From: an uncultured Bacteroidales bacterium
Lineage (GTDB): Bacteria > Bacteroidota > Bacteroidia > Bacteroidales > UBA932
Assembly: GCA_900320795.1 (NCBI GenBank)
Contig: ONTQ01000009.1
Location: forward strand, 1-49,654
DNA length: 49,654 bases
Direction: 5' to 3'
The stretch's first letter is position 1. Each line of letters opens with the position of its first letter. Shown piece by piece: positions 1 to 49,654 of this stretch. The notes beneath the pieces were generated by a model. The model saw only the letters and a list, made by a program, of their open reading frames with translations, did no database searches and was not told the origin of the DNA. Both the position numbers and the translations under genes were made by a program.

Positions 1-1376
1 TTACAATTAAACGGATTGAATGTTTTCGGACCTTCTCCTATTGTTGAAGAAACTAAAGTTCCTCCGAATTTTCCGACGGGTGCTTGTGATTGAAGGTATT
101 CAATCCCGTTTAGCGTAACATTTTTAGGCATAGTATACGCGGCAGTTGCAGATTGTTGTTTATTCTTGAAATGGGATTGAATCAGTGCCAAGAGGCTGCC
201 GCCAAGGGCTACGAGGAGCAGAACGCCGAAAACGATGAGCCAGCGAAGGGCTGTCTTTTGCCTTTCCTCCGTCTCGCGAAGCGTATTCATGGCCTTTTCG
301 CTGTTGCCGTAGGCGAAGGATAATTCATCCAGGCGCATGTCATTGAGCCTGGAAATATCGGCATAGAGGGATAGGATAATCTTGGTGCCGACCCACACCG
401 TCATGTCCAAACGCTCATGGGTAATGGCCAGCTGGCGGAGGTACAGGAGTTGCTGGCGAGTCTGAAGCGAATCGATGGAAGCGGAGAAAGACCCGACCTG
501 CGCCCCGCCGATGATTTTTTCGGCACAGGAGAATAGTTCTTTTCCGCCACGGATCAGTTCAGGGAAACCCGGGTCTGCAAGGCAGGCGTCGCGGTACCGG
601 TTATAGTGGCCCCGGTCTTTGTCAAGGGCCGCCAGCTGCGCCTTATAATACAGCAGGCGAAGCGTGTCGGAATGCAGGTGGGCGCTCTCCTCCCCTTTCT
701 TGTAATAGAAGCGGGCCGAGTCGGAACCGACCGGATAAGTATCGGCCAAATCACAGCAGGTACGGGTGATGCTCTGCCGGAGGATGGTGGGGTCTGAGGT
801 GTTCCCGTAAACGCGCACCACCTCGCGGAAATGCTTGCGGGCGTTGAGGAGGTCGTCCTGGCGCATGAGGAGCATGGCCAGATAGCGCTGGCTCTGCCAG
901 AGGCCGTATTCGTCGTTGTCCTCCAGGGCCGATTCCATCATCTCGTTCATAAGTTGCTGGGCGCGGCTTTCCTGCCGGGTGTTCACATAGTAGTTCTGGA
1001 CCAGCTCGTAAGCATAGTAGTAATACTGCATGAAACCGGTCTCCCGCGAAACGGCAACGAGTTCAGCGAAGGCGCTTTCCACAGCCTGGTTGGATGCCAC
1101 GCGGTCGGTGCTGTGGCGTCCCAGCCGGCTGGCCCGCCTGAGTCTCCCAACATAATACAGGGTGCGGGCCTTCTCGTCCCCGTGCTCCCGGGCGCTCTTG
1201 AGAAGCGCCTCGTTGGCCATCTCGAACGCCTGGTTCTCCGTATTGCCCACCATTTTGTCGGCCAGTTCGAAGTAGTGATAGCACTCGTCGTGGATGGCAT
1301 AGGGGTTGTCCTGCCCCCGCGCCAGGCCGGCAGACAGGGACAGCAGGAGAACCCATATGGCTATCAGGCGGTTCAT
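1..1376 (-). CDS. TPR sensor protein paralogous to the adjacent histidine kinase; C-terminal part foreign or chimeric; 3' end outside window
   Basis: The gene starts with ATG at 1376 and stays open to base 1, so 458 codons are visible and the end is missing. It has a signal peptide, then a TPR-like helical region with motifs shared with the kinase at 1373-3316: DNPYAI near the N-terminus, FMQYYYYAYEL, and CCDLADTYPVGSDS. A membrane segment (WLIVFGVLLLVALGGSLLAL) lies near residues 378-397. In the paralogue a coiled coil and HisKA domain follow. Here the frame instead runs into AT-rich DNA from about base 180 down. That part encodes GGTLVSSTIGEGPKTFNPFN, which resembles the start of a mature family-5 ABC solute-binding protein. 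The start overlaps the kinase stop as ATGA, so the two are translationally coupled. The N-terminal part is a confident sensor paralogue. The tail may be an assembly chimera or a real fusion. Confidence 0.75.
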   Translation of the reverse strand, partial: MNRLIAIWVLLLSLSAGLARGQDNPYAIHDECYHYFELADKMVGNTENQAFEMANEALLKSAREHGDEKARTLYYVGRLRRASRLGRHSTDRVASNQAVESAFAELVAVSRETGFMQYYYYAYELVQNYYVNTRQESRAQQLMNEMMESALEDNDEYGLWQSQRYLAMLLMRQDDLLNARKHFREVVRVYGNTSDPTILRQSITRTCCDLADTYPVGSDSARFYYKKGEESAHLHSDTLRLLYYKAQLAALDKDRGHYNRYRDACLADPGFPELIRGGKELFSCAEKIIGGAQVGSFSASIDSLQTRQQLLYLRQLAITHERLDMTVWVGTKIILSLYADISRLNDMRLDELSFAYGNSEKAMNTLRETEERQKTALRWLIVFGVLLLVALGGSLLALIQSHFKNKQQSATAAYTMPKNVTLNGIEYLQSQAPVGKFGGTLVSSTIGEGPKTFNPFNC

Positions 1377-3316
1377 GCGTTCTGCGGGGGGGCGACGGGA
1401 ACCATGAAGATGAAGCGGGAACCGCCTTCGGTGTACGTGGTATCCAGGTAAACCTTGGCACCCATGCGCTGGGCGATGTCGCGACAGATACTGAGGCCGA
1501 GGCCCGTTCCCTGGACGAACTCGTTGAGTTTGGTGAAGCGGTCGAAAATCTTTTCGGCCTGGTCGGCCGGGATGCCGGGGCCGGTGTCGGTGACGGCGTA
1601 GGTCACGTAGCCGGGATTGGCCTTGAGGGAACTGGAGAGGCGAATCCAGCCCTTCTCGGTGTGCTTGCAGGCATTGGTAAGGAGGTTGATGAGAATCTGC
1701 TGCACGCGGCGGGGATCCGTGGTAAAGGTGAAAGGCTCCCCTTCTTCCGGGACATAGGACAGTTGCACGCCGGGCTGCAGCCGGTGCTCGGAGCTGGAGA
1801 TGGCCGCCTGGGCCATGAAGTCCTTCTCCCCTTGCTCGTAGGTGATGCGGTAGTTGCCGCTGTCCATGGCCGATGCGTTGAGGATGTCGTCCAGGAGCAT
1901 GGTGAGCATCTTGGTGTTGTTCACAATATGTTCCGAGAATTCCTCCTTTTCATTCGGTTCCAGCGTGCCGTCGGGCAGTGAGAGTAGTTGCGAGAAGCCC
2001 ACGATGGCATTGAGCGGAGTGCGCACCTCGTGGCTCATGTTCTGCACGAAACGGGTCTTGGCGGCATCGGCCAGACGGACCTTCTCGTTGGCTTCCTTGA
2101 GTTCCTCGATGCGCTGCAGGTCCTTTTTCTTGCTTCTCTGGAGGCTGCGGATATAGACAAAGGAGAAGGCCGCGGCGCCGGCAAAGATGATGGTGAGGAG
2201 GATGAACAGCATGTGCGAGATGCGGGAAATCTCATCTTCCTTGGTGTCCAGCTCCGCGTTCAGGGCCGCTTTCCCCATGGTGACGTCCAGTTCCGAAAGC
2301 CGGCTCTGGTTGGACCGGGAGATGATGATTTCCAGCCGGCTCACCAGCCGTTTTTCGATGGAGAAGGCAAAGTCCTTGAGGCCCAGGTTCTCGCACAGGT
2401 TGGCAATTACCTTGAGTTCCCGCACAGAATTGAGTTGGAAGATTTCGTTCTCGCGCCCCACGATGCTGCCGTCAAACACGGCATCCATGAGGCTGAAGAA
2501 CTTCTTGCCGTTCGAGGCAATCTGCGGGAAGCGGGCGTGGTTGAGGCAGAAATCGCGGTACCCGCGGTATTTTTCCTGATCCAGGTCCAGGGCGGCCAGC
2601 TTGGCTTGATAATATGTGCAGCGGAGCGTATCCAGATCCTGTTTGGCCGACTGGACAGCCTTGCTGACACAGATGCGTACGGAGTCCGAGCCGATGGGAT
2701 AGGTATCGGCCAGGTCACAGTACAGGCGGGTGGGCGACTGGCGGGAGACCGCATCGTCGTCGGTGGTATTGTAAAGGTCCAGCGCCTGGAGAATGTATTT
2801 CTTGGCACTCACGTAGTCATTCTGCTCGATATACAGCGAAGCCAGGTATTTGGCCGATGTCCAGATGCCGTAAGCGTCTCCATGCTTCAAGGCGGTCTGC
2901 TGCATTTCCTGCATCAGGGAAACGGTCCGGTAGCGCTTCTGGTTGTTGTAGTAATAGTTCTGCGCCAGTTGATAGGAATAGTAGTAATACTGCATGAAAC
3001 CCTTGTCCAGGGCCACCTGTTTCAGTTTCTCCTGGGCCTCGTCCACCAGGCGGTCGTTATCGTCACTGCTGGGAAAGCGGATCTGGTTCTTGAGCCGCTC
3101 CACATAGTACAGCGTTTCCGCCTTGGGGTCTTTTTTCGCCAGGGCCGACTGGAGCAGCAGTTCGTTCGCAGCCTGGAATCCGGGCTTTCCCACCAGTTTC
3201 TCCGACTCCTGGAAAAACGCATAGCACGTGTCGTCTATCTCATACGGATTGTTCTGGGCCGATGCCGCGAAGCACCCAGCCAGCAATGAAAACAGGATAA
3301 GCAACTTCTTTTTCAT
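1373..3316 (-). CDS. TPR-containing sensor histidine kinase
   Basis: 647 residues. There is a signal peptide at residues 1-20 (ending AASAQ), then a periplasmic TPR-like helical region to about 350 and one membrane helix at about 368-390. A short coiled coil follows, then HisKA with phospho-acceptor H429 in MSHEVRTPLN. The HATPase domain has its N box (ILINLLTNACKH, about 541-552), G1 (DTGPGIP), F box (IFDRF) and G2 (GTGLGLSICRD). All catalytic boxes are intact. No receiver domain is fused and no response regulator lies nearby, so the partner is encoded elsewhere. The gene starts 12 bases after the alkaline phosphatase stop and ends in an ATGA overlap with its paralogue. This layout suggests one transcript carrying a phosphatase and two TPR sensors. 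The signal sensed is unknown. Confidence 0.93.
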   Translation of the reverse strand: MKKKLLILFSLLAGCFAASAQNNPYEIDDTCYAFFQESEKLVGKPGFQAANELLLQSALAKKDPKAETLYYVERLKNQIRFPSSDDNDRLVDEAQEKLKQVALDKGFMQYYYYSYQLAQNYYYNNQKRYRTVSLMQEMQQTALKHGDAYGIWTSAKYLASLYIEQNDYVSAKKYILQALDLYNTTDDDAVSRQSPTRLYCDLADTYPIGSDSVRICVSKAVQSAKQDLDTLRCTYYQAKLAALDLDQEKYRGYRDFCLNHARFPQIASNGKKFFSLMDAVFDGSIVGRENEIFQLNSVRELKVIANLCENLGLKDFAFSIEKRLVSRLEIIISRSNQSRLSELDVTMGKAALNAELDTKEDEISRISHMLFILLTIIFAGAAAFSFVYIRSLQRSKKKDLQRIEELKEANEKVRLADAAKTRFVQNMSHEVRTPLNAIVGFSQLLSLPDGTLEPNEKEEFSEHIVNNTKMLTMLLDDILNASAMDSGNYRITYEQGEKDFMAQAAISSSEHRLQPGVQLSYVPEEGEPFTFTTDPRRVQQILINLLTNACKHTEKGWIRLSSSLKANPGYVTYAVTDTGPGIPADQAEKIFDRFTKLNEFVQGTGLGLSICRDIAQRMGAKVYLDTTYTEGGSRFIFMVPVAPPQNA

Positions 3317-3328
3317 GGTCTCAAATCT

Positions 3329-3346
3329 CTACCTGTCGAGGCGGCA
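3329..3346 (-). repeat. Half copy of the RAYT-linked repeat, at the end of the phosphatase gene
   Basis: Read on the minus strand, this stretch contains the left arm GCCGCCTCGACA, one base, then GTAGA. It matches the element at 43192-43243 at 19 of 20 positions. The second arm is absent. The repeat supplies the last codons and the TAG stop of the alkaline phosphatase gene. Confidence 0.6.
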
Positions 3347-4483
3347 GTGGTCAACCTGCAGGAGTTTGAGGATTTTCTGGGCCACCTGTTCGTTGCCCTG
3401 GACTCCCATGAAGTCCTGGGCGTGAGGGCCGTAGGAGAAGATGGGAACGGGCGTGGCGGTGTGCCAGGTGCTGATATAGACGCCTTCTTCGTTGCCTTTC
3501 TTGGGCTCTCCATTCCAGACAACCAGGCCGCCGGTTTCGTGGTCGGCACTGATGACAACCAGGGTGTTTCCGTCTTCATCGGCAAACTTGATGGCCTCGG
3601 CGATGGCTTTGTCGAAGTCCAGCAGTTCCTTCACGGCGCTGGGAAAGTCGTTGCCGTGGCAGGCTTTGTCGATGCGGGCACCCTCCACCATGAGGAAGAA
3701 GCCCTTGCCGTCCTTGGTGCGCTCGTTCAGGAAGTCGATGGCCTGACGGGTGGCGCGGGGCAGAAAGTCCGTACGGCCGTTCACGATGTAGCCGGTCTCC
3801 ACGGCGGGCGGCAGTACGCCGGCGCGGTCGGCCGCGGCAATCTTGGGATCGTCCAGGGAATTGACAACCGTAAACACTTTGTTCACAGCTTTCTGGGTTT
3901 CCAGCGGACGTGCTTCGAAGACTTCCTTGCTGCCGGCGGCGAAGTACTTGAGGACACTGCCGGGAAGATCGGCCCAGATTTCATCGGTCATGCGGCGGTG
4001 CTCCTGATGGGCGAAGAAGGCGGCGGGGGTAGCGCCGTTCAGGTCGTCCGTGGAGACTACGCCGGAAATGACGCCATATTTGGCAACCTGTTCCGGAATG
4101 TTGGGACGGGCACGCTTTTTCACGTCCACGCCTACAGCGTTGTTGTAGGTCTTGCAGCCGGTGGAATAGGCGGTACCGGAGGCGGCACTGTCGGTGGTGA
4201 AGGCATCGGCACTTTTGGTAGTCACCCATCCCATATGCTTGAGGTTGAAATAGGTAAGTTCTTCATTATTAGCGAAATAGCCAGCTGCAATCTGTGCCAG
4301 GCCCGTGCCGTCGCCAATCATCAGGATGACGTTCTTGGGAAGGTACTGGGCACCGTCCGAAGAATAGGTGGGATGATAGGAGCCCTGTGCAGGGACGCCT
4401 TCAATGGAACCTTTTACGATGTTCTGGGCATTCAGCGAGAATGCGGCGAAGGTGGCAACGGCCAGAAGGATAATCTTTTTCAT
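3329..4483 (-). CDS. Alkaline phosphatase (PhoA superfamily), secreted
   Basis: 384 residues with a signal peptide (MKKIILLAVATFAAFSLNAQ), so it is exported to the periplasm. The metal and nucleophile motifs are present: MIGDGTG (D58), TTDSAASGTAYSTG with nucleophile S99, RIDKACHGND, SADHETGG, and the late WHTATPVPIFSYG histidine. The length is normal for the compact Bacteroidota form. It hydrolyses phosphate monoesters; the natural substrate is not visible. The start overlaps the stop of the upstream PrsW-like gene as TAATG. The last codons (DHCRLDR and the TAG stop) come from a half copy of the inverted repeat described at 39425, 43109, 43192 and 45731, so the natural C-terminus seems to have been replaced or extended by that repeat. 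Confidence 0.93.
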   Translation of the reverse strand: MKKIILLAVATFAAFSLNAQNIVKGSIEGVPAQGSYHPTYSSDGAQYLPKNVILMIGDGTGLAQIAAGYFANNEELTYFNLKHMGWVTTKSADAFTTDSAASGTAYSTGCKTYNNAVGVDVKKRARPNIPEQVAKYGVISGVVSTDDLNGATPAAFFAHQEHRRMTDEIWADLPGSVLKYFAAGSKEVFEARPLETQKAVNKVFTVVNSLDDPKIAAADRAGVLPPAVETGYIVNGRTDFLPRATRQAIDFLNERTKDGKGFFLMVEGARIDKACHGNDFPSAVKELLDFDKAIAEAIKFADEDGNTLVVISADHETGGLVVWNGEPKKGNEEGVYISTWHTATPVPIFSYGPHAQDFMGVQGNEQVAQKILKLLQVDHCRLDR

Positions 4484-5208
4484 TATTGTTCGTCAATGGT
4501 TGTTATCGTATCAAAAGAATCTGCGTCCAGGTGCTTTTTCATGTGCTCGCGGCCCCACTTGATGAGCCAGTAGCACAGCAGCAGGATGGCGATGGCAATA
4601 GCGCCGCTCAACTCCGGCGTCACCTCCTGCGTCATGGCAATCCAGTCATACACGCCATGGCCGATGACGGGATACAGCCACATCTTGATGCCGGCGCCCG
4701 GAGCGCGGTACCGGTCGAAGTGGTTCAGGGAGTAGTAATAGCCCATGATTACGGCAAAGCCGAAGTGGGCGGGAATGGCCGTAAGGGACCGGCTGATGCC
4801 TACGGTAACCCATTGGGACCCGGCCGCAAAAAGGTACTCGATGTTCTCAAATGCCGCAAAACCCAGGCCGATGCACGCTGCGTACACGATACCGTCCATG
4901 CGCTCGTCAAAATCGGCACATTTGCGGAGGAAGAGCCACAGCAGCACCAGCTTGGCGGTCTCCTCCGGGATGGCAGCACCGAAAAAAGCGCAGCGGAGGG
5001 CATCCATATACGTGACAATCTTCTGCGGAAAAAGCCCCAGGTTCATCAAGGGCACCGAAATGAGGAGCGATGCAAAAACGGAGGCGCCGCCAAAGAAAAA
5101 CGCCTTTACAAGGTTTTTCACAGGCTCACGTTGCAGTTTGTCCTGCTGATAGGTGTAGTATAGTAGAATCAGGGCCGGCAAAATGGCCAACGCTATTACT
5201 GACAGCAT
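4483..5208 (-). CDS. PrsW-family intramembrane protease
   Basis: 241 residues with several hydrophobic helices. The PrsW family motifs are all visible: EETAK at 82-86 (EExxK), FENIE at 120-124 (FxxxE), and H184 with D188 in HGVYDW (HxxxD). A further AHFGF histidine is at 148. In Bacillus, PrsW makes a site-1 cut in an anti-sigma factor; here the target is unknown. It is the first gene of the minus-strand operon, and its TAA stop overlaps the ATG of the alkaline phosphatase (TAATG). The link to a phosphatase and two TPR sensors is suggestive of an envelope-stress or phosphate-related response, but that is inference. The start at 5208 is the first ATG before a strongly hydrophobic N-terminus. 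Confidence 0.85.
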   Translation of the reverse strand: MLSVIALAILPALILLYYTYQQDKLQREPVKNLVKAFFFGGASVFASLLISVPLMNLGLFPQKIVTYMDALRCAFFGAAIPEETAKLVLLWLFLRKCADFDERMDGIVYAACIGLGFAAFENIEYLFAAGSQWVTVGISRSLTAIPAHFGFAVIMGYYYSLNHFDRYRAPGAGIKMWLYPVIGHGVYDWIAMTQEVTPELSGAIAIAILLLCYWLIKWGREHMKKHLDADSFDTITTIDEQ

Positions 5209-5248
5209 ATCGTTTAACAGTTTTGAGCCTGCAATTTAATGATATTTT

Positions 5249-5279
5249 TTTGCAATTTCAAGAAAACTTACTACCTTTG
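5249..5279 (+). promoter_or_regulatory. Promoter of tRNA-Val
   Basis: TTTG at 5249-5252, exactly 19 bases, then TACCTTTG at 5272-5279. This matches the Bacteroidota -33/-7 promoter pattern. It sits 13 bases ahead of the tRNA 5' end. Confidence 0.8.
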
Positions 5280-5292
5280 CAATCCGCAAATC

Positions 5293-5367
5293 GGGCGGTT
5301 AGCTCAGTTGGTTCAGAGCACCTGCCTTACAAGCAGGGGGTCACTGGTTCGAATCCAGTACCGCCCA
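5293..5367 (+). tRNA. tRNA-Val (anticodon TAC)
   Basis: The 75-base cloverleaf is complete. The acceptor stem is GGGCGGT (5293-5299) with ACCGCCC (5360-5366), and the discriminator base is A. The anticodon stem is CCTGC/GCAGG around loop CTTACAA, giving anticodon TAC. The T arm is ACTGG-TTCGAAT-CCAGT. CCA is not encoded, so it is added after transcription. Confidence 0.96.
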
Positions 5368-5368
5368 C

Positions 5369-5407
5369 AAAAAAGCACCTGCAGTTTCCCCTGCAGGTGT
5401 TTTTTTT
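5369..5407 (+). terminator. Bidirectional intrinsic terminator after tRNA-Val
   Basis: A perfect 9-bp stem CACCTGCAG (5376-5384) / CTGCAGGTG (5391-5399), with a 6-base loop, is followed by eight T. On the other strand the same stem is followed by C and then six T (the A run at 5369-5374), so it may also stop transcripts coming from the macroglobulin gene. Confidence 0.85.
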
Positions 5408-5497
5408 GCCCCGCGGAGGCCCCAAAGACTGCACCCCAGGGGCAAAAACCGCTCAATTTGCCCCGCGGAGGCCCCAAAGACTGCACCCCAGGGGCAA
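5405..5497. repeat. Tandem pair of a 41-bp GC-rich repeat
   Basis: Two identical 41-base copies, at 5405-5445 and 5457-5497, are separated by 11 bases, giving a period of 52. Each copy begins TTTGCCCC and ends GGGGCAA, so each can fold back. An internal TGCACCCCAGGGGC resembles TGCACTCCAGGGGC in the spacer of the repeat at 39425. The rest of the gap to 5548 shows no gene. Confidence 0.85.
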
Positions 5498-5548
5498 CGC
5501 CAGGCCTGGTTATGTGTGGCGGCGGTGCCTGAGAGCACGAAAGTTTGG

Positions 5549-8500
5549 CTATCGGGTGGCGGAGACCAGCGGGGCGCGGTAGGCGCTGTTGGCGCGGTAG
5601 TGCGGCGCGTAGAGGGACTCGATCACGGCAACCGGTGCCACGAAAGTACCGGCCCGCTGCACGTAGAACTCCTCGGAGAGTTCCGTGTTTTCTTCCGGAT
5701 AGGAGTCGAAGTAGAACTCCGTGCAGGCGGCTTTTACGTTGCGGTAGCCCTGCGGCACGAATCCCCAGGACACGGAACGCCGGCCAAAGCCGATAAAGCC
5801 GTAACCCAGATGTCCGGACAACTGCTGTACGGGCTGCAGGGAGGCTTCCCGGCCGGCAGTCAGCTTCACGAAGCTCCGGTTCTCGGCATTCCAGATGAGG
5901 TATTTCACCAGAATCTTGTCGCCCACCTGGACAGGGTCGCCGGGATGGAGATCTACCAGGGCTCCTTCCACTTCCTTGTAGAACCTGCGCTCCACTTTGA
6001 AGCCGTTTCCACTGGCCTTCACTTCCTTAAAGGGAGCTTCATAGGTGGCCGACAGTACCAGTACCTTGGTGTTCAATACAGACTCGGGGCCGTCCAGGAT
6101 GGAGGTGATGGCGTCGATATAGGCCGGTTCGGTGTCCCAGTGCTGGGTTTCCTTCTGCAGCATGAGCCACAGGCGGATGCCATTGGCCACGGGACTGTCG
6201 GAGGAAGCCACGCGGGTAAGGAGGTCGCACAGGAGCGAATGGGCATAGGCCTCGCTCTCCATGAGCCCGCGCCAGGGCATGACGGCATTGGGATAGTACC
6301 AGCCGCCGTCCCGGTGCTCCACGGCATATTCCAGGAGCGACAGTTCATCGGCATCCATGGACTTGCGCAGGGCCGATGACAGGTTCACGCCCCAGGCTTT
6401 GGCGAGGGGAAGGCCGGCGTCCAGGGAAAGCAGGTTCTCCAGGGTCATCAGCCGACGGCTCTTCTGGAGGATCTGTCCCTTGAGACCGCGTCCGTCCTTC
6501 TTGGAGGGCGTAAGGTAATCCACCGCCCACTTCTTGAAAGCCTTTATGCGCTTCTTGCCTTCCTCCGATACCGGATTCACCTCGAAGGGGACCTCGGGAT
6601 ACAGGGAGCGGATGTAGCAATACTGTGCATCGGAAAGGGCGCCGTACCAGAAAGGACGGCTTTCATCGAACTGCTCCCGGTCCAGATACTTGACTGAAGA
6701 GGTAAGGTCGGGGGAAGCGAAGCCCCGGGCACGGAGTTTGGCCGTCCGCTCCAGGAGCACGGCGGTGATGGAAGGAGAGGATTTCATTCCCTCGAACCAG
6801 CCGAAACCGCCGTCGCCGTTGCGGCATGCCATGATTTTATCCAGCAGGGCATTCTGGTCAAGAGCGGCCATGTCGGATGCCTCCTTCTTCCGGTCCAGAA
6901 TTTCGAGCCGACTTGCCATATGGCGGATGTACCAGGCTTCCGAGAGGGAAAGCACATCCTTGCCGGAAGGCTCCACATGCGAAGGGATGGCATCGCACAC
7001 CATGTCCAGAACCGAGATTTCCTTCAGGGCGGCGGCCGATGCCGGCACATTCACGAACCGGCCCTGCAGTTCCTTCAGGAGGGCTTCACGGGACATGCCG
7101 CTCCGAAGGACGACCGAATGTGCCTCTGTGAGCACCTGGGCGGCCGGATACACCGGCACAGTCACCTGCACGGCGTCGGAGAACTCCGCCGCCTTGAAGA
7201 CGGCCTTGAGGATGAGAGATTCTCCGCTTCGCTCAGGATGACAGGAGGGGCAGGTGAGCCGGAAGGTATGGGAGAGAACTTCGCCGGGGGCCACGGTTAC
7301 GGGAACCATCTGGGACGCAGCGGGTTCCCCTTCCGCGGAAGTCACCAGCACCAGGGTGCCGGAGACGGGCTTTTCACTGTTGGAAGAGACCGTGAGTACG
7401 CAGTCGTACACGTCTCCCGCATACAGGAAGCGGGGCTCCGAAAGGGCCACCTTCACCGGCACGGACACCACCATCTCTTTCTCTACCAGGGCGTTGTGCA
7501 TTCCTTTGTCGTGGGAGAGGGCCCTTACATAATAGGTAGAGAGTTTGTCTGATGTGCGGAAACTGAATTCCAGTGTCCCGTCGGCCGATGTGAGAAGATG
7601 CGGCTGGAAGGTGAGGGCCGTGGAGAAATCGGTGCGGAGAGGCACGTCGGCCGCAGCCTCCCCGGCCGATGCGGACGCATTCCTCCCCGGCACATTGCCG
7701 GACTCCTTCATTACGGGAGCGGCGGCAGGGGCGGCATCGGCCATCATCATCTCAGATTCGAAGGCCACTCCGCCCTTGGTCATGCCGCGGTACAGGATAC
7801 GGTCCACATAAGCCTTCCCTACCCGGCCGCATTCGCTTTCCACGGACAGGTAGTCCACGGAGACATCCAGGGTGTTCACCAGCGGCCAGCCGTTGTGCTG
7901 GACGGCATCCAGGCTCTTGTCCCAGGCCGCCACCAGCACCTCGGTGGAAGGAGCGGTCCGGAGGGCGAAACTGTACAGTGCGCCCGGATAGGCCTTGTCG
8001 TGGAAACGAGTAAACTGCAGCGGCAGGCTGTAGCGGTCTTTCTCCCGGCGGAACTGCCAGTCGTAGTTCACGGCAGTCCCGTGAATGAAATAGAACACCT
8101 GCAGGCGCACGGCATCAGGATAAGACTCCCTGTATTCAAAAGAGAGGTCTTCGATGGTGCCGTCGGCCACCTCCAACTTCCTGGATTCCAGCACCTGGCG
8201 GCCTTCTCCGTACAGGAGCACAAGGGCATACGCCTTTCCTTCGGAAGTGCCCATCCGGGCCGATATCGGCGCACCGGCAGCCACGGTGAGCGGCCCGGGG
8301 ATGAACACCCGGCTCACCTGCGGCATCAGGGTCTTTTCGGCCTCCGGAATGCAGTAGAAGTAGAAACTGCGCGCCCTGGAAATACGACGGCCGTCCTTTG
8401 CCGCCACCTCCACCAGCGTCTCCAGTTTATAGAATCCGCCGCCGGGCAGGTCGAAGGAAAGGTCCTTTCCGGACGGGGTTTCTCCGGTAGCAAGGACGGT

Positions 8501-10708
8501 TTTATCGGCCCCCAGGAGGGTGTATTGCACGGGGAGGGGCACGGTATGGCCGGACGCGTCGCGGCCTTCGAGCCGAAGCCGCAGCGTTGTTCCCAAAAGG
8601 GTGTATCGGGGATATTCCTTGTCTTTGGGGACGAGGTCAGAATCGGCATCGTCCGGAACAATCGCCTCCACGGAAATCTCATCGCCCACATAAAAGCCGT
8701 TGGAGAAACTGAGCGTTTCGCCGGTAGCGTCCGTCACTTTCACTTCCGCGTGATAATAACCCCTTTCGCGGGCCGGGAAAAGGAAGCGGAAGGTATTGTC
8801 GGCCGATATTTCCCCTTCCTGTTCCAGGACAGGTCTGCCGAACAAGTTGACATTGAACGAGACATGGCTTCCGGCGAGGCTGTGTCCGGACAGGGACGTG
8901 ACCTTGCCGCTCACGAGGACCGTATCCCCTGCCAGATAAAGCCGGTCCACCGGGTCGAAACTGAGTTCGAAACTGGGCAGCACGAACTCGTCCACGCGGA
9001 AGTAAACGGTTTCCAGACCGGATATGGAGAGGCTGAAACGGCCGTTTCTGGCACCCAGGGGCAGCACAAATCGGCCGCTCACAGAACCGAATTCGTTGGT
9101 TTTCAGGGACAAAGCGCCAATCTGCTTGCCTTCGGAGTCCCTGAGGCGGGCTTCCACATCCTTTCCTTCCACCACGGAGAAGGAGCGCCGGGGATCTCCC
9201 TGATAGACCACGGCCTTGAAGTTCACCGTGTCGCCGGGATGATAGGCGCCCTGGTCACGGTAGATGTTGCAGCGGATGCGGTCTCTTTCATAATAGGAGT
9301 AATAGCGGTCGGAAAGGCTCACCGGGCGGGATTTGCGGTCTTCGCTGATGGCCTGGAGGGTGAGGTAGGCATCCTCTTTGTCCATGACTTTCACAAAAGC
9401 CTGCGGCAGCGGGGTGAAGCCGTCCAGCCTGAGGGTGGTCCTGCTCAGTACCTTGTCTCCCTTCAACAGATGCAACGTCGCCTTCTGGAGCGGCTGCCCG
9501 GTCTCGTAATCGGCCACATAGACTTTGGCGCCTTCGGCATCCCTGCGGGTGGCGATGGAGAGGGTGAACTGCGTGTAGGCGTCCATGGAGGACAGTTTGC
9601 CGTTTACGGCCTCCACGGTATAGTCTCCGTCTTCCAACGCAGGCATCTTGAGCGTAAGCGTATCCTTAATATAGAAACTGCCGATGGGATTGACGGCCTT
9701 CCAGGTCTTGATGCTCTTGTCTCCGCGGCGAAGGGTTACCGTGGCGCGGTCCAGATTCCGGAAAATGACACGGATGATGTCCTTGTCCATGGTCACTTCC
9801 AGGTTCTTGCCGGTGAGGATGCCGATGAGTTCCGACGGGGCCTTGCAGCCGGCGGCGATATCGGCCTCAGTACCGCGATAGGCATTGCGCTCGGCTTCCA
9901 GGCGCTTCGCATTCTCGCAGAGGGAACGGTACATCTCGGCCGTGGAATGGTCCTCCTTGTCCAACTCCCTTTTACGAAGGTCCAGCAGGGCAGCCTTGGG
10001 ATAAACCGAGACGGCCTTCCCGCTGTATTTGTTGGCAAAGGCGGCCAGGTTCTGCCGCTGCTCATCCCTCTGGGATTCCGGATAATAGCGGCTGCTGAGC
10101 ACATGGTATTCAAGGGCGGCCTCGTTGGGATAGACGCCCGAAATCTCTGAGAGCAGCGCTTTATAAACCTCATCCCCCGGAAGGTTGTAACTTCCGCGAT
10201 TGGCAAGAATGCGCCACAGGACATATTCCTTGTCACTACGGATGAAAGGCTTCAGCGTGCCGCCCAGATAGCCCTGGATATTGCGGTAAAAGGCCGGCGT
10301 ATGGCCCTGGAACCGGTCTTCGTTCTGCTTGACAAAAGCCCACAGGGCATCCGAGGAGGCCCCGTTCCAGGCGTTCATCCAGTGGAAAGTGACAATGGGC
10401 TCGTCAAACTCCTTCACCTCTTTCTCCAACTCTGCGCGGAGGCGGTTCTGCTGCTTCCAGTCCCGGCGCACGACCACGTTCACATAGGTGGTGGCGGCGT
10501 CGTAAAAATCGACAGGAAGGTGCTTCTGAATGGCCTCTTCCTTGATTTGGCCAAGGATTTCCGCCTCCTTCTGGGGGCGGTCGGCCTTGGAGGCTTCCTC
10601 GTACTGCTTCCATAGGGCGGTGAGTACATGACCATCATTCATAGGCGATGCAATGGCTGCGGTACCGGTCATCAGGGCCAGTAACCAGGTGAAGAAACTT
10701 CTTTTCAT
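5549..10708 (-). CDS. Alpha-2-macroglobulin family protein (giant, secreted)
   Basis: 1719 residues with an N-terminal signal sequence (MKRSFFTWLLALMTGTAAIA). Near residue 488, YHPGDTVNF marks an MG2 domain; DEFVLPSFEL and LYLAGDTVLVSG belong to the following MG domains. Around 1036-1070, LTFQPHLLTSADGTLEF with FRTSDKLSTYYVRALS fits the A2M bait-adjacent domain. A helical thioester-domain-like region and a C-terminal beta domain follow. I see no CxEQ thioester motif before the helical domain, so covalent trapping looks lost. Bacterial relatives guard the envelope against proteases or act in surface protein handling. Residues near 1155-1163 (CHPERSGES) are encoded by a short repeat-like insertion at 7216-7245. 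It lies 45 bases downstream of folC and is probably co-transcribed with it. Confidence 0.85.
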   Translation of the reverse strand: MKRSFFTWLLALMTGTAAIASPMNDGHVLTALWKQYEEASKADRPQKEAEILGQIKEEAIQKHLPVDFYDAATTYVNVVVRRDWKQQNRLRAELEKEVKEFDEPIVTFHWMNAWNGASSDALWAFVKQNEDRFQGHTPAFYRNIQGYLGGTLKPFIRSDKEYVLWRILANRGSYNLPGDEVYKALLSEISGVYPNEAALEYHVLSSRYYPESQRDEQRQNLAAFANKYSGKAVSVYPKAALLDLRKRELDKEDHSTAEMYRSLCENAKRLEAERNAYRGTEADIAAGCKAPSELIGILTGKNLEVTMDKDIIRVIFRNLDRATVTLRRGDKSIKTWKAVNPIGSFYIKDTLTLKMPALEDGDYTVEAVNGKLSSMDAYTQFTLSIATRRDAEGAKVYVADYETGQPLQKATLHLLKGDKVLSRTTLRLDGFTPLPQAFVKVMDKEDAYLTLQAISEDRKSRPVSLSDRYYSYYERDRIRCNIYRDQGAYHPGDTVNFKAVVYQGDPRRSFSVVEGKDVEARLRDSEGKQIGALSLKTNEFGSVSGRFVLPLGARNGRFSLSISGLETVYFRVDEFVLPSFELSFDPVDRLYLAGDTVLVSGKVTSLSGHSLAGSHVSFNVNLFGRPVLEQEGEISADNTFRFLFPARERGYYHAEVKVTDATGETLSFSNGFYVGDEISVEAIVPDDADSDLVPKDKEYPRYTLLGTTLRLRLEGRDASGHTVPLPVQYTLLGADKTVLATGETPSGKDLSFDLPGGGFYKLETLVEVAAKDGRRISRARSFYFYCIPEAEKTLMPQVSRVFIPGPLTVAAGAPISARMGTSEGKAYALVLLYGEGRQVLESRKLEVADGTIEDLSFEYRESYPDAVRLQVFYFIHGTAVNYDWQFRREKDRYSLPLQFTRFHDKAYPGALYSFALRTAPSTEVLVAAWDKSLDAVQHNGWPLVNTLDVSVDYLSVESECGRVGKAYVDRILYRGMTKGGVAFESEMMMADAAPAAAPVMKESGNVPGRNASASAGEAAADVPLRTDFSTALTFQPHLLTSADGTLEFSFRTSDKLSTYYVRALSHDKGMHNALVEKEMVVSVPVKVALSEPRFLYAGDVYDCVLTVSSNSEKPVSGTLVLVTSAEGEPAASQMVPVTVAPGEVLSHTFRLTCPSCHPERSGESLILKAVFKAAEFSDAVQVTVPVYPAAQVLTEAHSVVLRSGMSREALLKELQGRFVNVPASAAALKEISVLDMVCDAIPSHVEPSGKDVLSLSEAWYIRHMASRLEILDRKKEASDMAALDQNALLDKIMACRNGDGGFGWFEGMKSSPSITAVLLERTAKLRARGFASPDLTSSVKYLDREQFDESRPFWYGALSDAQYCYIRSLYPEVPFEVNPVSEEGKKRIKAFKKWAVDYLTPSKKDGRGLKGQILQKSRRLMTLENLLSLDAGLPLAKAWGVNLSSALRKSMDADELSLLEYAVEHRDGGWYYPNAVMPWRGLMESEAYAHSLLCDLLTRVASSDSPVANGIRLWLMLQKETQHWDTEPAYIDAITSILDGPESVLNTKVLVLSATYEAPFKEVKASGNGFKVERRFYKEVEGALVDLHPGDPVQVGDKILVKYLIWNAENRSFVKLTAGREASLQPVQQLSGHLGYGFIGFGRRSVSWGFVPQGYRNVKAACTEFYFDSYPEENTELSEEFYVQRAGTFVAPVAVIESLYAPHYRANSAYRAPLVSATR
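7216..7245 (-). repeat. Short dispersed-type repeat inserted in frame in the macroglobulin gene
   Basis: On the minus strand this reads TGTCATCCTGAGCGAAGCGG followed by AGAATCTC and encodes the peptide HPERSGES. It resembles a short repeat I recall from many unrelated bacteria, often translated as HPERSEGS. Only one copy is seen in this window. Confidence 0.5.
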
Positions 10709-10753
10709 AATAGCGCATTTCTTGATCTATGGGGGAGAGAACAAGTTTTGTAC

Positions 10754-12121
10754 CTAAGAGCGGAAAAGCGGCAGGGCTTCGGCCACGACGAAAGTGCTTC
10801 CGCCGATATAGATGAGCGGCGGGGCCGGTTTTTCGGCCGATGCGCTGCGGTTCAACTGTTCGGAAAGGGTCTTGGAAAGGTGGATGGCCATCTGTACGGC
10901 CTGGCGGACCGCCGTGAAGGCATAGGCCCGGACAGGCTTCTCCTGCGCTTCCCGGTAGGCCTTGTACCGCTCCAGAATCACTTCTTCCCGAAGGGCGCGG
11001 GGCGTATCGGGGGCGGTGAAGATGTAGGTGGCATCTTCCGGCATCAAGGGGAGGATGGCGTCCAGGTCCTTGTCGGCCATCACGCCGTACACTATGATGA
11101 GCGAGGAGAACTGGCCATCTTTGAGCAGCGCCTGCAACTGGGCGAAATTCTGCTCCAGCGCCTGGGCGTTGTGGCCGATGTCGGCAATCACATAAGGCTG
11201 TGCGGAGAGGCGTTCCCAGCGCCCGTGAAAGTCCATATTGCGGGCCGTGTGGATGATGCCATCCAGCACGGCGGCTTCGTCCCCGAGGACCTGGAGGCCA
11301 GGCTGTCCCCTGAGGCATTCCAGGGCACAGAGGACGGTCCGGAGGTTCTTCTCCTGCACCTTGGCATGCAGGTCCATCTCCCGGAGGATGGCGGCATGGC
11401 GGTGCCACAGCGCGGGGCGGGCATGGTCGGCATAGGTGAGCGGGCAGAACATCCAGGCCTTCTCGTTGAAGACAGGGTCTGTTTCAGGATCGCTCTCCCC
11501 CACCACAGCCGGCACACCCAGCTTGAAAATACCGGCTTTCTCGGCCGCGATGCGCGCCCGTGTGCTGCCCAGCAAATCGCAATGGTCCAGGCCGATGGAG
11601 GTGATGACCGTCAGGTTGGGCCGCTCCAGGATGTTGGTGGAATCCAGCCTTCCGCCAAGGCCGGTCTCGATGACGGCCAGGTCCACCTGCTCATCGGCAA
11701 ACCACTTGAAGGCCAGGCCCGTGGTGATCTCGAAGAAGGAGAGTTCGTGCGCGATGATCCAGTTCATCCATTCCGACAGGAAGGCGAAGACATATTCCTT
11801 GGGAATCATGGCGCCGCCGATGCGCATGCGCTCCCGGAAGTCCAGGATATGCGGAGATGTAAAAAGTCCTACTTTTAGCGAACAGGCCTTCCCGGCAGAA
11901 GCCAGCATATTGGCCACGGAGCCCTTGCCGTTGGTTCCGGCGATATGGACGCTCCGGAAGGCGCGGGAGGGGTTTCCGAGGGCCCGGTCAAAGGCCTGCA
12001 TCCGCTCCAGACCGGGCTTGTAGGCGCCGGATGTAAAGCCATCTTTCTGCACCGACGGGAAGCGGCGGAAGATGTCCTGAACCAGTTTTAAATATTCTGC
12101 CTCTGAAAAATTCAATTCCAT
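10754..12121 (-). CDS. folC: Bifunctional folylpolyglutamate synthase / dihydrofolate synthase
   Basis: 455 residues, normal for FolC. It carries the Mur-ligase type P-loop GTNGKGSVANM (about 63-73), the folate-binding FTSPHILDFRERMRI, and ETGLGGRLDSTN. It adds glutamate to dihydropteroate and then extends the polyglutamate tail of folates in the cytoplasm. A TATCTTTG -7 box on the minus strand (12129-12136) lies 7 bases upstream of the ATG, so the 5' leader would be only a few bases. The alpha-2-macroglobulin gene follows after 45 bases on the same strand. Confidence 0.95.
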   Translation of the reverse strand: MELNFSEAEYLKLVQDIFRRFPSVQKDGFTSGAYKPGLERMQAFDRALGNPSRAFRSVHIAGTNGKGSVANMLASAGKACSLKVGLFTSPHILDFRERMRIGGAMIPKEYVFAFLSEWMNWIIAHELSFFEITTGLAFKWFADEQVDLAVIETGLGGRLDSTNILERPNLTVITSIGLDHCDLLGSTRARIAAEKAGIFKLGVPAVVGESDPETDPVFNEKAWMFCPLTYADHARPALWHRHAAILREMDLHAKVQEKNLRTVLCALECLRGQPGLQVLGDEAAVLDGIIHTARNMDFHGRWERLSAQPYVIADIGHNAQALEQNFAQLQALLKDGQFSSLIIVYGVMADKDLDAILPLMPEDATYIFTAPDTPRALREEVILERYKAYREAQEKPVRAYAFTAVRQAVQMAIHLSKTLSEQLNRSASAEKPAPPLIYIGGSTFVVAEALPLFRS

Positions 12122-12128
12122 ACAAATA

Positions 12129-12136
12129 CAAAGATA
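12129..12136 (-). promoter_or_regulatory. -7 box for folC
   Basis: TATCTTTG on the minus strand, 7 bases ahead of the folC ATG. It is divergent from the promoter at 12151-12181. No clear -33 TTTG is seen at the usual distance. Confidence 0.55.
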
Positions 12137-12150
12137 GAAAAAAATCCGTG

Positions 12151-12181
12151 TTTGTTATCTGCCGAAATTTGCTTAAATTTG
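12151..12181 (+). promoter_or_regulatory. Promoter of the AIR-synthase-like gene and phoH
   Basis: TTTG at 12151-12154, 19 bases, then TAAATTTG at 12174-12181. This is an exact match to the Bacteroidota promoter pattern. The ATG at 12186 begins only 4 bases later, so the mRNA would be leaderless or nearly so, unless a later start is used. Confidence 0.75.
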
Positions 12182-12185
12182 AGCC

Positions 12186-13295
12186 ATGACAGATTTGCTG
12201 CACAGCAATTATATCATCGACGGGGTACAGATGCCCCTGTCCCCTGCCCGTATGCTCCGGGAGTGCTCCATAGAGCCTCCGCTGGAGCCGGACGGTGATC
12301 CCGGAACCCTGGCCGACGAGCAGCTGGACCTTCGGCCGGACAACTACATCTTCGACGAATCGGCCATAGAGGAGTATGCCCTCATGCTGGACGGAAAACG
12401 CTCGCTGCCGCTTTCGTTCGCCGGGCCCTATACCGCCTCCAAAGTGGCCCAGGCCCTGCTGGACGCCATTTGGATGAGCGGCCACTTCCGCCTGGGAGAC
12501 CTCACCCTCAAGGCCGACTGGAAGTGGAATGACCGGGAAATCGGCCATGCCGCGGCCTTTTACCATTCGGTAGAAAGCGCCTGCGCGTATATCGATGCGC
12601 TGGGGCTCAAGCTGGACCGCTACACGCTTTGCAGCGGGCAGCCGGCGGTGTCTTTCAAGGCGGGCACCGTGGCGGAGGAAGACGCGGTGGACGAGGAAGC
12701 CTCCCTCTTCCGCGAACTCCCCTACCGCACAGCCAATCCGCGCATCTCGCGCCGCCGCAAGGCACCCGACGCGCTGGTTCCGGAAACCTCCGACTGGCTC
12801 ATCTACATCCCCTTCGACCCCTGCGACTACCGCTTGGGCGGATCGGCCCTGGCCCAGGCCCTGGGCGCCCATCCCTCCACGGCACCGGAGGTGAATGACG
12901 CCGATTATTTCATTGACTGCTACGAGGTTGTCCGGGAACTGGTGGAAGACGGCATCGTGAAGGCCGGCGCCACCGTGGGCGACGGCGGTCTCATGGGCTG
13001 TCTCCGCGCCATGACCGCAGGCGGCACCGGGGCGGATGTCAGCATCCGGAACGTCTGCAAGGCTTACGGCGGAGAAACCCAGGTGCGGGTGCTCTTCAGC
13101 GAAGTGCCCGGCGTCGTGCTCCAGGTGGCCGACATAGATTATGATTACATAGACGCGGAACTCATCCTGCAGGATGTGGTGTATTTCCCCATCGGCCACC
13201 CGGCCGTCTCGCATGCCGGGGTGTGCCTCACGGAAGCCGTGGAAATCCCGCAAATCCTTGAGTCCCTGTTAAATACCCTGGAAGGGGAAGATTAA
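12186..13295 (+). CDS. AIR-synthase-related conserved protein (distant PurM/PurL C-terminal-like)
   Basis: 369 residues, no signal peptide, cytoplasmic. The best clue is VGDGGLMGCLRAMTAGGTGADV at about 260-281, which resembles the glycine-rich stretch of the C-terminal domain of PurM/PurL-type synthases (SDGGLAxAL). It is followed by EVPGVVLQV and a long acidic C-terminus. The N-terminal half (MTDLLHSNYIIDGV) carries no motif I know. It is too short for PurL. It precedes phoH by only 5 bases, so the two form an operon. I place it as an uncharacterised AIR-synthase-like protein; its reaction is unknown. An alternative start at the ATG at 12231 cannot be excluded because the promoter sits so close. 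Confidence 0.55.
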   Translation: MTDLLHSNYIIDGVQMPLSPARMLRECSIEPPLEPDGDPGTLADEQLDLRPDNYIFDESAIEEYALMLDGKRSLPLSFAGPYTASKVAQALLDAIWMSGHFRLGDLTLKADWKWNDREIGHAAAFYHSVESACAYIDALGLKLDRYTLCSGQPAVSFKAGTVAEEDAVDEEASLFRELPYRTANPRISRRRKAPDALVPETSDWLIYIPFDPCDYRLGGSALAQALGAHPSTAPEVNDADYFIDCYEVVRELVEDGIVKAGATVGDGGLMGCLRAMTAGGTGADVSIRNVCKAYGGETQVRVLFSEVPGVVLQVADIDYDYIDAELILQDVVYFPIGHPAVSHAGVCLTEAVEIPQILESLLNTLEGED

Positions 13296-13300
13296 CAAAT

Positions 13301-14626
13301 ATGTCCAAAATTTTCGTTCTCGACACCAACATCATCCTTCACGACTACAAGAGCGTGAAGAGTTTCCAGGACAACGACATCGTCATTCCCATGGCGGTGG
13401 TGGAAGAACTGGACAAGTTCAAGAAGGGCAATGACGCGCTCTCGTTCAACGCCCGTGCCTTCATGCGTGAAATCACCAAACTCACGGACCGGCAGAAGTT
13501 CGGGAAGCGGGGCGTTCCGCTGGGGCCCAAACTGGGCTTTATCAAGATTGAGCCCAACCATCCCTTCGCCCCCGAGTTCCAGGACCTGTTCAAAGACGAC
13601 ATCCAGGACCACCGCATCCTGGCCACGGCCATGTGGGTGCGGGACAACAATCCGCGCCGCTTCGTGGCCCTTGTGACCAAGGATATCAACCTGAGGCTCA
13701 AGGCCAAAGCCGCCGGCATGGAGGTGCAGGATTACCTCCGCGACCGCATGGACGACGAGGTGACGGAGAGCCTGGAGCGGGAAGTCATCCAAATGGAAGC
13801 CTCCTCGGAAGCCGTCCAGCGCCTTGCCTACGGACAAGACAACTGCATGGACTGGAAGGAGGTCTCCGAGAAGGAGCCCGCCCCCAACCAATTATACAAG
13901 TTCAATTTCGGCGGAGAATCGGTGTGCGCCCGGTATGACGCTTCCCGCAAGGTGATAGCCCTGGTGCGCAGCCGTGAGGCCTACGGCATCCGTCCCCGCA
14001 ACGATGAGCAGAAGTTCGCCCTGGACGCCTGCCTGAATCCCAGGATTCCGCTGGTGTCGCTCACCGGCGGTGCCGGAACGGGGAAGACGCTGCTGGCCCT
14101 CGCCGCCGCCCTGGAACAGGCCGACGACTACGACCAGATTATCCTTTCGCGCCCCACGGTGGTGCTTGGCGGACAGGATATCGGCTTCCTGCCCGGAGAC
14201 CAGCGCTCCAAGATGAGTCCGTACATCCAGCCGCTGATGGACAACCTGGACGTCATCAAGCGCTGCTTCAAGCCTTCCAGCAAGCAGGCCCTCAGGATTG
14301 AGGCCATGCTCAAGGATGAAAGGCTTCTCATTTCACCGCTGGCCTATATCCGCGGCCGCTCCCTGGGAAAAGTGTATTTCATCGTGGACGAAGCGCAGAA
14401 CCTCACCCCGCACGAGGTGAAGACCATCATCACCCGCGCTGGAGAAGGCACCAAAATGGTGTTTACCGGAGACATCTTCCAGATAGACCAGCCCTACCTG
14501 GACCAGTGGAGCAACGGCCTCACCCACCTGGGCGAGAAAATGAAGGGCCAGGCGCTCTTCCAGCACGTTTTCCTGCGCAAGGGCGAGCGCTCCGACCTCT
14601 CCGAAATTGCCGCCAAACTCCTTTAA
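13301..14626 (+). CDS. PIN domain-PhoH ATPase fusion protein
   Basis: 441 residues. The N-terminal PIN domain begins KIFVLDTNIILHDY with the acidic residues D7 and E31 (VVEELDKF). The C-terminal PhoH ATPase domain has Walker A GGAGTGKT at about 257-264 and Walker B VYFIVDEAQN at about 361-370. The PIN-PhoH (PhoH2) arrangement is known elsewhere as an RNA helicase/RNase pair in one chain. It is cytoplasmic and probably handles RNA. Co-transcribed with the preceding gene (5-base gap). A hairpin cluster follows the stop. Confidence 0.92.
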   Translation: MSKIFVLDTNIILHDYKSVKSFQDNDIVIPMAVVEELDKFKKGNDALSFNARAFMREITKLTDRQKFGKRGVPLGPKLGFIKIEPNHPFAPEFQDLFKDDIQDHRILATAMWVRDNNPRRFVALVTKDINLRLKAKAAGMEVQDYLRDRMDDEVTESLEREVIQMEASSEAVQRLAYGQDNCMDWKEVSEKEPAPNQLYKFNFGGESVCARYDASRKVIALVRSREAYGIRPRNDEQKFALDACLNPRIPLVSLTGGAGTGKTLLALAAALEQADDYDQIILSRPTVVLGGQDIGFLPGDQRSKMSPYIQPLMDNLDVIKRCFKPSSKQALRIEAMLKDERLLISPLAYIRGRSLGKVYFIVDEAQNLTPHEVKTIITRAGEGTKMVFTGDIFQIDQPYLDQWSNGLTHLGEKMKGQALFQHVFLRKGERSDLSEIAAKLL

Positions 14627-14661
14627 GGCTCTTTACCGGCATTCGGAGCAAAGCGACAAAG

Positions 14662-14755
14662 CCCCTTCCCCGAGGGAAGGGGTTGGGGATGGGGTAACGT
14701 GGAGAAGGTTCACTTTTTGGGCTATGCCCAAAAAGTGAACGACACCCCTCCCCAA
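14662..14755. repeat. Nested hairpin cluster between convergent genes
   Basis: First comes a perfect 9-bp hairpin CCCCTTCCC-CGA-GGGAAGGGG (14662-14682). Then comes a perfect 15-bp hairpin with arms 14708-14722 and 14726-14740 and loop TAT. The second is enclosed by an outer stem, TTGGGG/CCCCAA and GGGGT/ACCCC (14683-14695 with 14744-14755). It lies between the 3' ends of phoH and the LytTR gene and may end both transcripts or be a small mobile repeat. From 14765 to 14926 the DNA is AT-rich and shows no gene. Confidence 0.75.
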
Positions 14756-14926
14756 GGATGCCGTTCGGGTATATAAAACGAACTTAACAAATAGACATGA
14801 AATTACTTCAATGTCCAATGGCAAAGTTACAATCTTTTATCGGGAAAACAAATTTTTCTTTCAATTTGCAATAATTAAATAATTTTATTTATAAAATTAT
14901 AACTTAACCTTCTGAAATTCACGTAA

Positions 14927-15739
14927 TTATAACAATTCAACCAACGCATCATAATAGCGTTTGGAAACCGGTATGGGCTTTGCGCCATTGTGGTCCAGCT
15001 GGGCCAGCGCATAGCCATTGGCGTCTTTTCTCAGCAATTCCACATGGCTGGCATTGATAAAGAAAGACCGATGGCAGCGGAGAAGCCCGTGCCGGACCAG
15101 GTTCTCTTCCAGTGCGCGCATGGAGGAGCGCAGCGTGAATTCCTTGACACGGCCATTGTCAAGATGGACGATGCGGACATAATTCTCCTCTGCTTCAATG
15201 TACAATACCGCCTCGGATGAGACGACCAGTTTAAGCCTTTTCTGATCGTCATAGAAGCGAAGGAGCGTCCGTTCATCCACTCGGGGAGCCCTGCCAACGC
15301 TTTCATTCATCACATAGAGTTGGACGGCCATGGTCAGGATAGAGAGCGGAAAGACCAGGATTCCGGCCGTGTACAGCACACAGAGAGACATGGTTCCGAA
15401 GTAAGTCCGCACCCCTGCCCAACCGATTCCGAGCGGAATGGACATAAAGAGCCCGCTCACAACGACTTCTCCCACGCACCACAATATATACAGGGCCCAG
15501 TTCAGGTCCAGAAGGCGTTTGAGAAGAAAAAGGAGCATCCTGGAGAGCACTGTAACGGCCAGGACAATGAGGCTGCAGATAATGAGATTAAGCGTGAACC
15601 GCCCTTGCGCAACCGAAAGAAAATCACTGATATTGAATGGATTATACGTCAGGACAAAGAGAAAATAGAACACCGGGACCACCGTAAAGAACATCACTTG
15701 GGACGGCATTTTGTAGAAAGTTCTCGAAATGGGCTTCAT
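14927..15739 (-). CDS. LytTR-domain membrane regulator
   Basis: 270 residues. Four hydrophobic segments fill residues 15-140. They are followed by a linker and a LytTR DNA-binding domain (about 165-270) with the typical LYIEAEENYVRI, RSSMRALEENL and CHRSFFINASHVE motifs. There is no receiver domain, so it is a membrane-anchored one-component regulator. It is divergent from the GT8 glycosyltransferase gene, and the shared promoter holds repeated TTCGTCCCAA boxes that are good candidates for its own binding sites. A TATCTTTG -7 box (15759-15766, minus) with TTGG 20 bases upstream drives it. The likely job is autoregulation plus control of the GT8-acyltransferase pair. Confidence 0.88.
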   Translation of the reverse strand: MKPISRTFYKMPSQVMFFTVVPVFYFLFVLTYNPFNISDFLSVAQGRFTLNLIICSLIVLAVTVLSRMLLFLLKRLLDLNWALYILWCVGEVVVSGLFMSIPLGIGWAGVRTYFGTMSLCVLYTAGILVFPLSILTMAVQLYVMNESVGRAPRVDERTLLRFYDDQKRLKLVVSSEAVLYIEAEENYVRIVHLDNGRVKEFTLRSSMRALEENLVRHGLLRCHRSFFINASHVELLRKDANGYALAQLDHNGAKPIPVSKRYYDALVELL

Positions 15740-15752
15740 ACGTCACTATTTA

Positions 15753-15844
15753 ATGGGACAAAGATAGGAAAAATATTTTTTTCGTCCCAAAATTTGCATT
15801 TTTATCCCAAATATGCAGATTTCGTCACAAACCGTTCGTCCCAA
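15753..15844. promoter_or_regulatory. Array of putative LytTR binding boxes in the divergent promoter
   Basis: Plus-strand decamers are TTCGTCCCAA (15781), TTTATCCCAA (15801), TTCGTCACAA (15821) and TTCGTCCCAA (15835). The first three are exactly 20 bp apart, about two helical turns. A further copy, TTTGTCCCAT, lies on the minus strand at 15753-15762. The copy at 15781 overlaps the -33 region of the LytTR gene promoter; the minus-strand copy overlaps its start region. Direct repeats about two turns apart are typical of LytTR sites. Confidence 0.65.
15759..15766 (-). promoter_or_regulatory. -7 box of the LytTR gene
   Basis: TATCTTTG on the minus strand with TTGG 20 bases upstream (15787-15790). 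It lies 19 bases ahead of the ATG at 15739. Confidence 0.65.
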
Positions 15845-15877
15845 TGACATTTTTTTCTCTCAAAATGGCATCAGAAG

Positions 15878-15885
15878 TACTTTTG
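15878..15885 (+). promoter_or_regulatory. -7 box of the GT8-acyltransferase pair
   Basis: TACTTTTG fits TAnnTTTG and lies 28 bases before the ATG at 15914. The candidate LytTR boxes lie just upstream. Confidence 0.55.
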
Positions 15886-15913
15886 CGATACAAACCGAAA
15901 AGATTTGAACGAC

Positions 15914-16888
15914 ATGAAAACCGAACTCATTCCTATTTTCTTTTCCGTGAACGACGCCTATTCGCCGTTCCTTGCAACTGCCATCAATTCCATCAAGGAA
16001 AACGCCTCCCGGGCGTATGAATACCAGATTCATATTCTTGCCGACGACCTTTCGGCCCGTAACCGGGAGCGGCTTTCACGTTTTGCGGACGAGCGTTTCC
16101 ATATCTGCTTTTATCCGCTGTCCGAGCGGATGCACGCCCTCCCGGGGGTAGAAAAGCTGCAGCAACACTGTTTCGGTGCCTTTGCCTCGCTCACCATCTA
16201 TTTCCGCCTCTTCATTCCGGAACTGTTCCCCCAGTTCGACAAAGCCATCTACCTGGACGCGGACCTCGTGGTCCCGGGCGACATCTCTCTCCTGTACCGG
16301 GAACCCCTCGGCAACAGGCTGGTGGGCGCCGTGGCCGACTACTCCATCCAGAAAATCGGCCCGTTCATGCGCTATATCGACGATTATGTGGGCGTGGACC
16401 ATCATAATTATGTAAACTCCGGGGTTTTGCTTTTAAACTGCAAACGTCTGAGGGAAGAACAGTTGGCCGGCCGTTTCCTGGATTGGGTGTGCCGCTATGG
16501 CCTGGAGACCGTGGCGCCCGACCAGGACTACCTGAATACCCTCTGCTGGCAGGGAATCCACTATCTGGACCCTGACTGGAACGCCATGCCTTCGGAGTGC
16601 CTGCATTACATGGACAATCCCCAGATCATTCATTTCAACCTCGCTTCCAAACCCTGGCTCAACGAGAGCGTCCCCTTCGGCGACATTTTCTGGAAATATG
16701 CCGCCACATCCGGTTACGAAGCCGATATCCGGGCCCGGCGCGACGCTTTCCTCCAAGATACTGACGCCATGAAAAACTATAAGGGCGCCATCGGCAAACT
16801 CATCCGGATGGCCGCCCGCCTGGCCAAAGCTCCGGTGTCGTTCCGTTCCCTCATAGAAGCCAGACCGGCCCTGCGGTTATGCTCTTAG
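15914..16888 (+). CDS. Glycosyltransferase family 8
   Basis: 324 residues from the ATG at 15914; a TTG nine bases earlier is in frame but less likely. It starts ELIPIFFSVNDAYSPFLATAI, the usual GT8 nucleotide-sugar site. The metal-binding DxD is in YLDADLVV (about 113-120), and NSGVLLLN and PDQDYLN follow. GT8 enzymes transfer glucose or galactose from UDP-sugars to lipopolysaccharide or other glycans at the cytoplasmic face of the membrane. The next gene, an acyltransferase, overlaps by 10 bases, so the pair probably modifies the same envelope lipid or glycan. Control by the divergent LytTR regulator is inferred from the repeated boxes between them. Confidence 0.9.
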   Translation: MKTELIPIFFSVNDAYSPFLATAINSIKENASRAYEYQIHILADDLSARNRERLSRFADERFHICFYPLSERMHALPGVEKLQQHCFGAFASLTIYFRLFIPELFPQFDKAIYLDADLVVPGDISLLYREPLGNRLVGAVADYSIQKIGPFMRYIDDYVGVDHHNYVNSGVLLLNCKRLREEQLAGRFLDWVCRYGLETVAPDQDYLNTLCWQGIHYLDPDWNAMPSECLHYMDNPQIIHFNLASKPWLNESVPFGDIFWKYAATSGYEADIRARRDAFLQDTDAMKNYKGAIGKLIRMAARLAKAPVSFRSLIEARPALRLCS

Positions 16889-17748
16889 TGACACCGGGGC
16901 GGAGCCAGGCCATCGAAAACATCCGCCGTGCGGCTGCGGAGGGCCGCTTCAACGACAAAACGGAACCCTTCGACCCGGAATGGTCCCCCGAGGCCCTCAA
17001 GGCCGATATCCTCCGCTATGTGGACCGGATGGATTCCCCGCTTTTCAAAGCGAAGAATCTGCTGGCAAGGGCCGTCGTCGATGCCTGGCGGAGACGGTAC
17101 AGCGACGGGGTAAACGAAATCGTCGGCCTGGAAAAAATAGCCGCTGTGAAAGGAGCAGCCTTTGTGACCGGCAACCACTTCAACCCTTTCGACAATGGCG
17201 TCCTCCGGCGCATGGCCCTCGATACCGGAAGGGGCCGGCTCATCGCCGTGAGCCAGGGAACTAACTTCGTGATGCCGGGACTCAACGGCTTCGTGCTCAG
17301 AAACATCGACGTAATTCCCTTGATACGGGAGCCTTCGTATATGAACGGAGCCTTCCGGCAGCTGATGCAGAAGCAGCTGGACCGGCGGCGCTTTATCCTC
17401 ATCTACCCCGAGCAGGAAATGTGGTTCAATTACCGGAAACCCCGTCCCGGGAAGCGGGGCGCTTTCCTCTTCGCGGCCGAATATGGCGTCCCCGTGATTC
17501 CGACCTTCGTGGAGATGCAGGATTTGCCGCGGCTCCAGGCGCCTTCGTTCCGGGAGGTCCGGCTGGTCCTCCATGTGCTGGATCCCATTTTCCCGGATCC
17601 GCAGCAATCGGCCCGGGAAAACAGTTTCGCGATGTGCCAGGCCGATTACGAAGCCAAAAAAAACTGCTACGAAGGCTGTTACCACCGCGCGCTCACCTAC
17701 GATTTCAGCCCTTGGGACATCGCCGGGTGGACCGGAGAAACCCCGTAA
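16879..17748 (+). CDS. PlsC-like acyltransferase
   Basis: 289 residues. The acyltransferase HxxxxD motif is in GNHFNPFD (about 95-101). A later YPEQEMW block takes the place of the usual EG(T/S)R substrate motif, and GVPVIPTFVEM follows. No signal peptide is clear. The family moves acyl chains to lysophospholipids or lipid A-type acceptors at the inner membrane; the acceptor here is unknown. The start ATG lies inside the end of the GT8 gene (10-base overlap), so the two are coupled. It ends 96 bases before ppdK. Confidence 0.85.
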   Translation: MLLVTPGRSQAIENIRRAAAEGRFNDKTEPFDPEWSPEALKADILRYVDRMDSPLFKAKNLLARAVVDAWRRRYSDGVNEIVGLEKIAAVKGAAFVTGNHFNPFDNGVLRRMALDTGRGRLIAVSQGTNFVMPGLNGFVLRNIDVIPLIREPSYMNGAFRQLMQKQLDRRRFILIYPEQEMWFNYRKPRPGKRGAFLFAAEYGVPVIPTFVEMQDLPRLQAPSFREVRLVLHVLDPIFPDPQQSARENSFAMCQADYEAKKNCYEGCYHRALTYDFSPWDIAGWTGETP

Positions 17749-17794
17749 TCTGAACAGCGGCGAAGATTCTTTTCATTATTTGCCGAAATAATTG

Positions 17795-17802
17795 TATATT
17801 TG
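17795..17802 (+). promoter_or_regulatory. -7 box of ppdK
   Basis: TATATTTG fits TAnnTTTG and lies 42 bases ahead of the ATG at 17845. The TTG at 17800 inside this box is therefore unlikely to be a start codon. No good -33 TTTG is seen at 19 bases. Confidence 0.6.
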
Positions 17803-17844
17803 CATGATTACGCGCAATTATTCTTTAAACCTAATACAAATCTT

Positions 17845-20571
17845 ATGGCAGAAATTAAGAAAAGAGTCTATCGTTTCGGCGGAAAACATGCCGAGGGCGA
17901 TGGCAAGATGAGAGAACTTCTGGGTGGCAAAGGTGCCAACCTGGCCGAGATGAACCTTCTGGGCATGCCTGTGCCCGCTGGTTTCACCATCACCACCGAA
18001 TGCTGCACGGAGTATTACCGTCTGGGCGGTGGTTACACCCCTGAACTCCGCGCCGAGGTCGCCGCAGCCCTGGAAGCTACGGAAAAGATCATGGGCAAGA
18101 AGTTCGGCGATGAGAACGACCCGCTCCTCGTCAGCTGCCGCTCCGGTGCCCGTTCCTCCATGCCGGGCATGATGGACACCATCCTCAATATCGGCCTGTG
18201 CTCCAAGACCATCCCGGGTATGATCAAGAAGACCGGCAACCCGCGTTTCGTGTATGACGCCTACCGCCGCCTCATCATGATGTACTCCGACGTCGTGATG
18301 GAAAAAGCCGAGGGTATCGAGCCGGCCGACGGCCAGGGTATCCGCCAGCAACTGGACCGCATGATGGAAGAGGTGAAGAAGGCCAACGGTTACAAGAGCG
18401 ACACCGAGCTCACCGCAGACCAGCTCAAGGATCTGGCCGAGGCTTTCAAGGTTCGCATCAAGGAAGTCCTGGGCGTTGAATTCCCGGACGATGCCAAGGC
18501 CCAGCTCTGGGGCTCCATCGGCGGCGTGTTCAAGTCCTGGAACGGCAAGCGCGCCATCCGTTACCGCCAGATTGAACACATTCCCGATGACTGGGGCACT
18601 GCCGTGAACGTGCAGTCCATGGTGTTCGGCAACATGGGTGACACCTCCGCTACCGGTGTGGCTTTCTCCCGCAACCCGGCCAACGGTGACAACAAGTTCT
18701 ATGGTGAATGGCTCATCAACGCCCAGGGTGAAGACGTGGTTGCCGGTATCCGCACCCCGAACCCCCTGAACGAAGCCACCAAGAGCGAGAAAAACAAGAA
18801 CCTGACATCCCTCGAAAAAGCCATGCCCGAGGTTTACAAGGAACTGGACGACATCCGCAAGCACCTCGAAGACCACTTCCAGGACATGCAGGATATCGAG
18901 TTCACCATCCAGGAAGGCAAGCTCTGGATGCTGCAGTGCCGTATCGGCAAGCGCACCGGCCTGGCTGCCCTGCAGATGGCCGTGGATATGGTAGAGGAAG
19001 GCCTCATCGATGAGAAGACGGCCGTCCTCCGCGTGGCTCCCGCCCAGCTGGACGAGGTGCTGCACCCGATCCTGGATCCCGCTTCCGAGAAGAAGGCCGC
19101 CGTTCTGGCTCAGGGTCTGCCCGCTTCCCCGGGTGGCGCCGTAGGTCAGATCGTCTTTACTTCCGAGGACGCCATCGCCTATGCCAAGAACGGCAAGAAG
19201 TGCATCCTGGTCCGTGAAGAGACCTCTCCCGAAGACATCGACGGCATGCACGCCTCCGTGGGCATCCTCACCGAGCGCGGCGGCATGACCTCCCACGCAG
19301 CCCTCGTGGCCCGCGGCTGGGGCAAGTGCTGCATCGTAGGCTGCGACGCCCTCAAGATCAACTTCAAGGACAAGACCGTGAAGTTCGCCGGCATCGACAA
19401 GACGTTCAAGGAAGGTGAGTGGCTGTCCCTCAACGGAGCCAAGGGTCTGGTTTACGACGGCGCCATCGAAACCATGGACGCCAGCGAGAACCCGCTCTTT
19501 GCCAAGTTCATGGCCATGTGCGACAAGTTCCGCAAACTGGGTATCCGCACCAATGCCGATACGCCGGAAGATGCCGCCCGCGCCCTCAAGTTCGGCGCCC
19601 AGGGTATCGGCCTGTTCCGTATCGAACATATGTTCTATGGCCGCAACAGCGAAATTCCTCTGTCCAAGCTCCGCAAGATGATCCTCTGCGACACGGATGA
19701 GGAACGCAAGTCCGCCCTCGCAGAACTGGAGCCTTTCATGAAGGCTGCCGTGAAGGAAACCCTCCGCGTGATGGATGGCAAACCCGTCGTGTTCCGTCTC
19801 CTGGATCCGCCGCTCCACGAGTTCGTTCCTCAGGGTGAGGAAAAGAAGAAAGAACTGGCCAAGGATCTCGGTATCAGCGTGAAGGAAGTGGAGAAGCGTG
19901 GCGAAAGCCTCCACGAGGTGAACCCGATGATGGGCCACCGCGGCGTCCGTCTGCACGTGAGCTTCCCGCTCATCGCCGAAACGCAGTACCGCGCCATCTT
20001 CACCGCCACCGCCGAACTCCAGAAGGAAGGTCTGCACCCGCATCCGGAAATCATGATTCCCGTGACCATCAGCGCCCGTGAGCTCAGCTTCCAGAAAGTG
20101 ATCTGCGACCGCATCAAGGCAGAAGTGGAGGCCAAGACCGCCCAGCTGATCGACTACCAGTTCGGTACCATGATCGAGATTCCCCGTGCCGCCCTTACGG
20201 CCGACCGCATGGCCCGCGCCGCCGAGTTCTTCAGTTTCGGCACCAATGACCTCACCCAGATGACCTTCGGCTTCAGCCGCGACGACATCGGCACCTTCAT
20301 GGGTGACTATCTGGGCAACAAGATTCTGGATGCCGACCCGTTCCAGCACATCGACCAGAAGGCCGTGGGCCAGTTGGTGAAGATTGGTGTGGACAAGGGC
20401 CGCAGCAAGCGCCCCGGCCTGCAGTGCGGTATCTGCGGTGAACATGGTGGTGACCCGGAGTCCATCTTCTTCTTCAACACCATCGGCATCGACTACGTGA
20501 GCTGCTCGCCGTTCCGCGTGCCTATCGCCCGCCTCGCCGCTGCCCAGGCTCAGATTCAGCAGAGCAAATAG
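17845..20571 (+). CDS. ppdK: Pyruvate, phosphate dikinase
   Basis: 908 residues from the ATG at 17845, the family's usual length. The N-terminal nucleotide-binding domain holds LLGGKGANLAEM and SCRSGARSSMPGMMDT. The central domain has the phospho-histidine loop ERGGMTSHAALVARG with H484. The C-terminal PEP/pyruvate barrel carries GIGLFRIEHMF, FGTNDLTQM and GLQCGICGEHGG. The enzyme interconverts ATP, phosphate and pyruvate with AMP, PPi and phosphoenolpyruvate, in the cytoplasm. It is common in Bacteroidota glycolysis and gluconeogenesis. It stands alone between its own promoter and a strong terminator. A long open frame on the opposite strand is only a shadow caused by codon bias. Confidence 0.98.
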   Translation: MAEIKKRVYRFGGKHAEGDGKMRELLGGKGANLAEMNLLGMPVPAGFTITTECCTEYYRLGGGYTPELRAEVAAALEATEKIMGKKFGDENDPLLVSCRSGARSSMPGMMDTILNIGLCSKTIPGMIKKTGNPRFVYDAYRRLIMMYSDVVMEKAEGIEPADGQGIRQQLDRMMEEVKKANGYKSDTELTADQLKDLAEAFKVRIKEVLGVEFPDDAKAQLWGSIGGVFKSWNGKRAIRYRQIEHIPDDWGTAVNVQSMVFGNMGDTSATGVAFSRNPANGDNKFYGEWLINAQGEDVVAGIRTPNPLNEATKSEKNKNLTSLEKAMPEVYKELDDIRKHLEDHFQDMQDIEFTIQEGKLWMLQCRIGKRTGLAALQMAVDMVEEGLIDEKTAVLRVAPAQLDEVLHPILDPASEKKAAVLAQGLPASPGGAVGQIVFTSEDAIAYAKNGKKCILVREETSPEDIDGMHASVGILTERGGMTSHAALVARGWGKCCIVGCDALKINFKDKTVKFAGIDKTFKEGEWLSLNGAKGLVYDGAIETMDASENPLFAKFMAMCDKFRKLGIRTNADTPEDAARALKFGAQGIGLFRIEHMFYGRNSEIPLSKLRKMILCDTDEERKSALAELEPFMKAAVKETLRVMDGKPVVFRLLDPPLHEFVPQGEEKKKELAKDLGISVKEVEKRGESLHEVNPMMGHRGVRLHVSFPLIAETQYRAIFTATAELQKEGLHPHPEIMIPVTISARELSFQKVICDRIKAEVEAKTAQLIDYQFGTMIEIPRAALTADRMARAAEFFSFGTNDLTQMTFGFSRDDIGTFMGDYLGNKILDADPFQHIDQKAVGQLVKIGVDKGRSKRPGLQCGICGEHGGDPESIFFFNTIGIDYVSCSPFRVPIARLAAAQAQIQQSK

Positions 20572-20596
20572 CAGCCCTCGCTGTTTCTCCTAAAGC

Positions 20597-20635
20597 AAAA
20601 GGTTGCGGCCGGAAGAAGGGTCGCAACCTTTTTTT
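20597..20635 (+). terminator. Intrinsic terminator of ppdK
   Basis: An 11-bp stem AAAAGGTTGCG (20597-20607) / CGCAACCTTTT (20622-20632) continues into a run of seven T ending at 20635. It also lies just past the 3' end of the convergent GH53 gene. Confidence 0.9.
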
Positions 20636-20648
20636 GATGTGCGGTTTA

Positions 20649-21779
20649 TCAGTCGGCGAAGACGTCCAGGACGGAGGTAGGTTTGCCATCCGTGGTGAAA
20701 GCGCCCTGGTCGTAGGCATTCCAGGCGCCGGTTTCCGTCTTGCCGCTGTACTTGGAGAGTTCGGCGGGCTTGGTGTAGATTTCCGGCTTCCAGACGCCGT
20801 CCACCTCGGGCTCCCAATAGAAGACACCGGCACACTGGTCCAGTTTTGTCACCTGGTCCATGAAGGATTTGAGCAGAGACTTGGCCGATGCCTCATTGGC
20901 CTTGGACTTTACGCCCACCTCGGAAATCATCACCGGAACACCGAGGGCGGCCGCCGCTGACTTGATATAGGAAACGGCCTTGGAATTGGTTCCGGAAGGA
21001 TCTTTCTCATACTGGGGATAGTGCGAGAGCGCCACCATGTCGAACTTGCCGCCCTGGGCCTTGAACTGGCCGAACCACCAGGTGTTGTTGGAGGAATCGA
21101 AGGCGTTGTTCAAGTGCGGCATCACGAATGCATCCGGGAAAATGGTCTTGGCGGCATCGTAACCGGCATTGTAGAGTTTCACGAAACCGGCGAATTCGTC
21201 ACCCTTCCTGTCGTAATTCAGTTTTCCGGCGGGATAGAGCATGCCCCCGCGCGTTTCATTGCCGATCTGGATCCATTTCACCTCCACGCCGGTGCCCTTG
21301 AGGGCACTGAGGACGTCTTTGGTATGTTCCGCCACGTGCACGGCCATCTTGTCCACGTCATTGGCATCGGCCTTCCAGACCGAGGGGACCAACTGACGGG
21401 AAGGGTCGGCAAAAAAGTCGCTGTAATGGAAATCCACCATGAGGGACAGGCCGGCGGCTTTCACCTTTTTGGCCACGGAGACGATGTCCCCCTTGCCGCT
21501 CCAGCCTTCGTAGGGATTCACCCAAACGCGCAGGCGGATGGCATTGAAACCGCAGTCTTTGAGGACATCCAGTAGCGGAGCAGCGGTGCCGTCCTTTTTC
21601 TTGAAGCTGCGGCCGCCCGCTTCCATCTCAGAGGCCCAGCTGATATCGGCCCCTTTGGCAAAAACGATGGCAGGTTTTTCCGGTCCGGGCGGCTCCGGGG
21701 TGGGTTCCGGATCCGACTTGGCCGATGAACCACAGGACAAAAAGGCAAACAATGCTGCCAGGAATGCAATCTTTCTCAT
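20649..21779 (-). CDS. Endo-beta-1,4-galactanase, GH53, lipoprotein
   Basis: 376 residues from the ATG at 21779. A -7 box at 21784-21791 shows that the in-frame GTG at 21806 lies upstream of transcription. The N-terminus MRKIAFLAALFAFLSC ends in a lipobox cysteine, so it is a surface or periplasmic lipoprotein. GH53 motifs are clear: KGADISWASEMEAGG, NAIRLRVWVNP, MVDFHYSDFFADP, the acid/base glutamate in IQIGNE, and the nucleophile in MISEVGVKS. It cuts beta-1,4-galactan side chains of pectin. No other galactan gene is adjacent; the GH2 beta-galactosidase 11 kb away could finish the products. The proline-rich linker after the lipobox (PEPTPEPPGPEKP) is typical. Confidence 0.93.
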   Translation of the reverse strand: MRKIAFLAALFAFLSCGSSAKSDPEPTPEPPGPEKPAIVFAKGADISWASEMEAGGRSFKKKDGTAAPLLDVLKDCGFNAIRLRVWVNPYEGWSGKGDIVSVAKKVKAAGLSLMVDFHYSDFFADPSRQLVPSVWKADANDVDKMAVHVAEHTKDVLSALKGTGVEVKWIQIGNETRGGMLYPAGKLNYDRKGDEFAGFVKLYNAGYDAAKTIFPDAFVMPHLNNAFDSSNNTWWFGQFKAQGGKFDMVALSHYPQYEKDPSGTNSKAVSYIKSAAAALGVPVMISEVGVKSKANEASAKSLLKSFMDQVTKLDQCAGVFYWEPEVDGVWKPEIYTKPAELSKYSGKTETGAWNAYDQGAFTTDGKPTSVLDVFAD

Positions 21780-21783
21780 GGCC

Positions 21784-21791
21784 CAAAGATA
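21784..21791 (-). promoter_or_regulatory. -7 box of the GH53 gene
   Basis: TATCTTTG on the minus strand, only 4 bases before the ATG at 21779. Transcription would start at or within a few bases of the start codon. Confidence 0.6.
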
Positions 21792-21819
21792 GGCATTCCG
21801 CACCAAAAAACAAACTCCC

Positions 21820-22467
21820 TCAGCGGTACAATTCGCGGAGGACAGAGAGGGATTTCACCTGGATAGACTGCTCCGTATGATAGGAAAGATACTGTAACAG
21901 ACACTCGCAGAGCGCATTGCGGGAGGCACCCGAAAGGGGCACCAGCATGGACTCCCCGAAACCCAGTTCCAGGAAAGGTTTCAGGTCCCGGAGATTCTCC
22001 CTGGCGAACGGGGCGATGTCGTCAAAGGTGGGCCGAAAGCCCAGCGCACCCGAGAGCTCCAGCAGAAAGCGGATATGGAAATTGGAAAAATCGCTTTCCA
22101 GGGCGTTCAGCGTGAGAATGGACCCCAGGCACCACTCATACAGCCCGTCCTCGAAAACGCCGTCCCGCACCGTGCGGAAGAGCACCTCCGACAGGAAGAG
22201 TGTCATGGTGTTTTTATACAGGTTGTTCCGGATGCCCTGCAGCCCGTCCTTGAGGAGGATGTTCTTCAGACTCCAAAGGGCCGATTTGGGGTTTTCCACC
22301 ACATCGGCCTCCAGGATGTTCAGCGGCAGGAAGAGGGCCATGCCGGCCTTTTTTCCGGGCCTGACCAAAAATCCGCGCCGGCCATGTTCCCGCGAGAGGG
22401 TGTGCACCACAACCGCGTTCTCCCCCACCTTGGTGGTGGCCAGCACTATGAGTTCGATGTTATCCAC
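21820..22467 (-). CDS. recO: DNA repair protein RecO
   Basis: 215 residues, a little shorter than the usual 240. The N-terminal OB fold begins DNIELIVLATTKVGENAVVVHTLSREHG and contains the RGFLVRPGKK loop. The C-terminal helical part follows. No zinc-binding cysteine cluster is visible, as is common in Bacteroidota. RecO loads RecA on gapped DNA with RecR in the RecFOR pathway. The start lies inside the end of rdgB (8-base overlap), so the two genes are coupled. Confidence 0.85.
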   Translation of the reverse strand: MDNIELIVLATTKVGENAVVVHTLSREHGRRGFLVRPGKKAGMALFLPLNILEADVVENPKSALWSLKNILLKDGLQGIRNNLYKNTMTLFLSEVLFRTVRDGVFEDGLYEWCLGSILTLNALESDFSNFHIRFLLELSGALGFRPTFDDIAPFARENLRDLKPFLELGFGESMLVPLSGASRNALCECLLQYLSYHTEQSIQVKSLSVLRELYR

Positions 22468-23080
22468 GCAGGTATTCCGCCATGGCGCGAAGGGCCTTGC
22501 CGCGGTGCGAGATGGCGTTTTTCACTTCCTCGCCCAACTGGGCGTTGGTCTGGGTATATCCATCGGGGATGAAGATGGGATCATAGCCGAAACCGCCGTT
22601 TCCGGCACGCTCCATAGCGATGTGACCCTCCATCACGCCGTCGAAGAAATGATATTTTCCGCCGATGATGAGCGTGACCGAAGTGCGGAACCGGGCCGAC
22701 CGGGTAGCCTTGGCCGTCGTAATGCCGTTAGTACGGGCCATGGCGGCCTCTTTCTCCCGGCGGGCCATCTCGCCAAGGAGTTTTGCCATGTTGGCATCGG
22801 CATTCCGCCCGGGACCGGCATAGCGCGCCGTTTCCACGCCGGGAGCGCCGCCCAGCATATCCACTTCCAGACCGGAATCATCGGCAAAACAATCCAGTCC
22901 GGTTTTCTTGTATATATAGTCTGCTTTCTGCATGGAATTGGCCCTGAGGGTGTTTCCCGTTTCGGGGATTTCTTCGGTGATGCCTACTTCTGCGGGGGTG
23001 ACGAGCTCAAAACCCTCGCCCAGAATCTCTGCTGCTTCCCGGAGTTTACCGGGGTTGCCCGTTGCGAAAACTAATTTCAT
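22460..23080 (-). CDS. rdgB: XTP/dITP diphosphatase (RdgB/HAM1 family)
   Basis: 206 residues, the usual length. Motifs run from KLVFATGNPGKLREAAEIL at the N-terminus through FADDSGLEVDMLGGAPGVETARYAG to GFGYDPIFIPDG and ISHRGKALRAM. The enzyme hydrolyses ITP, XTP and their deoxy forms to monophosphates, cleaning the nucleotide pool in the cytoplasm. It is the first gene of a two-gene operon with recO. Its -7 box (23104-23111, minus) is part of a symmetrical divergent promoter shared with the S41 protease gene. Confidence 0.95.
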   Translation of the reverse strand: MKLVFATGNPGKLREAAEILGEGFELVTPAEVGITEEIPETGNTLRANSMQKADYIYKKTGLDCFADDSGLEVDMLGGAPGVETARYAGPGRNADANMAKLLGEMARREKEAAMARTNGITTAKATRSARFRTSVTLIIGGKYHFFDGVMEGHIAMERAGNGGFGYDPIFIPDGYTQTNAQLGEEVKNAISHRGKALRAMAEYLRG

Positions 23081-23103
23081 AAAACCATACTAATTAACCG
23101 CCG

Positions 23104-23132
23104 CAAAGATAGCACATTTTTTGTTATCTTTG
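23104..23132. promoter_or_regulatory. Divergent promoter pair, rdgB-recO and S41 protease
   Basis: CAAAGATA (23104-23111, the minus-strand -7 box) and TATCTTTG (23125-23132, the plus-strand -7 box) form a perfect inverted repeat with 13 bases between them. Each -33 region would overlap the other's -7 box. The same 13-base spacing recurs at 26920-26948. Confidence 0.65.
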
Positions 23133-23139
23133 CGCAGTC

Positions 23140-24765
23140 ATGAAACGAATCAGTCTTGTCATGGTCGCCCTGGCGGCCTTTTCCATCTGCGCAGGCGCGC
23201 AGTCCAAAGATTTCACCCTGGGCAAATGGGTGGAAGTAAGCAACGCCATCCTTAAGGAATTGAACCGTTCCTACGTGGATTCCCTGGAAGTGGGCCGCAT
23301 CGAGCGGGCCGCCGTGGACGCCATGCTGGGAGCCCTGGATCCCTATACCGTCTATGTACCCGAAGAAGAGCAGGAGGATTTCCAGATGATGCTCAACAGT
23401 TCTTACGGCGGTGTGGGCGCCATCATCTATAAGCCGGACGTAAACGGCAACGTCCTCATCAACGAGCCTTATTTCAACTCGCCGGCCGCTCGGGCGGGCC
23501 TCCGCTGCGGAGACGAAATCGAAGCTATCGACGGCCTGTCCACCCACGGTCTCCAGAGCGGGGACTGCAGCGAGAAAATGCGCGGCAAGCCCGGCACCAC
23601 GGTGGTCCTGAGAGTCAAGAAACTCCGTGCCGGAGAAAGTTGGAAGGCCGGCGACGTAATGGACGTTCCCGTAGTGCGGGAGCGCATCGTCCTTCCCTCC
23701 ATGGAATATGCCGACATGCTGAATGAGGCCGACGGCTACATCTTCCTGAGCAAATTCACCGACGGCGTCAGTCAGGACATCCGCGACGCATACCACAAAC
23801 TCAAGGCCCAGGGAATGAAGCGCCTGGTGCTGGACCTCCGCGGCAACGGCGGCGGCGTCATGAGCGAAGCCGTGAACATCGTCTCCCTCTTCGTTCCCAA
23901 GGGTTCCGTGGTCCTCACCTCCAAGGGAAAGGCGGCCAAGGAACAAATCTACAAGACCACCACCGACCCTGTCGACACTGAGATTCCCCTCCTGGTGCTG
24001 GTGGACGGCGGCAGCGCATCGGCCTCGGAGATTGTCTCCGGCGCGCTGCAGGACTATGACCGCGCCACCATCGTGGGCACGCGCACCTACGGAAAAGGCC
24101 TGGTGCAGAGCATTCGTCCCCTGCCCTATGACGGGCAGCTCAAGGTGACCACCGCCAAGTACTACACCCCCTCGGGCCGATGCGTCCAGGCCATCGACTA
24201 CTCGCACCGCAACGAGGACGGCAGCGTCGGCCATATCCCCGACTCGCTCACCCATTCCTTCACCACGGCCCATGGGCGCACCGTGCGCGACGGCGGCGGC
24301 ATCACCCCTGACTTCACGGTGAAAGCCCACCGTTACTCCCGCCTCACCTACTCAGTGGTTTACAGCGGCGTGCTGGAGCAGTATGCCCTGGATTACGTGC
24401 GCAGGCACGAAAGCATCCCCGCCGTGGAAGACTTCCATTTCACGGACTACGAGGATTTCATCGCCTTCGCGGCCGACAAGAACTTCGATTACCGTTCCCA
24501 GGCCCGCGCCCTCTTCGACGAGATGAAAAAGTCTTTGGCCGAGGACGGCCTCACGGAAACGCTTTCCGGAGAATTGGACGCCCTCCAGAAATCACTGGAA
24601 ATGGATAAGGAAACCTTCCTGCGCCTGAAGAAAGACGAAATCATCCCCTTTATCGAAGAAGAAATCGTCGTGCGCTACTACTTCCAGGAAGCCGGCATCC
24701 AGGTGCGTCTCCGCTACGACGACCAGCTGCACGAAGCCCTTAAGCAGCCCGCCATCAGCTGGTAA
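23140..24765 (+). CDS. S41 family C-terminal processing protease with PDZ domain
   Basis: 541 residues. A signal peptide (MKRISLVMVALAAFSICAGAQ) sends it to the periplasm. A PDZ domain follows at about 85-170 (GVGAIIYKPDVNGNVLI, PAARAGLRCGDEIEAIDG). The S41 core has LVLDLRGNGGGVMSEA, the serine region DGGSASASEIVSGAL (near 290-300) and the catalytic lysine in TRTYGKGLVQ. The C-terminal 130 residues are helical. CtpA-type enzymes trim periplasmic or envelope proteins from their C-termini. The gene ends 8 bases from the convergent membrane-protein gene, with no terminator visible. Confidence 0.92.
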   Translation: MKRISLVMVALAAFSICAGAQSKDFTLGKWVEVSNAILKELNRSYVDSLEVGRIERAAVDAMLGALDPYTVYVPEEEQEDFQMMLNSSYGGVGAIIYKPDVNGNVLINEPYFNSPAARAGLRCGDEIEAIDGLSTHGLQSGDCSEKMRGKPGTTVVLRVKKLRAGESWKAGDVMDVPVVRERIVLPSMEYADMLNEADGYIFLSKFTDGVSQDIRDAYHKLKAQGMKRLVLDLRGNGGGVMSEAVNIVSLFVPKGSVVLTSKGKAAKEQIYKTTTDPVDTEIPLLVLVDGGSASASEIVSGALQDYDRATIVGTRTYGKGLVQSIRPLPYDGQLKVTTAKYYTPSGRCVQAIDYSHRNEDGSVGHIPDSLTHSFTTAHGRTVRDGGGITPDFTVKAHRYSRLTYSVVYSGVLEQYALDYVRRHESIPAVEDFHFTDYEDFIAFAADKNFDYRSQARALFDEMKKSLAEDGLTETLSGELDALQKSLEMDKETFLRLKKDEIIPFIEEEIVVRYYFQEAGIQVRLRYDDQLHEALKQPAISW

Positions 24766-24773
24766 AAGACGCC

Positions 24774-25919
24774 CTAAATCAGCGAAACCAGCAGAAAGAG
24801 GAAGTGGGCGATGACTCCGGCGCAGAGTCCGGCGATGGCATGCGCGCCGATGGCTTTGGAAATCACCTTGCGGTATCCCAGAGAATCCAGCATGGCGGTG
24901 TGGGTGGAGAGGAAGCCGCTCCAGCACATGCCGATGGCGGTAAACACCGCAATGGCATTGCCGTCCAGGATGCCCGCCGCGTTGAAGGTGGGCAGCAGGC
25001 CCAGCGACGCGCCTACGGCGCCGAGGGCCGTCATCGGGAAGGCGATGAGCTCCATGTGCTCGAAGCCGAAGAGCCATTCGAACACCCAGTGAATCTTCTC
25101 GGCCAGCCAGGGCAGGATGGGAACGCCCTGGGATGAAGAACCGTCGTAAACGCCGGAAGGACCGGCGCCGAAGGTAATCATGATCACCGCCGTGGTGATG
25201 ATGAGAACGCCGGGGATGATTTGGAGGCCCAGTTCCACACCGTTCTTGCCGCCGTCCAGAACAGCGTTAAGGAAACGCATGAAGATGCCGTCTTTCCGAA
25301 CCTCTTCAACCGGCTCATCCTCAAGAGTTTCAGCCACGGCTCCCTGTACGGGGGAATCCAGTTTCGGATAGGTTTTAAGGCAGCTGTGCTGCATGATTCG
25401 GGTGCTGATGACGGAGCCGCAGAAAGCGCCGAACAGGCCCACCAGGGCGCCGGTGAGTTGCCCGTAGCCAATCATGGTAATCATCACAACGAAGCCCATG
25501 CCGAATGCCGTGCCGAAGTTGGTAAGGGAAATGAGCTGGTATTTCTTGAAATAAGAACTGAAGGTCTTGTCCTTGGACAGGGCGATAATGGCCGGATTGT
25601 CGGACAGGAAGGTCATCACGGCGCCCAGGGCCGCCACGCCGGGCAGGTTGTACAAAGGTTTCATGAGCGGGCGCAGGAAACGCTCCAGCAGGGTGACTAC
25701 ACCGAACTCCGACATCAACTTGGACAGCGCACCGGTCAGCACGGTAATGCCCATGAGGTAGAACACCGTATTGAGCAGCAGGTCGTGCGCGGTGTTCATG
25801 ATGGTCTTGAGCATGTTGCCGCTTCCCATCCGGGAGCCCAGCAGGGAGAAGACCGTTACCAGGACCAGGAGGAATATCAGGGCTTCAACCGTTGATCGAC
25901 GGAGATGCAATTTTTTCAT
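24774..25919 (-). CDS. Nucleoside-recognition (Gate) domain membrane protein, YjiH-like
   Basis: 381 residues with about nine hydrophobic segments. Two Gate-type repeats are recognisable: GALSKLMSEFGVVTLLERFL with a downstream MTFLSDNPAIIAL, and a second half with GLQIIPGVLIITTAVIMI. The family is linked to export or uptake of small solutes, possibly nucleosides, but no substrate is proven. It follows the outer-membrane barrel gene after 6 bases on the same strand, so a porin and inner-membrane carrier may serve the same solute. A hydrophilic loop (about 185-210) separates the halves. Confidence 0.7.
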   Translation of the reverse strand: MKKLHLRRSTVEALIFLLVLVTVFSLLGSRMGSGNMLKTIMNTAHDLLLNTVFYLMGITVLTGALSKLMSEFGVVTLLERFLRPLMKPLYNLPGVAALGAVMTFLSDNPAIIALSKDKTFSSYFKKYQLISLTNFGTAFGMGFVVMITMIGYGQLTGALVGLFGAFCGSVISTRIMQHSCLKTYPKLDSPVQGAVAETLEDEPVEEVRKDGIFMRFLNAVLDGGKNGVELGLQIIPGVLIITTAVIMITFGAGPSGVYDGSSSQGVPILPWLAEKIHWVFEWLFGFEHMELIAFPMTALGAVGASLGLLPTFNAAGILDGNAIAVFTAIGMCWSGFLSTHTAMLDSLGYRKVISKAIGAHAIAGLCAGVIAHFLFLLVSLI

Positions 25920-25925
25920 AATCAG

Positions 25926-26900
25926 TTACTTGACAATGTGCAGGCGGAACGTGAGACCCAGGCTGAGATTGAGTTTCCGGCTCCGGTCATCGGCCCAGCC
26001 CACAAGGTGCAGGCGGATATTCCGGTTCCCGAGAGGATAATACTCCAAGCCACCGCCGCCAAAGAGATAGCGGGTGCCGGGGGCCACGGTAAGGTCATAG
26101 GCGATACCGTCGGGGCCGATGTTGGCGGCGTCGTTGAAGTCCCATCCCCCCTTGGCAAAAAGGAGCCACTGGCTGTGGATGCGGTATTCCAGCCGGGCCA
26201 CCACGGAGCCGTCAAAACCGGCCGACTTCTGGATCAGGGAACGGCGGTACATCAGGTCCAGTTCCAAGGCAGCCGGCCCCACTTCGAAGCGGTTGCCGAG
26301 TGCCAGATAAGCCATATGGTGGTGATAGGGATCGTCCATCCAGTTGAGCCCCCAGATTGTTTTCCACCAGGGCGCGAACTGCCCCAACCAGCCCAGGCTG
26401 GCGTTGAATACGTCGGGGTTCCCCATGTGCAGGAGCGAGTGGCTGAATTGCAGTTGGAGAAGCTGCTCCTCGGAAGGGTGGTACATGAGCGTTCCGCCCA
26501 GGGCATACACCTGCGCAATGGTGTTGCAGAAGTCGTTCCAATAATAAAGGTCCACCGGGGTGTCGTCCCATTCATACCCGCCGATGTGGATGGGCAGTTT
26601 GCCGGCGTTGACGCTCCACTTCGGGGCGAAATCCCAGGTGAGGGACAGAATGTCGGTGGCGTTGAGGGGGTTCTTGGCGTCGTAGAAGGGTTTGGTGAAA
26701 CGCTGACGGAGCTGATAGGTGAGGGTGGGGGTGATTTTCCCCTTCACATGCAGGTTCAGATGGTCTCCGCTGAGGGAAGCCTTATCTCCGGTCAGACGCC
26801 CGCTGGCGCGGGCGTCAAAAAATACATATTCCACCTGGGCATGGGCCAGAAGGCCTGTGGCCAGGAGAATGAGAAGGCTCAGAAGGGTTTTTCTCATCAA
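25926..26900 (-). CDS. Outer-membrane beta-barrel / porin-like protein
   Basis: 324 residues with a signal peptide (MRKTLLSLLILLATGLLAHAQ; the start may be 26900 or 26897). The mature chain has alternating aromatic and polar strands, for example SGDHLNLHVKGKITPTLTYQLRQRF, and ends LSLGLTFRLHIVK, as in beta-barrels. It resembles Bacteroidota porins related to the OprO/P group, though I cannot assign a family firmly. It heads a two-gene unit with the Gate-domain inner-membrane protein (6-base gap). A minus-strand -7 box at 26920-26927 drives it. Confidence 0.65.
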   Translation of the reverse strand: MMRKTLLSLLILLATGLLAHAQVEYVFFDARASGRLTGDKASLSGDHLNLHVKGKITPTLTYQLRQRFTKPFYDAKNPLNATDILSLTWDFAPKWSVNAGKLPIHIGGYEWDDTPVDLYYWNDFCNTIAQVYALGGTLMYHPSEEQLLQLQFSHSLLHMGNPDVFNASLGWLGQFAPWWKTIWGLNWMDDPYHHHMAYLALGNRFEVGPAALELDLMYRRSLIQKSAGFDGSVVARLEYRIHSQWLLFAKGGWDFNDAANIGPDGIAYDLTVAPGTRYLFGGGGLEYYPLGNRNIRLHLVGWADDRSRKLNLSLGLTFRLHIVK

Positions 26901-26919
26901 GTCTTGTGGTTAGCGAAGG

Positions 26920-26948
26920 CAAAGATAGCAATAAAATACGTACCTTTG
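26920..26948. promoter_or_regulatory. Divergent promoter pair, porin-like gene and U32 gene
   Basis: CAAAGATA at 26920-26927 gives a minus-strand TATCTTTG; TACCTTTG at 26941-26948 is the plus-strand -7 box. Thirteen bases separate them, as at 23104-23132. The U32 ATG lies 6 bases after the plus box. Confidence 0.65.
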
Positions 26949-26954
26949 CAGCCT

Positions 26955-28247
26955 ATGCAGAAAAAAGAATTGGAAATTATGGCGCCCGCCGGCAGTTTCG
27001 ACTGCCTTGCCGCCGCGATCGAAGGAGGGGCGGATTCCGTTTATTTCGGAATCGGCCGGCTGAACATGCGTTCGCATTCGGCCAATAACTTCTCCCGGGA
27101 AGACTTGCCGGAGATTATGCGCATCTGCCGGGCCTATGGCATCAAAGCCTACATGACGCTGAATATCACCCTGTACGGAGAAGACCTTCCGGCCGCCTAT
27201 GAGACGCTGGACGCCGCCAGGGCCGCCGGGGTGGATGCCGTCATCGCCTCCGACATGGCCTGTATCCTCTATTGCCGGAAAATCGGCCTGGAAGTGCATA
27301 TTTCCACGCAGCTGAGCATTTCCAACGTGGAAGCCCTGCGGTTCTACGCCCAGTGGGCCGATGTAGTGGTCCTGGCCCGCGAACTGAACCTGGATCAGGT
27401 GAAAGCCATCCACGAGGCCATTGCGGCCGAACACATTACCGGACCTTCCGGAAACCTGGTCCGGATTGAGATGTTTGCCCACGGGGCCTTCTGCATGGCC
27501 GTTTCGGGCAAATGCTACCTGTCCCTGGCCGCCTATGGGGAAAGTGCCAACCGGGGCGCCTGCATGCAGGTTTGCCGCCGGGGCTACCGGGTCACCGACT
27601 ACGAAACCGGCAACGAAATCCACATCGACAACAAATACATGATGTCGCCCAAGGACCTCTGCACCATCGCGTTTGTGGACAAGTTCGTGGAGGCCGGCGT
27701 GAAGGTTTTCAAGATCGAAGGCCGTGCCCGCAGCGCCGATTATGTAAAAACTACCGCCGAATGCTACCGCCGGGCGGCCGATGCCGTGGCCGAAGGCACC
27801 TTCACGGCTGAGCTGGGCGCTTCGCTGAAAGAGCGTCTGGCCACCGTCTTCAACCGGGGCTTCTGGGACGGCTACTACCTGGGCGCCAAACTGGGAGAAT
27901 GGAGTGCCCGGTACGGCTCCCATGCCACCCGCCAGAAGGTATATGTAGGAAAGGTAACCAATTGGTTCGCACGCATTAACGTGGTGGAAATCCAGGTGGA
28001 AGCCGTGGACCTGCACGCCGGGGACAACCTTCTTTTCATCGGCCGTACCACCGGTATGCTGGAAGTAAAGGCCGATGAACTCCGCGTCGATCTGGAGCCC
28101 GCCGCCGTGTGTCCCCAGGGCGTCCGCTGTTCCGTAGCCGTCCCGCTGGACGCCATGCCCGAAGACCACATCAACCCGGACGCCGCCCCTCATGAGCGCA
28201 TCCACCCCCGCCGTGGAGACAAAGTCTTCCTTTGGCGGGAGGTTTAG
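26955..28247 (+). CDS. U32 family protein, TrhP/YegQ-like (tRNA hydroxylation)
   Basis: 430 residues from the ATG at 26955, right after a TACCTTTG -7 box; the longer open frame upstream is not coding. It begins ELEIMAPAGSFDCLAAAIEGGADSVYFG and has the U32 signature EMFAHGAFCMAVSGKCYLS at about 174-192, with GRARSADYVKTTAECYR later. TrhP in E. coli helps make 5-hydroxyuridine at tRNA position 34 from prephenate-derived chemistry; older annotation calls the family peptidase U32. The C-terminal domain carries a beta-barrel-like extension. It stands just ahead of the rnr promoter and may be a single-gene unit. Confidence 0.87.
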   Translation: MQKKELEIMAPAGSFDCLAAAIEGGADSVYFGIGRLNMRSHSANNFSREDLPEIMRICRAYGIKAYMTLNITLYGEDLPAAYETLDAARAAGVDAVIASDMACILYCRKIGLEVHISTQLSISNVEALRFYAQWADVVVLARELNLDQVKAIHEAIAAEHITGPSGNLVRIEMFAHGAFCMAVSGKCYLSLAAYGESANRGACMQVCRRGYRVTDYETGNEIHIDNKYMMSPKDLCTIAFVDKFVEAGVKVFKIEGRARSADYVKTTAECYRRAADAVAEGTFTAELGASLKERLATVFNRGFWDGYYLGAKLGEWSARYGSHATRQKVYVGKVTNWFARINVVEIQVEAVDLHAGDNLLFIGRTTGMLEVKADELRVDLEPAAVCPQGVRCSVAVPLDAMPEDHINPDAAPHERIHPRRGDKVFLWREV

Positions 28248-28258
28248 CAAAATATGCG

Positions 28259-28266
28259 TATCTTTG
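28259..28266 (+). promoter_or_regulatory. -7 box of the rnr-glycosidase run
   Basis: TATCTTTG fits TAnnTTTG. Transcription would begin near 28273, downstream of the in-frame ATG at 28254, so ATG 28287 is the better start for rnr. Confidence 0.6.
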
Positions 28267-28267
28267 T

Positions 28268-28283
28268 ACTCGATAAATCGAGT
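28268..28283. promoter_or_regulatory. Operator-like palindrome at the rnr promoter
   Basis: ACTCGAT-AA-ATCGAGT has perfect 7-base arms. It lies just downstream of the -7 box, over the expected transcription start, and 3 bases before the rnr ATG. Size and place fit a LacI-family operator or a 5' mRNA hairpin. Confidence 0.55.
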
Positions 28284-28286
28284 AAC

Positions 28287-30323
28287 ATGTCCAAACGCAA
28301 GAACAGTCCCAACCGGAAGAACCACAAGAAAAAACGCATCATCCCCGAATTCGAGGGAATCATCCAGATGACCCGCGAAGGGTTTGCCTTCGTACACATC
28401 GAGGGACAGGATGAAGATGTCTATGTAAAAGCCAGCAAAACGCGCGGAGCCTTGCACGGGGACCGCGTACGGGTGGCTGTGACCCAGGAGAAGACCGGCG
28501 TAGCCAAACGCCGCAGCGGGGAAGTCATCGCCATCCTGGAGCGCTCCGGAAAGCCTTTCGTGGGGATTCTCCACATCGTCGGCAAGCAGGCCTGGGTGCT
28601 CATGAGTTCCAAGACCATGCCGTACGACATCCAGGTCCCGGTTCCGGAAGGCGGACAGCGGGGCATGAAGGTGGCGGCCGTCGTGGACGGCTGGGAAAGG
28701 GGCGCCAACTGTCCCAGCGGCCATGTGGTGGATGTGCTGGGCATGCCCGGTGAGAACGAGACCGAGATGCACGCCATCCTGGCGGAGTTCGGCCTTCCCT
28801 ACCGTTTCGAAAAGGCCGTGGAGAATGCGGCCGACCAGATTCCCGACACCATCACCGACAAGGACCGGAAGGGCCGGAAGGACTTCCGGGAGGTGCTTAC
28901 CTTCACCATCGACCCCACGGACGCCAAGGACTTCGACGACGCCCTGAGTTTCCGCAAACTGGAAAACGGCAACTATGAAGTGGGCGTCCATATTGCCGAT
29001 GTCACCTATTACGTGCATCCCGGCACGGCGGTGGACAAGGAGGCCCAGGCGCGCGGGACGTCCGTCTATCTGGTGGACCGCACCGTCCCCATGCTTCCGG
29101 AGAAACTCTCCAACAAACTGTGCTCCCTGCGTCCCGGGGAAGAGAAACTCTGCTTCTCGGCCGTCTTTGAGATTACCCCCCAGGCCAAGGTCATCAACCC
29201 CTGGTTCGGCCGCACGGAAATCATTTCCGACTACCGCTTCGACTACGAAGGCGCCCAGGCCATCATCGACGCCGGGGCCGATGCCATGAAGCAGGAATTC
29301 GGCGCCGGGACGGAGTGCGGCCTTGTGCCGGAAGCCGTGAAAGAGGCCGTCCTCACCCTGAACGGACTGGCGCTGACGCTTCGCAAACGCCGCTTCGACA
29401 ACGGTGCCGTGAACTTCGACCGGCCGGAAATGAAGGTGGATATCGATGAGAACGGCAAGCCCGTCGGCGTCCATCAGAAGTTCTCCCGGGAAGCCAACTG
29501 GCTCATCGAAGAGTTCATGCTGCTCGCCAACCGCTCCGTGGCGGAATTCGTGGCCACCGGCGGCAAGATGGGCGGCAAGGCGCTCTCCAAGGCCAAGACC
29601 TTCGTTTACCGTATTCATGACGAGCCCAACCTGGAGAAACTGAGCGGACTGAGGGATTTCGCCAGCCATTTCGGCTACAAGGTGGGCTCCATCGAGAACG
29701 GCAGGGAGATTGCCAAGACCCTCAACGGCCTCATGGTGGACGCCAAGGACAAGCCCGAGCTGGGCGCCATCCAGATTCTGGCCCTCCACTCCATGGCCAA
29801 AGCCTGCTACTCGACGGACAATATCGGCCACTACGGCCTGGCGTTCCGCTTCTATACGCACTTCACCTCCCCCATCCGCCGCTATCCCGACATGATGGTC
29901 CACCGCCTGCTCTCGCAATACCTGGGCGGCGGCGATTCGGCCAATCTGGACTACTACACCCTCCAGTGCAAGCATGCCTCGGAGCGCGAAGTGGTGGCCG
30001 CCGAGGCCGAGCGGGAAAGCATCAAGTACAAGATGGTGGAATTCATGCAGGACAAGGTGGGACAGGAGTTTGACGGCCATATCTCCGGCGTCACGGAATG
30101 GGGTGTCTATGTAGAGATCGAGCCCACCAAGATCGAGGGCATGGTCCCCTACCGCACCATCAAGAGCGATTTCTTCGTGTTCGACGAGGACCATTACCGC
30201 GCCGTGGGCCGGAGGACCCACCGTTCCCTCCGTCTGGGAGACCCCATCCGCATCCGCGTGAAGGGCACTTCCCTGGAGCAGAAACTTCTGGACTACGAAA
30301 TGGTGGAAGACATAACGGAATAA
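28287..30323 (+). CDS. rnr: Ribonuclease R
   Basis: 678 residues from ATG 28287. The N-terminus is lysine- and arginine-rich (SKRKNSPNRKNHKKKR). Cold-shock domains follow; the RNB nuclease domain has the metal-binding acidic cluster TIDPTDAKDFDDALSF, then VGVHIADVTYYV and YTHFTSPIRRYPDMMVHR. An S1 domain sits near the C-terminus (GQEFDGHISGVTEWGVYVEIE). It degrades structured RNA from the 3' end in the cytoplasm. Only 4 bases separate it from the GH3 gene, and the next six genes all overlap or abut, so this housekeeping RNase may be the promoter-proximal gene of a carbohydrate operon. The palindrome at 28268-28283 lies directly upstream. Confidence 0.95.
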   Translation: MSKRKNSPNRKNHKKKRIIPEFEGIIQMTREGFAFVHIEGQDEDVYVKASKTRGALHGDRVRVAVTQEKTGVAKRRSGEVIAILERSGKPFVGILHIVGKQAWVLMSSKTMPYDIQVPVPEGGQRGMKVAAVVDGWERGANCPSGHVVDVLGMPGENETEMHAILAEFGLPYRFEKAVENAADQIPDTITDKDRKGRKDFREVLTFTIDPTDAKDFDDALSFRKLENGNYEVGVHIADVTYYVHPGTAVDKEAQARGTSVYLVDRTVPMLPEKLSNKLCSLRPGEEKLCFSAVFEITPQAKVINPWFGRTEIISDYRFDYEGAQAIIDAGADAMKQEFGAGTECGLVPEAVKEAVLTLNGLALTLRKRRFDNGAVNFDRPEMKVDIDENGKPVGVHQKFSREANWLIEEFMLLANRSVAEFVATGGKMGGKALSKAKTFVYRIHDEPNLEKLSGLRDFASHFGYKVGSIENGREIAKTLNGLMVDAKDKPELGAIQILALHSMAKACYSTDNIGHYGLAFRFYTHFTSPIRRYPDMMVHRLLSQYLGGGDSANLDYYTLQCKHASEREVVAAEAERESIKYKMVEFMQDKVGQEFDGHISGVTEWGVYVEIEPTKIEGMVPYRTIKSDFFVFDEDHYRAVGRRTHRSLRLGDPIRIRVKGTSLEQKLLDYEMVEDITE

Positions 30324-30327
30324 GCCT

Positions 30328-32628
30328 ATGAAACAATGGATGATGGCCGGTGCAGCCGCCGCTTTGTTGCTGGCCGCCTGCGGGGAGAAGACCCCCCTGT
30401 ACAAAGACGCCTCCCGAACGGCCGAAGAGAGGGCCGATGACCTGATCGGCCGGATGACGGTGGAAGAGAAACTGGGGCAGCTCCTCTGTCCCCTGGGCTG
30501 GCCCATGTACGAGAAGGTGGACGGCGACGTGCGCATCACCGACAACTACCGCAAATTCATCCAGGAGCAGCACGGAGGCATGCTCTGGGGCGCGTTCCGG
30601 GCCGATCCCTGGACCCGCAAGACGCTGGAGAACGGCCTCAACCCGGCCCTCGCGGTAAAGGCCTTCAACGCCTTCCAGCACTATGCCATCGACTCCACGC
30701 GCCTGGGCATTCCCATCCTGCTGGCGGAAGAGGCGCCGCACGGCCACATGGCCATCGGCACCACCGTATTCCCCACCTCCATCGGCCTCAGCGCCACCTG
30801 GGATCCGGAACTGATCCGGAAAGTGGGCGAGGTCATCGGTGACGAACTCATGGCCGTGGGCGGAACCATCGGCTACGGACCGGTGATAGACCTGTCCCGC
30901 GAACCCCGCTGGTCCCGCGTGGAAGAGACCTACGGCGAAGACGTGTTCCTGACCGCCGAGATGGCCGGCGCCCTGGTTCGGGGAACCTCCTCCCGAGGCG
31001 TCATCTCCACCCTGAAGCATTTCGTGGCGTACGGCATCCCCGAAGGCGGCCACAACGGCAGCCCCAGCCACATCGGCATCCGGGACCTGGAAGAGAACGT
31101 GCTGCCTACTTTCAAGGCCGCCATCGATGCCGGCGCCCTGAGCGTGATGACCAGTTACAACTCTATCGACGGCATCCCCACCACCTGCAACAGGGAGCTT
31201 CTCACTGGCGTGCTGCACGACCGCTGGAACTTCGACGGCTTTGTGGTAAGCGACCTGGAGAGCATCGACGGTATCTTCACCAGCCACCGCGTGGCCAAAG
31301 ACCGGCAGGAGGCGGGCGAGATGGCCCTCAACGCCGGCGTGGACGTGGATCTGGGCGCCCACTGCTTCTCCCTCCTCAAAGAGTCCGTGGAAGAGGGCCG
31401 CGTGCCCATGGCCACCCTGGACCGTGCCGTGAAGCGGGTGCTCGTAAGAAAATTCAAGGCGGGGCTCTTTGACCATCCGTATCTCCCGGAAGACAGCGCC
31501 CGCGAGGTCCGCAGCCCGCAGCACGTGGCCGTGGCCGCCCAGGTGGCCCGGGAAAGCGTTACCCTTCTGAAAAACAGCGGCGTACTGCCGCTCAAGGCCG
31601 GCACGCGGATTGCCCTCGTGGGCCCCAATGCCGACAATATGTACAACCAGCTGGGAGACTATACCGCTCCGCAGGATCCGGACAATATCGTCACCATGCT
31701 GGAGGGCCTGAAGAACGGCGGGGCCGCCGTCACCTACGTGAAGGGCTGCGCCGTACGCGACACCCGCTCCAACACCATCGCGGAAGCCGTGCAGGCAGCC
31801 CGCCGCTCAGATGTGGTGGTGGCCGTGGTGGGCGGTTCGTCGGCCCGCGACTTCAAGACCAAGTACATTGACACCGGCGCGGCGGTGGTGGACCAGACCG
31901 CCGTCTCCGACATGGATGCCGGCGAAGGCTTCGACCGCAGCACGCTGGACCTCCTGGGTCTGCAGCTCCCGCTCCTGAAAGAACTGAAAGCCACCGGGAA
32001 ACCGCTGGTGGTGGTGTATATCGAAGGCCGTCCGCTGGACAAGAACTGGGCAGCCGCAGAGGCCGACGCCCTCCTCACCCTCTGGTATCCCGGACAGGAA
32101 GGCGGCACGGCCCTCTCCGATGTCCTCCTGGGCCGCTACAACCCGGCCGGACGCCTTTCCGTGAGCGTTCCCCGCAGCGTGGGCCAGCTCCCGGTCTATT
32201 ACAACCGTAAGATGCCCTACAGCCACGACTACGTGGAAGTGTCGCAGACGCCCCTGTATCCCTTCGGATACGGACTCAGCTACACCACGTTCGAGTACGC
32301 CAACCTGAAGACGGAGATGTCCGACGGGCAGGACGCCACGGTGAGCGTGGATGTCACCAATACCGGAGCCCTGGCGGGTGACGAGGTGGTACAGGTGTAC
32401 GTGCGGGACCTCGTGGCCTCCACCGTGCGGCCGAGAAAGCAACTCTGCGCCTTCCGGAGGGTACGCATCGGCCCCGGAGAGACCGTCACCGTGACGCTTC
32501 CCGTGCAGCGCAGCGCCTTCGAGCTGGTGAACGCAGCCTGTGAGCGCGTTGTGGAAAGCGGCGAATTTGAAATCCAGGTGGGAGCCTCTTCGGAGGATAT
32601 TCGCCAAAAAATAACAATAAGTCTATGA
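30328..32628 (+). CDS. Beta-glucosidase-type GH3, lipoprotein
   Basis: 766 residues. MKQWMMAGAAAALLLAAC ends in a lipobox cysteine, so it is lipid-anchored. The N-terminal barrel carries RADDLIGRMTVEEKLGQLL, KHFVAYGIPEGGHNG and the nucleophile region FVVSDLESIDG with D309. The second alpha/beta domain and a fibronectin-III-like C-terminal domain (YVRDLVASTVRPRKQL) follow. GH3 enzymes remove terminal beta-linked sugars; beta-glucosidase, xylosidase and related activities cannot be separated by eye. The stop overlaps the GH2 ATG as ATGA. Confidence 0.92.
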   Translation: MKQWMMAGAAAALLLAACGEKTPLYKDASRTAEERADDLIGRMTVEEKLGQLLCPLGWPMYEKVDGDVRITDNYRKFIQEQHGGMLWGAFRADPWTRKTLENGLNPALAVKAFNAFQHYAIDSTRLGIPILLAEEAPHGHMAIGTTVFPTSIGLSATWDPELIRKVGEVIGDELMAVGGTIGYGPVIDLSREPRWSRVEETYGEDVFLTAEMAGALVRGTSSRGVISTLKHFVAYGIPEGGHNGSPSHIGIRDLEENVLPTFKAAIDAGALSVMTSYNSIDGIPTTCNRELLTGVLHDRWNFDGFVVSDLESIDGIFTSHRVAKDRQEAGEMALNAGVDVDLGAHCFSLLKESVEEGRVPMATLDRAVKRVLVRKFKAGLFDHPYLPEDSAREVRSPQHVAVAAQVARESVTLLKNSGVLPLKAGTRIALVGPNADNMYNQLGDYTAPQDPDNIVTMLEGLKNGGAAVTYVKGCAVRDTRSNTIAEAVQAARRSDVVVAVVGGSSARDFKTKYIDTGAAVVDQTAVSDMDAGEGFDRSTLDLLGLQLPLLKELKATGKPLVVVYIEGRPLDKNWAAAEADALLTLWYPGQEGGTALSDVLLGRYNPAGRLSVSVPRSVGQLPVYYNRKMPYSHDYVEVSQTPLYPFGYGLSYTTFEYANLKTEMSDGQDATVSVDVTNTGALAGDEVVQVYVRDLVASTVRPRKQLCAFRRVRIGPGETVTVTLPVQRSAFELVNAACERVVESGEFEIQVGASSEDIRQKITISL

Positions 32629-35576
32629 TCAGTCTGCTTGTCGCCACCCTCCTGCCCCTCTGGCAGGACATTCAGACCACTTCGGTGAATGCCGAGACCC
32701 GGCGCACGGAAGTGGTGTACTTTGCCTCCCGTGCCGATGCCCTTTCAAAGGACTTCCGGGAAAGTGAGAACTACCTGAACCTGAACGGCGAATGGGAATT
32801 CAGATACTTTGACAACATCCTTCCGGCCGATGAAAAGCCCGCCTCCTGGGACAAGATCCAGGTGCCGGGGAACTGGGAAGTGCAGGGCTACGGAACGGCC
32901 ATTTACGTGAACATCCCCTACGATTTCTGTCCCAAGGATCCCGTTGCGGGCGTGCTCCCGCAGGAAATCCCGGGCGCCTGGTACCAGCGCAAGTTCACCG
33001 TTCCCGCCGCCTGGAAGGGACGCGAGGTGTACCTGAACCTCTGCGGCAGCAAGAGCGGAACCTATGTCTATGTGAACGGGCAGGAAGTGGGCTACAGCGA
33101 AGACTCCAAGAACCTGGCCCGCTTCCGCATCACCGACTGCCTGAAAGAGGGGGATAATACCCTGAACCTACGGATTTTCCGCTATACGCAAGGCTCCTTC
33201 CTGGAATGCCAGGATTTCTGGCGCATCTCCGGAGAGGAACGGGACGTGTACCTCTCCAGTGAGAAGAAAGACAGCGGGTTTGACTTCAGCGTGGTGTCCA
33301 CCCTCACCGAGGATCTGGGCACCGGCATTTTCTGCCTGAGGATGCGCTCATCGGCTCCCGTGGAAGTGGCATACGAGCTCCTGGACAAGGACGGCAGCAC
33401 CGTGGCCGACGCTTCCTTCGAGTTCAGCGGATTCATGCGGACGGTGACGGACAGCCTCCCCGGCGTACGGCAATGGAGCGCCGAAACACCCGAACTCTAT
33501 ACCCTCCTCCTGAAGGTAAACGGCGAATACACCCGCTTCCCGGTGGGTTTCCGCCGGCTGGAGATCAAGAAGGTCCCCGGGAAAAACGGAGAAGTCAGCG
33601 TGTTTCTGGTGAACGGGCAGCCGGTGAAGTTCAAGGGGGTGAACCTCCACGAGCACAATCCCTACACGGGCCACTATGTGACCCGCCGGAACATCCTGGA
33701 AGACCTCCTGCTGATGAAGCAGGCCAACATCAACGCCATCCGCACCTGCCATTATCCCCAGCCGCGGGAGTTCTACGAGCTCTGCGACTCGCTGGGCTTC
33801 TACGTATATGACGAGGCCAACATCGAATCCCACGGCCTGGGATACAACCTGGACCGAACCCTGGGCAACAAGCCCGAATGGTATCCCAAACACCTGGACC
33901 GTATCCTGAACATGTACCGCCGTACGGCCAACTATCCCTGCGTCACTCTGCTGTCCATGGGCAACGAAGCCGGAAACGGGGTCAATTTCTTCAACGCGTA
34001 CAAGGAGCTCAAGGCCTTGGAAGAAAGAGGCCAGAACCGGCCTGTGGTGTACGAAAGGGCCGATATGGACTGGAATACCGATCTCCTCGTGCCCCAGTAT
34101 CCCGGAGCCGAATGGTTCCGGCTCAAGGGCGAGCAGTACTCCGAGCGTCCGGTCTGCCCTTCCGAATACAGTCATGCCATGGGTAACTCCAACGGCTCCC
34201 TGGACTGGCAATGGGAGCAGATCTATTCCTACATACAGCTCCAGGGCGGTTTTATCTGGGACTGGGTGGATCAGGGGCTCTATGACCGGGAACGCGGCTG
34301 GACCTACGGCGGCGACTACGGCACCGACACCCCCTCCGACCAAAACTTCTGCTGCAACGGCCTGGTGAACCCGGACCGGGAGCCGCACCCCGCCTTCTAC
34401 GAGGTCAAGCACGTTTACCAGAACGTCTCCATCACGCCCGTAGATACGCTGGGAGGCGTTTTCTCCATCTTCAACCGCCATTATTTCACCGACCTTGGCC
34501 GATACAGGGTGCACTACTGGGTAGAACGGGACGGCAAGCGTCCCTTCTGGTGGCTGCGCCACAAACTTCATTTCCGGACTGCCCCCCAGACGGCCGAGGA
34601 GTTCCGGGTGAGACTCCCGCGCATGAAACGCGCCGGGCAGTACCGCATTTTCTTTGAAGTGCTGGAAGGCTCTGCCGTGGTGGCCTGCGATGAATATCTG
34701 CTGAAAGACACCTCCGTTCCCTTTGTGCATCAGGCCAAGGGAGACCTCACTTATACGGAAGGCGACACCCAGATTGTGGTGCGCGGAAAGAAAGTGGAAC
34801 TGGTCTTTGACAAATCCACCTGCAGCGTGAAATCCTGGCAGGTAAACGGGGCCGATGCGGTGCAGCCCGGCTTCGGCGTGCAGCCCAATTTCTGGCGGGC
34901 TCCCACTGACAATGACTATGGGAACAGCGCTCAGAAGCGCCTGCGGCAGTTCCACGCATTCCCTGTCCCGGCCCATGTCCTGACCCGGAAGAACGAGGAC
35001 GGCTCCGTGGTGATTGCCGTGAAGGGCAGCGGCGTCCGCGCCGACGAGAAATGGACCGTATTTCCCGACGGCAGCCTCAAGGTAGATGTCACCACCGCCC
35101 CCGCCGGAGAAGCGATGGAAATCCCGCGCCTGGGCCTCCGCTTCCGCGTGCTTGACGATGCCTTTTCCTACTTCGGCAAAGGCCCGGTGGAGAATTACTG
35201 GGACCGTGCCAGCGGAGCCTCCAAACGGATCTGGAAGTCTTCGGCCCGGGAGGAATACTTCCCCTATGTACGGCCGCAGGAGACCGGTCACCATACCGGA
35301 ACCTCATGGCTGAAGATTGGCGCCCTGACCGTCCGGAGCACGGGTGAGTTCGAGTTCAACGCCCTCCGCCAGACGGTGGAAGACCTGGACGGCGGCATCA
35401 CCAAGGGCCAGACGCATATCTGCGACGTGCCGGTACGGGATTTTACCGAAGTCTGCATCGATTACAAAATGACCGGCGTAGGCGGTTACGACAGCTGGGG
35501 CGCCCGTCCCGAAAAAGCCCGGACCCTCTGGGCCGATGAGAGTTACACCTATAGTTTTACCCTTGTCTATGAATAG
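32625..35576 (+). CDS. Beta-galactosidase, GH2 (LacZ type)
   Basis: 983 residues, a LacZ-type length. The N-terminus is a likely signal sequence (MISLLVATLLPLWQ). The sugar-binding domain holds NLNGEWEFRYFD. The catalytic barrel has KGVNLHEHNPYTGHYV, acid/base E448 in GNEAGNG and nucleophile E514 in SEYSHAMGNS. The C-terminal beta-galactosidase small-chain domain carries FSYFGKGPVENYWDR and YVRPQETGHHTGTSW. It removes terminal beta-galactose. It overlaps the GH3 stop by ATGA and the GH29 start by 8 bases. With GH29 and GH130 it fits trimming of host N-glycans or a galactosylated plant glycan. Confidence 0.93.
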   Translation: MISLLVATLLPLWQDIQTTSVNAETRRTEVVYFASRADALSKDFRESENYLNLNGEWEFRYFDNILPADEKPASWDKIQVPGNWEVQGYGTAIYVNIPYDFCPKDPVAGVLPQEIPGAWYQRKFTVPAAWKGREVYLNLCGSKSGTYVYVNGQEVGYSEDSKNLARFRITDCLKEGDNTLNLRIFRYTQGSFLECQDFWRISGEERDVYLSSEKKDSGFDFSVVSTLTEDLGTGIFCLRMRSSAPVEVAYELLDKDGSTVADASFEFSGFMRTVTDSLPGVRQWSAETPELYTLLLKVNGEYTRFPVGFRRLEIKKVPGKNGEVSVFLVNGQPVKFKGVNLHEHNPYTGHYVTRRNILEDLLLMKQANINAIRTCHYPQPREFYELCDSLGFYVYDEANIESHGLGYNLDRTLGNKPEWYPKHLDRILNMYRRTANYPCVTLLSMGNEAGNGVNFFNAYKELKALEERGQNRPVVYERADMDWNTDLLVPQYPGAEWFRLKGEQYSERPVCPSEYSHAMGNSNGSLDWQWEQIYSYIQLQGGFIWDWVDQGLYDRERGWTYGGDYGTDTPSDQNFCCNGLVNPDREPHPAFYEVKHVYQNVSITPVDTLGGVFSIFNRHYFTDLGRYRVHYWVERDGKRPFWWLRHKLHFRTAPQTAEEFRVRLPRMKRAGQYRIFFEVLEGSAVVACDEYLLKDTSVPFVHQAKGDLTYTEGDTQIVVRGKKVELVFDKSTCSVKSWQVNGADAVQPGFGVQPNFWRAPTDNDYGNSAQKRLRQFHAFPVPAHVLTRKNEDGSVVIAVKGSGVRADEKWTVFPDGSLKVDVTTAPAGEAMEIPRLGLRFRVLDDAFSYFGKGPVENYWDRASGASKRIWKSSAREEYFPYVRPQETGHHTGTSWLKIGALTVRSTGEFEFNALRQTVEDLDGGITKGQTHICDVPVRDFTEVCIDYKMTGVGGYDSWGARPEKARTLWADESYTYSFTLVYE

Positions 35577-36894
35577 AACCCTTGTCCTCGCGGCAGCGGC
35601 CGCCCTTCTGGCCGCAGCCTGCACCGAAAAGCCCTACGGGGCCGTTCCCTCCCCGCAGCAACTGGAATGGCAGCGCATGGAAATGAATATGTTCTGCCAC
35701 TTCGGCCCCAACACCTTCACGGGCGCCGAATGGGGCGACGGAACGGAGGCCGAAGACCTCTTCAACCCTACGGACCTGGACTGCCGCCAATGGGTGCGCA
35801 CCGCCAAGGCCGCCGGCTTCAAGGGCATCATCATTACCGCCAAGCACCACGACGGCTTCTGCCTGTGGCCCAGCCCCGTATCGGCCCATACCGTGCGGGA
35901 GAGTTCCTGGCGGAACGGGCAGGGAGACGTGCTGAAGGAACTGTCCGAGGCTTGCGCCGAGGAAGGTATCAAGTTCGGCGTCTATATCTCGCCCTGGGAC
36001 CGGAATGACCCCCACTACGGCTCACCGGAGTACAACGACGTGTTTGTCAAAACCCTGGAAAGCGTGCTTGGAGGCGCCTACGGGCCGGTTTTCGAGCAGT
36101 GGTTTGACGGGGCCAACGGGGAAGGGCCCAACGGAAAGAAGCAGGTCTATGACTGGCCGCTGTTCAACGGGACGGTATTCAAGAACCAACCCGATGCCGT
36201 CATTTTCAGCGATGTGGGTCCGGGCTGCCGCTGGGTGGGCAATGAGGAAGGCCACGCCGGCCGCACCAACTGGGGCACGCTGAATACTGAGGGCTTTACC
36301 CCCGGAAAGGGCGGTCCGAGCGGGAAGTCGCTCAATGAGGGAGACCGGGACGGCAACGCCTGGATTCCGGCCGAGACGGATGTATCCATCCGCCCGGGCT
36401 GGTTCTGGAAGGAGTCCGAGAACGACAAGGTGAAAAGCGTACAGCAACTGCTGAAAATCTACTACGAGAGCGTGGGACGCAATTCCCTGCTGCTGCTGAA
36501 TGTGCCGCCGGATACGCGCGGCCATATCCACGAGACAGACTCCGTGCGCCTGATGGAACTGCGCGCCGCCCTGGACCGGATTTTCTCCCGGGACCTCTCC
36601 GGAAAGGTGAGCCGGAAAGGCAATACCTGGACGGTGGAGGCCAAGGGGCCGTTCAACCGCCTGGTGCTGCAGGAGGACATCGCGAAGGGCCAGCGCATCG
36701 CCGCCTTCACGGTAGAGGCCCTCACGGCCGATGGCTGGGCCCCGCTGGCCAGCGAGACCACGGTGGGCTGCAAGCGCATCGTCCTGCTCTCGGAATGCGA
36801 GGCTTCCCGAATCCGGATTACAGTGACGGAATCCCTGGCCAAGCCACTCCTTTGCGGCATCGGCCTGTTTAATGATGATATTTATCATGAGTAA
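35569..36894 (+). CDS. Alpha-L-fucosidase, GH29, lipoprotein
   Basis: 441 residues from the ATG at 35569, which gives a good lipoprotein signal (MNRTLVLAAAAALLAAAC). GH29 motifs are clear: MNMFCHFGPNTFTGAEWGDG, IITAKHHDGFCLWPS, FGVYISPWDRN, and nucleophile D180 in EQWFDGANGEGP. The C-terminal beta domain starts near 340. It removes alpha-linked fucose. The start lies inside the GH2 gene's end (8-base overlap), and the patatin start lies inside its own end, so translation is likely coupled along the cluster. Confidence 0.93.
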   Translation: MNRTLVLAAAAALLAAACTEKPYGAVPSPQQLEWQRMEMNMFCHFGPNTFTGAEWGDGTEAEDLFNPTDLDCRQWVRTAKAAGFKGIIITAKHHDGFCLWPSPVSAHTVRESSWRNGQGDVLKELSEACAEEGIKFGVYISPWDRNDPHYGSPEYNDVFVKTLESVLGGAYGPVFEQWFDGANGEGPNGKKQVYDWPLFNGTVFKNQPDAVIFSDVGPGCRWVGNEEGHAGRTNWGTLNTEGFTPGKGGPSGKSLNEGDRDGNAWIPAETDVSIRPGWFWKESENDKVKSVQQLLKIYYESVGRNSLLLLNVPPDTRGHIHETDSVRLMELRAALDRIFSRDLSGKVSRKGNTWTVEAKGPFNRLVLQEDIAKGQRIAAFTVEALTADGWAPLASETTVGCKRIVLLSECEASRIRITVTESLAKPLLCGIGLFNDDIYHE

Positions 36895-37804
36895 AAAGAA
36901 AAAGAATGTAGCCCTGGCGCTTGCGAGCGGCGGTCCGCGGGGCTTTGCCTATATCGGGGCCATCGAGGAACTGCTTGAGCGCGGGTACAAGATTACGTCC
37001 ATCGCCGGCACCAGCGCCGGTTCGCTGGTGGGCGGCATCTACGCGGCCGGCGGGCTGGACGCCTTCAAGGAATGGCTCTTCGGCCTGGACCCGATGGATG
37101 TGGTGACGCTGATGGACTTCTCCCTGAGCAAAAACTATCTGGTGAAGGGCGAGCGGGTGATGAACGCCATCAAGGAACGGGTTCCGGAAGTGAATATCGA
37201 AGACCTCCCCATCCCGTTCACGGCCATCGCCACGGACCTCTTTACCGGAGAGGAAGTGATTTTCCGGGAAGGGCCGCTGTTCGAAGCCATCCGGGCTTCC
37301 ATCTCCATTCCGTCCATGTTCAAGCCGGCCGAAGTGAACGGCCGCACGCTGGTGGACGGCGGGATGGTGAACACCTTCCCCCTCAACCGCGTGCAGCGCA
37401 CCCCCGGTGACATCCTGGTGGGTTTCAATGTGAACCAGATCGACGCCGCCACCATCCAGGGCTTCCTGGACAGCCGCGCCGCCCTCAACGAAGGAAAGGC
37501 CGACAAGCCTCTCCTCCAACGCATCCAGACCTCGCTGCAGGAGTTCCGCCTGGTGGCCGACGGCAAGGAAGAGCACCTGCCGGTGTCGGCCAGCGACAAC
37601 TACTTCAAGATTCTCCAGCGCAGTTTCGGCATCATGAACTGCACCATCGCCCGGATGGGCATCGAACTCACCAAGCCGGACATCCTGGTGGATCTTCCCT
37701 TTGACACCTACCACGGCGTGTACGGGTATTCGCACGCCGAGGAAATTGCCGGGGTGGGACGCTCGCTCATGGCCGAGGCCCTGGACCGTTACGAGCATGC
37801 CTAA
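36887..37804 (+). CDS. Patatin-like phospholipase (RssA-like)
   Basis: 305 residues from ATG 36887 (MSKKKKNVALALASGG). The oxyanion loop is SGGPRGFAYIG, the serine hydrolase motif is GTSAGS, and the catalytic aspartate is in LVDGGMVN. The family hydrolyses acyl ester bonds of lipids. No signal peptide is seen, so it is probably cytoplasmic or membrane-peripheral. It overlaps GH29 upstream by 8 bases and the LacI-type gene downstream by 8 bases. Why a lipase sits inside a glycosidase cluster is not clear; it may be a passenger of the operon. Confidence 0.88.
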   Translation: MSKKKKNVALALASGGPRGFAYIGAIEELLERGYKITSIAGTSAGSLVGGIYAAGGLDAFKEWLFGLDPMDVVTLMDFSLSKNYLVKGERVMNAIKERVPEVNIEDLPIPFTAIATDLFTGEEVIFREGPLFEAIRASISIPSMFKPAEVNGRTLVDGGMVNTFPLNRVQRTPGDILVGFNVNQIDAATIQGFLDSRAALNEGKADKPLLQRIQTSLQEFRLVADGKEEHLPVSASDNYFKILQRSFGIMNCTIARMGIELTKPDILVDLPFDTYHGVYGYSHAEEIAGVGRSLMAEALDRYEHA

Positions 37805-38366
37805 GACCGTAACCATCAAGGATATTGCGAAAGAAGCCGGTGTCTCCGTGGCGCTGGTCTCCTTCGTGATGAACAACCGCCTGGAGGCCAACGGAAAGCC
37901 GAAGTACCGCGTGGGCGAAAGCACCCGGCAGCACATCCTGGAGGTGGCGCGCCGGATGAATTACCGCCCGGTGGCGAAGGTGCTCCGCCGGGAACTCCGC
38001 CAACGGGTAGTGGGCGTCATCCTGCCGGATGCATCGGCCCCTTATTACGGGCAGTTCGCAGCACGGCTGGAGAAACTGACCCTGCCGGAAGGCTGCACCC
38101 TGCTGTTCGGGTATTCACAGGAAGACCCGGTGCGTTTCGAGCGCCTGTCCGACCTTTTCCTCAGCCGGAAGGTGGATGCCCTGGTGGTGGTCCCCATCCC
38201 CGAAGAAAAGGAGTCGCTGGAGGACATCCGCCGCTCCGGCCTGCCCTGTGTGGTGCCGGTGCGGGAAGAGGATCCCCTGTCGGCCGCAGCCGAATGTGCC
38301 AGCCGCCTCCTGCGGCTCCTGCAAGAACAAGACAATATTATAGTAATCAATAATTTATCGAGATGA
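37797..38366 (+). CDS. Short LacI-family transcriptional regulator (about half length)
   Basis: 189 residues from ATG 37797; full-length LacI proteins have about 330-340. The helix-turn-helix ([23 protein letters not shown]) and hinge helix region ([21 protein letters not shown]) are intact. The first half of the sugar-binding domain follows ([37 protein letters not shown]). It then stops at [25 protein letters not shown], before the second subdomain. The TGA overlaps the GH130 ATG as ATGA, so the coupling is kept. It may be a naturally shortened repressor or a deletion. A palindrome at 28268-28283 is a candidate target. Confidence 0.8.
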
Positions 38367-39361
38367 ATAATCTGAAAATTATGGGCTCCGCCCTCCCGAA
38401 CATTCCCTGGGAAGACAGGCCGGCCGGCTCCAGTGCCCCCCTCTGGCGCTACTCCCAGAATCCGGTGATCCCCCGCGACCTGCTGCCGGACTCCAACAGC
38501 ATTTTCAACAGTGCCGTGGTGCCGTTCAAGGACGGCTTCGCCGGCGTCTTCCGCTGTGACGATACCAACCGCCGCATGGCCCTCCACGTGGGCTTCTCCA
38601 AGGACGGAGTGCACTGGGACATCAAGCCCGAAGTGCTCCGTTTCACCGGGGCCGATCCCGAAGTGGCCGAATGGGTGTATGGTTACGACCCGCGCGTCAC
38701 ATTGCTGGACGGCAAGTACTGGGTCAGCTGGTGCAACGGCTATCACGGCCCCACCATCGGCCTGGCCTGGACTGCCGATTTCGAGACGTTCCACCAGGTG
38801 GAGAACGCCTTCCTCCCCTATAACCGCAACGGCGTGCTGTTCCCCCGCAAGATCGGCGGCAGGTATGCCATGCTGTCCCGCCCTTCGGATACGGGCCACA
38901 CCGCCTTCGGCGATATCTTCTACAGCGAGTCTCCCGACATGGAGTTCTGGGGGCATCACCGCCACGTCATGGCACCCGCTCCGTTTGAGGTGAGCGCCTG
39001 GCAGTGCATGAAGATAGGAGCCGGTCCCATCCCCATCGAAACGTCCGAGGGATGGTTGCTGCTGTACCACGGCGTGCTGCGCAGTTGCAACGGCTATGTG
39101 TATAGTTTCGGCAGCGCCCTGCTGGATTTGGACCAACCCTGGAAAGTCCTGGCCCGCAGCGGTCCCTACCTGCTCTCGCCGCAGACTCCGTACGAGTGCA
39201 TGGGAGACGTGCCCAACGTGACTTTCCCCTGCGCTGCCCTCACCGACAGCGCCACCGGCCGCATGGCCGTCTATTACGGCTGCGCCGACACCGTCACCGG
39301 CCTCGCCTTCGGATACATCGGAGAAATCATCGACTGGACCAAACGCACCAGCATCGTGTAG
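38363..39361 (+). CDS. GH130 beta-mannoside phosphorylase or hydrolase
   Basis: 332 residues with no signal peptide, hence cytoplasmic. The five-bladed propeller repeats are visible: [19 protein letters not shown] with [67 protein letters not shown] and [19 protein letters not shown]. Many GH130 enzymes phosphorolyse beta-1,4-mannosyl bonds, for example Man-GlcNAc from the N-glycan core; some are hydrolases. It ends the coupled run that begins at rnr. A GC-rich hairpin (39380-39410) and a REP-like repeat follow. Confidence 0.9.
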
Positions 39362-39379
39362 TTTCCAGTGGCGTGCGAT

Positions 39380-39410
39380 AGCCCCCTGGCAAAGTTCCGC
39401 CCGGGGGGCT
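39380..39410 (+). terminator. GC-rich hairpin after the GH130 gene
   Basis: AGCCCCC (39380-39386) pairs with GGGGGCT (39404-39410). No T run follows, so it is a weak terminator or a processing hairpin. Confidence 0.4.
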
Positions 39411-39424
39411 CCCCGCATCAACGA

Positions 39425-39474
39425 CCGCCTCGACACCAAATCGCCCCTGGAGTGCATTCTACGTGTCGAGGCGG
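39425..39474 (-). repeat. RAYT-linked inverted repeat, copy a
   Basis: Perfect 12-base arms CCGCCTCGACAC (39425-39436) and GTGTCGAGGCGG (39463-39474) flank 26 bases. On the minus strand the spacer starts GTAGAATGCACTCC and ends near GGGGCGATTTG. It lies between the convergent 3' ends of GH130 and the DUF262 gene. Confidence 0.85.
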
Positions 39475-39481
39475 ACGGCCT

Positions 39482-40654
39482 TTATCGATTCCCTTTGGTT
39501 CGATTGTGGGTTTTGCAGAGCATCTGGCAGTTTTCGATATCGGTGGGACCGTTCTTGCTCCAGGCTGTTACGTGGTCGGCGTCCATTTCGGCCAGTTTCC
39601 AAATGCGGGTACGATTGGCATCGTGGCCGATGGCGCACAGCGGGCAATTGGAAATGCCCTTCTTCTCTGCATCCGTGGTCTGTCGGGCATATACCGTTTT
39701 CTTCGTAGGCTCGTCAAAGACACGGACATTGAGAAGACGAGGCTCCTGGCAATCTCCCAGGATGTACTCAAAAATGCCCTTCTTCTCTTTGACATAGAAG
39801 TTTTCGTAGAGTTCTCTGACTTTCGCGGCAACGGCAGCCGGATCATACCCTCTCTTATGATATTTTTCATATAGGTCTCCCCACTTGAGGCCACACATCT
39901 CTTTCTCTGGCTGAATATCAAATACAGATGTAATCCAATCGATTACGGAATTGAAATAGGCTTTGAGTTCGGTGATGTCCGAGTTGTACCGGTGCGTGGC
40001 CATGTAGTCTTCCGTGTGCCCCTTGCTCACCCAGTCCAGGGCTGCAGCCAGATAATCCTGTCGCTTGGCCGTTCCCGGGATAAAACAACTCCATTTGTTG
40101 ATATTGGTATTATTGGAATTGGAGAACTCTTCTTTCGCCTTGGTGATGAAAGGACCGGAATAAACGGCATTGAGTGTCTCTTGCAAGTTGAGGGGAATTC
40201 CCACGATATTAATCGTCCGGAACCAGTCTTTGATTTCCGGCTCAGTTCCCTCGCAGACATAAATCAGCAGCGGAGTATCCAAAAATGTCTTTTGTTCCTC
40301 CGGATTCAATGACGTGAAATACCAGGGACGTCCATTCTCATCAATCCAAGCAAATTTCTCCGTAATGAATCGGCCCAGGGAAGTGATTCGTTGCTGTCCG
40401 TCCAACACTTCATAGTGGTCTTCACCCACCTTGGAGAAGTAGATGAGTCCCAGCGGATAACCGTTCCTTACAGACCGGATTACATCCACCTCTTTTTTCC
40501 CTCCGTTCTCGGCATACAGATAGTGCCGCTGGAATTCCGGCTGGATGGTCAAACGACCGGAAAGCCCATACAGGCCTTTGCCTTCGTATTCGTTGTACTG
40601 GAACCCCTTGCATATATCGCCGATGGTCCATTCGTTTACAAGACGTGCAATCAT
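39482..40654 (-). CDS. DUF262-HNH endonuclease-like protein
   Basis: 390 residues. The N-terminal DUF262 (ParB/Srx-like) domain has FQRHYL at 41-46 and DGQQRITSLGRF at 85-96. The C-terminal HNH nuclease has CPLC at about 340, DADHVTAWSKNG and CQMLCKTHNRTKGN. DUF262-HNH proteins include the modification-dependent GmrSD-type nucleases and partners of phage-defence methyltransferases. It follows the EcoRI-type methyltransferase gene by 33 bases, so the two make a restriction-modification-like pair. The region is visibly lower in GC than its neighbours, suggesting transfer. The two-domain reading is confident; the cutting rule is not. Confidence 0.87.
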   Translation of the reverse strand: MIARLVNEWTIGDICKGFQYNEYEGKGLYGLSGRLTIQPEFQRHYLYAENGGKKEVDVIRSVRNGYPLGLIYFSKVGEDHYEVLDGQQRITSLGRFITEKFAWIDENGRPWYFTSLNPEEQKTFLDTPLLIYVCEGTEPEIKDWFRTINIVGIPLNLQETLNAVYSGPFITKAKEEFSNSNNTNINKWSCFIPGTAKRQDYLAAALDWVSKGHTEDYMATHRYNSDITELKAYFNSVIDWITSVFDIQPEKEMCGLKWGDLYEKYHKRGYDPAAVAAKVRELYENFYVKEKKGIFEYILGDCQEPRLLNVRVFDEPTKKTVYARQTTDAEKKGISNCPLCAIGHDANRTRIWKLAEMDADHVTAWSKNGPTDIENCQMLCKTHNRTKGNR

Positions 40655-40687
40655 AATTGTTGTGATTTTACTGACAAACAGTTGATT

Positions 40688-41821
40688 TCATTGTTTTTTA
40701 CGAATTATAACCCGTTTATACTTGGCTATTCGGTTTACAACCGGCCCTGTCGTCAATCCCGGAATCTTCATGAAACGCACGTCGCTTCCGCAGATTAATG
40801 CAGGATAAGTTTTGGAAACTTCCGGTTCAAAGTTTCCAAATAAACCGACGATTTCAAATTGCTCCGGACAGTATTTATCCAAAAACGTAATCGGAACACC
40901 CATGGCGTCATTATAATCACTCGGAATAGCATCCGTATAGCCAATGTCAATGGCATCGTAATTATCGTACTTTAAGTATCCGTATTCTTTGATGTCTTTA
41001 TGCTTTCCAAAACGCTTATTGTCTGACATTGACATCAACTGCATAGGTTGATGCCTCCGACCGTGGTCCAGGTTAGTAAACCAACAGGAATTACCCAAAC
41101 GAGTATAGTCTCCCGTATAGCCAAGTTTCTGGGCTTTCGCTTTGTCCTTCGGATCGACTTCCGTCCCTTTCGGAACTCCGAATACCATATCGGACATAAA
41201 ACCTGTTGCACCAAGCCAAATACGATTCTCGCGAATTAACGAGAATATTTCCCGATAAGTGATTGCGTTGATGTTACCAATGATCAGCATGTCCTTTTCA
41301 GATGAAACTATCCACGCGACAAACTCCCGGAACAGAGAAAATGGCGGATTTGTTATGATGATATCGGCCTGGTCCCTCAAAGCGCAAACCTCCGGGCTGC
41401 GAAAATCGCCGTCCCCTTCCAGATAGTGCCACTCCAGGTCGTCGATGTCAATGCGGCCGCTGCCGTCTGCATCCCGGTTCAACTCGAAAATCTTCCCGTT
41501 GATACGGGTTTTGTCGGCATCGAAGATGGGACTGTCCATTTCGAACAGGGTAGGTTCATAGTTCTTGTATTTCTTGCTTTCAACGGCATAGGATGTGCTG
41601 ATGAGGCGTTTAAGCCCCAAGCGCTCGAAGTTCTGGGCAAAGAAGCGGGTAAAATTACTCCACTCCGGATCATCGCACGGAAGAAGCACCGTCTTGTCTC
41701 GGAAAGTGTTAGGATTGTACTCCAGATAGGCATTGATCTCCTTCTGGATGTCGGCATATTGAGTATAAAACTCATCATTCTTGGCAGCCTTCGCGGCACC
41801 AAGATTACTGTTATTAGCCAT
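40688..41821 (-). CDS. EcoRI-family adenine-specific DNA methyltransferase
   Basis: 377 residues from ATG 41821; a GTG at 41875 is in frame but lies at the end of the terminator's T run. It starts NNSNLGAAKAAKNDEFYTQY, as in EcoRI-type methyltransferases. It has VLLPCDDPEWSNFTRF at 45-60 and the catalytic NPPF at 158-161 (ITNPPFSLFREF). It would transfer a methyl group from SAM to adenine N6. Whether it reads GAATTC is unknown. It precedes the DUF262-HNH gene, probably as modification partner. Its 5' leader holds a long rod-like fold and an intrinsic terminator (41876-42015), so expression may be attenuated. GC is visibly below the flanking DNA. Confidence 0.88.
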   Translation of the reverse strand: MANNSNLGAAKAAKNDEFYTQYADIQKEINAYLEYNPNTFRDKTVLLPCDDPEWSNFTRFFAQNFERLGLKRLISTSYAVESKKYKNYEPTLFEMDSPIFDADKTRINGKIFELNRDADGSGRIDIDDLEWHYLEGDGDFRSPEVCALRDQADIIITNPPFSLFREFVAWIVSSEKDMLIIGNINAITYREIFSLIRENRIWLGATGFMSDMVFGVPKGTEVDPKDKAKAQKLGYTGDYTRLGNSCWFTNLDHGRRHQPMQLMSMSDNKRFGKHKDIKEYGYLKYDNYDAIDIGYTDAIPSDYNDAMGVPITFLDKYCPEQFEIVGLFGNFEPEVSKTYPALICGSDVRFMKIPGLTTGPVVNRIAKYKRVIIRKKQ

Positions 41822-41875
41822 AAGCTGCGCTCTTATGGCATTTGCCGGCTTATCCGGACGGGCTGGCCAGGGCAC

Positions 41876-41907
41876 AAAAAAGGGCGCAGACTTAACTATC
41901 TACGCCC
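41876..41907 (-). terminator. Intrinsic terminator inside the methyltransferase leader
   Basis: On the minus strand GGGCG pairs with CGCCC and AGA with TCT, with one mismatch and an 8-base loop, followed by six T. It lies upstream of the methyltransferase ATG. Its first arm shares 41904-41907 with the closing stem of the rod-like fold, so the two structures compete. Confidence 0.7.
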
Positions 41908-42015
41908 TGAGGCCCTAGGAAGCCCGTAACACTAGATAAGTCAAGCCTACGCCAACGCGCAGGCATTCACTGACTCATCCGGTGTGTTACATTGAAATTT
42001 CCTAGGTTTCAGGGC
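41904..42015 (-). ncRNA. Long rod-like predicted RNA (leader or small RNA)
   Basis: Five nested stems line up. GCCCTGA (41904-41910) pairs with TCAGGGC (42009-42015). CCTAGGAA (41914-41921) pairs with TTCCTAGG (41999-42006). GTAACAC (41926-41932) pairs with GTGTTAC (41984-41990). GATAAGTCA (41935-41943) pairs with TGACTCATC (41971-41979) with one mismatch. GCCT-A-CGC (41945-41952) pairs with GCG-C-AGGC (41957-41964) around loop CAAC. A -7 box lies upstream on the minus strand (42075-42082), and the terminator overlaps the closing stem. I recognise no known RNA class. Confidence 0.6.
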
Positions 42016-42074
42016 AACCGAATAAATAGCAAATGCTATATCAAAAATATGTCTCCTTCATCGCGAAGGTGAAA

Positions 42075-42082
42075 CAAAGATA
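42075..42082 (-). promoter_or_regulatory. -7 box for the leader and methyltransferase pair
   Basis: TATCTTTG on the minus strand. It would give a 5' leader of about 250 bases ahead of the methyltransferase ATG. An ATAGCA-AA-TGCTAT palindrome lies at 42026-42039, between it and the rod. Confidence 0.5.
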
Positions 42083-42147
42083 AGAAATTGTTTTCATGAA
42101 TCGTAAAAAACATCTGAAAAAACACCTGAAACAGCACTTTCTTTTTT

Positions 42148-43104
42148 ATGAATCTTGGCAAATTCATTCCTGAAAATTACCTTGCGGCCATGAAAGAGTC
42201 GTATCATATTTGCTTCACATCACATGATGAGGTGATTTTCCGGGACGATGAGGACCACGGAATGTTTGTCAATCTTATGGCGCTCCGCTGCTTTGCAGAG
42301 GGAGCTGAAATGCTGGTGGATGCGGAGATGTCCACCCATGCCCATCTGAACATCTTTACAGATGAGCCCATGCGATATGCCTCCAACCTGCGCCTTTCGT
42401 ACACGCGATACTTCAATAAAAAGTACGGACGGGAGGGCAGACTGGGCCAGAAAGGCACTTTTATCTTGAAGATAGAAGGACATGTGCACCAGATGGTTTT
42501 GCAGAACTACATCGGCCGGAACGGACTTCATCACAATGCGGCGGCCACGGCTTTCGGCTACAAATACTGTAGCACAAGGGATTTGTTCTCGGAAGACATC
42601 GGCATGCAGACAGAGAAGGCTGTTCCCATGAGCCGGGCTGATATCGCCTCTTACCTTCCCCGCCATGCAGAGTTCCCGGACGAGTACCAGATGAATGAGC
42701 ACGGCGTCTTCGTCCGCCGCAGTTTCATGGAACTCCGGCGTGCCGAGCAGTTCTACGGCACGCCCAGGAACTATCTCTACCAGATGAACCGGCCGACGGA
42801 CGAAAGCTGGTCCCGGGAGCAGGAGGAAGAACACACCGGAAAACCGCTGACCCTTAGCGATATAGAACAGGCCGATGCCCATTCCATCGCCCAGATGCTC
42901 AAAAACGAGACCGGCCGAAACTTCAGCCGCTCCCGTCTGCAGGATCTGGATGTCTGCCGCCTCATTGACAAAGACTTCCTGCCACGGTACGGAGCATCCT
43001 CTATCTACCAACTCACGGAATCTCAGAAAAAACGTATCGCCCGTACACTCTACTACGATTACCGTCTTCCGGACTACCAAATCCGTCGCTGTCTGGCCTT
43101 GTAG
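42148..43104 (+). CDS. REP-associated tyrosine transposase (RAYT, Y1/IS200-like HUH family)
   Basis: 318 residues. The Y1 transposase core is in the first 130 residues: the HUH motif is H64-A-H66 in MSTHAHLNIF, then RYFNKKYGREGRLGQKG and a helix QNYIGRNGLHH whose Y121 is the likely catalytic tyrosine. A C-terminal extension of about 190 residues (130-318) has no motif I can name. RAYTs nick and move single-stranded palindromic repeats. Two copies of a matching inverted repeat lie right after its stop, in opposite orientations, and more lie elsewhere in the window. It is divergent from the methyltransferase leader. No strong plus-strand -7 box is seen. Confidence 0.82.
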   Translation: MNLGKFIPENYLAAMKESYHICFTSHDEVIFRDDEDHGMFVNLMALRCFAEGAEMLVDAEMSTHAHLNIFTDEPMRYASNLRLSYTRYFNKKYGREGRLGQKGTFILKIEGHVHQMVLQNYIGRNGLHHNAAATAFGYKYCSTRDLFSEDIGMQTEKAVPMSRADIASYLPRHAEFPDEYQMNEHGVFVRRSFMELRRAEQFYGTPRNYLYQMNRPTDESWSREQEEEHTGKPLTLSDIEQADAHSIAQMLKNETGRNFSRSRLQDLDVCRLIDKDFLPRYGASSIYQLTESQKKRIARTLYYDYRLPDYQIRRCLAL

Positions 43105-43108
43105 CCTT

Positions 43109-43160
43109 GCCGCCTTGACACACAGAGGGCTGGAGAAGGGCGTTTTTGTGTCGAGGCGGC
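43109..43160 (+). repeat. RAYT-linked inverted repeat, copy c
   Basis: Arms GCCGCCTTGACACA (43109-43122) and TGTGTCGAGGCGGC (43147-43160), with one T/C difference, flank about 26 bases, counting the shared 12-base core. It starts 4 bases after the RAYT stop codon, in the opposite orientation to the next copy. Confidence 0.85.
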
Positions 43161-43191
43161 CGCGCTTTTGGCACAAACCGGCGTTTTTCGT

Positions 43192-43243
43192 GCCGGCTCG
43201 ACGCAAAATCGGCCCTGGAGTGCATTCTACGTGTCGAGGCGGC
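43192..43243 (-). repeat. RAYT-linked inverted repeat, copy b
   Basis: Arms GCCGGCTCGACGC (43192-43204) and GTGTCGAGGCGGC (43231-43243) with two mismatches flank 26 bases. On the minus strand the spacer is almost identical to copy a (GTAGAATGCACTCC shared). With copy c it makes an oppositely oriented pair behind the RAYT gene. Confidence 0.85.
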
Positions 43244-43288
43244 AGGAACGGCCGCAGGAGAGCACGGGACCTGGCTGCATGGACGACC

Positions 43289-43426
43289 AGGCGCCTAAAG
43301 CGAGCGAACGGGCAGGCAGGCGCTGAGACGGAAGAGGCACCTAAAGCGAACGAACGGGCAGGCAGGCGCTGAGACGGAAGAGGCACCTGGAGCGAACGAA
43401 CGGGCAGGCAGGCGTAGAGGCGGAAG
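43289..43426. repeat. Three tandem 46-bp repeats
   Basis: The units are 43289-43334, 43335-43380 and 43381-43426, each starting AGGC(G/A)CCT and carrying ACGGGCAGGCAGGCG. The first two differ at 2 positions; the third is more diverged at both ends. They lie between copy b and the end of the GH92 gene. No protein function is assigned to this stretch, and the rest of 43105-43468 shows no gene. Confidence 0.85.
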
Positions 43427-43468
43427 AGGCGGTTAGGGTTGCAAAGGTATGGCCAGGTATGGACGGGA

Positions 43469-45682
43469 TTATTTCCAGACGATGGACTTGGTGCGCAGGA
43501 GGTCCTGGTGGGAGATGCGGTAGCCTTTGTGCCTGCCGTCCACCAAGGCGCGGCCGGCGCGCTCCGATGCACGGCTTACCTCCAGTTCAGAGCCGTCCGG
43601 CAGGGTTACCCTGGCTTTCGGGAAGGTGGGGCGCGTGAGGGTAAAGTACGGCTCTCCGGGGCAGTCGGGATAGAAGCCCAGCATGGAGAAGACGGCCCAG
43701 GCGCTCATGGTGCCGGTGTCGTCGTTGCCGGGGATGCCGTCCGGCGCGTTCTTGTAGTTCTTGGCCAGGATGCTTTCTACGGCCGCCCAGGTGCGTTTTT
43801 CCTGCCCTTTGAAACGGCTGAACAGGTACGGATATACGATGTCCGGCTCGTTGGCGGGGTCGTAGAGACCGTTGTCGAAGACGTGCTGCAGATTGTCTAC
43901 GAAGGCTTTCGGCCCGCCCATCAGTTTGGCGTAGCCGGCTACATCGTGCGGAACGGCAAAACTGTAGTTCCAGGCGCTGCCTTCGTGGAAGCCGGGGGCG
44001 TTGGAGAAATCGGCCCCGTCCTCCGGGTTGAAGGGAGAGAGGAAGGTGCCGTCACGGTTGATGGGCCTCAGGCACTTGTACTCTGCGCTATAATAGTTCC
44101 TGTAGCCCAGGGAACGGGCGTGGAAGCGGGCGGCGTCCTCGGAGCGGCCCAGGCTGGCCGCAAGGCGGGAGAGGGCATAATCGGCCACGTAGTATTCCAG
44201 GGCGTGGGAGACGGAATTGTCTCCGGAGAAGTCTCCGGCGAACCAGCCAAGCGGAATGTAGCCTTCCGCCACGTAAGGGTCATTGTCCGGGCGCATGAGG
44301 TTCCGGGCGCCGGGAGTATCGGCCGATTTCAGGAACGCCGCATAGGCCGTTTCAATATCGAAGTCGCGGAGGCCGCGAAGCCAGGTGTCGGCGATGACGC
44401 AGATGGCGGGATCCCCTTCCATGGTCCAGGTTTCCCGGCCGAAGAGCTCCCATTTGGGCATCCAGCCCCACTCGCGGTACTGGTCAATCATGGAGCGGAC
44501 CATGTCGGCTTGCTTTTCGGGCCAGAGGAGGGTCATGAGTTGATGGAGGTTCCGGTAGGTGTCCCAGAGGGAGAACACAGTGTAGCGGGTGCGGCCAGGT
44601 TCCACGCGGCCTACGCCGGCGCCGGACTCCATGAGCGGGTATTCGCCGTTCACGTCATTGAGCACATTGGGATGCAGAAGCGTATGATACAGAGCCGTAT
44701 AGAAGATGGTCTTCTGGTCGTCGGTGCCGCCTTCCACGCAGATGCGGCCCAGATGCTGCTGCCAGGTGGCATCGGCCTGGGCACGGACGGCCTCGAAGCG
44801 GAAGCCCTGCTGTTCGGCGTCCAGATTCTCGCGGGCATTGGCGATGCTTACAAACGAAACGCCCATCTGCACCAGAATCTGCTCGCCTTCCTGCAGGCCT
44901 TCGTAGTGGAACCAGCAGCCGATGTCATCCCCGCTCATCTCACGGGCGTAGTTCCGGTATAGTTTGTACTTGCCCGCATCGGCATCCCAGGCGGCCTCAG
45001 CGGTCATGGAACGCTGTTTTTTCCAGTAGCCGGCGCTGGTGGGAACCTTGCTCACACGCAGAACGAAGTACAGCGGGAACACGGCATTGCGGTTGTAGCA
45101 GAAGGTGCCCATGAGTTTGGAACCCTCCACCTCCGTATCGGAGACGCGCCGCACGGTGGCGCCGCTCTCATTGGTAAGGCCTTCGCCCAGGTTCAGGAGG
45201 ATGTTGCCCTCGCCGGCGGGGAAGGTATAGCGCTCCAGGGAAGTGCGTGTGGTGGCCGTGGCTTCCGTGAAAACGCCGTTCAGAAGTTGTACGCTATAGT
45301 ATCCGGGGTGCGCTTCCTCATTCTTGTACTCACTGCCGTAGAGGTGGTAGTCCACCTGCAGCGGTCCCGTGGTGGGCATGGTGAGAAGGCTTCCCAGTTC
45401 CGGGCAGCCCACCCCGGAGAGGTTCACATGCGCATAGCCCGTGAAGAAACTGTTCTCCGCCACGTACGGCGTGCTCCACCATCGGCTGTCCTTGTCCCAG
45501 GTGTTGAGCTGGGACCCCATCACATTGAAGGGCGTCACGCTCATCATCCCGCCCGGCACCACCGCCCCGGGATTACAGGCCCCAAAATTGGACGTGCCGA
45601 TAAACGGATTCACCCACTCGGTCTGGGCCCGGAGCCCTCCGGCAACCAGCAGCAGTACAGCGAAGACAGCGATTCTTTTCAT
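43469..45682 (-). CDS. GH92 alpha-mannosidase, secreted (first copy)
   Basis: 737 residues from ATG 45682, which gives a clean signal peptide (MKRIAVFAVLLLVAGGLRAQ). A -7 box at 45700-45707 rules out the longer frame. GH92 motifs: TEWVNPFIGTSNFGACNPGA near the N-terminus, FYTALYHTLLHPNVLND, FSLWDTYRN, GWMPKWELFGRETWTMEGD and the typical GNDDTGTMSAWAVFSMLGFY with PDCPG. GH92 enzymes are calcium-dependent exo-alpha-mannosidases acting on N-glycans and mannans, usually periplasmic. A GH125 and a second GH92 lie upstream on the same strand, though the REP copy d lies between, so this gene has its own promoter. Confidence 0.93.
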   Translation of the reverse strand: MKRIAVFAVLLLVAGGLRAQTEWVNPFIGTSNFGACNPGAVVPGGMMSVTPFNVMGSQLNTWDKDSRWWSTPYVAENSFFTGYAHVNLSGVGCPELGSLLTMPTTGPLQVDYHLYGSEYKNEEAHPGYYSVQLLNGVFTEATATTRTSLERYTFPAGEGNILLNLGEGLTNESGATVRRVSDTEVEGSKLMGTFCYNRNAVFPLYFVLRVSKVPTSAGYWKKQRSMTAEAAWDADAGKYKLYRNYAREMSGDDIGCWFHYEGLQEGEQILVQMGVSFVSIANARENLDAEQQGFRFEAVRAQADATWQQHLGRICVEGGTDDQKTIFYTALYHTLLHPNVLNDVNGEYPLMESGAGVGRVEPGRTRYTVFSLWDTYRNLHQLMTLLWPEKQADMVRSMIDQYREWGWMPKWELFGRETWTMEGDPAICVIADTWLRGLRDFDIETAYAAFLKSADTPGARNLMRPDNDPYVAEGYIPLGWFAGDFSGDNSVSHALEYYVADYALSRLAASLGRSEDAARFHARSLGYRNYYSAEYKCLRPINRDGTFLSPFNPEDGADFSNAPGFHEGSAWNYSFAVPHDVAGYAKLMGGPKAFVDNLQHVFDNGLYDPANEPDIVYPYLFSRFKGQEKRTWAAVESILAKNYKNAPDGIPGNDDTGTMSAWAVFSMLGFYPDCPGEPYFTLTRPTFPKARVTLPDGSELEVSRASERAGRALVDGRHKGYRISHQDLLRTKSIVWK

Positions 45683-45699
45683 ATTGCAAGGTGTTTTCA

Positions 45700-45707
45700 C
45701 AAAAATA
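45700..45707 (-). promoter_or_regulatory. -7 box of the first GH92 gene
   Basis: TATTTTTG on the minus strand, 17 bases before ATG 45682. It supports the downstream start over the in-frame ATG at 45793. Confidence 0.55.
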
Positions 45708-45730
45708 CGAATATTTTTCGGATTGTACGT

Positions 45731-45787
45731 TGCCGCCTCGACACTTAGAACGCCGTAGAAGGAGGCCGATTCTGTGTCGAGGCGGTA
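45731..45787 (+). repeat. RAYT-linked inverted repeat, copy d
   Basis: Perfect 12-base arms CCGCCTCGACAC (45733-45744) and GTGTCGAGGCGG (45774-45785), with an outer T-A pair, flank 29 bases. The spacer ends GGCCGATTCT, matching the ends of the other copies. It lies between GH125 and the first GH92 gene. Confidence 0.85.
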
Positions 45788-45809
45788 GAACAAGCGGTAG
45801 CTGTATGCG

Positions 45810-47216
45810 CTATTTGACGGTAATGCTGTTCAGAAGGGGCAGTTTGCCATCGGCCACGAGTTTGAGGACCAGTTCGCCGAAGAGGGTGTTCTGCCAGGCG
45901 AACCAGGGGCGGGTGAAGTCAGAGGCGTCGTCCTTGTGGAAACTCTCGTGGATGAAGCCGGTGCCGGCATCGGTACGGAGCAGCTGCTCCATGCAGGCCT
46001 TGATTTCGGCATCGTCGGTGGCGGTGAAGGCCTTCATCATGATGCTCATCGGCCAGATGGCTTCCTTGCCGATATGCGGGCCGCCGATGCCCTCGCCGGC
46101 CTTTCCACGCCAGAAATACGGGTTGGATTCGCTCCAGACGAAGCGGCGGGTATTCTGGGCGATGGGGTCGGAGGCCATCTCGGGCTCCAGGTAGGTGAGG
46201 GCCAGGAGCGACGGCACATTGGCGTCGTCCATGCAGTAGGCATTGCCGAAGCCGTCCACCTCGAAGGCATAGATGTCACCGAACTCGGGATGGTGCACGA
46301 CGGCATATTGCTTCAGGGCCGATTCCACCTCATTGGCGAGGGCCGTGCATCGGCCGGCCAGGGCTGCGTTGTCATTCACCTCGGACAGAATCTCGGCGGC
46401 CTTGCGCAGGATGCTCACGGCGAAGAAGTTGGAGGGAACCAGGAACTCGAACTGCGTGGCGTCGTCGGAAGGGCGGAAACTGGAGGCGATAAGGCCCACG
46501 GGCTTCACGGGATGACCCAGGCCTACACGGGCCTTGGTGTCCAACTGGCGGTCCGTGACGCGGAGGAAGTAGTACGGTCCCTCACCGTCCTTGCGCTGCT
46601 GGGTGGTGAACGTTTCCAGGATGGTCTCCACGGTCTTCAGCCAGAGGTCATCAAAGATGGAAGTGTCCCCGGTCACCTTCCAGTAGTGATGGGCCAGGCG
46701 CACGGGATAGCAGTGCGAGTCAATTTCCCACTTGCGCTCGAATACGTTGGGGTCCTGCGGGGTGCCCGTATCGTCATCGTCCCCATGGTCCCCGGTAGGA
46801 CCCTGGTTGAAGGCATTGGCGTAAGGATCTATGTTGATGAGCGTAAACTGCTCCCGGATAACGCCCGCCACCATCTTGCGGAGGTGCTCATCCCCGCGGC
46901 TCAAATCCACATAAGGCCACACTTGCGCACCGGAATCGCGGAGCCACATGGCGTGGATATCACCGGTGTACACGAAGGTAAGCCCGGTTGCCTCATCATA
47001 ATGAACGGTCGTATCCAGCGTGTTGGGGAAGCAGTTCATGAACATCCAGCGCAGCTTGGGATTGGTGAGCTGAGGCGCCACCTCGGCAATCTTGGCCTCG
47101 ACGGCCTCGGAGACAAAAAGGCGCTTCTCGGGAGCCGGACGCTGATCGGGATACTTCTGCGCGCAGGCACTGAGGCCGACACACAGGGCAAGGGCAGTTG
47201 CTGTGATTCGTAACAT
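45810..47216 (-). CDS. GH125 exo-alpha-1,6-mannosidase, lipoprotein
   Basis: 468 residues. MLRITATALALCVGLSAC ends in a lipobox cysteine. GH125 motifs: LRWMFMNCFPNTLDTTV, FVYTGDIHAMWLRDSGAQVWPY, NAFNQGPTGDHGDDDDTG, FERKWEIDSHCYPVRLAH and SSFRPSDDATQFEFLVPSN. GH125 enzymes are metal-independent inverting alpha-1,6-mannosidases that act on N-glycan arms or alpha-mannan. The gene follows the second GH92 gene by 24 bases on the same strand, so they form one unit. Together with GH92 it covers alpha-1,2/1,3 and alpha-1,6 mannose removal. Confidence 0.94.
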   Translation of the reverse strand: MLRITATALALCVGLSACAQKYPDQRPAPEKRLFVSEAVEAKIAEVAPQLTNPKLRWMFMNCFPNTLDTTVHYDEATGLTFVYTGDIHAMWLRDSGAQVWPYVDLSRGDEHLRKMVAGVIREQFTLINIDPYANAFNQGPTGDHGDDDDTGTPQDPNVFERKWEIDSHCYPVRLAHHYWKVTGDTSIFDDLWLKTVETILETFTTQQRKDGEGPYYFLRVTDRQLDTKARVGLGHPVKPVGLIASSFRPSDDATQFEFLVPSNFFAVSILRKAAEILSEVNDNAALAGRCTALANEVESALKQYAVVHHPEFGDIYAFEVDGFGNAYCMDDANVPSLLALTYLEPEMASDPIAQNTRRFVWSESNPYFWRGKAGEGIGGPHIGKEAIWPMSIMMKAFTATDDAEIKACMEQLLRTDAGTGFIHESFHKDDASDFTRPWFAWQNTLFGELVLKLVADGKLPLLNSITVK

Positions 47217-47240
47217 TTTGAACGAGAAATACTATGTAAG

Positions 47241-49496
47241 TTATTGATTATCTGAGGATTGATTGTCACGGGCGAGGCTCATGGAGTAAGGCTTGGCGGA
47301 GGCCGATACGCCGCGTGCGGTGTTGGGCTGGGTGGTCATGGTGTAGTGGAGCTTGGCGCCACCCACAAGGTCGGCATGCTTCAGGTAATTCTTGTCCCAG
47401 GCCTTGCCGTTGAGGGTGAGCCTGTCCACATAGAAGGCTTCGTCGCTGTTGGCAGGGGCTTCGATGACCACATCGCCGCCGGGAAGATGCAGCACGGCCT
47501 TCCGGAAGAGCGGGGTACCCAGGGCGTACTCTCCGCTGCCGGGGCACACGGGATAGAAGCCCAGGGCGCTGAACACATACCACGCCGATGTCTGGCCGTT
47601 GTCCTCGTCACCGCAGTAGGCATCGGCCCAGGGGGTGTAGAATTTCTCCATCACTTCGCGTACGCGGGCCTGTGTCTTCCAGGGCTGGCCGCTCCAGTCA
47701 TAGAGATAGAGCATGTGCTGGATGGGCTGGTTGCCGTGGGCGTAATTGCCCATGCCCATCACCGTCATTTCGATAATCTCGTGGATGGGGAAGCCGTAGT
47801 AGGAGTCGTCGTACTTGGGCGGCATCACGAACACGTTGTCCAGCGTGGCGTTGAATTTTTCCTCGCCGCCCATCAGGCCGATAAGCCCCTCCAGGTCATG
47901 GAACACGCTCCAGGTATAGTGCAGGCTGTTGCCTTCGGTGAAGTCTCCACCCCATTTCAAAGGCGAGAACGGGCGGCGGAAGGAGCCGTCGGAGAGGCGG
48001 CCGTTCATCAGGCCCACCTCGGCGTCATAAACGTTGGCATAGTTGAGTGCAGCTTTCCTGTAAGGGGCGATCTCCGCATCGCTCTTGCCGAGGGCCTGTC
48101 CCAGCTGCCAGATGCACCAGTCGTCGTAGGCATATTCCAGCGTACGGGCCACGTTTTCGCTGATATTCACATCGCAGGGAACATAGCCCAGCTCATCATA
48201 GTATTCCCAGCCCTTGCGGCCCGTGGAACTCACGGCAGGGTGCACGGCATGGGCATCGTGGGTGACTGCCTCCCAGAGCTTCTCTACATCGTAACCGCGG
48301 ATGCCTTTGAGGTAGGCATCAGCCACCACGGAGGCGCTGTTGTTGCCCACCATGCAGCCACGATGGCCGGGCGAAGCCCATTCGGGCAGGAAACCGCTTT
48401 CCAGATAGTCGTTCACCAGGCCTTCCTGCACCTTGGCCGATACCTCCGGGTACAGGAGGTTCATCAGCGGGAAGAGGCTACGGAAGGTATCCCAGAAGCC
48501 CGTGTCGGTGAAGAAATAGCCCTTTTCGACGCGGCCGTTGTGCGGGCTGTAGTGGACGCGCTCCCCTTCGGCATTCACCTCGGAGAGGTCCCGCGGGAAG
48601 AGGAGACTGCGGTACAAACAGCTGTAGAAAGTGCGCAGGTGGTCGATATTGCCGTCCTCAACCTCCACGCGGCCCAGGGTCTCATTCCAAAGGGCACGGG
48701 AACTTTCCTTCACGGCCTCGAAGCCGGCAGCAACCTCCTTGAGGTTCTCCACGGCCTGATCGGCCGATATGAAAGAAGACGCCACCCGGAGGTTCACCTG
48801 CTGCCCGCGGGTAGTCTTGAAGCCCACGAGGGCGACGTTCTCCTGGGCGGGAAGGGCCTCGAAGGGCGTGTCGGACTGTACCACGAACCAGTTCTTGAAA
48901 CCCTCGGCCACACCGCCGTGGTTGTGCACCGTGTAGCCGCAGAGGGTATTGGCGTCGGCTAGTTCCACGTGGCCGCCATCGAAAGCGTCCACCACCAGGT
49001 AGGAGTCCCCTTCCGGATAGGTGAGGCGGAAGGCGGCCGCATGGGCGGTGGGGGTGAGTTCGGCCGTGACGTCGTGGTCGGCCAGATAGACGCTATAGTA
49101 ATAAGGGGTGGCTTTTTCCGCCTTGTGGGAAAACCAACTGGCGCGGGCATCCTGGTCGTACACAGGACCGGTGGTCACGGGCATGATGGAAAAAGCGCCG
49201 TAGTCGTTGATCCAGGGGCTGGGCTGATGGGTTTGCTTGAGGCCGCGGATGTGGGTGGCGTCGTAGCGGTATGTCCATCCGTCGCCGTTTCTGCCGGTCT
49301 GCGGAGTCCAGAAATGGGCGCCCCAGGGAACGGCCACGGCTGGGTAGGTGTTGCCCGTAGAGAGTTGGAACGAGGAGAGCGTTCCGCCCAGGGTGTTCAC
49401 ATAATCTACCGGATCGGTTTTGGGTTGAGGGGCCTCCTCAGTGCAGGCCACAAGGGCCGCAAGGGCCACCAGGGGAAGAAGAAAGCGTTTCATCAT
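47241..49496 (-). CDS. GH92 alpha-mannosidase, lipoprotein (second copy)
   Basis: 751 residues from ATG 49496 (MMKRFLLPLVALAALVAC, lipobox cysteine). The promoter at 49513-49545 places transcription near or after the ATG at 49511, so that start is excluded. GH92 motifs: DPVDYVNTLGGTLSSFQLS, FYSCLYRSLLFPRDLSEVN, GFLPEWASPGHRGCMVGN, YCGDEDNGQTSAWYVFSALG and FYPVCPGSGEYALG. It differs clearly from the first copy (CGDEDNGQTSAWYV against GNDDTGTMSAWAV) and so belongs to another GH92 subgroup with probably a different linkage preference. It heads the unit with GH125. Confidence 0.94.
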   Translation of the reverse strand: MMKRFLLPLVALAALVACTEEAPQPKTDPVDYVNTLGGTLSSFQLSTGNTYPAVAVPWGAHFWTPQTGRNGDGWTYRYDATHIRGLKQTHQPSPWINDYGAFSIMPVTTGPVYDQDARASWFSHKAEKATPYYYSVYLADHDVTAELTPTAHAAAFRLTYPEGDSYLVVDAFDGGHVELADANTLCGYTVHNHGGVAEGFKNWFVVQSDTPFEALPAQENVALVGFKTTRGQQVNLRVASSFISADQAVENLKEVAAGFEAVKESSRALWNETLGRVEVEDGNIDHLRTFYSCLYRSLLFPRDLSEVNAEGERVHYSPHNGRVEKGYFFTDTGFWDTFRSLFPLMNLLYPEVSAKVQEGLVNDYLESGFLPEWASPGHRGCMVGNNSASVVADAYLKGIRGYDVEKLWEAVTHDAHAVHPAVSSTGRKGWEYYDELGYVPCDVNISENVARTLEYAYDDWCIWQLGQALGKSDAEIAPYRKAALNYANVYDAEVGLMNGRLSDGSFRRPFSPLKWGGDFTEGNSLHYTWSVFHDLEGLIGLMGGEEKFNATLDNVFVMPPKYDDSYYGFPIHEIIEMTVMGMGNYAHGNQPIQHMLYLYDWSGQPWKTQARVREVMEKFYTPWADAYCGDEDNGQTSAWYVFSALGFYPVCPGSGEYALGTPLFRKAVLHLPGGDVVIEAPANSDEAFYVDRLTLNGKAWDKNYLKHADLVGGAKLHYTMTTQPNTARGVSASAKPYSMSLARDNQSSDNQ

Positions 49497-49512
49497 ATGC
49501 GGTTTAATCATG

Positions 49513-49545
49513 TAAAGATAATGATTCTTGCCGATATAACAAAAA
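49513..49545 (-). promoter_or_regulatory. Promoter of the GH92-GH125 unit
   Basis: On the minus strand TTTTTG (49540-49545), 19 bases, then TATCTTTA (49513-49520). This fits the Bacteroidota pattern apart from the final base. Confidence 0.7.
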
Positions 49546-49559
49546 GGCCGGCCCGGTGA

Positions 49560-49654
49560 TGTGAACCCCAAAAGTTGGACGGTTTAACATTATTTAGGAA
49601 GCCTTCGATTGGAACAGAGCTCGGTATTGCACCGGGCTCTTTCCTTTTAGCCTC
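49560..49654 (-). mobile_element. End of an IS3-family insertion sequence (partial)
   Basis: The end inverted repeat reads TGTGAACCCCAAAAGTTGGA from about 49560, as in IS3-family elements. The minus-strand frame ends in KGKSPVQYRALFQ, the typical OrfB transposase C-terminus, with its stop at 49594-49596. The element continues past the window; this repeat may be why the sequence ends here. Confidence 0.75.
49594..49654 (-). CDS. IS3-family transposase OrfB, C-terminal end only
   Basis: Only the last 19 codons are present, reading RLKGKSPVQYRALFQSKAS and then TAA. The catalytic integrase part lies outside the window. The match to the OrfB C-terminal pattern (KG(M/K)SPVQYR) and the nearby terminal repeat support the call. 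Confidence 0.65.
   Translation of the reverse strand, partial: RLKGKSPVQYRALFQSKAS

Follow-up and report, generated by a model that had tools for sequence, protein, structure and literature searches.

The window, by which we mean the whole stretch of 49,654 nucleotides analysed here, comes from the draft genome of a gut Bacteroidales bacterium (2.8 Mb in 266 contigs, 85% complete; G000 below). On its plus strand, at 42148–43104, it carries a gene for a RAYT-like protein of 318 residues, which is predicted to adopt the Y1-HUH fold, with an HUH-type motif H64-A-H66, a tyrosine at position 121 and a helical C-terminal part. Upstream of this gene, on the minus strand, lie a gene for a GmrSD_N-HNH protein (39482–40654; Pfam), which matches the PADLOC model REase_II for type II restriction enzymes at 3.2e-75, and a gene for an EcoRI-type adenine methyltransferase (40688–41821; PF13651, 2.5e-123; PADLOC MTase_II, 1.2e-88). 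By these model matches the pair is a type II restriction-modification system; its activity is inferred. The methyltransferase gene is preceded by a structured leader RNA with a terminator-like hairpin (41819–42091, minus strand), for which folding of positions 41876–42030 gave a z score of −6.8.

Four inverted repeats with 12-bp arms, CCGCCTCGACAC/GTGTCGAGGCGG, accompany these genes. Repeat a (39425–39474, minus strand) has exact arms and a 26-nt spacer and ends 7 bp before the stop codon of the HNH reading frame; it is upstream of the RAYT gene, beyond the restriction-modification pair. Directly behind the RAYT gene, whose stop codon ends at 43104, repeat b begins after 4 bp (43109–43160, plus strand, with the 12-bp arms at 43110–43159; one mismatch in the left arm, 26-nt spacer). 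A 31-nt linker (43161–43191, plus strand) joins it to repeat d (43192–43243, minus strand, with the arms at 43193–43242; two mismatches in the left arm, 26-nt spacer), giving a dimer of 83-bp pitch. Repeat c (45731–45787, plus strand, arms at 45733–45785) has exact arms and a 29-nt spacer and lies between the GH92 and GH125 genes. The spacers are asymmetric, those of a and d (92% identical) reading in one direction and those of b and c in the other. Allowing two mismatches, the arm occurs 16 times in the window, a number reached in none of 100 shuffles. Folded as single-stranded DNA, repeats a to d all form a hairpin (z scores in the set −4.6, −2.8, −3.7 and −5.8). None of the four is directly followed by a run of five T, and an Rfam search with them returned no match. 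Shortly past repeat d there are three tandem 46-bp repeats (43289–43426), and elsewhere in the window two identical 41-bp copies (TTTGCCCCGCGG..CCAGGGGCAA; 5405–5497, 52 bp from start to start) are found shortly past a tRNA gene (5293–5367).

Up to E 10, the protein matches no NCBIfam or Pfam model, Y1_Tnp (PF01797) included, and no PDB sequence; among 31 aligned family members only 3 reach PF01797, the best at E 0.058. An AlphaFold model built on the 31-sequence alignment has a mean pLDDT of 92.8 and a pTM of 0.89. When this model was submitted to Foldseek, 15 chains were returned at E 0.001 or better, 14 of them IS200/IS605-type transposases and the remaining one 4er8, the complex of a RAYT with its REP hairpin (E 5e-4; TM score 0.70 by target length and 0.37 by query). 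His64, His66 and Tyr121 are invariant across the 31 sequences, and Tyr121 is presumed, by inference, to be the catalytic residue. It lies in the motif YIGRNGLHH, of which the family form is YIxRN with HH. Three helices are modelled in the C-terminal part (266–281, 291–305 and 309–316), where a helix-turn-helix domain like that of the TIRYTs discussed below is possible; no domain match was obtained. The gene is present once in the genome, and the eight other matches there are only 17–26% identical to it, in keeping with RAYTs in general, for which a single full-length gene per repeat type is usual.

A preliminary description, made from sequence alone, had called this gene a RAYT. Since the predicted fold is Y1-HUH, we regard the call as right even though the sequence is very divergent. 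The four full repeats with 12-bp arms and 26–29-nt spacers which it listed were also confirmed, each within 2 bases of the coordinates it gave, as was the opposite orientation of the two repeats just past the RAYT stop codon, which is evident from the spacer asymmetry. On the other hand, position 41904, given there as the start of the feature, is not the left end of the RAYT unit; it falls within the leader RNA of the restriction-modification pair.

Local repeat families at RAYT loci in relatives

Named relatives are bins of uncultured Bacteroidales or Bacteroidia, often assigned by title to ruminant gut sites; their genomes are drafts made up of many contigs. In a sample of 400 congeneric genomes, a RAYT relative was detected at E 1e-40 or better in 125. 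We examined 78 RAYT loci including the window, in stretches of 4.4 to 19 kb. The first set came from 43 matches (the window, 38 matches in 37 fetched regions, and 4 fragments that were left out), and the second comprised 40 of the 42 highest-ranking new places, with G196, a second place in G297 and all lower ranks excluded. A local family was defined as at least two inverted repeats with a common arm in the stretch (arm of at least 9, spacer of 8–45). Such families were found at 62 of the 78 loci (25/38 in the first set, 37/40 in the second), as compared with 1 of 20 control regions, each 12.9 kb long, from 11 of the RAYT-bearing genomes (Fisher p 8e-10). Sixteen RAYT loci had none, and a few of the 62 positive loci, for example L054 and L136, may reflect chance or tandem duplications.

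The arms differ by lineage. The window and L068 have GCCGCCTYGACA, L066 and L067 have GCCGCGTTGACA, L069 to L071 have GCCGCGWTTRCA, and further out the arms are quite different. Over the 1891 pairs of the 62 loci, arm similarity correlates with RAYT identity (Pearson/Mantel r 0.69); none of 2000 permutations gave a value as high, the largest being 0.25. Shared descent of arms and genes at the locus would by itself be enough to pass a Mantel test. RAYTs housed in one genome have unlike arms, the best arm scores being 0–6 for nine locus pairs in seven genomes (of the 10 with at least two fetched loci), as compared with a median of 13 for RAYT pairs 75–85% identical (n = 18).

The loop behaves differently from the stem. 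In the close group (146 repeats from 35 loci) the consensus consists of a 12-bp stem and the loop AAATCGGCCTTCTACGGCATTCT, in effect a doubled CGGCNTTCT, and the loop core AATCGGCC is common to close relatives. ATCGGC occurs in 59 of the 146 close-group spacers (shuffle mean 1.8). Among RAYTs less than 58% identical, the far group, the core is weaker, with ATCGGC in 8 of 69 spacers (shuffle 0.6). Spacing is also regular, since 66 of the 86 neighbour spacings under 130 bp, taken over the loci, equal 82–83 bp. In 24 of the 56 loci with a downstream family repeat, the first such repeat begins no more than 30 bp past the last RAYT codon.

One part of the preliminary description was not supported. 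It had compared a conserved GTAG just inside the left arm with the tetranucleotide of E. coli REPs; GTAG is no feature of the family, being present in 33 of 146 close-group spacers at a shuffle mean of 25. Nor is there a GT[AG]G foot outside the stem or at the hairpin base (10 of 215 repeats, shuffle mean 9.2). GGGGWSAS, a motif reported for other repeats discussed below, is likewise at shuffle level (2 of 215 repeats; shuffle 3.1).

Dispersed copies and their matching RAYTs

Narrow patterns first suggested that the family was local to the RAYT. CGACACN{20,36}GTGTCG recovered the window copies and a single chance-like match, and GCCTCGACACN{22,34}GTGTCGAGGC recovered only the source genome among 120. 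The innermost arm base varies, so these patterns missed dispersed copies, and the local reading was rejected once looser patterns had found them. In the source genome the looser pattern matches 10 places on 6 contigs (reversed-pattern control, 0). Repeat d, with its worn arm, escapes the pattern and raises the count to at least 11 dispersed copies; the family, described at first from the window only, thus reaches beyond it, over 6 contigs of the assembly.

That copy number should follow the presence of a matching RAYT was a check named beforehand, and it was passed for the most part, cleanly for one arm type and imperfectly for two. The clean case is the sister arm type GCCGCGNTTRCA, with 42, 10 and 9 copies in 3 of 73 genomes, exactly those whose RAYT bears that arm, and none in the other 70 (reversed pattern, 0). 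The window arms, CCTCGACA, matched in 10 of 400 genomes. There are 8 copies in the source genome, 4 in G362 and 2 in G368, and the RAYT repeats of the latter two have exactly these arms. One copy was found in G248; the RAYT there is truncated and lies at the end of a contig that also bears GCCGCCTTGAC repeats. G200 and G340 have 2 copies each, although the sampled RAYTs there bear other arms. Single matches in G067, G292, G435 and G437 were taken for chance; the reversed pattern matched 6 places in 5 genomes. The third arm type, CGTTGACA, matched in 24 of 400 genomes (control, 3 genomes). At least three copies were present in 8 genomes, 6 of which have a RAYT with that arm; no matching RAYT was found for the 4 copies in G034 or the 3 in the source genome itself. 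One spacer found with this pattern, recurring in G038, G200, G254, G394 and G416, may be coding sequence.

The genomes are incomplete and remnants are to be expected, which bears on the copies for which no matching RAYT was found. The distribution resembles that of a REP family with remnants, its association with the matching RAYT being imperfect. No clean case of an empty and a filled site for a single repeat was obtained, as the flanks were too diverged. At one shared gene there is a repeat cluster on one side in G038, a copy on the other side in G005 and no pattern match in G037; we do not count this as proof.

Gene order and the restriction-modification cassette

In L108, L110, L112, L115 and L127 the same restriction enzyme and methyltransferase pair is located between left repeats and the RAYT; in L067, for which the stretch yielded no left repeat, it is also upstream of the RAYT. 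Reading frames flanking the cassette differ among loci, except that the window, L108 and L112 share a site, and the sister loci L131 and L109 are without the pair. At L117, which has repeats to the left and to the right, a split type IIG-like system stands in place of the cassette; genes of this system were also found in L120 and L066, whose stretches contain no left repeat (the models were run on L117 only). The methyltransferase was found at 29 places at 60% identity or better, of which 28 were inspected (G230 was excluded). Seven adjoin a RAYT of this subfamily and one (L156) a truncated RAYT. In L148 (4278–7800) the RAYT that precedes the same pair is a different one; GTGCCCGGTGGTG repeat pairs occur on either side, and the leader RNA is cut short near the RAYT stop codon. 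For 19 places no RAYT was present in the fetched stretch; for L150 the stretch stops at a contig end, and in L154 and L167 repeat pairs are found close by.

The leader RNA consists of nested helices, and the stretch that precedes the start codon (GGATAAGTCGCAAGTGCC..GCGCAGCTTATG in relatives) is similar to a portion of the RNA. In 16 sequences, 14 of 64 predicted pairs were changed on both sides. There is no Rfam match. Matches to the RNA were detected in 13 of 20 fetched methyltransferase regions (one partial), and it accompanies the restriction-modification pair even with no RAYT nearby, so that 41904 was rejected as an end of the RAYT unit. When the source genome was compared in 100-base bins with G362, which represents another species, identity was 98–100% over 39.5 to 42.2 kb (39490–42200) as compared with 62–95% in flanking genes; the cassette must therefore have been exchanged recently, apart from the RAYT. 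Because this tract was exchanged between the two genomes independently of the RAYT, the idea that the interval between repeats is the fixed cargo space of a composite transposon is weakened; at the loci inspected, moreover, most of the genes lying between distant repeats are not cargo common to several loci. The G362 locus (L108) also has a 113-bp insertion between the restriction enzyme and methyltransferase genes which, with inverted ends GACAATGACTTCGGAC/GTCCGAAGTCATTGTC, has the look of a miniature element.

Neighbouring genes at the repeats differ in order or direction between species. Gene order often varies among loci that occupy a common host site. Fifty-six locus pairs had three or more blocks, each at least 500 bp long, in common; 35 of these pairs are rearranged, and 52 of 78 breakpoint intervals contain a family repeat, where 17.2 would be expected for random intervals of equal widths; many of the intervals are wide. 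Since repeats crowd round the RAYT, narrow junctions away from it provide the fair test. There a repeat was found in 15 of 30 rearranged as compared with 3 of 36 collinear junctions (random expectation 2.2 and 3.3; Fisher p 2e-4), while the corresponding numbers adjoining the RAYT are 30 of 38 and 22 of 42 (Fisher p 0.02). These counts exclude loci lacking a family and any junction over 1000 bases in width. Every pair entered in both reading directions, and Fisher's test treats junctions as independent, which is not fully true.

In the window, the segment between repeats d and c (43244–45730) holds the GH92 gene (about 43469–45682, minus strand). The core of this segment (43496–45717) is inverted in G368 (L112), and the two junctions coincide with repeats d and c. 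G349 has the order GH130, GH92, inverted RAYT and the GH125 side, and G362 has the gene order of the window. Similar rearrangements are seen for L126/L128, L070/L071 and L127/L131, of which L070 has only half copies and no called family.

A probable REPtron-like system and rival explanations

Taken together, the locus is likely a REPtron-like system, in which a divergent gene for an HUH endonuclease of the TnpA-REP/RAYT kind is accompanied by cognate hairpin repeats, both clustered and dispersed. What is shown comprises the repeats, the predicted fold, the local families in relatives, the correlation of arms with RAYTs, the dispersal, and a dependence on the RAYT that is imperfect. The idea of the preliminary description that the repeats are the RAYT's own REP-like family is supported by these data. 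That the protein is a RAYT of Y1-HUH fold rests on the model, and its cleavage and rejoining of the single-stranded repeat are inferred from the fold and from comparison, as there are no nicking data. The cognate repeats would be non-autonomous elements of about 52 nt (12-bp stem, 26–29-nt loop), mostly in dimers of 83-bp pitch. On a displaced single strand the repeat would fold into its hairpin, and the protein would recognise the lineage-specific stem together with the conserved loop core and nick beside the hairpin through Tyr121, with His64 and His66 as the HUH pair. The nicked strand would be joined elsewhere, so that repeats are copied or moved. Genes lying between repeats may be flipped and shuffled through these strand exchanges or through homologous recombination of the repeats.

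The repeats could instead be ordinary 3′-end structures, terminators or mRNA stabilisers, with the RAYT nearby only by accident. The closeness of repeats b and a to stop codons and the 24 of 56 loci with a downstream repeat within 30 bp of the RAYT end speak for this. However, none of the window repeats has the directly following T run, the arms are common within a locus and differ between loci, RAYT loci have families so much more often than controls (62/78 as compared with 1/20), and dispersed copies largely follow the matching RAYT; we consider this reading very unlikely. We give as little credence to the whole unit being an insertion sequence of the IS200/IS605 type with the repeats as its ends. 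The catalytic fold is that of the IS608 and ISDra2 TnpA proteins, and many loci have repeats on either side of the gene. Unlike a multi-copy insertion sequence, however, the protein is encoded once in the genome, apart from the eight distant matches; the repeats also occur as dimers, arrays and dispersed copies and not merely as element ends; and no TnpB model matched among the 8 window proteins scanned.

A more serious possibility is that the system is already known in kind, as one more TIRYT/TIRtron (Di Nocera 2013, PMC3733652; equal to TnpAY1 subclass 2.1 according to Quentin 2018, PMC6006769) or a member of subclass 2.6, the RAYT group 5 of Bacteroidetes. Each TIRYT, like the RAYTs here, comes with long inverted repeats of its own that bear no relation to GTAG REPs; some of these are dimers or clustered, and some families are dispersed (PMC3733652). 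Subclass 2.6, from the same phylum, has atypical secondary structures on either side of the gene and further copies of them at other places (PMC6006769). On repeat, motif and length features alone, we nevertheless lean against it. The family lacks GGGGWSAS, which is common to some TIRs, and its repeats are hairpins placed to either side and in tandem, where TIRYTs have a single pair of terminal repeats. Members of subclass 2.6 have a median length of 179 residues and the motif YIH[QN]NP, whereas the window protein has 318 and YIxRN with HH and is missed by PF01797. A design with variable stem and conserved loop was not found in the relevant sections of those papers. A rival of a different kind concerns the rearrangements alone, which might stem from mis-assembly, at the repeats, of bins built from short-read metagenomes. 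Each of these draft genomes is split into many contigs, and the junction repeats of L128, L131, L070 and L071 have exact stretches of 52–67 bases in common. The longest such stretch is only 14 bases at the GH92 ends of the window, 15 in L109 and 29 in L112, however, and we judge these too short to confuse most assemblers. Mis-assembly has to be reckoned with in such bins, and we consider it possible, though not likely, as the source of the signal.

The REPtron-like reading is best compared with the E. coli REPtron (TnpA-REP with Y and Z REPs; PDB 4ER8), which has the same Y1-HUH fold, a chromosomal gene with hairpins nearby and dispersed, and dimers. In contrast to it, the window family has no GT[AG]G foot, has a 12-bp stem with a 26–29-nt loop, and varies the stem by lineage while conserving the loop core, and its protein has no Pfam or PDB sequence match. 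In E. coli the features that count are GTAG, the bulge and two positions of the lower stem, and the role of the upper stem-loop is structural and non-specific (PMC8266576). Our data thus support a new variant with a variable stem, a loop conserved among close relatives and no GTAG. The preliminary description had supposed the REP family to be possibly undescribed, and we found no description of it in the open-access literature searched (subscription journals and preprints were outside the search), nor any account of a Bacteroidales case, of a RAYT accompanied by a restriction-modification cassette, or of inversion breakpoints at RAYT repeats.

A bolder reading, which we put forward only as possible, is that the RAYT and its dimeric hairpins constitute a local gene-shuffling system. 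Repeats between genes would be the sites of recombination, by the RAYT or by the host, through which blocks of genes such as GH92 between d and c are inverted, swapped and exchanged, with restriction-modification cassettes taken up and replaced alongside. Each RAYT lineage would read its own stem, a private address, and close relatives a common loop core. It is already in print that REP clusters are recombination hot spots in Pseudomonas, with no RAYT action needed (PMC11708052). The P. fluorescens SBW25 clusters resemble ours in lying at rearrangement points; here, in contrast, gene blocks are flipped or swapped locally, between species, and between lineage-specific repeats round a RAYT. The shuffling role is bold but testable, and the breakpoint association brings the RAYT itself, as a driver of gene-order change and of restriction-modification gene traffic, within reach of experiment.

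How a RAYT tells its own repeats from those of another is known from few biochemical models, those of E. coli, S. maltophilia and Marinomonas (PMC8266576). The genus provides dozens of natural protein-repeat pairs of one architecture, with diverging stems and a loop core common to close relatives, and specificity becomes testable by arm swaps between proteins 60–90% identical. As to the RAYT paralogs of the source genome, no convincing repeat family was seen for six of them. A seventh (L015) has a different family, GGAGGGTTTAGCAC..GTGCTAACCCCTCC, in clusters at 779–812 and 4101–4175 of its stretch. The eighth (L019) has many repeats, clustered at 7938–8020 and 10059–10325 (TCGTGCACCAAACNGCCCCTTTTCGTGCACGA), and their spacer, CAAACNGCCCCT, is like that of repeat a, CAAATCGCCCCT.
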